Part shown: positions 1 through 33,208 of the stretch, piece after piece | Layout: the number at the start of each line of letters is the position of its first letter | How positions within the stretch are numbered: position 1 is the first letter of the stretch | Assembly: GCA_012520035.1 (NCBI GenBank) | Contig: JAAYOY010000103.1 | Location: forward strand, 1 to 33,208 | Source: Bacillota bacterium | GTDB lineage: Bacteria; Bacillota; Dethiobacteria; DTU022; UBA8154 | Length of the DNA stretch: 33,208 bases | Direction: 5' to 3' | The notes under the pieces: model-generated | Seen by the model: the letters and a program-made list of their open reading frames with translations, nothing else | Told to the model about the DNA's origin: nothing | Database searches by the model: none | Program-made: the position numbers and the translations under genes

Positions 1-417
1 ATAAAATTTTTGATAAAGGACGCGCAGGCGATCGGCAAACACCCGGGTAAAATACGTTGCGAAATCAGGTTTTTCTGCAATAATACTCTCAAAGATTTCA
101 TGGGGGATAACAATACAACGGGTATCTTCCACCGCCATAGCCGAGGCAGGGTATTCCTCTCCGGAGAGAAAAACGGCTTCACCCATGTAATCATATGGTT
201 TTCTGTATGCGACTACAAATTCGTGCCCCGCCTGGTCAACAACAAAAACCTTCACTTTCCCCTCGATCATCAAAAATAATACATGCCTGGGAATCTCGCC
301 CTGCCTGGCAATAAAAGTATTAGAAGGATAAGATTCTTCCTCCAGGGCTGCAGCAATTTGAATCAGCCGGCTTTCATCCAAAAGGTTAAATGGTTGAAGA
401 TTTCTTAATAAATTCAC
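1..417 (-). CDS. Cyclic nucleotide-binding domain protein, 3' end outside window
   Basis: The reading frame is open for all 139 codons and runs off the left edge, so only the N-terminal part is seen. The residues form one CRP-type cNMP-binding beta-roll: an opening LRNLQPFNLL, a glycine turn in ARQGEIPRHVLFLMIEGKVK, and a second strand set around MGEAVFLSGEEYPASAMA. The tail, YFTRVFADRLRVLYQKF, resembles what follows the cNMP domain in DUF294-type signalling proteins (cNMP, CBS and nucleotidyltransferase-like domains) more than the helix leading to a Crp DNA-binding domain. That subfamily choice is inference because the rest is missing. The GTG start at 417 follows GAGGGG. A TTG at 450, in frame and 13 bases after a perfect AAAGGAGG, is an alternative start. 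The gene is divergent from the DUF1015 gene. Confidence 0.72.
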   Translation of the reverse strand, partial: MNLLRNLQPFNLLDESRLIQIAAALEEESYPSNTFIARQGEIPRHVLFLMIEGKVKVFVVDQAGHEFVVAYRKPYDYMGEAVFLSGEEYPASAMAVEDTRCIVIPHEIFESIIAEKPDFATYFTRVFADRLRVLYQKFY

Positions 418-573
418 CCTGCCCCTCAGAATACTGTCATTTATACCCAATATTTCTCTGCATCCTCCTTTATCCCACTCCGGACGGCTACTTGTTTTTT
501 CCCGCCATTTATAATAGAATCTGTATAGTGTTAAAAGGCAGTTGCAGTTGCAAAAATAGATGGGGGTTTCGAA

Positions 574-1854
574 ATGGCAAATATATTACCGATTAAAGGG
601 CTACGTTTTTCCTCAGAAGCAGGATGGGATTATTCAAAAATTATTACTCCGCCATATGATGTTATTACAGCAGAACGTCAGGAAGAACTTTACAATAAAA
701 GTCCGTATAATGTTATACGACTTGAATATCCGAAATCCCTTCCGGGCGATAATCATCAGCAAAATAAATATACGCGTGCTGCTGCTGTTTTTAAGGAGTG
801 GATTGAAGAAAAAATTTTAATTAAAGAAAAAAAACCTGCTATTTATTTATATGAGCAGCATTTTTCTTATGATGAAAAGCGTTATATCCGCAAAAGCCTT
901 TTTTGCGGGGTGGAGTTGTCCCCTTTTGAAGAGGGGATAATCGTTCCTCATGAAGAAACCATGAGCAAGCCTAAAGCCGACCGCCTGGAACTGTTGCGGC
1001 ACTGCCGGACCAACTTCAGCCCTATCTTTGGATTGTACAAGGACAGGGACAAATATGTGGAGCGCTATGCAGAGCAGCAGAAAAAGAATCAAGACCCGAT
1101 CGTAAACTTTGTGGATGAGGACGGGCAGAAGCACGTTGTCTGGGCTATTACAAACGAGCCATTTATTAATACCCTGAAAGATTTTTTCAAGGAAAAAAAT
1201 ATTTACATTGCCGACGGCCACCACCGCTATGAAACCGCACTGGAGTTCTATCGTGAAAACCAGGCAAAGAACAACAACCCGGAAAGATACAGCCACACGC
1301 TTATGTCCCTTGTCAATATATACGATGAAGGTTTGCTCGCCTTTCCTACACATCGCCTGCTAACCGCAAGGAACGTGAAAAGCCAAGAATTGTTGCAAAG
1401 CCTGGCACAATACTTCTCCATTGAGGAGTATCCAGGGCCTTCCGAGCGGAAAATGCTTCTTTCCTTGCTGGACAAGTCTTTAAAAGGGGCAGATGAGCGG
1501 GAGCTAAAACTGGGGCTTTATACACCTGAAAAGAAAATATATATCCTAACCATAAATAAAGAACTGCAGCATGATAACAAACTGTTTCCCTGGCTTGACA
1601 CGTTTATCCTGCAGGAACTTGTTCTGACTAATATTTTGCATAACAAAGCAGATCTGGATTTCCTGAGGGATGAATGGGAGACGAAGCTGCGGGTAGATCG
1701 AGGTCTGGCTGATTTCGCATTCTTTGTCAATAAACCGGCCATCGAAACGATCATCGGCCTGGCAAAGCAGGGAGTAAGAATGCCGCAAAAATCCACTTAC
1801 TTTTTCCCGAAGTTTGTCACCGGACTCGTTATACTGCAACTGGGAACAGTCTAA
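574..1854 (+). CDS. DUF1015 family protein
   Basis: A full-length DUF1015 (COG4198) protein of 426 residues, within the usual length of the family. Hallmarks are the N-terminal PPYDVI segment at residues 26-31, the HEETMSKPKADRLELLR block around 126-142, the ADGHHRYETA motif at 213-222, and a KSTYFFPK stretch close to the C terminus. There is no signal peptide or membrane segment, so it should be cytosolic. The biochemical role is not established for the family. The DGHHR motif recalls ParB/Srx-fold proteins, some of which are serine kinases, but I cannot show that here. The ATG follows GGGGG at a normal distance. A TATAAT lies at 510-515 without a convincing -35. It converges on the thioesterase gene, and a weak inverted repeat (1842-1850 with 1861-1869) spans its stop without a U tract. 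Confidence 0.9.
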   Translation: MANILPIKGLRFSSEAGWDYSKIITPPYDVITAERQEELYNKSPYNVIRLEYPKSLPGDNHQQNKYTRAAAVFKEWIEEKILIKEKKPAIYLYEQHFSYDEKRYIRKSLFCGVELSPFEEGIIVPHEETMSKPKADRLELLRHCRTNFSPIFGLYKDRDKYVERYAEQQKKNQDPIVNFVDEDGQKHVVWAITNEPFINTLKDFFKEKNIYIADGHHRYETALEFYRENQAKNNNPERYSHTLMSLVNIYDEGLLAFPTHRLLTARNVKSQELLQSLAQYFSIEEYPGPSERKMLLSLLDKSLKGADERELKLGLYTPEKKIYILTINKELQHDNKLFPWLDTFILQELVLTNILHNKADLDFLRDEWETKLRVDRGLADFAFFVNKPAIETIIGLAKQGVRMPQKSTYFFPKFVTGLVILQLGTV

Positions 1855-1948
1855 ATTGAAACCGTTCCCAGCGACCCGGGTATGTGGAATGATCATTGCC
1901 GTCGTCATTAAAGTTCTAATCTTCTTTAGCCTTAACTTTCTTTTAGCC

Positions 1949-2377
1949 TTAATCTTTTTTTTCAAAGACATTTTCCTGCAAAAATTTCCACAGGAAAGGG
2001 TTTTGCTTGCGCAACACCAGGGGTTTTCCATTTTTATCCACTAATCCCTGTATTGTATGTCCATATGCAATCGGGGTATTCTTTTCCACTTCAATTATGT
2101 CATACTGGAAACCGAGTTTTACCTCCTGCAGAAGGTTCAATCTGGTAATAATCCGTAATTGATCATCATAACGGGCGGGGGATTTAAATTTACAATACGC
2201 CTCAACGATCGGCATAAATATCCCATTTTGTTCCAGATATTTATAGCTCATCCCCAGTTCCCTGAAATACTCTTCGCGCCCTATTTCAAACCAGGCAAAA
2301 TAATTAGCATGGTGGACCACTCCCATCTGGTCGGTAGCTATATAGCGGACCCTTATAATAGTTTCATTTTGTCTCAT
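1949..2377 (-). CDS. YbgC/FadM-type acyl-CoA thioesterase (4HBT hotdog fold)
   Basis: A 142-residue single hotdog-fold protein. The catalytic region of the 4-hydroxybenzoyl-CoA thioesterase/YbgC family is visible at residues 12-37: ATDQMGVVHHANYFAWFE, with the expected catalytic aspartate (D16) and the HHANY helix start. Such enzymes hydrolyse acyl-CoA thioesters; the substrate cannot be read from sequence. The frame is open further upstream to 2491, but the start at 2377 is chosen because the family N terminus begins here and GGAGGG lies 10 bases before the ATG. It follows pyk on the same strand after 191 bases, so it may be the last gene of the dnaE-pfkA-pyk run or have its own promoter. 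The ribosome-binding region is tandemly duplicated (see 2376-2415). Confidence 0.88.
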   Translation of the reverse strand: MRQNETIIRVRYIATDQMGVVHHANYFAWFEIGREEYFRELGMSYKYLEQNGIFMPIVEAYCKFKSPARYDDQLRIITRLNLLQEVKLGFQYDIIEVEKNTPIAYGHTIQGLVDKNGKPLVLRKQNPFLWKFLQENVFEKKD

Positions 2378-2415
2378 TGTGATATATCCCTCCAAATTGT
2401 GATATATCCCTTCAA
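2376..2415. repeat. 20-bp tandem duplication over the thioesterase ribosome-binding site
   Basis: Two adjacent 20-base copies (2376-2395 and 2396-2415) differ at one position. On the minus strand each copy carries the purine block and the ATATATCACA spacer, but only the copy next to the gene is followed by G to make an ATG. The other is AAT. The period of 20 is not a multiple of three, so it cannot be coding. It looks like a recent duplication of the translation-start region. Confidence 0.85.
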
Positions 2416-2568
2416 AACTTGTCCAATTACCTGCCACAATGTTGTAAAAGTTGAAACGCAATGTTGTATTAACTGTATAATTCCTTTGCACAAACAGGAC
2501 TAAACCCTTTTTTGCCTGACAATCGGGTGCACGCGCACAACCGGCGCTGCGCTTAACCGCTATTGGTG

Positions 2569-4317
2569 CTAATAAACACGCGCACGGCCTCTGTAAATCA
2601 AGCCTCTGGCCGGATCAAGGGTTATCGTCTCCCCCGGGGAAAGAATCCCGGTAGCGTTTTGCGCGGATAAAATAACAGGTATATCCAGATGCAGGCCGAC
2701 TATAGCGGCATGTGAAGTCAAGCCACCCATTTCGGTCACAATCGCAATAGCCTTCTCCATCGCCGGCAGATAATTTTTATTGGTAAAGCTGCAGACAAGT
2801 ATTTTCCCTTCTTCCATTTCCAGCGCTTCTTTTTCATTGCTGGCCACATGAACAATGCCTGTTACGGCGGTTTTGCCAACACCCTGCCCCCGGATAATCA
2901 CCTCCCCGATTGTATCTATACGCATAAAATTTGTCGTTCCGGGAACACCCACCGGAACCCCCGCGGTTAAAATAACCAGATCACCGTTTTTGATTACTTT
3001 CGCCTCCAGAGCCACACTTACAGCAGTATTAAAGATCTCGTCTGTTTGGGACGTCGGCGGGCATAACAGAGGATAAACCCCCCAGGTGAGCGAAAGGGCG
3101 GAAGCAACCTTCTCTGACGGGGTGACGGCAATAATTGGAGCCTTGGGCTTATACTTGGATACCATGCGTGCCGTATGCCCGGATTGAGTAGCGGAGATAA
3201 TCGCCGCGGCGTCAAGTTCCTGCGCCGCACGGCACGTAGCATAGCTGATGGCATCGGTAACAGAAATATGCGCAGCAGGTTCAAAGTGTTCGAGTATTTT
3301 TCTGTACTCCAGCGCCCTCTCAGTCCGCAGGGCTATACGCGCCATGGTCTCAACCGCCTCAACCGGAAAAGCCCCCTGCGCCGTTTCCCCGGAAAGCATT
3401 ACCGCGTCGGTCCCGTCAAAAATAGCGTTGGCCACGTCGCTCGCTTCGGCACGGGTCGGCCTGGGATTCCTGATCATGGAGTCAAGCATCTGTGTCGCGG
3501 TAATAACGGGCTTCCCAGCATGGTTGCAAGCCGCAATAATAGATTTCTGCACCAGCGGAACATCCTCCGCCGGTATTTCCACCCCCAGATCGCCGCGCGC
3601 AATCATTATACCGTCGGCGGCCTTGAGGATTTCCTTAAAGTTTTCCACCCCTTTATAGTTTTCAATTTTAGCGATAATTTTTATTATTACCCTGTTTTCC
3701 TCTGCCAGGCGCCTGATAGAAATAATATCCTCAGCAGAGCGGACAAAAGATGCGGCAATAAAGTCAACATTTTGCTCGAAAGCAAATTCGATATCCCTTT
3801 TATCGTCCGGTGAAAGAAATGGTATGTTCAGCGTAGCGCCGGGCAAATTAATACTTTTCCGAGAGGAAAGCTTTCCCCCGTGGATAACTACCGTCTCTAT
3901 CTCCCCGGGAAACACCTTCTCCACTCTCAGTTCAATTAAACCATCGTCTATTAATATTCGGTCTCCCGGGTGTACATCACCCGGCAAATTCCGGTAATTA
4001 ATGCTTACTTTGCGGCTGTCGCCCTCAATATCTTCGGTTGTTAAAGTAAATTTTTCTCCTTCCTGTAGCTCAATTTCTCCTTCCGCAAAGGTTTTGATCC
4101 TGACCTCGGGGCCGCGCGTATCCACCAGGATGGCAATCCTTTTACCCAACTGTTTACCGGCCTCGCGAACTTTTGCAATTCTGGCGGTGTGCTCATTGAG
4201 ATTCCCATGTGAAAAATTTAACCTGGCTACATCCATGCCGCCCTGAATGAGTTTTTTTATCGTTAACAGATCTTCCGATGCCGGACCAATCGTGCAGACG
4301 ATTTTTGTCCGCCTCAT
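2569..4317 (-). CDS. pyk: Pyruvate kinase with C-terminal PEP-utilizer domain
   Basis: Converts phosphoenolpyruvate and ADP to pyruvate and ATP in the last step of glycolysis. The 582 residues match the long Bacillus/Clostridia type. MRRTKIVCTIGP opens the barrel, MDVARLNFSHG gives the conserved Arg and Asn, the PK beta-barrel B domain is around 70-170, IIAKIENYKG holds the catalytic lysine, and TATQMLDSM with DVANAIFDGTDAVMLSGET forms the signature end of the barrel. The last ~100 residues are an extra phosphohistidine-swivelling domain with TSHAAIVG (H536), as in PEP synthase and PPDK. AGGAGG sits 9 bases before the ATG. It starts 15 bases after the pfkA stop, so the two are almost certainly cotranscribed. 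Confidence 0.97.
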   Translation of the reverse strand: MRRTKIVCTIGPASEDLLTIKKLIQGGMDVARLNFSHGNLNEHTARIAKVREAGKQLGKRIAILVDTRGPEVRIKTFAEGEIELQEGEKFTLTTEDIEGDSRKVSINYRNLPGDVHPGDRILIDDGLIELRVEKVFPGEIETVVIHGGKLSSRKSINLPGATLNIPFLSPDDKRDIEFAFEQNVDFIAASFVRSAEDIISIRRLAEENRVIIKIIAKIENYKGVENFKEILKAADGIMIARGDLGVEIPAEDVPLVQKSIIAACNHAGKPVITATQMLDSMIRNPRPTRAEASDVANAIFDGTDAVMLSGETAQGAFPVEAVETMARIALRTERALEYRKILEHFEPAAHISVTDAISYATCRAAQELDAAAIISATQSGHTARMVSKYKPKAPIIAVTPSEKVASALSLTWGVYPLLCPPTSQTDEIFNTAVSVALEAKVIKNGDLVILTAGVPVGVPGTTNFMRIDTIGEVIIRGQGVGKTAVTGIVHVASNEKEALEMEEGKILVCSFTNKNYLPAMEKAIAIVTEMGGLTSHAAIVGLHLDIPVILSAQNATGILSPGETITLDPARGLIYRGRARVY

Positions 4318-4332
4318 TTTGATAACCTCCTG

Positions 4333-5316
4333 TTATCTTGCAAGTATTTCCGCCAAATGATAATCATCCCAGGATAACTTCTTCCTGGATAGCAATTCTT
4401 CATAAGCTACGGAATCTATACAACCGTTACGGCAGACAACCGCCCGGCCGCTCTTTCTTTCCAACAACAAATCAATAGCCTTAGCCCCCATGCGGCTGGC
4501 CAAAATGCGGTCAAAAGCCGTGGGAGTTCCGCCCCGCTGCAGGTGCCCCAGGATAATCACACGCACATCCATCCGGATAACCCTTTTAATCTCCTCACCA
4601 ACATAAAGCCCTCCCCCGGCTCCTTCAGCAACCAGAATAACACTATGCAATTTTCCTCTTTTTATCCCCCGCAGGAGGCGATTGCAGACCTCCTCTACGT
4701 CAATTGGATCTTCAGGAACAATAATCGATTCAGCTCCCCCGGCCAGCCCGGCAAAAAGCGCCAATTGGCCGGAGCTGCGGCCCATAACTTCTATAACAAA
4801 GATTCTTTCGTGTGAAGTGGCTGTATCTCTTACCTTGTTGATCGCATCAGTTACGGTATTAACAGCCGTATCAAAACCAATAGTATAATCCGTCAGGGGA
4901 ATATCATTGTCAATCGTGGCAGGGACCCCTGCAGTAGCAATACCTTCTTCTTCCAGGGCATTTGCCCCTTTGAATGAACCATCACCGCCGATTACAACCA
5001 CCCCTTCTATCTTTTCCTCCAGTAAAAAGTTCCTGGCCTTCTGCCTCCCTTCCACCGTTAGAAATTCAGGGGATCTGGCCGTATGCAGTATTGTCCCGCC
5101 CCTGTGTATGATATCCGCAACTGAACCGAGTTTCATCTGAAATAAATCCCGGTTAATCAAACCGCTAAAGCCTCTTTTGATACCATAAATCTCCAGGCCG
5201 TGATAAATTCCCTTACGGACGACCGCTCTGATGGCGGCATTCATCCCCGGAGCGTCCCCACCGCTGGTCAGGACAGCAATTCTTTTTACTCTTTCCTCTC
5301 CGTTCAACTGCTTCAC
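4333..5316 (-). CDS. pfkA: ATP-dependent 6-phosphofructokinase
   Basis: Phosphorylates fructose 6-phosphate to the 1,6-bisphosphate. Visible motifs are the N-terminal nucleotide loop RIAVLTSGGDAPGMNAAIR, GGDGSFKGA with a glycine where PPi-dependent enzymes have aspartate (supporting ATP use), the catalytic TIDND, the substrate-binding MGRSSG, and GHLQRGGTP near residue 250. VPATIDND has Ala where many ATP enzymes have Gly, a common clostridial variant as far as I recall. The frame starts at a GTG (5316) with poor spacing from AAAGGA. A TTG at 5307, preceded by AGAAGGTGA at 6 bases, is an equally good start and gives an N terminus closer to the family's. It lies between dnaE (65 bases upstream) and pyk. 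Confidence 0.96.
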   Translation of the reverse strand: MKQLNGEERVKRIAVLTSGGDAPGMNAAIRAVVRKGIYHGLEIYGIKRGFSGLINRDLFQMKLGSVADIIHRGGTILHTARSPEFLTVEGRQKARNFLLEEKIEGVVVIGGDGSFKGANALEEEGIATAGVPATIDNDIPLTDYTIGFDTAVNTVTDAINKVRDTATSHERIFVIEVMGRSSGQLALFAGLAGGAESIIVPEDPIDVEEVCNRLLRGIKRGKLHSVILVAEGAGGGLYVGEEIKRVIRMDVRVIILGHLQRGGTPTAFDRILASRMGAKAIDLLLERKSGRAVVCRNGCIDSVAYEELLSRKKLSWDDYHLAEILAR

Positions 5317-5381
5317 CTTCTGCTTATTTGTCCTTTAACTCAGTATTTGCGTAGAAAGACAGTTTAATCCATAAAAATAGT

Positions 5382-8300
5382 TTACCGGGCTGCTAATTGC
5401 TGGATTTTCAGACAGCCGGGACCGAGCAAGTTTTCAATACGCCTGAAAAGTTCGTCTTCAGTTTCGCTAACCCAGTATTGCTGGCCAGTAAGAAGCATCT
5501 TCCCGTTTTTTTCAAAATAAAGATAAACCGGGGTATTGCCGCTGAATGAAGTCAGAATATCTTTCAAAGTTAGCATTTCACCAATCGAAATACCGTCACG
5601 GATCCTGATCATCAGCTGCATGGCCTCGGCAGGGAAAAAAGTGATCTCTTTGGAGATGATCTTTACCTCTTCCTCTTCTTTAAAATCTGTATATCCTTTA
5701 ATCAGGACAACCCTGTCCTCCTGCAGGTCACTCTGATAGCGCTCGTGGAGATCGCTGAAAACAATCACCTCGACTTCTCCGGTAAAATCCTCCACCTTGA
5801 GAAAAGACATCGGGCGCCCTTTTTTGGTATATATTGACCTAACAGAGCTGATCATGCCGGCGATGGATACATCCCGGCGTTCGCCCAGGTCGCGCAGTTC
5901 GGCAAGGGGTACAACCCCGCGGAGATTATCCAAGATCAGGCGGTACTGGTCCAGAGGATGTCCCGATATGTACAGGCCAACCATTTCCTTTTCCAGCGCC
6001 AGCTTTTCTTTTGGAGAAAATTCGGGAATTGGAGGGAGATCATCCCCTGTAATACCCAGATCATCCAGTTCGTCCAGGTCTCCCGTTTCACCCAGATATG
6101 TAAACATGGATATCTGCCCGTTTGACCTGTCCTTCTGCAGTTGGTGGCCGTAGTTCATGGCATCATCTAAAATATTCAGATACTGGGATCGTGCACCTCC
6201 CAAAGAATCAAAAGCGCCGCTTTTAATCAAGCTCTCCAGCACCTTGCGGTTGCAGGTGCGCAAATCAACCTTGCTGCAGAAATCGTGTAGGCTTGTAAAT
6301 TTTCCCTCCTTGCTTCTGGTCTCAATAATGGCCTCGATAGCGCCCCTCCCCACGTTTTTTACCGCAGCCAGGCCGAAACGGATATGGCTCGAATCAACCA
6401 CTGTAAAATTGATATCGCTTTCATTTACATCCGGGGGTAATATCTCAATCCCCATGCGGCGACAATCAGCAATATAGAGCGCCACTTTTTCACTGCTGGA
6501 CATTACCCCGGTCAGGAGGGCAGCCATAAATTCCAAGGGATAATTCGCCTTGAGGTAAGCAGTCTGGTAAGCGATCAGGGCATAAGCGGCAGCATGCGAC
6601 TTATTAAAACCATAGGAAGCAAATTTAACAATCAGATCATACAGGTCTTCCCCTAATTTTTTGTCAAAGCCCTTCTCCACTACGCCTTTGATGAAAATTA
6701 ACCTCTGCTCGTCCAAAATTTCTTTTTTCTTTTTCCCGATTGCACGGCGCAAGAGGTCCGCCTGTCCGAGCGTAAAACCTGCCATCCTCGAAGCCACTTC
6801 CATAATCTGCTCCTGGTAAACCATAACGCCATAAGTTTCTTTGAGGACAGGCTCCAGTTCAGGATGGAGGTAGCTGACCTGCCGCACTCCGTGCTTGTTT
6901 TCAATAAAAACAGGGATCTGCTCCATCGGGCCGGGCCGGTAAAGTGCCACAACAGCGATAATATCTTCAAATTTGCCGGGTTTAAGTTCACGTAAAACGG
7001 AACGCATACCGCTGCTCTCCAGCTGAAAGACACCTGCAGTATCCCCCTGGGAAAGGAGGGCATAAGTTTCAGCGTCGTCCAGGGGGATAGAAGCAAGCTG
7101 CAGCTTCTTCCCGCCCTCACGCCGGGAGTTTGCCTGGCGCACAGCTTCGCCCATGATCGTTAAAGTGCGCAGGCCCAAAAAATCCATTTTCAGCAGTCCA
7201 AGCTCCTCCAGGGTGCCCATGGGAAACTGGGTAACAATTGATCCTTCAGGAGTTTTTTGCAAAGGCACGTGTTCCACCAGTGGGTCTCCGGAGATAACCA
7301 CTCCGGCAGCGTGTGTCGAGGAATGCCGGGGCAGGCCCTCCACTGCCCGTGATGTATCAATTAAAAAGCGGTATCGATCATCCCCTGCGTAAAGCTCCTG
7401 CAGCTCTTTATTCATCTCCAGCGCCCTGTCAATCGTCATCCCCGGTTCAAAGGGAATCATTTTGGCAATGCGGTCTGTTTCCCCGTAGGAAAAGTTGAGG
7501 GCACGACCCACGTCCCGTACCGCCAGCCTGGCCGCCATGGTGCCGAAGGTAATAATCTGTGCCACTTTATCCTCCCCGTACTTCTTAACAACATAGCGGA
7601 TTACTTCATCCCGCTGCTCGTAACAAAAGTCAATATCGATATCCGGCATGGTCACCCTTTCGGGGTTTAAGAACCTTTCAAAAAGCAAATTATAACGCAA
7701 AGGATCGATATTGGTAATCGAAAGGGCATAAGCCACCAGGCTCCCGGCAGCCGAACCCCTGCCAGGTCCCACAAGAATACCATTGTCATGCGCAAAACGT
7801 ACAAAATCCCAGACAATAAGGAAATATCCTGCGAAGCCCATCTGTTCAATGACGCTCAACTCATAATCGAGGCGCTCTTTAATCTCTGGAGTTATCTGGG
7901 GATATTTTTTCTCCAAACCCTCATAGCAGAGGGCCTTTAAATATTCTCCCGCACTGGAATAAGACGGAGGTATTTCATAAGGGGGCAGGTACATCCGCCC
8001 AAACTCAAACTCAAGCTCAATCTGATCGGCTATTTTTACGGTATTGTCAAAAACATCAGCGGGATAGCCGCTGAATGTTTGACGCATTTCTTCCTCACTT
8101 TTAAAATAAAACTCGCTTCCTTCAAATTTCAAACGCCTCTCATCATCTACGGTTTTGCCCGTTTGAATACAGAGCAGCACATCATGCGCTTCTGCATCAC
8201 CGCGCTCCAAGTAGTGAACGTCGTTGGATACAACAAGGGGTATATCCGCCTTCTTCCCCAGCTCCATCAACTTTTGATTGAGTTCTTTTTGCTCGGCAAG

Positions 8301-8831
8301 ACCGTGATCCTGCAGCTCAAGGTAAAAATTCCCCGGGCCAAAGAGATCCCGGTACCAGAGAGCGGTTTGAAGGGCCTTCTCATCTTCCCCCGCGAGCAGC
8401 AATACGGGGATCTCACCCGCCTTACAGGCACTCAAGGCAATCAAACCCTCGCTGTGCCTGCTCAGGAGATCCCGGTCAACACGCGGCTTATAATAAAAAC
8501 CTTCCAGATAACCGGCCGAAACCAGCTTCATCAAGTTGCGGTAGCCTTTTATATTTTTCGCCAGGAGAACCAGATGGTATCTGGAGTCATCACGCCCCTG
8601 TTCTTTTTGCAAACGGCTTCTGGGCGCCACATACACTTCGCAACCCAGGAGCGGCTTTATTCCCTGCTTCTTAGCCTCTTTGTAAAAATCTATAACCCCG
8701 TACATGTTGCCGTGATCTGTAATCGCAACCGCCGGCATTCCAAGCCGGCAGGCTTTCCCGATAACATTCTTAACTCGTGCCGCCCCGTCTAACAGGCTGT
8801 ACTCCGTATGAACATGAAGATGAACGAACAA
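5382..8831 (-). CDS. dnaE: DNA polymerase III subunit alpha (DnaE type)
   Basis: Replicative-type C-family polymerase of 1149 residues. Order of domains: PHP domain at the N terminus (HLHVHTEYS at 4-12, DHGNMYG at 39-45), palm and fingers with GPGRGSAAGSLVAY (355-368) and the metal-binding PDIDIDF (396-402, with the catalytic aspartates), a tandem helix-hairpin-helix region, and a C-terminal OB fold (around 985-1065, VSIAGMISSVR to VEVIVFSDLHERY). There is no exonuclease insertion of the PolC kind. The start is TTG at 8831, seven bases after GGAGG, and it gives the standard family N terminus. The gene begins the dnaE-pfkA-pyk run and is divergent from ytrH, the arrangement also found around dnaE in Bacillus. 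Confidence 0.97.
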   Translation of the reverse strand: MFVHLHVHTEYSLLDGAARVKNVIGKACRLGMPAVAITDHGNMYGVIDFYKEAKKQGIKPLLGCEVYVAPRSRLQKEQGRDDSRYHLVLLAKNIKGYRNLMKLVSAGYLEGFYYKPRVDRDLLSRHSEGLIALSACKAGEIPVLLLAGEDEKALQTALWYRDLFGPGNFYLELQDHGLAEQKELNQKLMELGKKADIPLVVSNDVHYLERGDAEAHDVLLCIQTGKTVDDERRLKFEGSEFYFKSEEEMRQTFSGYPADVFDNTVKIADQIELEFEFGRMYLPPYEIPPSYSSAGEYLKALCYEGLEKKYPQITPEIKERLDYELSVIEQMGFAGYFLIVWDFVRFAHDNGILVGPGRGSAAGSLVAYALSITNIDPLRYNLLFERFLNPERVTMPDIDIDFCYEQRDEVIRYVVKKYGEDKVAQIITFGTMAARLAVRDVGRALNFSYGETDRIAKMIPFEPGMTIDRALEMNKELQELYAGDDRYRFLIDTSRAVEGLPRHSSTHAAGVVISGDPLVEHVPLQKTPEGSIVTQFPMGTLEELGLLKMDFLGLRTLTIMGEAVRQANSRREGGKKLQLASIPLDDAETYALLSQGDTAGVFQLESSGMRSVLRELKPGKFEDIIAVVALYRPGPMEQIPVFIENKHGVRQVSYLHPELEPVLKETYGVMVYQEQIMEVASRMAGFTLGQADLLRRAIGKKKKEILDEQRLIFIKGVVEKGFDKKLGEDLYDLIVKFASYGFNKSHAAAYALIAYQTAYLKANYPLEFMAALLTGVMSSSEKVALYIADCRRMGIEILPPDVNESDINFTVVDSSHIRFGLAAVKNVGRGAIEAIIETRSKEGKFTSLHDFCSKVDLRTCNRKVLESLIKSGAFDSLGGARSQYLNILDDAMNYGHQLQKDRSNGQISMFTYLGETGDLDELDDLGITGDDLPPIPEFSPKEKLALEKEMVGLYISGHPLDQYRLILDNLRGVVPLAELRDLGERRDVSIAGMISSVRSIYTKKGRPMSFLKVEDFTGEVEVIVFSDLHERYQSDLQEDRVVLIKGYTDFKEEEEVKIISKEITFFPAEAMQLMIRIRDGISIGEMLTLKDILTSFSGNTPVYLYFEKNGKMLLTGQQYWVSETEDELFRRIENLLGPGCLKIQQLAAR

Positions 8832-8967
8832 ATGACTTCCTCCAGTATTGCATTTTCTCTCGTAATATTTCTACTTCTGGATGAAAAAACCTCTTTTGGG
8901 GGTCAGCTTGCCCCGGTGGTATTAGTTTGTTGTTATCGGAATAAATATCGGTAAGGGAGGGGTGAAA

Positions 8968-9294
8968 ATGTCCACCAACGCAGCAACTCTTGTTACCACT
9001 TTTTTTATTGCCCTTGGGGTTATTTTGGGCGGAAGTATCCTGGGGTCAGTGGCGGGATTTTTATCCGCCGGGCAGCCCCCTTTTTACAGCATCGTAGAGC
9101 TGGCGGAAAGGTTAAAAATATGGGCGCTGGTCAGCGCCCTGGGAGGGTCATTTACTGCCTTCCGTGTAATTGAGATCGGTTTCTTAAGCGGCCAGCCGGC
9201 CGAGATCATCAAACAACTTGCTTTAATTGTCTGCGCATTTGGAGGCTCACACCTGGGTTATATACTGCTTAAAGCCTGCTTCGGAGGTAATTAA
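8968..9294 (+). CDS. ytrH: Sporulation membrane protein YtrH
   Basis: A 108-residue membrane protein of the YtrH family, which in Bacillus subtilis is a sigma-E-controlled mother-cell protein needed for efficient sporulation. Three hydrophobic segments are visible: LVTTFFIALGVILGGSILGS, a central one around IWALVSALGG, and a C-terminal one from LALIVCAFGG to YILLK. A GTG two codons earlier (8962) is in frame but lies inside the Shine-Dalgarno run AAGGGAGGGGTGA, so the ATG at 8968 is preferred. ytrI follows with the ytrH stop overlapping its ribosome-binding region. Adjacency to dnaE matches B. subtilis (ytrI-ytrH-dnaE) and supports the call. I could not find a clean sigma-E promoter in the 130-base divergent region. 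Confidence 0.9.
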   Translation: MSTNAATLVTTFFIALGVILGGSILGSVAGFLSAGQPPFYSIVELAERLKIWALVSALGGSFTAFRVIEIGFLSGQPAEIIKQLALIVCAFGGSHLGYILLKACFGGN

Positions 9295-9295
9295 C

Positions 9296-9748
9296 TTGAA
9301 ACGGTATGCAGCCTTCTTTATACTTGGATTGCTGGTCGGTGCCATGATTATGCACTCATTCCAGGGGAGGGAACTGGAAAAGCTCTACTGGGAAAAAGAA
9401 AATCTCAAAGTGGAACTTTATGAAAAAAACGAGCAAATAAAAAAAATCGAGGAGCAGCAGGAAAGGCTGTTACCACCAACAGTAAGGGAGATCAAACTGG
9501 AAATCAGCCACGATGGTGACACTTTCGTAGAACCGGAATTAAAGCGCCAGGTATACGACCTGGTTAAAGGCCTGCTGGGGCAGGAAGTCCTGGCACTGCC
9601 CTACCCCCTGGTTTTTAATATCCTGGACAACCGCATTGTGGAAATGGACGATAAGCGCTTTCACCTGAATGTAGAAGCGGTTATTCTCGGGGAAACTCTG
9701 GTTTACTATCTTCAGGCAAAAAAATCAGCAGATGAGGAGCTGATCTAG
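9296..9748 (+). CDS. ytrI: Sporulation membrane protein YtrI
   Basis: A 150-residue protein with one N-terminal membrane segment (about residues 4-21, AAFFILGLLVGAMIMHSF), then a charged, Glu/Lys-rich probable coiled coil (about 25-60) and a soluble C-terminal domain. Together with its place directly after ytrH this fits YtrI, which works with YtrH in sporulation; similarity alone is modest. The TTG start is one base after the ytrH stop. The GGAGGT that serves it is inside the last codons of ytrH, so the two are translationally coupled. The open frame extends upstream inside ytrH but has no ribosome-binding site there. Its TAG stop shares a CTAG with the stop of a convergent small gene. Confidence 0.82.
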   Translation: MKRYAAFFILGLLVGAMIMHSFQGRELEKLYWEKENLKVELYEKNEQIKKIEEQQERLLPPTVREIKLEISHDGDTFVEPELKRQVYDLVKGLLGQEVLALPYPLVFNILDNRIVEMDDKRFHLNVEAVILGETLVYYLQAKKSADEELI

Positions 9749-9918
9749 CGGCGCAAGAATATATTTTTCAGAAACGCAGCAGCTACCAAAACGCAAACGA
9801 AAGTCCAGGAGGTTACAAAAATGCCCTCAAGAGAATAAAGCCCAATTTTTGGCAGATGAAGCATCCCCACAGCCAGGAGAAGACAACAGACAAGGGAGCC
9901 CAGTTCATCATATTTCAC
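9745..9918 (-). CDS. Small two-helix membrane protein, unknown function
   Basis: A 57-residue open frame (58 codons with the stop). The product begins MKYDELGSLVCC and has two hydrophobic stretches, LGSLVCCLLLAVGMLHL and GIFVTSWTFVCVLVAAAFL, joined by a short polar turn (PKIGLYS) and closed by a basic tail, KNIFLRR. This is the pattern of a real small inner-membrane protein with both ends inside. The GTG start is preceded by GGGGTAAGGAAA; the exact pairing is uncertain. It lies 85 bases after trmL on the same strand and could be the last gene of that run. Its TAG overlaps the ytrI stop head-on at CTAG. I do not recognise the family. Its position next to ytrHI invites a sporulation role, but nothing in the sequence proves it. 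Confidence 0.6.
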   Translation of the reverse strand: MKYDELGSLVCCLLLAVGMLHLPKIGLYSLEGIFVTSWTFVCVLVAAAFLKNIFLRR

Positions 9919-10003
9919 TTTCCTTACCCCGCAATCAGATCATTAGCAAAAATTTATCTTCTCTTTTATTCTATGCGGGATGGCTATCAGAATGCTCTTT
10001 ATG

Positions 10004-10465
10004 TTATTTCATTCCTGGGAAACCCTTCTGCCGCAATGCTTCGTAAAGAACGACAGCCACGGCGTTGGAAAGGTTCAGGGAACGCGGAATATTATCCACC
10101 ATGGGTATTCTCAAGCAGTTGTCCTGCCATTTCTGCAGTATTTGCGGAGGAAGACCGGCTGTCTCTTTGCCGAAAACAAGAAAATCATTATTTGTATAGG
10201 AAATTTCCGTATAGGATTTTTTCGCTTTCGTTGTAAAGAAATAAAAACGATGTTCCCGGTGCTTTTGTAATAGACTGTCAAAGTCCGGGTAGCGGTAAAA
10301 AGTCAGGTACGGCCAGTAATCCAGCCCAGCTCGCCGCAGGTAACGGTCTTCAATGGAAAAACCGAGTTCTCCTACCAGATGCAAAGTAGAACCCGTCATG
10401 ACACAGGTTCGGGAAATATTTCCCGTATTTTGGGGGATTTCGGGTTCGATCAGTACTATATGCAT
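10004..10465 (-). CDS. trmL: tRNA (cytidine(34)-2'-O)-methyltransferase, SPOUT family
   Basis: A 153-residue SPOUT methyltransferase of the TrmL (YibK/CspR) type, which 2'-O-methylates the wobble base of leucine tRNAs using SAM. The N terminus MHIVLIEPEIPQNTGNISRT is diagnostic. The trefoil-knot SAM site is seen at DFLVFGKETAGLP and IPMVDNIPRSLNLSNAVAVV. Length is typical. The ATG at 10465 is the first possible in-frame start because a TGA precedes it. Oddly, GGAGG stands 14 bases away and is better placed for an out-of-frame ATG at 10479-10477 that overlaps the methyltransferase stop. It lies nine bases after the SAM methyltransferase gene, on the same strand. Confidence 0.94.
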   Translation of the reverse strand: MHIVLIEPEIPQNTGNISRTCVMTGSTLHLVGELGFSIEDRYLRRAGLDYWPYLTFYRYPDFDSLLQKHREHRFYFFTTKAKKSYTEISYTNNDFLVFGKETAGLPPQILQKWQDNCLRIPMVDNIPRSLNLSNAVAVVLYEALRQKGFPGMK

Positions 10466-10474
10466 GAAAAAAGA

Positions 10475-11227
10475 TCATTCCTCCCGCTTAATAATAAAAA
10501 AAATGTTTCTCTCCTGCGGCAGTGGTTCACACAGGGTAAAGCCGCCGTAACAGGCCTCCATCCGCCATCCTGTTCGGGCAATGACAGTTTCCAGCTCTCC
10601 GCGGGAATAAGAGCGCTCCATATGCTCTTCCTCAATCTTCTCAAAAAGCCCTCCATCCCTTTGAACAAATGCAACCAGCTTCATCCTCCAAATTTTTTCA
10701 ACCGGCTTATAGACGCTCTCCCAGACCAGGGTAAGCCCCTCCTCTTCCAGCCAGGAAACCTCCGGCCGGCTCCCAACCGGAAGTTTTTCCACCAGGTTCA
10801 AATTAAAGATAAAATACCCCCCGGGGCGAACAGCAGAGCGGATTTTGCACATGGCTTTTTCTAAGTCCTTATTAGTTAGCAGGTAGTTCAGCCCATCCTG
10901 GTAGAGCACAGCCACATCGGCCTGAAACGGCAGATCCAGCCGGCGCAGATCCTGCTGGTAAAAGGTAATCTCCAGGTTTTTATCATGGGCTTTTCTCCTG
11001 GCCAGGGCAAGCATCTCGTTCGAGATATCCACCCCGCACACAGCATAACCTCTCCTGGCCCAGGGTAAGGTAGAATTGCCGGTCCCACAGGCAAGGTCCA
11101 GGATCTTTCCGCACGGTTCTATCTGAAAACGTTCAAAAATCTGCTCCAGATAATCCGCCCATTCCTCATAATCAAGCCCCGCCAGGAGATAATCATAGAT
11201 ACTGGCCAGACCCCGGTATGGCTGCAA
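10475..11227 (-). CDS. Class I SAM-dependent methyltransferase, substrate unknown
   Basis: A 250-residue Rossmann-fold methyltransferase. Motif I is ILDLACGTGNS, followed by VCGVDISNEMLALARRKA (acidic residue for the SAM ribose) and a third strand at DVAVLYQDGLNYLL. The opening YRGLASIYDYLL is typical of the small-molecule methyltransferases found in Clostridia. The substrate is not deducible. Two TTG starts are possible. The one at 11227 is chosen because AAAGGGG stands 7 bases upstream and the protein then begins at the family's N terminus. The one at 11251 adds eight residues and overlaps the stop codon of the upstream protease gene as TTGA, which would imply coupling. It is cotranscribed with trmL. 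Confidence 0.88.
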   Translation of the reverse strand: MQPYRGLASIYDYLLAGLDYEEWADYLEQIFERFQIEPCGKILDLACGTGNSTLPWARRGYAVCGVDISNEMLALARRKAHDKNLEITFYQQDLRRLDLPFQADVAVLYQDGLNYLLTNKDLEKAMCKIRSAVRPGGYFIFNLNLVEKLPVGSRPEVSWLEEEGLTLVWESVYKPVEKIWRMKLVAFVQRDGGLFEKIEEEHMERSYSRGELETVIARTGWRMEACYGGFTLCEPLPQERNIFFIIKREE

Positions 11228-11247
11228 TTTAACACCCCTTTCTGCAG

Positions 11248-13767
11248 TCAATCTTTATTCGGCCCCTTTTTGCGAATGGTCATCATCTTCCCGTCTTCCT
11301 GCGAATTATCTTCATCCTCCTGCGGGGTATCTTCATTTTCCTGCGGGGCACTTTCGCCCTTCTGCTCACCCGCCTTTTCCTGCTCTCTACCCTGCCTGCC
11401 CAGCATTTCGTAATACAGCTTTAATTTTTGCTCTACAAGATAATTGATTGTCCCTGCGGGGTACTTCCCATCCTCTCCCCGTTCGCCTGCCGGCATTCCT
11501 GTTAATATCTCCATTCCTTCCTCTACAGTTTTAACGGCATAAATATGAAACTTTCCTTCGCGAACAGCCTCAACAACCTCCTCGTCCAGCATGAGATTGA
11601 TTATATTTTGATGGGGAATGATCACTCCCTGGTCACCGCTTAACCCCTGCAGCTTGCAGGCTTTAAAAAACCCCTCTATTTTCCAGGTAATTCCTCCAAC
11701 AGGCTGAATTTCACCCTTCTGGTTTACCGAACCTGTCACGGCAATACCCTGGCGGAGCGGAACTTCGCTGAGACTGGAAAGCAGGGCATATAATTCTGCG
11801 CTTGAAGCACTATCCCCATCCACACCATCGTAAGACTGTTCAAAACAAATACTCGCTGAGAGCGTCAACGGTATACTCTGTGCGTATTTTTCCCCCAGAT
11901 ATCCGCTGATAATAAGCACACCCTTATCATGAATGCGACCGCTCATCCTGCTCTCCCTTTCAATATTAACGATACCCCGGCGGCCCAGGTAAGTAGAGAC
12001 GGTAATACGCGAAGGACGTCCAAAGGTATAATCGCCCAGGTCGATAACAGCCAGCCCGTTAATCTGCCCCACTTTCTCCCCCTGAAAATCTAGCAGCAGC
12101 TGGCCCTCTTCCACCATCTCCAGCAGTTTCTTTTCATATTTGCCAGAGCGGTAATTTTTTTCCCTTACAGCCCTATCAACATGTTCCGCCCTTACGTAAG
12201 GGCTATTTTCGAGCGCCGCCCAGGCATCGGCTTCATAAAGAATCTCCACTATTTCATTAAAGCGCGTGGTAAGCTTCTCCTGATGTTCGGCTAACCGGGC
12301 GCTGTAATCCACCACTCTGGCCACACCCGAACGGTCAAAATGAGTCAAACCTTCACTCCGGCAATTTGCAGAGATGAAGTTGGCCATTTTGGTCATGTTT
12401 TCGACAGAAAGATCCATAACTCCGTCAAAATCACTTTTTATCTTAAAGAGTTTTTTAAAATCCTCATCATAGCGATACAGCAAATGATAAAGCAGGGGGC
12501 TTCCAATAAGAATAACTTTAACATCCAGAGGGATAGGCTCCGGTTTTAATGTCGTCATCGACAAAAGGGCATATTGTTCACCAATCGTTTCAATGCGGAT
12601 CTCTTTTGTCTTCAAAACGCGCTTTAAGACTTCCCAGGACTGAGGATTAAGAAGCACATCTTTGGCCTGCAGGATTAGATAACCACCATTAGCCCTGTGC
12701 AGCGCGCCTGCTTTAATCATTGTAAAATCCGTGGTAACCATGCCTAAACGGTTTTCATGTTCCAGGCGCCCGATAAGGTTATAGTAGGTGGGGTTATTCT
12801 CCACGACTACGGGAGCTCCTCTGGATTCGCTGTTGTCGATCAAAAGATTTACATTATATTTTGTAGTAGTGGTGGACTGTTTAACCCAGAGAAAAGGTAG
12901 TTGCTTATCATCCTCTTCTTCTTTGAAATCGTTTAAATTTGCCAAAATGTCTTCCTTCAATTCTTCAAGGTAATTAATCACTTTGGGGTAATCTCTATAT
13001 TTTTCATTAATCTCATCTATAAGATGTCCCACAGCCTGGAGCCCGGTCTTCTGCTCCAGTTCTTTAATAAGCTTTTTCAGCTTCTTCTCCTCATTCTGAA
13101 TAAGCCTGGAGATTTCCAGCGCTTTTAATTGAATCTCAGTTGATTTTTTTTCCAGTATTTCCCTTTCCGGTTGTTCCAACCGGCTGTATTCCTCTTCACT
13201 CATCTCCTGTCCATCCCTGAGGGGAACACTTAGAAAACCGCTTCCTGTTCGTTTTAATAAAAATCCGTTTTCCTGGGCAACAAGATTAAGTTTTTCCATG
13301 AGGGCGCTTCTGGTTTCCTGGAACTCTTTGAGAATATTACCCTTCTGACGTTCATATTCCTCTGTATTAAAAGCCTTGGGGATTTCTTCCCTTAATTCTT
13401 CCAGAAGATTATCAATATCAGCTACAAATATCTTCCCCATCCCGGCCGGCAAATTCAGTGCCATAGGTTCCCCGGGATTTTTAAAATTATAAAGGTAGCA
13501 CCAGTCATCCGGTACTCTCTCATTAGCAGCCTTTTCACGGGCAACAGTTTGCGCATAGCTGGTCTTTCCCGTACCTGTAAGCCCGGTAATAAAAATGTTA
13601 TATCCATGCCTTTTAATCCCCAACCCAAACTCCACCGCTTTTACTGCTCTTTCCTGTCCGATGATACCTTCCAGCGGTATTATCTCTTCAGTAGTCTCAA
13701 ACTCAAACAAGGCGGCATCGCATTTTTTACAAAGTTTGTCAGGTTGCAGGCCCTTTTTCCCAGTCAT
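11248..13767 (-). CDS. Lon-type (LonB-like) ATP-dependent protease
   Basis: An 839-residue AAA+ protease of the COG1067 group (bacterial LonB/YcbZ-like), distinct from housekeeping Lon in lacking its N-terminal substrate domain. Walker A is ITGLTGTGKTS near residue 60. A long charged helical insertion (about 110-280) is likely coiled coil. The C-terminal S16 protease domain has the Ser-Lys dyad: S653 in DGDSAS and K696 in ITWKIEG, 43 residues apart as in E. coli Lon. The tail is acidic and repetitive (see 11297-11359). The frame continues upstream to 13902 through a hydrophobic stretch, but GGAGG six bases before the ATG at 13767 decides the start. An inverted repeat sits in its leader. Confidence 0.92.
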   Translation of the reverse strand: MTGKKGLQPDKLCKKCDAALFEFETTEEIIPLEGIIGQERAVKAVEFGLGIKRHGYNIFITGLTGTGKTSYAQTVAREKAANERVPDDWCYLYNFKNPGEPMALNLPAGMGKIFVADIDNLLEELREEIPKAFNTEEYERQKGNILKEFQETRSALMEKLNLVAQENGFLLKRTGSGFLSVPLRDGQEMSEEEYSRLEQPEREILEKKSTEIQLKALEISRLIQNEEKKLKKLIKELEQKTGLQAVGHLIDEINEKYRDYPKVINYLEELKEDILANLNDFKEEEDDKQLPFLWVKQSTTTTKYNVNLLIDNSESRGAPVVVENNPTYYNLIGRLEHENRLGMVTTDFTMIKAGALHRANGGYLILQAKDVLLNPQSWEVLKRVLKTKEIRIETIGEQYALLSMTTLKPEPIPLDVKVILIGSPLLYHLLYRYDEDFKKLFKIKSDFDGVMDLSVENMTKMANFISANCRSEGLTHFDRSGVARVVDYSARLAEHQEKLTTRFNEIVEILYEADAWAALENSPYVRAEHVDRAVREKNYRSGKYEKKLLEMVEEGQLLLDFQGEKVGQINGLAVIDLGDYTFGRPSRITVSTYLGRRGIVNIERESRMSGRIHDKGVLIISGYLGEKYAQSIPLTLSASICFEQSYDGVDGDSASSAELYALLSSLSEVPLRQGIAVTGSVNQKGEIQPVGGITWKIEGFFKACKLQGLSGDQGVIIPHQNIINLMLDEEVVEAVREGKFHIYAVKTVEEGMEILTGMPAGERGEDGKYPAGTINYLVEQKLKLYYEMLGRQGREQEKAGEQKGESAPQENEDTPQEDEDNSQEDGKMMTIRKKGPNKD
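11297..11359 (-). repeat. Three 21-bp tandem repeats in the protease C-terminal tail
   Basis: Three consecutive, imperfect 21-base units (11297-11317, 11318-11338, 11339-11359). In the coding frame they give variants of PQENEDT, PQEDEDN and SQEDG. The result is a short acidic, probably disordered tail after the proteolytic domain. Copy number is likely to vary between strains because the repeat is in frame. Confidence 0.7.
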
Positions 13768-13783
13768 TTTCTTCCTCCCCTTT

Positions 13784-13839
13784 CCTGGGATTGATTGATT
13801 TTTCTTCCTTATAATAACATGGAATATTACAATCCCAGG
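13784..13839. promoter_or_regulatory. 10-bp perfect inverted repeat in the LonB-like gene leader
   Basis: CCTGGGATTG at 13784-13793 and CAATCCCAGG at 13830-13839 are exact reverse complements, separated by 36 AT-rich bases. The gene-proximal arm is directly next to the AAAGGGGAGG ribosome-binding site at 13773-13782. As RNA it would form a stem just upstream of the Shine-Dalgarno sequence; as DNA it could be a protein-binding site. It does not match CIRCE (TTAGCACTC-N9-GAGTGCTAA). No confident promoter for this gene was found in the surrounding AT-rich sequence. Confidence 0.5.
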
Positions 13840-13942
13840 CACAAAATATAAAACCATATAATAAAGAAAAATTCTTCCCCTCTTCCCGTTTTCCTTTAAC
13901 AAAGAAAAAGATTTGCTAAATTTACTAAATAGAAGTGGCCTC

Positions 13943-13971
13943 TTGTATTATGTCGAATTATCGGGTATAAT
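13943..13971 (+). promoter_or_regulatory. Sigma-A-type promoter for the acyl-CoA synthetase operon
   Basis: TTGTAT at 13943-13948 and TATAAT at 13966-13971 are separated by exactly 17 bases. This predicts a transcript starting near 13978 and a leader of about 90 bases before the GTG at 14071. It is the best consensus promoter in the window and lies in the 303-base divergent gap between the LonB-like gene and the synthetase gene. Confidence 0.72.
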
Positions 13972-13976
13972 TTTAT

Positions 13977-13990
13977 TGGAAGCGCTTCTA
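13977..13990 (+). promoter_or_regulatory. Possible CcpA (cre-like) operator
   Basis: TGGAAGCGCTTCTA fits 12 of 14 positions of the cre pattern TGNAARCGNWWWCA and contains a perfect 10-base palindrome, GAAGCGCTTC. It begins at the predicted transcription start, where a bound CcpA would block transcription. Two mismatches fall in the right half. This is inference from the motif; no ccpA gene is in the window. Confidence 0.4.
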
Positions 13991-14070
13991 AAAATCTTTG
14001 TCTCTGTACTATGGCAGTACTGTCACATCTTTTCCTTTACTACTATATTTTCATTTAAGGAGAAATACTC

Positions 14071-16308
14071 GTGTCAAAGAAAGATCATCAACTTCATAAA
14101 CTATTTGCCCCAAGAGGAATAGCTGTTATAGGAGCCTCGTCCAAACCTGGAAAAGTAGGATACGCTATAGTAAGAAACCTACAAAGCAGCGGTTATGCGG
14201 GAGAGATCTATCCAATCAACCCCAAGGCGGAACAAATCCTGGGGTATCAATGCTACGATAAAGTTGAAAACATCCCGCCGGACAAAACCGTCGACCTGGC
14301 GGTTATAGCCCTTCCCGCTGCAGCAATCTTAGAGATAACAAAAAGCTGCAGTAAAAGAGGTATTCATTTTATTATCGTTTATTCAGCAGGTTTCAAAGAA
14401 ACAGGACCTGAAGGCGCAAAATTAGAAGCAGAATTGAAGGAATTTTGCAGGGAAAACGATATCGCCCTGCTGGGTCCAAACTGTGTCGGGCTAATCGATA
14501 CCCATACCCCAATGAATGCTTCCTTTGCCAGGAGTTTTTCAAAAAAAGGGAATGTGGCGTTTATCTCCCAAAGCGGTGCAATGCTCGTCGCAATGATGGA
14601 CATGAGCGAATTGCTTGAACTGGGTTTTTCCCACTTTGTCAGTCTTGGTAACAAAACAGTATTGAATGAGATAGACTTTCTTCAATACGCCGCCTGGGAT
14701 CCAAACACCGCTGTAATTATATGCTACCTGGAAGATATAGTCGATGGGAAAAAATTTTTAGATATAGCCGGTTCTATTTCCCTCAAAAAACCGGTTATTA
14801 TTTTGAAATCAGGTTCCAGTTCTTCCGGAGCAAGGGCGGCTTCTTCTCATACAGGATCACTCGCAGGAGCGGATAAGGCCTACAGTGCTGCCTTTAAACA
14901 AAGTGCAGTGCTCAGGGCAAGCAGCATGGAAGACATGTTTGATATGGCCGCTGCCTTTTCCAATCAACCGCTGCCCAAGGGAAATAGAATAGCGGTAGTA
15001 ACAAATTCCGGTGGGCCTGGAATCCTTACCACAGATCAGATCGAAGAACTGGGCATGCAGATGGCAAGATTTACTGCAGAAACCAGCAAAGAGTTAAGAA
15101 ATTATTTGCCCTACGAATGCAGTGTCTACAACCCTGTAGACGTCCTGGCAGATACACCACGGGAGCGCTTCCAATTTTCCCTGGAAAAAGTAATCAACGA
15201 TCCCGGAGTGGATGGAATAATAACCCTGCTCTGCCCTGCCACTGCTCCCCCGGTGGAATTAGCGCAAGCTATCAAAGATACTTTTGAGAAGTATCCCGAA
15301 AAACCCATTTTATCTGCCTTTATGGGGGGAGAAGAAATGCAGGAAGGGATATCCCTCCTGCGCAAAGCCGGACTTCCCTGCTATTCCTTCCCTGAAAGAG
15401 CTGTAATTGCCATGAATGGCATGGTAAAATATGTTCAAAGCATCGAAGCTCTACGTCAAAAAAATATTCACCGTAAAAAAACTTCAGTAATAGAAGGATT
15501 AGAAGAGACTTCTTATGTAAATAATATGCAAAAAGCACAGGTAAAAGCCATTTTTTATGACGCCCTTAAAGAAAGAAGAGTAGTCTTGCTTGAGCATGAA
15601 GGTGCGCAAATTCTTGAGGCTTTCGGGATCAAGTGTGCTCCCACCTACTTGGCCAAGGGACCCGAAATGGCAGCACAAATAGCAGAACAAATAGGTTTTC
15701 CCGTAGTCCTGAAAATTGCCTCCCCGAAGATTCTGCACAAAACCGACATCGGTGGGGTTCTGGTAGGAGTGGATAATACCCAGGGAGTCATACAGGGATT
15801 CAAAGATATCATACAAAGGGCACGGCACTTTTTGCCCGACGCACCCCTTTATGGAGTCGAAGTACAAAAAATGATGCCACAGGGAACGGAAACAATTATC
15901 GGTTCATCCTATGATGTTCAGTTTGGCCCTATGCTGGTGTTCGGCTTGGGAGGGATCTATGTAAATCTTTTTGAAGATGTATCTTTAAGGTTAGCAGCAA
16001 ACCTGACCGAAAAAGATGTAGAAGAAATGATCAGTGAAACGAAAGCATACCGTCTGATAAAGGGATTCAGGGGAAAAAGCCCCCTCGATCTTCAGTCATT
16101 GAAAGAGGCCACCCTTAAACTGGCGCATCTAGTTTTAGAGTTTCCGGAAATTAAAGAAATGGATATAAACCCCCTGATGGTTTATGAAAAAGGTATCTGC
16201 GCAGTTGATGTAAAAATTACGCTCTCTCACGAAATCAACATCCAGCAGCAACCAGTAGAAGAGCAAAAGGAACTTTTAATAGACCAGCTTGCTGAAAGGA
16301 GATCTTAA
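14071..16308 (+). CDS. ADP-forming acetate/acyl-CoA synthetase-like protein (fused alpha-beta)
   Basis: A 745-residue protein of the NDP-forming acyl-CoA synthetase family, with both subunit types in one chain. An N-terminal CoA-binding Rossmann domain (IAVIGASSKPGKVG, residues 17-30) is followed by succinyl-CoA-ligase-like domains with the phosphohistidine loop AASSHTGSLAGAD (H260) and, from about 520, an ATP-grasp domain (FPVVLKIASPKILHKTDIGGV). The family converts acyl-CoA, ADP and phosphate to acid, CoA and ATP, or the reverse; the acyl group is not deducible. The GTG start is 8 bases after AAGGAG. The BioD/DRTGG gene follows after two bases. Both sit behind a strong promoter with a cre-like site, which would fit carbon-regulated acetate/acyl-CoA energy metabolism. 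Confidence 0.92.
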   Translation: MSKKDHQLHKLFAPRGIAVIGASSKPGKVGYAIVRNLQSSGYAGEIYPINPKAEQILGYQCYDKVENIPPDKTVDLAVIALPAAAILEITKSCSKRGIHFIIVYSAGFKETGPEGAKLEAELKEFCRENDIALLGPNCVGLIDTHTPMNASFARSFSKKGNVAFISQSGAMLVAMMDMSELLELGFSHFVSLGNKTVLNEIDFLQYAAWDPNTAVIICYLEDIVDGKKFLDIAGSISLKKPVIILKSGSSSSGARAASSHTGSLAGADKAYSAAFKQSAVLRASSMEDMFDMAAAFSNQPLPKGNRIAVVTNSGGPGILTTDQIEELGMQMARFTAETSKELRNYLPYECSVYNPVDVLADTPRERFQFSLEKVINDPGVDGIITLLCPATAPPVELAQAIKDTFEKYPEKPILSAFMGGEEMQEGISLLRKAGLPCYSFPERAVIAMNGMVKYVQSIEALRQKNIHRKKTSVIEGLEETSYVNNMQKAQVKAIFYDALKERRVVLLEHEGAQILEAFGIKCAPTYLAKGPEMAAQIAEQIGFPVVLKIASPKILHKTDIGGVLVGVDNTQGVIQGFKDIIQRARHFLPDAPLYGVEVQKMMPQGTETIIGSSYDVQFGPMLVFGLGGIYVNLFEDVSLRLAANLTEKDVEEMISETKAYRLIKGFRGKSPLDLQSLKEATLKLAHLVLEFPEIKEMDINPLMVYEKGICAVDVKITLSHEINIQQQPVEEQKELLIDQLAERRS

Positions 16309-16310
16309 TT

Positions 16311-17414
16311 TTGTCAAAAAAATTATATCTAATGGGCAAATCAGGAGCCGGCAAAACAGCAATTGCATTGGCATTTTCACTGCTTTGGAAAGAGAAAGGA
16401 AATGAAGTGGGCTTTTTTAAACCAAAAACGACAGGTCATAACTTGTACCAAAGCCATGACGCAGATATTATGTTGTTAAAACAGGTTTTGGGGCTAAACT
16501 GTAAACCCGAGCGCATGGGACCGTTAAGCCATGAATCTACATATATCTTTGGACATTCGGACCATTCCGGGCTTATCATAAATAAAATGGAAGAAATGCT
16601 GGATGATTGTTTTAGAGAAATTGCAGATAATACAGAGATTGTGATGATTGAGGGAGGAAAGTCGCCCGGCGCAGGTTTCTCCCTTTCGCTTGACGATTTT
16701 AGTCTTGCCAAAAGGTGGAAAGCTCCTGTAATCTATATTACCAATTTGCGCAGGGATAACGATCTGGATGAAATACTGTTTTACAATAATTTTATCCAGG
16801 CCAAGGGGCTTTACCTGATAGGAAACATACTGAACGATGTTAGTCCGGAAATGATGGATAAGGTTAGAAACGTTTATGCTCCCATTATTAAAGAAAAAGG
16901 TTACTCACTTTTGGGGATTATCCCCACAAACCCATCGACCAGTTTCCCAACTGTCGCTGAATTTTATAAAGCGCTCCAGGGAGAAATTCTCACCGGCGAG
17001 GACAATATGGATGCGGTCGTTGAAGACATCGGCATCGGGGCAATGACAACCGAAGGGGCATTGCGTTATCTGAGGCGCGGTCTAAACAAAGCGGTAATCA
17101 CCGGAGGAGACCGCAGCGACATGGCGTTATGTGCCCTGGAATCAAGCACCTCCGTGTTAATTCTTACCGGGGGGTTGTATCCCGATGTCAGGGTAATATC
17201 GCGGGCATGCGAAAAGGGAATCCCGGTAATTTTAGTTCACTACGATACATACAACACCATAAAAATGCTGCAGGGAGTTGTCCGGCAAATTCTACCTGAT
17301 GACACCGAGACAATTAATCTCATAAAAAATATAGTATCCAGACACTGCCACTGGGATAAAATAGATGAGGAAATGCATTCTTACAGTATTTGCACCGAGC
17401 AAAAAAATTGCTGA
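16311..17414 (+). CDS. BioD-like/DRTGG-domain protein (phosphotransacetylase N-terminal-like, COG0857)
   Basis: A 367-residue protein with an N-terminal P-loop of the dethiobiotin-synthetase type (GKSGAGKT, residues 9-16; FFKPKTTGHN; MIEGGKSPGAGF) and a C-terminal DRTGG domain (IGIGAMTTEGALRYLRRGLNKAVITGGDRSD). These are the two domains that precede the catalytic domain in long phosphotransacetylases, but no PTA catalytic domain follows, so it should not be annotated as an active Pta. The P-loop domain may be regulatory or nucleotide-sensing. The TTG start is two bases after the synthetase stop, with AAAGGAG inside that gene, so translation is probably coupled. The pairing with an ADP-forming synthetase suggests a function in acetyl-CoA/acetate metabolism. 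Confidence 0.85.
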   Translation: MSKKLYLMGKSGAGKTAIALAFSLLWKEKGNEVGFFKPKTTGHNLYQSHDADIMLLKQVLGLNCKPERMGPLSHESTYIFGHSDHSGLIINKMEEMLDDCFREIADNTEIVMIEGGKSPGAGFSLSLDDFSLAKRWKAPVIYITNLRRDNDLDEILFYNNFIQAKGLYLIGNILNDVSPEMMDKVRNVYAPIIKEKGYSLLGIIPTNPSTSFPTVAEFYKALQGEILTGEDNMDAVVEDIGIGAMTTEGALRYLRRGLNKAVITGGDRSDMALCALESSTSVLILTGGLYPDVRVISRACEKGIPVILVHYDTYNTIKMLQGVVRQILPDDTETINLIKNIVSRHCHWDKIDEEMHSYSICTEQKNC

Positions 17415-17436
17415 GACAGTTAAGGTAAACAAAAAA

Positions 17437-17477
17437 GGCACCAGTCGGTTTTATAACACGCTGGTGTCTTTTATTTT
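17437..17477 (+). terminator. Rho-independent terminator
   Basis: GGCACCAG at 17437-17444 pairs with CTGGTGTC at 17461-17468, one G-U pair included. The inner CG/CG can extend the stem past a bulged T. The stem is followed by a T-rich run, TTTTATTTT. It closes the synthetase and BioD/DRTGG operon 23 bases after the last stop codon. Confidence 0.88.
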
Positions 17478-17526
17478 AATATAATATAATCTAATAAAAA
17501 GAAAACGGAAGGAGATGACAAACCGT

Positions 17527-18177
17527 ATGACGGAAAAGGAGAAAAAAATCCATTCAGAGAGAAAGTTTTTCAGAGCTCATCCCTGGCATGGCATTTCGTT
17601 AGGCTCTAAGCGCCCTGCAACAGTTAACGTCTATATTGAAGTCGTCCCCAGCGATACGGTAAAATACGAGCTGGACAAGGAAAGCGGCCTCCTCAAGGTG
17701 GACCGGCCACAGGTTTACTCCAATATTTATCCTACTTTGTACGGTATGTTGCCGCAAACGTATTGTGGACAAAAAGTGGCTGAGTTTTGTATCGAAAAAA
17801 GCGGATATGAACATTTGGTCGGTGACGGGGACCCCCTGGATATCTGTGTGCTTACCGAAAAGCTGATACCACACGGGGATATTCTCCTTAGAGCACATCC
17901 TATCGGCGGTTTACGCATGATTGACGATGGGGAAGCCGATGATAAGATCATCGCCGTTTTGCAGGATGATGCTCTTTATGAAGGGTGGCAGGATGTCAAG
18001 GATTGCCCCAGAGGGGTTATAGAGAGGCTCCGGCACTTTTTCCTGACCTACAAACACACTCCGGGAAGCAAAAGCAATAACTGCGAAATTGTAGATGTCT
18101 ACGGCAAGGACGAAGCTTATCAGGTTATACAGTACGCTCATGAAGATTACTTGGATAAATTCGGGGAGCCGGAATAA
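17527..18177 (+). CDS. ppa: Inorganic pyrophosphatase, family I
   Basis: Hydrolyses pyrophosphate and so drives biosynthetic reactions; soluble, Mg-dependent. The family I signature DGDPLDI is at residues 100-106 with the three metal-binding aspartates D100, D102 and D105. PSDTVKYELDKESG (41-54), YPTLYG and EGWQDVKD are also as expected. At 216 residues it is longer than the ~175-residue E. coli enzyme. The extra length is an N-terminal arm with HPWHGISLG and an insertion just before the signature. An ATG at 17515 is in frame but abuts GGAAGGAG with no spacer, so the ATG at 17527 is preferred. It has its own transcription unit after the terminator; TATAAT repeats at 17480-17490 may be the -10, without a clear -35. 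Confidence 0.95.
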   Translation: MTEKEKKIHSERKFFRAHPWHGISLGSKRPATVNVYIEVVPSDTVKYELDKESGLLKVDRPQVYSNIYPTLYGMLPQTYCGQKVAEFCIEKSGYEHLVGDGDPLDICVLTEKLIPHGDILLRAHPIGGLRMIDDGEADDKIIAVLQDDALYEGWQDVKDCPRGVIERLRHFFLTYKHTPGSKSNNCEIVDVYGKDEAYQVIQYAHEDYLDKFGEPE

Positions 18178-18263
18178 TATATTTAATAAAGTATAGCTGT
18201 TTGGGAAAGCTTTTGTTTTGGAAATTCTTTGTTCGGTAAAGGTTTTGTCTGGAAATATTTTAT

Positions 18264-18965
18264 CTAGGGACACGGGCATCTAAGCATATATCCCAGCCCG
18301 ATACGAGATATAATATGCTCCGGCTTGGACGGGTTTTTTTCAATTTTTTTACGCAGATGCCAGATGTAGGCACGCAAATAATCCCTTTCATCGCGATATT
18401 CTGAACCCCAGACACGGGTGAGGAGTTCCTGATGAGAAATGAGCTGATTCGGATGCTTCGCCAATTCACTTAATAACCGAAATTCAGTAGACGTAAGCTC
18501 CACTTTCCGGCCGGATATTTCAACAGACGCCTGGTCAAAGTTTATTATAAGATCATCACATTTAAACAAAGAACTTTCCTGTGGCTGCGGAGCCCCTCCC
18601 GAACGGCGAAGAACCGCTTTTACCCTTGATAAAAGCTCCTGTGAGCCGAAGGGCTTGGTCAGGTAATCATCGGCTCCGGCCTCAAATCCTCTTACTTTAT
18701 CCTTCTCCAGAGCCTTTGCAGTAAGCATAATAACCGGCACCCCGGAAAAAGAGCGTATGCGCCTTAATACATCATATCCATCTAAATCACCGGGGAGGAT
18801 AATATCGAGGATAATTAAATCAGGGTTCTCAACTGCAGCCTTGCGTATGGCTTCGCCCCCATCATAAGCGCATAAGACCGTATAACCCCGGGCTTCCAGA
18901 TTTGCCTGCACAAGCCTTACCAGACGTAATTCGTCATCTACTACCAGGATGGTCGGTTTTTTCAT
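18264..18965 (-). CDS. OmpR/PhoB-family response regulator
   Basis: A 233-residue regulator with a receiver domain (acidic pair D10/D11, phospho-acceptor D54 in LIILDIILP, T82, K104) and a C-terminal winged-helix DNA-binding domain (ELTSTEFRLLSELAKHPNQL, RDYLRAYIWHLRKKIE, IISRIGLGYML). After the phosphorylation site it has LPGDLDGYDV. The gene starts two bases after the histidine kinase stop, and its GGAGG lies inside the kinase's last codons, so they form one two-component system. Their targets are not known. Position just downstream of the oxidoreductase cluster and of an unknown gene suggests control of those genes. Confidence 0.95.
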   Translation of the reverse strand: MKKPTILVVDDELRLVRLVQANLEARGYTVLCAYDGGEAIRKAAVENPDLIILDIILPGDLDGYDVLRRIRSFSGVPVIMLTAKALEKDKVRGFEAGADDYLTKPFGSQELLSRVKAVLRRSGGAPQPQESSLFKCDDLIINFDQASVEISGRKVELTSTEFRLLSELAKHPNQLISHQELLTRVWGSEYRDERDYLRAYIWHLRKKIEKNPSKPEHIISRIGLGYMLRCPCP

Positions 18966-18966
18966 A

Positions 18967-20235
18967 CTACACGCCTCCCTTTCCCCAGTTCGGGCTTTTT
19001 ACTGTGTGAATACCGGGACCTGTCCCGGTTAGAGGCAACGTAAAACAAAAGGTACTTCCCTTGCCGGGGGTACTGCTTGCCCATATTCTCCCACCTTGCT
19101 TTTCGACAATCTCACTGGCGACGGGTAACCCCAGACCCGTTCCGGCAAGATCGGTCTTAACACGGTAAAATTTTTCAAAGAGTCGGTTTAAGTGCTCCGG
19201 TGCTATCCCCACCCCTTCATCCGCTACGCTTACCGTTACTTCCCTGTTGTCAACCCTGCACTGTACAACAATAAGGCCACCTTCCGGAGAATATTTTATT
19301 GCATTTTCCAAAAGGTTGTCCAGGACCTGCCTGGTACGGACAGGGTCGGCCTCAATAACCGGAAAATTCTTTGGTATGCTGACTATAAATTTGTGTTTCG
19401 CAGTGCGTAACCGCGCATCGCCAACAGCTTTTTCCACAATTCGCGCTAAAAGAACCGGCTCTTTTTTCACGCTCAACAGACCGGACTCGATCATGGAAGA
19501 TTCCATAAGGTCATCAATCAGTTCTTTCATTGTATCGCTTTCAGCATCAATAATTTTCAAAAATTCGTTTCTCTCCTTCTGGTTCCACTCACCGTTATTA
19601 TCAAGCAATGTTGTAGCATAACCTTTAATACAGGTAAGCGGAGTGCGCAACTCGTGGGACAGGGTACAGACTAAACTTGAATATTTTTTCTCCTGACTCT
19701 GCCTCAAGGTTTCCGCCTTAAAAGCAAACGGCCCCATAGTTTTAGCTATTCTCCTAAATAAACCAAGGTCCCGCGGGGATAATTTATCGGAAACAGTCCA
19801 TAAAAACAGAAGGCACCCGATACGGGTACCATCACTTAGGTCCATAGGAACACATAAAAGAGACTTCATCGAATAACAATCTGCATCACCGGTTATACAA
19901 CCCGCAAGCGCTTTTACAGTTCCTTTCCCTGTCTGCACAAAAGGCTTTCCTGTTTTAAAAACCTGCGCAATTACGGATAAGCACGCTGCTTCTACTTCGA
20001 GGCACAAAACATGTTCACTGGAAAAACCACTGACAGATACCGGAATAAGCTGCTTTCTGGAATCATCATAGAGGTAGACAATAACCGCATCGATTCCAGT
20101 CAGGACACTTTTTAACAGAGATGCTGTATTTGAAAGAAAGGTATCAAGATCAAAAGCTTCTAAAAGCTTGCTGAAGATAAGAGTAATTGAACGTCTCTCA
20201 GATATTTTGCGGCGCCGGTTAGCTTGATGCCTCAT
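18967..20235 (-). CDS. Soluble GAF-domain sensor histidine kinase
   Basis: A 422-residue kinase without membrane segments. A GAF-like sensor domain spans about residues 25-175 and contains seven or so cysteines, for example in AGCITGDADC. A HisKA domain follows with H194 in LSHELRTPL, then a HATPase domain (N box LDNLLENAIKYSPEGG, G1 DEGVGIAPEH, G2 GTGLGLPVASEI). The frame stays open to 20385, but an extended -10 promoter at 20293-20301 lies inside that extension, which favours the ATG at 20235. The Shine-Dalgarno sequence is weak (AAAGG, 13 bases away). It should sense an intracellular signal; the cysteine-rich GAF would suit a redox or metal cue, but that is a guess. Confidence 0.9.
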   Translation of the reverse strand: MRHQANRRRKISERRSITLIFSKLLEAFDLDTFLSNTASLLKSVLTGIDAVIVYLYDDSRKQLIPVSVSGFSSEHVLCLEVEAACLSVIAQVFKTGKPFVQTGKGTVKALAGCITGDADCYSMKSLLCVPMDLSDGTRIGCLLFLWTVSDKLSPRDLGLFRRIAKTMGPFAFKAETLRQSQEKKYSSLVCTLSHELRTPLTCIKGYATTLLDNNGEWNQKERNEFLKIIDAESDTMKELIDDLMESSMIESGLLSVKKEPVLLARIVEKAVGDARLRTAKHKFIVSIPKNFPVIEADPVRTRQVLDNLLENAIKYSPEGGLIVVQCRVDNREVTVSVADEGVGIAPEHLNRLFEKFYRVKTDLAGTGLGLPVASEIVEKQGGRIWASSTPGKGSTFCFTLPLTGTGPGIHTVKSPNWGKGGV

Positions 20236-20292
20236 ACGAGCATCACTGCCTTTCTCATTCCCCTGCCAGACGAAGACTGATTTATTAATTTT

Positions 20293-20301
20293 ATTATACC
20301 A
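20293..20301 (-). promoter_or_regulatory. Extended -10 promoter for the histidine kinase
   Basis: Read on the minus strand, this is TGG then TATAAT, an extended -10 element. The best -35, TTCAAG 16 bases further upstream, is poor, as is usual for extended -10 promoters. The predicted transcript starts near 20286, 50 bases before the kinase ATG, and would give the two-component genes a promoter of their own in the 202-base gap. Confidence 0.5.
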
Positions 20302-20437
20302 TAAAACTGTCTTACTTGAACCTAATTCTATAGTATAGTAATACAGACAGCTACTTACTATTACAGGCAGCTTGAGAAAAACCATCTCTATAGCTCATAC
20401 CGCATTCGGCTGTATGTTTTATTTATTTTACTGCCGG

Positions 20438-20932
20438 TTACTTCCGGCATCCCTGACTGCTCCATACCCGAAGTGCGGGAGTATACAAAGAACCGACGGC
20501 TGCGGAAAGGCCCTTCCGTCCCAGAAAATCATCCTCGTCTAGAAAGTATACGTTTAATAAGACTGATAAGCCGTCAGCTTGCGGGGAAAACATTTTCCGG
20601 TATTCGGCAAGAAGGACGTCTTGTAAAGCATCTGCGATAGATTCAATAGCAGCAGTATGTTTTCTTACGCGAACAATCATTGTTAGCGGTAAAGTAACCG
20701 TTATTTTTTCGTCCGGCATTTCGGGGTAGAGGAATACTTCTAAAACATGCTCACTGGTTTCCCCCAGATAAATGCCAACCTGCATAGCCAGCCTGTATCG
20801 AAAGTACCCAAGTGCATCAGCATCATTATTCTTGAGCAGTCTGATTGCACCTGTATCCCCTATTTTTTCTCCGGTATAACGCAAAGAATCCTCAAGCATA
20901 GCAGTTACATGGTCAACCAGTTTCGTATTCAT
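20438..20932 (-). CDS. Hypothetical protein next to the two-component system
   Basis: A 164-residue protein I do not recognise. It is soluble with mixed secondary structure. The N-terminal part has KLVDHVTAMLEDSLRYTGEKIG, which looks helical, then a beta-like middle (VGIYLGETSEHVLEVFLYP, KITVTLPLTMIVRVRK) and a helix (AIESIADALQDVLLAEYRKM). A single cysteine lies near the C terminus. The start is sure: a perfect AAGGAGG is 7 bases before the ATG at 20932 (GTG at 20938 is inside the spacer). It sits between the glutamate-synthase-like gene (133 bases upstream) and the GAF kinase, all in the same direction. A role in sensing or assembly for either neighbour is possible but unproven. Confidence 0.8.
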   Translation of the reverse strand: MNTKLVDHVTAMLEDSLRYTGEKIGDTGAIRLLKNNDADALGYFRYRLAMQVGIYLGETSEHVLEVFLYPEMPDEKITVTLPLTMIVRVRKHTAAIESIADALQDVLLAEYRKMFSPQADGLSVLLNVYFLDEDDFLGRKGLSAAVGSLYTPALRVWSSQGCRK

Positions 20933-21065
20933 GCACACGCCTCCTTACTAAGGGACGGCCCCTTTAACTCATTTAGCATTTATGCGAAATATAAACAGTG
21001 AGTGGATTCCTTTCCTTTCCTGGCTATAAACTTTTACCAAAAACCAATTACAGCATGGCTGTGGT

Positions 21066-22649
21066 TCAACCCTCCAGGATCCTGCTTATTTCTTCCTGAT
21101 CGGTTTCCATAATATAGGAAATCCCGCTTACTTCGCTTGCCTCTCTGGTCAAAGCGGCAATATCATCCCTCGAAATATAGCTCAGGGCAAATTTGCGGCT
21201 TCCGCACATGATCTGCTTAAGCCCCTGTGACAACCTTTCACAGAAGGTATAGACACCCATAGCAGCCGTCGGAACCTGCTCAAACCTTTCGTCGCCAAGC
21301 ATATTTTTAAGTTCGGCAGCGGTTACAAAGATCTGTTCCCTGCTCCTTCCAAAACGCTCTACATAAACAGGAAGATTTTCTTCTCCAATCTGCCGGCCGA
21401 TTGTCTTCGCCACCATTGCCGCAGCCAGGGGTGCGCGGGCCATACCGATGCACTTCACATACGGTGCACCGAGCGCCAGCCCTTTAAATATTTGGTCTTC
21501 CATCGTAAAACCACCGGAAAATACCAGATCCGGCACGTATTCACCCTTCGCGGCCAGAGTGGCACAGATATTATGAGCAAGGGAATGAAGCTCAACAGGC
21601 GGAATACCCCATTCATTCATCATTCTCCATGGGCTCATACCTGTCCCCCCTCCTGCACCGTCCAGGGTGAGCATATCCACTTTAGCCACCGAGCAGAACT
21701 TTATAGCCCGGGCCAGATCCGCAGGCCGATAAGCACCTGTCTTGAGGGAAATGTATTTTGCACCTGCTTTCCGCAGTTCATCCACCCTCCGGACAAACGT
21801 CTCCAGTTCAGCCATACCAACGCGTGAATGGCGTTCAAACTCTTTGAATGCGCCCCGCTTAAATTTTTCTGCAACCTGTGGGTTTTCCGGATCGGGAATC
21901 ACGATATATCCTCTTTTTTTCAAAGTAAGCGCGCGTTCGAGATCGTTTATCTTTACCTCACCGCCGATATCCTTGGCACCCTGACCCCATTTTATCTCCA
22001 CGGTACGGACCCCGAGCTCCTGTATGGCATACTCCTGCACTCCCAGGTTGGTATCCTCCACGTTTGCCTGGACAACAACGTCCCCGTAACCATCTGTCTG
22101 CCACTCCTGGAAGAGCTTTACACGCCTGGCCAGTTCCGGGCTTTTTGCAACCTTCCCGTTTTTTATCTCTACTTGAGGATCCATACCGCAGACATTCTCA
22201 CCAATCGTAACGATTACCCCCGAAAGCGCTGCGCCCACCGCAAGACCGTTCCAGTTCATGCTGGCTACACGGGTTGACCCCATTGCCGAAATTACCATCG
22301 GGAATCTCAACTTTATTCCCTTATCGCGTCCCAGCCTCGTCTCCAGGTTTACTGAAGAAAAAATAGCCTTGTCGCTGTCCGGTTCTATGCCCATCGCCCC
22401 GGTTGTTGTCCCCATTATAGAAAAGTGAGAGTAGTCAACAGGGTAGTTCTTCTCTGAAGCTGTACTAATAAGCCCAAACGGCTGCGGATAGAGAACCTCA
22501 TGCCCGCGGTAAGCGGATTTACCGACCTCGCACATTCCGATGCAACCGTCAATACAGGTCACACACATCCCGCTCAGGCGGTTGATAGAATCCTCAGTAC
22601 GATTTTTAGATAGAGTAGCGGCACTGGAATTTATTCTCGAAAAACTCAT
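21066..22649 (-). CDS. FMN-binding glutamate-synthase-domain protein (GltB-like, no glutaminase domain)
   Basis: A 527-residue protein built around the FMN-binding synthase domain of glutamate synthase (PF01645/COG0069): PMVISAMGSTRVASMNWNG, EIKWGQGAKDIGG, KYISLKTGAYRPADLA, and TLDGAGGGTGMSPWRMMNEW are the recognisable barrel motifs. The amidotransferase domain of true GltB is absent. Where GltB has its 3Fe-4S cysteines (C-x5-C-x4-CP), this protein has only KCIGMARAP. Instead, four cysteines lie at the N terminus, C29, C32, C36 and C40 (MCVTCIDGCIGMC), which could hold an Fe-S cluster. The ATG at 22649 is 7 bases after AAGGAGG. It starts one base after the HoxU-like gene, so it should belong to the same complex. 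The substrate is unknown. Confidence 0.88.
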   Translation of the reverse strand: MSFSRINSSAATLSKNRTEDSINRLSGMCVTCIDGCIGMCEVGKSAYRGHEVLYPQPFGLISTASEKNYPVDYSHFSIMGTTTGAMGIEPDSDKAIFSSVNLETRLGRDKGIKLRFPMVISAMGSTRVASMNWNGLAVGAALSGVIVTIGENVCGMDPQVEIKNGKVAKSPELARRVKLFQEWQTDGYGDVVVQANVEDTNLGVQEYAIQELGVRTVEIKWGQGAKDIGGEVKINDLERALTLKKRGYIVIPDPENPQVAEKFKRGAFKEFERHSRVGMAELETFVRRVDELRKAGAKYISLKTGAYRPADLARAIKFCSVAKVDMLTLDGAGGGTGMSPWRMMNEWGIPPVELHSLAHNICATLAAKGEYVPDLVFSGGFTMEDQIFKGLALGAPYVKCIGMARAPLAAAMVAKTIGRQIGEENLPVYVERFGRSREQIFVTAAELKNMLGDERFEQVPTAAMGVYTFCERLSQGLKQIMCGSRKFALSYISRDDIAALTREASEVSGISYIMETDQEEISRILEG

Positions 22650-22650
22650 C

Positions 22651-23358
22651 TTACGGCCTCCTTTTTGCTTTGACTTCTCTATTTGCATCTAATTCACATG
22701 CCACACAGGGATCCATAAAGCACATTTTATCCTCAAAATAGTCCAAACAGGGCTGTTGCAGGTTAAGGCAAGCGTTGCATACCGGCTGCTCCTCCTGCGG
22801 CCCCTGGCACCTGCTCTGGCAGGCGGGGCAGACATACATACACCCTCCACATAAACGGCATACCTCGGATTCCTTATCAAACGGCGTTGTAACCCTGCGA
22901 TTGCTTCCCCGGTGGGCGAACCCTATAGCCTTTCCCTGCATCTGTTCGGCACACATGCGCACACAGAGCCCGCAGAGAATACAGTCTTCGTGCCAGGGGG
23001 TAAAGCGAACTGTAGTAACATGGTACTTTGATGCCAGGTCCTGGATAACTTTAGACGAGGGACAGGTCGCCAGGTAGAGCTCGATGAGCATCTTTCTCCT
23101 TTTTATAACCCACTCCGAATCGGTCCTCACCACCAGACCTTCTTCTACCCTGTATGTGCAGGAGGTTACTAACTTCGACTGCCCGGGCATGCCGATTTCT
23201 ACCAAACAGAGCCGGCAGGCCCCATAGGGACTCAACCCCTCCAGGTAACAAAGGGTCGGAATGTTCATGCCGTAAAACCGGGCAGCCTCGAGAATGGTCA
23301 TCCCTTCATCCACATCTATCCTGAGCCCGTTCAGCGTCATTTGCACCACTATTTTCAC
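22651..23358 (-). CDS. HoxU/NuoG-N-terminal-like iron-sulfur subunit
   Basis: A 235-residue electron-transfer protein. An N-terminal [2Fe-2S] ferredoxin domain has C37, C48, C51 and C67 (LCYL, GACRLC, VTSC). It is followed by the NuoG-like linker, where the usual cysteine cluster is reduced to LATCPSS, then two [4Fe-4S] motifs (DCILCGLCVRMC and VCRLCGGCMYVC). The last ~60 residues contain nine cysteines with CNAC, CFMDPCVAC and similar pairs, more than a HoxU protein needs. It resembles the N-terminal part of [FeFe]-hydrogenase HydA without the H-cluster domain. The GTG start at 23358 is two bases after the NuoF-like stop, with AAAGGA upstream. It probably carries electrons between the NuoF-like and GltB-like subunits. 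Confidence 0.86.
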   Translation of the reverse strand: MKIVVQMTLNGLRIDVDEGMTILEAARFYGMNIPTLCYLEGLSPYGACRLCLVEIGMPGQSKLVTSCTYRVEEGLVVRTDSEWVIKRRKMLIELYLATCPSSKVIQDLASKYHVTTVRFTPWHEDCILCGLCVRMCAEQMQGKAIGFAHRGSNRRVTTPFDKESEVCRLCGGCMYVCPACQSRCQGPQEEQPVCNACLNLQQPCLDYFEDKMCFMDPCVACELDANREVKAKRRP

Positions 23359-23360
23359 CC

Positions 23361-25229
23361 CTATCCTTTCGTAATCGCATCAGAAACACAGGCCTCCACG
23401 CAAGCCCCGCACCTGGTACACAGTTCAGGATTAATGCTATAGCAGCCTTCTTCCATTTCTACGATAGCCCCTGCATGGCATTGCTCGGCGCAGGAACCGC
23501 ATCCGATACACGAATCTTGATCAATGCTGTAGCGGAAAAGGGACCGGCAAACCCCCGCCGGGCAGCGTTTATCCCTTACGTGTGCAAGGTACTCATCGCG
23601 AAAATACCTAAGCGTGGACAAAACAGGGTTGGCCGAAGTCTGGCCCAACCCGCACATGGAGGTGTCCTTTACCGTTACCGCAAGTTCCTCCAGAAGATCG
23701 AGGTCCTCTATGGAAGCGCTACCGGTCGTTAAGCGGTCGTAGATCTCCAACATGCGCTGAATCCCCACACGGCATGAAAAACATTTTCCGCAGGATTCGC
23801 TTTTTAAAAACTGCAGGAAATAACGGGCCAGGTCCACTACACACGTGTCCTCGTCCATCACAATCATGCCGCCGGAACCCATAATAGAGCCCGCCTGGGC
23901 GAGATCTTTAAAATCAACTTTTAAATCGAGCATTTCTTCCGGGAGGCACCCGCCGGAAGGACCACCGGTTTGCACAGCCTTGAAACGCTTTCCGTTCTTG
24001 ATGCCCCCGCCGATACCAAAAATAATCTGCCTCAATGTAGTTCCGAAGGGAACCTCTACAAGGCCCGAGTTATTAATTTTGCCGACAAGGCAGAATATTT
24101 TCGTCCCGCCGGAGCTCTCAGTGCCGGTTTCATGATAAGCAGCAGCCCCGCGATTAATAATCAAAGGTACATTGACAAATGTTTCAACATTGTTGATCAC
24201 GGTCGGCATTCCCCTGAAACCCGCATTCGCCGGAAAAGGAGGTTTTTGACGCGGTTCGCCGACTTTCCCCTCGGCAGCGCGAATCAGGGCGGTCTCTTCA
24301 CCGCAGACAAATGCACCGGCACCCTTGCTGATGATTACTTCAAAATCAAAGCCGGAGCCGAGGATGTTCTTCCCAAGAAGCCCCAGCTCACGGGCCTGCC
24401 GCACCGCCTGTTCGATCTTAAGGACGGCTGTCGGATACTCAATACGGATATAGATAATTCCTTCTTTTGCTCCAACCGCATAAGCTGCGATGATTATCCC
24501 CTCCAGGACCGCATGGGGATTACCTTCGAGCAGGCTTCTATCCATAAAAGCGCCCGGATCTCCTTCATCGGCATTACAGAGAATGTACTTTTCATTCCCG
24601 GCAGCCGCACGGCAGAATTCCCATTTGAGCCCCGTAGGAAAGCCCGCCCCCCCTCTTCCGCGCAGATCTGCCTCTTTTATCTCGGCTATCACAGCCTCAG
24701 GAGGCATTCCGTCAAGTACTTTAGCCAGGGCAGCATACCCGCCACGGGCGATATAATCATCGATATCAAGGGGATTGATATACCAGCCCGTTTCCAGAAG
24801 AGTGCGGGTTTGCAGTTTATAAAAGGGAATGTCGTAAGCGCAGGTGATTTTGCGGCCGTCCGCCGGATCCGTATATAAAAGCCTGTCGACAATCTCCCCC
24901 CGCAAAACAGTTTTCTCCACTATCTCAGCAGCATCTTCCGCCTGGACCTGCTGATAAAAAACAGCTCCGGGGAAAACAAGCACCAGAGGCCCTTTCTCAC
25001 AGAAACCCAGGCAACCGGTTACCTTCAGTTCTACACTCCCTGCCAATCCGCGCTCCTGGAGTACCTCCTCAATTGCCGGCGCCAGCTCGCGCGAACCGCA
25101 AACTGAACAACCTGTATCCCCACAGACCACTAGACGCTGCTTTTTTGGGTCAAGCCTGTCCTTCAACATCTCCCGCAGGTTCTTCAGATCAACCGGTTTT
25201 GCTAACTTACTTCTTATTCCAGTGTTCAT
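23361..25229 (-). CDS. NuoF/HydB-like NAD(P)H- and ferredoxin-linked flavoprotein
   Basis: A 622-residue subunit with the domain order of HydB/HndC from electron-bifurcating hydrogenases. It starts with a thioredoxin-like [2Fe-2S] domain (VVCGDTGCSVCG, then VTGCLGFC). The NuoF core follows, with the FMN/NAD site RGRGGAGFPTGLKWEF, DEGDPGAFMDR and GAGAFVCGEETALI, an SLBB region, and the [4Fe-4S] site SCGKCFSCR plus SMCGLGQ. The C terminus has two ferredoxin motifs, CIGCGSCAEQC and CTRCGACVEAC. It is expected to exchange electrons between NAD(P)H and ferredoxin through FMN. The frame opens at 25328, but GGGGG seven bases before the ATG at 25229 and the family N terminus fix the start. It is downstream of the NuoE-like gene by 215 bases. 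Confidence 0.93.
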   Translation of the reverse strand: MNTGIRSKLAKPVDLKNLREMLKDRLDPKKQRLVVCGDTGCSVCGSRELAPAIEEVLQERGLAGSVELKVTGCLGFCEKGPLVLVFPGAVFYQQVQAEDAAEIVEKTVLRGEIVDRLLYTDPADGRKITCAYDIPFYKLQTRTLLETGWYINPLDIDDYIARGGYAALAKVLDGMPPEAVIAEIKEADLRGRGGAGFPTGLKWEFCRAAAGNEKYILCNADEGDPGAFMDRSLLEGNPHAVLEGIIIAAYAVGAKEGIIYIRIEYPTAVLKIEQAVRQARELGLLGKNILGSGFDFEVIISKGAGAFVCGEETALIRAAEGKVGEPRQKPPFPANAGFRGMPTVINNVETFVNVPLIINRGAAAYHETGTESSGGTKIFCLVGKINNSGLVEVPFGTTLRQIIFGIGGGIKNGKRFKAVQTGGPSGGCLPEEMLDLKVDFKDLAQAGSIMGSGGMIVMDEDTCVVDLARYFLQFLKSESCGKCFSCRVGIQRMLEIYDRLTTGSASIEDLDLLEELAVTVKDTSMCGLGQTSANPVLSTLRYFRDEYLAHVRDKRCPAGVCRSLFRYSIDQDSCIGCGSCAEQCHAGAIVEMEEGCYSINPELCTRCGACVEACVSDAITKG

Positions 25230-25270
25230 CAACACACCCCCTTGCAGCAGGAATCTGACTAACGATAACG

Positions 25271-25310
25271 TTGTATTATGGTTCAGCTCCTTGTATAATG
25301 GTTCAACCCC
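25271..25310. repeat. 20-bp tandem repeat in the nuoF-like gene leader
   Basis: Two adjacent 20-base copies (25271-25290 and 25291-25310) agree at 17 positions. Each contains ATGGTTCA, that is TGAACCAT on the coding strand. A further TGAACCAT occurs once in the leader of the NuoE-like gene at 25937-25944. The repeat begins 41 bases upstream of the NuoF-like ATG. Confidence 0.7.
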
Positions 25311-25312
25311 AA

Positions 25313-25337
25313 TAAGGTTTATTGGCAATTAACCTTA
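25313..25337. promoter_or_regulatory. 25-bp interrupted palindrome, operator candidate upstream of the nuoF-like gene
   Basis: TAAGGTT (25313-25319) and AACCTTA (25331-25337) are exact reverse complements around 11 bases. The same 7-11-7 plan, with 17 of 25 bases equal on the minus strand, is found at 25965-25989 over the promoter of the NuoE-like gene. Matching geometry and shared bases in the arms and in the centre (TTAAnTGC) make a chance origin less likely. Confidence 0.5.
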
Positions 25338-25444
25338 AATCTCATACATGCCTTTTCCCTTTAATGCAAAACAGTTTTTTAGAAAATAAAACTTTTTAAG
25401 GTATAAAAAAATTCCCTGATGCTCTACTGCTGCCCTTTTCGTTC

Positions 25445-25921
25445 TTAGGACACCGCCTTTTTCCTGAGAGCATTAAGGATTTCTCGCACCTCGCCGGGAT
25501 TAAGGTTTCCATAATACTTCCCATCGACTACCATTGCAGGTGCAAAAGCACAGCAACCGAGACAATTCACCGTCTCAAGCATAAATTCACCGTCGGAAGT
25601 GATTTCCCCGGGCCGTATACCCAATAGCTGAAAGATCTCCTCAATAAGCTTTCCGCCTCCCCGTATATGGCAGGTAGTTCCGGCGCAAACGCTAATCTGG
25701 TGCCTGGCCCGCGGCGTTAAAGACAGTGAATTATAAAATGTTGCCGCATGATAGATATCTATCAGAGGGATTCCGGTTTTCCGGGAAAGCATTCGCAGCA
25801 CTTCTTCCGGTAAATAGCGAAAATGTTCCTGGATCTCCTGCAACAGTGGAACCACAGACAAACCGTGTTTTTTAACCGCACCTTCAAGAACATCTTCAAC
25901 ATCTGTCAACTGTTTGGACAT
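25445..25921 (-). CDS. NuoE-like [2Fe-2S] thioredoxin-fold subunit
   Basis: A 158-residue subunit of the NuoE/HydC/HndA family. The N-terminal helical bundle ends in IYHAATFYNSL, and the thioredoxin-like domain binds [2Fe-2S] through C79, C84 (CAGTTC) and C120, C124 (NCLGCCAFAP). The motif GTTCHIRGG is diagnostic. It pairs with NuoF-type flavoproteins. In bifurcating hydrogenases it is the small subunit. AAGGGGTGA is placed just before the ATG. It is the first gene of the cluster, behind an extended -10 promoter at 25971-25998 and downstream of the terminator that ends the acyl-CoA ligase transcript. Confidence 0.95.
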   Translation of the reverse strand: MSKQLTDVEDVLEGAVKKHGLSVVPLLQEIQEHFRYLPEEVLRMLSRKTGIPLIDIYHAATFYNSLSLTPRARHQISVCAGTTCHIRGGGKLIEEIFQLLGIRPGEITSDGEFMLETVNCLGCCAFAPAMVVDGKYYGNLNPGEVREILNALRKKAVS

Positions 25922-25964
25922 TATTTCACCCCTTCCATGGTTCAGCTATCCTGCCCCAGGCGCC

Positions 25965-25989
25965 TAATATTTTATAGCAGTTAATATTA
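25965..25989. promoter_or_regulatory. 25-bp interrupted palindrome over the nuoE-like gene promoter
   Basis: TAATATT (25965-25971) and AATATTA (25983-25989) are exact reverse complements around 11 bases. The site covers the -10 element at 25971-25976, so a bound protein would block RNA polymerase. It is related to the site at 25313-25337. Confidence 0.5.
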
Positions 25990-25998
25990 AAAAGTCAT
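25971..25998 (-). promoter_or_regulatory. Extended -10 promoter for the oxidoreductase cluster
   Basis: On the minus strand ATGACT (25998-25993), a 16-base spacer ending in TGC, and TATAAA (25976-25971) form a sigma-A promoter with an extended -10. The transcript would begin near 25964, about 43 bases before the NuoE-like ATG. Confidence 0.55.
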
Positions 25999-26029
25999 AT
26001 AAACAAGAGCGAGGATATTAAAATTGCAT

Positions 26030-26081
26030 AAAAAACCACTATCCATTTCAGCAGGCCGTAGCCGTAATGGATAGTGGTTTT
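26030..26081 (-). terminator. Rho-independent terminator after the acyl-CoA ligase gene
   Basis: A perfect 16-bp stem (26032-26047 with 26066-26081) encloses an 18-base loop that contains a small GGC/GCC stem. On the minus strand the stem ends in a run of six T (26035-26030). It lies 82 bases after the ligase stop codon and just upstream of the cluster promoter, so it separates the two units. The plus-strand reading also ends in TTTT and could work weakly. Confidence 0.85.
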
Positions 26082-26162
26082 AATCTACCGGAAGATGCAG
26101 CTTTACATTGATGCATTAAGAGGGATGCATTAAGGCTAACATACTACATGCGGAGCCCCATT

Positions 26163-27518
26163 TTACTCACGTTCATAATAATCTACATTATCCCTTAAAT
26201 CCTTAAAGCGGTTGATCTTAATTTCAGGCCGCGGCAGGCTTCCATATTTAAGGAACTCTATTTGAAAAGAAAGATTCGTTTTCAGACGCAGTTGCCTGGA
26301 TAACATTTTCCGCACATCTTCCTGGCCGGCATCTGCCCCTGGAACAAGTTCGACTTTTAAAATAATTACATCCGTAGCTCCTTTTTTTGTTGCAATTAGT
26401 TCATATTCATCAGCAAGCTGAGGTATAGCGCGAACGATTTCTCCAACCGAAGCCGGGTTAAATAAAACCCCTTTTATTTTTGTTATATGATCTACCCGTC
26501 CCAGAACGCCGCCTTTTAATATACGAAATGTGCGACCGCATTCACATGGTTTTCCCCACATCCCGATGTCTTTGGAATCAAACCGTATACAGGGCTGAGC
26601 ATAACGATCAAAAGCGGTAATTACTATTTTACCCGGCATATGCAACTCCTCGACCGGTTCTCCAGTATTTATATCCACCAGTTCAACCAGAAACAGGGCT
26701 TCGTTGACATGCACGCCTCCGGGCTGAAACGAGCACTCATAACCCCATCCGCCGACCTCTGTAGCATTGACATGATCATATACTCTGGCTCCCCAGAGCT
26801 CCTGCATACGATTTTTTATAGCAGGGACGCTGGCACCAAGCTCTCCGGCGCAAAGAATTTTTTGTATTTTCAGATCCTTAGGGTCAATATTTAACTTGTT
26901 CCGGCATACCTCCGCCATGCTTAAAACATAAGTCGGAGTGGCCATTAACGCCGTGGTTTTTAGTTCTTTTATTTTTAGCAAACGCTCCTCTGTATTAAGA
27001 ATACCCCCGGGAACAACTTCGCAACCTATTTTTTCACAGGCATAATGTCCGGCCCAGGAGCCCATATATACATTATAGCCAAAGGGGATAAATACCCGGT
27101 CGGTGTTTCGAAAACCCATCGCCCATAACACATACGCCCAGCTTTCATTCCACCACTCCCAGTCTTCCCAGGTATCCGGCTGGTAAACCGGCTGACCGGT
27201 TGTACCGCTGGTCTGGTGAAACTCTGTGACCTTCTCGAGCGGTACACAGAGACTGTCACCATAAGGATAAGGCTCTTTGGCTTGAGCAGTGCGGTAATCC
27301 TCTTTTTGCAAAATAGGAACCCTGGAGATATCCTCCCAGCCTTGCAGTTTATCCGGATTAAACCCGGCTTGGTCATAAAGCCGTCGATAGAGCTTGGAGT
27401 TCTTATACCCCCATTCTACTATGCGCTTAAATTTTTTAAACTGAAAATCTCTTAATTGTTTGGGTGGCAGCGTCTCTAAATAAGGGTTCCAATACCTCTC
27501 TACACCTATAAAATGCAT
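26163..27518 (-). CDS. Phenylacetate-CoA ligase (PaaK) family adenylate-forming enzyme
   Basis: A 451-residue member of the ANL superfamily, PaaK branch, that activates an acid to its AMP ester and then to acyl-CoA. The P-loop is TSGTTGQP (103-110). Other marks are DHVNATEVGGWGYEC, the ATP-ribose aspartate in RFDSKDIG, the GRVDHITKIKGV hinge, and a C-terminal lid with LPRPEIKINRFKDLR. A CECG pair may bind zinc. PaaK homologues in anaerobes often activate aryl or other small acids; the real substrate cannot be told. AAAGGAG precedes the ATG. A perfect -35, TTGACA (27564-27559), stands upstream without a good -10. The gene is downstream of nth but probably has its own promoter. A short direct repeat, GATGCATTAAG at 26110-26120 and 26124-26134, lies in its 3' region. 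Confidence 0.9.
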   Translation of the reverse strand: MHFIGVERYWNPYLETLPPKQLRDFQFKKFKRIVEWGYKNSKLYRRLYDQAGFNPDKLQGWEDISRVPILQKEDYRTAQAKEPYPYGDSLCVPLEKVTEFHQTSGTTGQPVYQPDTWEDWEWWNESWAYVLWAMGFRNTDRVFIPFGYNVYMGSWAGHYACEKIGCEVVPGGILNTEERLLKIKELKTTALMATPTYVLSMAEVCRNKLNIDPKDLKIQKILCAGELGASVPAIKNRMQELWGARVYDHVNATEVGGWGYECSFQPGGVHVNEALFLVELVDINTGEPVEELHMPGKIVITAFDRYAQPCIRFDSKDIGMWGKPCECGRTFRILKGGVLGRVDHITKIKGVLFNPASVGEIVRAIPQLADEYELIATKKGATDVIILKVELVPGADAGQEDVRKMLSRQLRLKTNLSFQIEFLKYGSLPRPEIKINRFKDLRDNVDYYERE

Positions 27519-27595
27519 ACTACAAACTCCTTTCTTAGAAAAACATTTTTTCTGAGATTGTCAAGGCTTTCCTAAAGAAAATGTAGTTGCGATAT

Positions 27596-28291
27596 TTAAC
27601 GCCCTTGCGCGGGAGGATGCTTGCCAGCCCCCCCGTAAAGGCAGTATGGGGAAAGAAAACAGCTCCCACATAATGGTTTTCGGGCGCGGCAGACCCTGCG
27701 CCCATGGGTGATCAATCTGTGATGGGTCTTACCCCATAGCTCCCTGGGCACCAACCGGCACAGATCATTTTCTATAAGGCCGGGGTTCTTCTCCACGGTT
27801 AAACCAAGGCGCCGCGCTACGCGACCCACATGGGTATCCACGGCAAAAGCTGGGATACCCAAAGCATTATTTAAGACCACATTTGCTGTTTTGCGCCCTA
27901 CGCCGGGAAGGGTCATCAGCTCCTCTAGAGTTCCGGGTAACTTTCCCCCGTATCTTTGGCACAAAATGCGAGATGTCTCCATAATCTGCCTGCTTTTTTG
28001 CCTGTACAGCCCGCAGCCCTGGAGAATCTTTTCCAGTTCCGCCACGGTCATCTTCAAGATATCCCAGGGTTCTTTTATTTTTTGAAAAAGCTTCTCCGTA
28101 GTCTTGTTCACCTGTTTATCAGTTGTCTGGGCGGAAAGAATAACCGCCAGCAGCAACTGAAAGGAATTGTCATAGCGCAAAGCCGTTTCGGCATGGGGAT
28201 ATTCCCGTTCCAGAAGACGTAAAATACTATTGAGATCAGCCGTTGCTCCCCCGACTGACGTTTTTGGTCCTTTTACCGTCTTTTGCTCCAT
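27596..28291 (-). CDS. nth: Endonuclease III (DNA glycosylase/AP lyase)
   Basis: Base-excision repair enzyme that removes oxidised pyrimidines and cuts the abasic strand. The helix-hairpin-helix LPGVGRKTANVVL carries the catalytic K134, and FAVDTHVGRVARRLG carries D152, 18 residues later as in E. coli Nth. Four cysteines (C201, C208, C211, C217; C-x6-C-x2-C-x5-C) bind the [4Fe-4S] cluster. At 231 residues it has about 20 extra N-terminal residues. The ATG at 28291 has AAGGAG five bases upstream. A remnant resembling malic enzyme ends 14 bases before it (28306-28419). Confidence 0.96.
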   Translation of the reverse strand: MEQKTVKGPKTSVGGATADLNSILRLLEREYPHAETALRYDNSFQLLLAVILSAQTTDKQVNKTTEKLFQKIKEPWDILKMTVAELEKILQGCGLYRQKSRQIMETSRILCQRYGGKLPGTLEELMTLPGVGRKTANVVLNNALGIPAFAVDTHVGRVARRLGLTVEKNPGLIENDLCRLVPRELWGKTHHRLITHGRRVCRARKPLCGSCFLSPYCLYGGAGKHPPAQGR

Positions 28292-28305
28292 AGAATCTCC
28301 TTAGG

Positions 28306-28419
28306 TCATACAGGCAAGGCGGAAAGGGCGATGACTACATCTGCTCCTTTCATGGCTTGTGCAATTCCCCCGCCACGCTGGCCTGCATTTGTTGTTCTGA
28401 TTATTTTGAGTTTTTCAAA
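28306..28419 (-). pseudogene. Malic-enzyme-like gene fragment
   Basis: Between an in-frame TAA (28422-28420) and a TGA (28308-28306) lie 37 codons with no usable start. They read FEKLKIIRTTNAGQRGGG and then IAQAMKGADVVIALSA before a divergent end. This resembles the NAD(P)-domain stretch of malic enzymes, where a TN...GG-LA-A-KGADVFIG-S pattern is followed by PG. Both ends seem lost, so it is probably the scar of a deleted gene. The match is from memory and only ~30 residues long. It could also be chance. Confidence 0.42.
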
Positions 28420-28595
28420 TTATGTTTCTCCTATATCATTTCTACCTCGATGCAGGATTCCCCTGCTATCACAGGAAATAATATTTTACTGTGCAAGAAT
28501 AAATATAATACCTCCAATGGAATAATGTTGCAGGAGTAAGAAACCGGCACGTCGAAATATATATTATTAAATTAATATTTAGGAGGAGATTAACA
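28420..28595. other. AT-rich non-coding stretch before the ComFB gene
   Basis: This is the remainder of the 304-base gap between nth and the ComFB-family gene. I see no open frame with a ribosome-binding site on either strand. GCAGG at 28452-28456 and CCTGC at 28462-28466 form a small hairpin. Long A/T runs precede the AGGAGG of the ComFB gene, but no promoter with both boxes stands out. Confidence 0.4.
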
Positions 28596-28880
28596 ATGCC
28601 TGTTTTACAAAATTTGATGGAAGAAACCGTATTAAAAGCAATAGAGGAATTTATGGGCAAAGAAAGCATGTGCACCTGTGAACAGTGCCGGCTCGATGTC
28701 GCGGCAATAGCGCTTAATAATCTTCCCCCCCGCTATGTGGTTACTCCTAAGGGTGCCTCTTATGCCCGCGCAGATCTGCTCGAATTGCAAAAATACGTTG
28801 ATGTCATCGGTGCAATTGCCAAAGCCATCAAACTGGTTAAAGAACATCCCCGGCATAATATAAAAGGAGCTTCAAAATAA
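28596..28880 (+). CDS. ComFB family protein
   Basis: A 94-residue protein matching the late competence protein ComFB family (PF10719): the N-terminal helix VLQNLMEETVLKAIEEF, the CTCEQCRLDVAAIALNNLPPRYV core and the basic C-terminal helix. ComFB homologues in other phyla have been reported to bind cyclic di-nucleotides, so a signalling role is possible. Cys26, Cys28 and Cys31 might bind metal. In Bacillus the gene is between comFA and comFC, but neither is here, so it stands alone. AGGAGG precedes the ATG by nine bases. It converges on ligA and is the only plus-strand gene in the last 15 kb. Confidence 0.88.
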   Translation: MPVLQNLMEETVLKAIEEFMGKESMCTCEQCRLDVAAIALNNLPPRYVVTPKGASYARADLLELQKYVDVIGAIAKAIKLVKEHPRHNIKGASK

Positions 28881-28912
28881 TTTATCTTAAGGAATTGCCG
28901 GCTATAATAAGA

Positions 28913-28938
28913 AGTAGTAACAGGGCTCTGTTACTATT
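28913..28938. terminator. Possible bidirectional terminator between the ComFB gene and ligA
   Basis: TAGTAACAG (28915-28923) and CTGTTACTA (28928-28936) form a perfect 9-bp stem with a GGCT loop; an outer G-T and A-T pair extend it. It is centred between two converging genes. The flanking U tracts are poor in both directions, so efficiency is doubtful. Confidence 0.45.
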
Positions 28939-28953
28939 ATGAATATGTTAAAA

Positions 28954-30984
<2,031 letters not shown>

Positions 30985-30994
30985 TCATCGCTTA

Positions 30995-31051
30995 ATGCGA
31001 CAGGGAGAACCGTCCCCTATGCGACATAGGGGACGGTTCTCCCTGTCGCAT
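30995..31051. repeat. Perfect 27-bp inverted repeat (REP-like element) between purD and ligA
   Basis: The arms 30995-31021 and 31025-31051 are exact reverse complements with a three-base loop, CGA. The arms contain GGGGACGGTTCTCCC. The length, perfection and GC content compared with the surroundings suggest a dispersed palindromic element (REP or MITE type) rather than a simple terminator; no T tract follows on either strand. From memory, similar GGGGACGGTTCT palindromes occur in many Firmicute genomes close to Y1/REP-associated transposases. There is no second copy in this window. Confidence 0.8.
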
Positions 31052-31064
31052 GTTCTGTGTATGC

Positions 31065-32336
31065 CTATTTGAAAGCTCTGTGCGCAATATCCCTGCGATA
31101 GTAAGCACCTTCAAACTTTATGGTTTCCGCAAGCCTGTAGGCCTTTTCCACGGCAGCTTTTAAAGAGTGGTCCCAGGCGGTAACCCCCAGGACCCTTCCC
31201 CCGGCAGTCACGGTTTTATTACTTTCAAAAGCGGTCCCGGCATGAAAAACCATCGTCTTGTTTAGACCTGTTACTTCATTAAGACCCTGGATCTCTTTCC
31301 CTTTTTCGTACTTTCCAGGATAACCCCGGGAGGCCATTATAACACATACGGCAGCATCCTCCGACCAGCGGAGAGGAGCCACGGTAGAAAGATTGCCTCT
31401 GGCAGCTTCATAAAGCAGGGGGCATAGATCGGAGGCGAGTCGCGGCAAGAGCACCTGCGTTTCCGGATCCCCAAAGCGAACGTTAAATTCAAGCACTTTT
31501 GGACCGTCCGCGGTAAGCATCAATCCCCCGAAGATCACTCCCCGGTAGGAGATGCCCTCCTTTTTCAGGCCGCTGATCAATGGCTGAAACACTTTTTCGT
31601 CAACTATCCTCGCCAGCTGTTCCGTAAAAACCGGCGCAGGGGAATAAGCCCCCATACCACCCGTGTTTGGCCCCCAGTCGCCTTCATAGACAGCTTTGTG
31701 ATCTTGAACGGAAGGAAGTGTTATGTATGATTCGCCGTCGGTAATGGCAAAAACGGATACTTCATCACCCTCAAGGCATTCCTCAATTACAATGCTGTTA
31801 CCCGCACTTTGGAAAACCTTCTCTTCCATGATGAGGCGGACCGCTTTGTTTGCTTCGCTGTATTTTTTTGCAACGGTAACACCTTTACCGGCAGCAAGCC
31901 CGTCAGCTTTTACTACCAGGGGGTATGAAGCTTTTTGCAGGTAGTTATAAGCTTCCGCAGCATTATGAAATACTTCATATGCAGCAGTGGGAATACCGTA
32001 TTTTATCATAAATTGTTTTGCCCAGACCTTGCTTCCCTCTAACCTTGCCCCCTCTTTACAGGGACCAAAAATTAACCTTCCATCTTCGTGAAACAGGTCA
32101 ACTATTCCGGCCATAAGGGGTGCCTCCGGGCCGACCACTGTGAGATGAATTTCCTTTGCCCGGACAAAATCCAGTATCTTTTCTACTTCTCCCGCTTCAA
32201 TAGGAACGCGTTCAGCCAGAGATGCAATCCCCGCATTGCCCGGGGCACAGTAGATTTTTTCAACTTCAGGGCTCTGGGACAGCTTCCAGACCAGGGCATG
32301 TTCCCGGCCTCCTCCTCCCACAACAAGAACGCGCAC
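31065..32336 (-). CDS. purD: Phosphoribosylamine-glycine ligase
   Basis: Second enzyme of purine biosynthesis: phosphoribosylamine, glycine and ATP give GAR. The 423-residue ATP-grasp protein is full length. It has the N-terminal loop MRVLVVGGGGREHALVWKL, VKADGLAAGKGVTVA for ATP binding, DHKAVYEGDWGPNTGGMGAYSP and the metal-binding EFNVRFGDPETQ. The start is GTG at 32336 behind AAGGAGG. The gene follows purH by 30 bases, the usual purH-purD order at the end of a Firmicute purine operon. Confidence 0.98.
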   Translation of the reverse strand: MRVLVVGGGGREHALVWKLSQSPEVEKIYCAPGNAGIASLAERVPIEAGEVEKILDFVRAKEIHLTVVGPEAPLMAGIVDLFHEDGRLIFGPCKEGARLEGSKVWAKQFMIKYGIPTAAYEVFHNAAEAYNYLQKASYPLVVKADGLAAGKGVTVAKKYSEANKAVRLIMEEKVFQSAGNSIVIEECLEGDEVSVFAITDGESYITLPSVQDHKAVYEGDWGPNTGGMGAYSPAPVFTEQLARIVDEKVFQPLISGLKKEGISYRGVIFGGLMLTADGPKVLEFNVRFGDPETQVLLPRLASDLCPLLYEAARGNLSTVAPLRWSEDAAVCVIMASRGYPGKYEKGKEIQGLNEVTGLNKTMVFHAGTAFESNKTVTAGGRVLGVTAWDHSLKAAVEKAYRLAETIKFEGAYYRRDIAHRAFK

Positions 32337-32366
32337 TTAAAAAACCTCCTTGGTTATCAGGTTCAA

Positions 32367-33208
32367 TTAATGCTTAAAATAACGTTTTCCTGTAAATAGC
32401 ATCGCAATATTGTATTTTTCGCAGGTTTCAATTACTTCCTGGTCACGGGCGGAACCACCCGGCTGGATGATAGCCGTTACACCCCCGGCCGCCGCTATTT
32501 CTACACCGTCTTTAAATGGGAAAAAGGCATCCGAGGCGAGCACACTCCCCTTTATATTTTCCCCCGCCTGTTTTGCGGCTATCTCCACAGCTCCCACACG
32601 GCTCATCTGTCCCGCCCCTATGCCCAGGGTTTGCCGGCGCTTGGCGATGACGATTGCGTTTGATTTCACATGTTTGACAACCTTGAGTCCAAAAAGAAGG
32701 TCGTTAATCTCCTTTTCCGTAGCTTTTCTGCTGGTAACGCAACGCCACTCCTGCGGCAGATATATTTCCCGGAGGTCATCCTGTAAGAGCAACCCCCCGC
32801 TGACTTTTTTAAAATCCCGGCCCTGTTTGCCGTTCACCAAAGGCTCCAGCTCTATCTCCAGCAGACGAACGTTCTTTTTCTGGCCAAGAATTCTCAGGGC
32901 TTCTTCAGAAAAAGCCGGAGCCGCTATGACTTCCAGAAAAATTTTGGACATTAGAGCGGCTGTCTCCTGATCCACTTCCCTGTTCAAAGCCACTATCCCG
33001 CCAAATATGGAAACCGGATCCGCATCGTGAGCTTTGACATAAGCCCCGGCAAGCGTTTCAGAGGAGCCTACGCCGCAGGGGTTGGCATGCTTCACGGCAA
33101 CGGCAGTAGGTTCATCAAATTCTTTTACCAGCTCCCAGGCAGCGTTAAGGTCATTAATATTGTTAAAGGAGAGTTCTTTACCCTGGAGTTGCTTTGCCGC
33201 AGCCACGG
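32367..33208 (-). CDS. purH: Bifunctional AICAR transformylase/IMP cyclohydrolase, 5' end outside window
   Basis: The C-terminal 280 residues of PurH, cut by the right edge (normal length about 515). The visible part is the AICAR formyltransferase domain with the catalytic [50 protein letters not shown] and the C-terminal [12 protein letters not shown] to TGKRYFKH. It carries out the last steps to IMP. The IMP cyclohydrolase half should lie beyond position 33208. It is cotranscribed with purD. Confidence 0.97.

Follow-up and report, generated by a model that had tools for sequence, protein, structure and literature searches.

A candidate two-box operator for an operon-encoded OmpR/PhoB-family regulator at a nuoE promoter in Bacillota

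The window (the whole stretch of 33,208 nucleotides analysed here) carries on its minus strand an operon in which genes for NuoE-like, NuoF-like and ferredoxin subunits are followed by those for a GltS-like protein, orf166, a histidine kinase and a response regulator. The question raised by this locus is how the operon is controlled. The original prediction placed control in two related 25-bp palindromes, one in the leader of the NuoE-like gene and one in that of the NuoF-like gene, and proposed either a common regulator or duplication of a promoter–operator region within the operon. The genes are as follows.

25445 to 25921, minus strand: NuoE-like 2Fe-2S thioredoxin-fold subunit, the first gene of the operon (PF01257)
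23361 to 25229, minus strand: NuoF-like subunit, N-terminal 2Fe-2S and C-terminal 4Fe-4S (PF01512, PF10589, PF01257, Fer4)
22651 to 23358, minus strand: NuoG-N-terminal/HoxU-like ferredoxin subunit (domain and family model matches)
21066 to 22688, minus strand: glutamate-synthase FMN-domain protein, GltS-like (PF01645)
20438 to 20938, minus strand: orf166, a degenerate protein of a minimal-nucleotidyltransferase-like family (distant homologues match Polbeta/NTP_transf_2)
18967 to 20385, minus strand: GAF-HisKA-HATPase histidine kinase (Pfam)
18264 to 18965, minus strand: OmpR/PhoB-family response regulator, the proposed binder of boxes D and P described below (PF00072 and PF00486)

The palindromes exist as described: both are perfect, with 7-11-7 geometry on the minus strand, and 17 of their 25 bases are equal. 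The first does overlap the extended −10 region, and the arm bases that differ between the two are compensatory.

25965 to 25989, minus strand: palindrome 1, TAATATT-AACTGCTATAA-AATATTA read from 25989, overlapping the latter half of box P together with the −10; regarded as incidental
25313 to 25337, minus strand: palindrome 2, TAAGGTT-AATTGCCAATA-AACCTTA read from 25337, in the nuoE–nuoF spacer, with no box; judged incidental

By chance, about 0.5 perfect 7-arm palindromes with a loop of 0–20 are expected per leader. The window contains 80 of them and 133 non-overlapping pairs of the same geometry, only one of which, the pair originally noted, is at least 68% identical. When the two leaders were dinucleotide-shuffled, 1.65% of trials gave a common palindrome geometry, and none of 2000 combined this with 68% identity. 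Twelve control loci from elsewhere, each about 20 kb long, had 0–7 same-geometry pairs at least 68% identical in each. A scan of the window for such pairs is expected to yield about one, and the significance of the pair is not confirmed.

The same gene string was found in five further genomes (loci L006, L007, L008, L044/L016 and L045/L017; a sixth locus, L074, lacks nuoE at a contig edge). The original prediction had named loss of the palindromes in related genomes as evidence against itself, and none of the five orthologous clusters keeps either one. The arms of palindrome 1 pair at 2–5 of 7 positions in the five orthologous promoters, compared to 7 of 7 in the window. Palindrome 2 is present as a single copy in the genome. 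The spacer that contains it lacks a conserved counterpart in the three closest relatives, whose spacers measure 60–165 bp. Both palindromes look accidental.

What is conserved 5′ of nuoE is a direct repeat, namely TTTTTATGACTTTTTAATATT, with an ATAAAAT −10 located 5 bp beyond it and a similar block 31 bp upstream. The promoter can be described as two 22-bp boxes, D and P, each a direct repeat with an 11-bp period and of the form TTTTTATGNNN-TTTTWANNNTN.

26013 to 26034, minus strand: distal box D, TTTTTATGCAA-TTTTAATATCC, two 11-bp half-sites; architecture common to six nuoE and three glutamate dehydrogenase (gdh) promoters
25982 to 26003, minus strand: proximal box P, TTTATATGACT-TTTTAATATTA, two 11-bp half-sites; ATGACT and the T-run near-invariant in six orthologues
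25969 to 25979, minus strand: extended −10, TGCTATAAAAT, with TATAAA at 25971–25976; ATAAAAT invariant in the four closest orthologues
26032 to 26081, minus strand: 21-bp hairpin and T-run from a repeat search, probable terminator of the upstream AMP-ligase-like gene

The transcription start is predicted near 25964, and if the −10 is taken as 25971–25976, box D covers approximately −70 to −49 and box P approximately −39 to −18. No good −35 was found at the nuoE promoter; box P occupies its place. Box P starts 31 bp after the start of box D in the window (31–32 bp in relatives) and ends 5 bp before the −10, and the orthologous promoters keep the arrangement [11+11]-9/10-[11+11]-5-[−10], except that one has 7 bp in place of 5. 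The mean self-similarity of these promoters peaks at a lag of 31 (0.63), with a lesser peak at a lag of 11 (0.49). In nine promoters the 11-bp half-sites lie head to tail and in register, as is expected of OmpR/PhoB-family operators, whose tandem half-sites recur every 10–11 bp or so. Palindrome 1 is then just the end of box P plus the −10 region. The original prediction considered the pattern a poor match to Rex, and this holds: the site resembles a Rex operator in being AT-rich and at a redox operon, but Rex sites are inverted repeats whereas the element conserved here is a direct repeat, and TTGTTAA-N4-TTAACAA was absent from both leaders on inspection.

The T-run tail of the hairpin (26032–26034) is part of box D, and a single T-tract possibly serves as both terminator tail and operator, L006 and L082 being alike by eye. 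A simple terminator scan gave no match at this hairpin. The conservation of box D could be partly for termination, which weakens the argument for D, not for P. One could go further and regard the T-rich block as mainly a terminator tail joined to an AT-rich UP-element, serving a promoter that is strong and constitutive and needs no regulator. The hairpin does run into box D, and A–T tracts upstream of a −10 are common; however, neither a terminator nor an UP-element needs fixed places for ATG in both boxes, a spacing of 31–32 bp, an 11-bp period or conservation in distant promoters, and other nuoEF-fdx-GltS operons do without the arrangement. We consider this explanation highly improbable.

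The leader of the NuoF-like gene presents a different picture. The best single-box score there is 12.1, compared to 25.8–32.4 for the true boxes. Gapped local alignment of the nuoE and nuoF leaders scored no better than shuffled sequence (P = 0.12 for whole leaders, 0.16 for the promoter core), and the suggested duplication of a promoter–operator region is therefore unsupported. The TGAACCAT motif was correctly reported: the leader of the NuoE-like gene has one copy and that of the NuoF-like gene two.

25937 to 25944, minus strand: TGAACCAT, just 5′ of the nuoE ribosome-binding site; variable in relatives
25278 to 25305, minus strand: tandem TGAACCATwATACAA with two TGAACCAT copies (25298–25305 and 25278–25285); not conserved

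A further, unrelated copy occurs at 4975, and 0.97 copies are expected in the window; the pair in the nuoF leader is a local tandem with its copies 20 bp apart. With no comparable box, no significant leader similarity and no conservation, a second operator–promoter before the NuoF-like gene finds no support. We give almost no credence to a single regulator binding both palindromes and so co-regulating nuoE and nuoF promoters, perhaps after duplication. The perfection of the palindromes, their shared bases and their compensatory arm differences speak for it, as does a joint pattern that matches only these two sites in the whole genome, although that pattern was built from them. The lack of conservation by itself already largely refutes it, and other loci have 0–7 similar pairs per 20 kb or so; the leaders are not significantly alike and that of nuoF is without boxes. 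The palindromes and the TGAACCAT copies are accordingly given no part in the regulation proposed here. The idea that the nuoF leader holds a mobile or repeated element was rejected because the sequence is single copy in the genome, and that of an N-terminal extension of NuoF through the spacer (from TTG 25328) because the extension is not conserved; the gene starts at ATG 25229, with a conserved AGGGGGTGTGTTGATG. The window gave no Rfam match to a structured RNA or riboswitch.

The box arrangement is kept in all the orthologous operons that end with orf166, the GAF histidine kinase and the OmpR/PhoB-family regulator. A search for the two-box pattern covered 98 genomes of the class, of which seven have orf166, kinase and regulator; six of the seven contain the pattern. 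In these it lies at the nuoE promoter, the match in G019 being on a separate contig that ends just downstream of the boxes and carries the matching promoter sequence; in the seventh genome (G021) the contig starts inside a box. The other 91 genomes gave five matches, all of them on contigs with no nuoE-like gene listed; a reversed control pattern gave none in all 98. The association between pattern and module has a Fisher P of 3e-6, a value that overstates independence, the genomes being related. The degenerate pattern behind these counts was written with knowledge of the gdh promoters, and the held-out tests are only the consensus scan and nuoE-trained profile described below. In ten homologous nuoEF-fdx-GltS operons that have no kinase or regulator (L046–L055), the two-box pattern was found in none (P = 1e-4, again overstated by relatedness). 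The boxes travel with the regulator genes rather than with the enzyme genes. In the window's own genome both the strict and the degenerate pattern occur once, at the nuoE promoter only, and the regulon therefore looks narrow.

A phylum-wide search with the orf166 alignment led to four distant genomes, G117, G160 and G285 (one family) and G324, in which the kinase and regulator genes are followed by a glutamate dehydrogenase gene and orf166. Glutamate dehydrogenase was identified by a Pfam check in G117 and by sequence similarity in the other genomes. The regulators of these genomes are the best whole-genome matches to the window's regulator (47–53%). In G117, G160 and G285 the intergenic stretch 5′ of gdh contains the paired boxes with unchanged spacing and a −10-like hexamer at equal distance; in G324 the boxes, though recognizable, are degenerate and do not match the pattern. 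The nuoE-promoter consensus was scanned before the gdh promoters had been examined, and its matches with up to 3 mismatches, in the loci then compared, were solely at nuoE- or gdh-type promoters. A profile trained solely on nuoE promoters was run over 624 kb; among genes outside the training set, the three gdh promoters took ranks one, two and four. A search among relatives of G117 for more genomes of the gdh group found no new ones.

Which protein binds the boxes? A winged-helix regulator gene of the appropriate type lies in the same gene string as the boxes, and the linkage is kept in the relatives and in the distant genomes. The nearest solved relative of the regulator is KdpE (4kny, full length), and a query of its DNA-binding domain, made with the orthologue consensus, also found KdpE as the nearest solved structure (3zq7). 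Among full-length NCBIfam models the best is YycF, with all models below their cut-off. At kdpFABC, E. coli KdpE binds positions −72 to −50, where TTTATA-N5-TTTACA forms a direct repeat with an 11-bp period; the recognition-helix residues R193 and R200 and the wing residue T215 are required (PMC3264566). Both arginines are kept in the window's regulator, and the wing threonine is replaced by serine. The two operators are alike in having two T-rich 6-bp direct repeats with a 5-bp spacer and an 11-bp period, and box D of L016 reads TTTATA-N5-TTTATA, close to the KdpE site. They differ in that the window half-sites are TTTATG-N5-TTAATA and a second box covers the −35 region. Given the kinship to KdpE, the conserved arginines and the shared 11-bp direct-repeat form, the fit between protein and site type appears good. 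The system probably works like KdpDE but is not KdpDE itself, because its kinase consists only of GAF, HisKA and HATPase domains, with no KdpD sensor domain in a Pfam scan, and its flanking and target genes are different: glutamate/redox enzymes (nuoEF-fdx-GltS) in place of a K+ pump, with no kdpFABC linkage.

PhoB pho boxes form arrays of 11-bp direct repeats in which tandem boxes occur and the proximal box, some 10 bp before the −10, takes the place of the −35. The nuoE promoter shares these three features; the half-site is CTGTCAT for PhoB as against TTTTTATG here, and signal and targets differ. OmpR/PhoB-family sites are generically T-rich direct repeats, with half-site rules that overlap within the family. 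For this reason the boxes might belong to a different member, such as a true KdpE or a PhoP/ResD-like protein, with the encoded regulator acting elsewhere; several further OmpR-type regulators, with 40–44% identity, are encoded in the window's own genome. This is unlikely, as the boxes track kinase, regulator and orf166, being found in six of seven genomes with that module and in none of the ten homologous operons that lack it, and as they recur at an unrelated gene that adjoins an orthologous regulator.

The reading that we prefer, and consider likely, is of an activator-dependent two-box nuoE promoter bound by the operon-encoded regulator, in an autoregulated two-component system. It is based on the architecture of the boxes, their conservation, their co-occurrence with kinase and regulator, their reappearance at gdh and the kinship to KdpE. 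The cytosolic GAF kinase would sense an internal signal, presumably redox or nitrogen/glutamate status, and phosphorylate the regulator. Dimers of the phosphorylated regulator would bind boxes D and P, which are centred three helical turns apart, on one face of the DNA, each box offering two head-to-tail 11-bp half-sites of KdpE/PhoB type. The proximal dimer, at box P in place of a −35, would recruit RNA polymerase to the extended −10 and so increase transcription of the operon; the regulator gene would be included if it is co-transcribed, giving feedback. Four points are inferred: binding to the boxes, the direction of control (activation, not repression), the nature of the signal, and co-transcription. 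The original suggestion that the adjacent response regulator acts here is thus retained in part, its predicted binding being to the conserved direct repeats and not to the palindromes, for which a common regulator is very unlikely. In place of accidental palindromes there is now a testable operator and a named candidate binding protein.

The two types of target, GltS-like with NuoEF-ferredoxin and glutamate dehydrogenase, hint at glutamate/nitrogen or redox balance, and re-use of operator and regulator at both suggests a two-component system that senses nitrogen or redox state. Literature searches on this two-component system found nothing specific and no description of such a system; the hosts are anaerobes that have hardly been studied genetically. 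More tentatively, GAF kinase, KdpE-like regulator and pseudo-nucleotidyltransferase could be a horizontally or anciently shared module dedicated to controlling glutamate formation in anaerobic Bacillota, attached through the same two-box operator to a NuoEF-ferredoxin-driven glutamate-synthase-like complex or to glutamate dehydrogenase according to lineage.

The orf166 protein of the window has no Pfam match. Its distant homologues (L075, L076, L077 and L081; 18–28% identity) have a GS...D.D motif that is lost in the window protein, and their genes lie beside those for a GltS-like protein or glutamate dehydrogenase. The window protein has the look of a pseudo-nucleotidyltransferase with a link to glutamate metabolism. 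The kinase reading frame seems to start about 50 codons too early, with the true start probably near 20235; its homologues align from residue 44–57 in most orthologues, and from residue 23 in L008.

The NuoEF and ferredoxin genes adjoin a glutamate-synthase FMN domain (21066–23358), and the glutaminase and GltD parts are absent. The product may be a glutamate synthase linked to NADH/ferredoxin, or else an electron-bifurcating enzyme of a different kind. The Sporomusa-type Nfn is a NuoE/NuoF/GltD-NuoG complex (PMC7483475), and this identity was rejected because in the window operon the FMN domain is of GltB type and a GltD fusion is lacking. In G022 (L045, 4852–6396) the NuoF-like match is about 48 residues short and lies 1.5 kb before the ferredoxin gene, which may reflect an insertion or a different C-terminus. 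In the window, the ferredoxin and GltS-like genes share 38 bases, at the end of the former.
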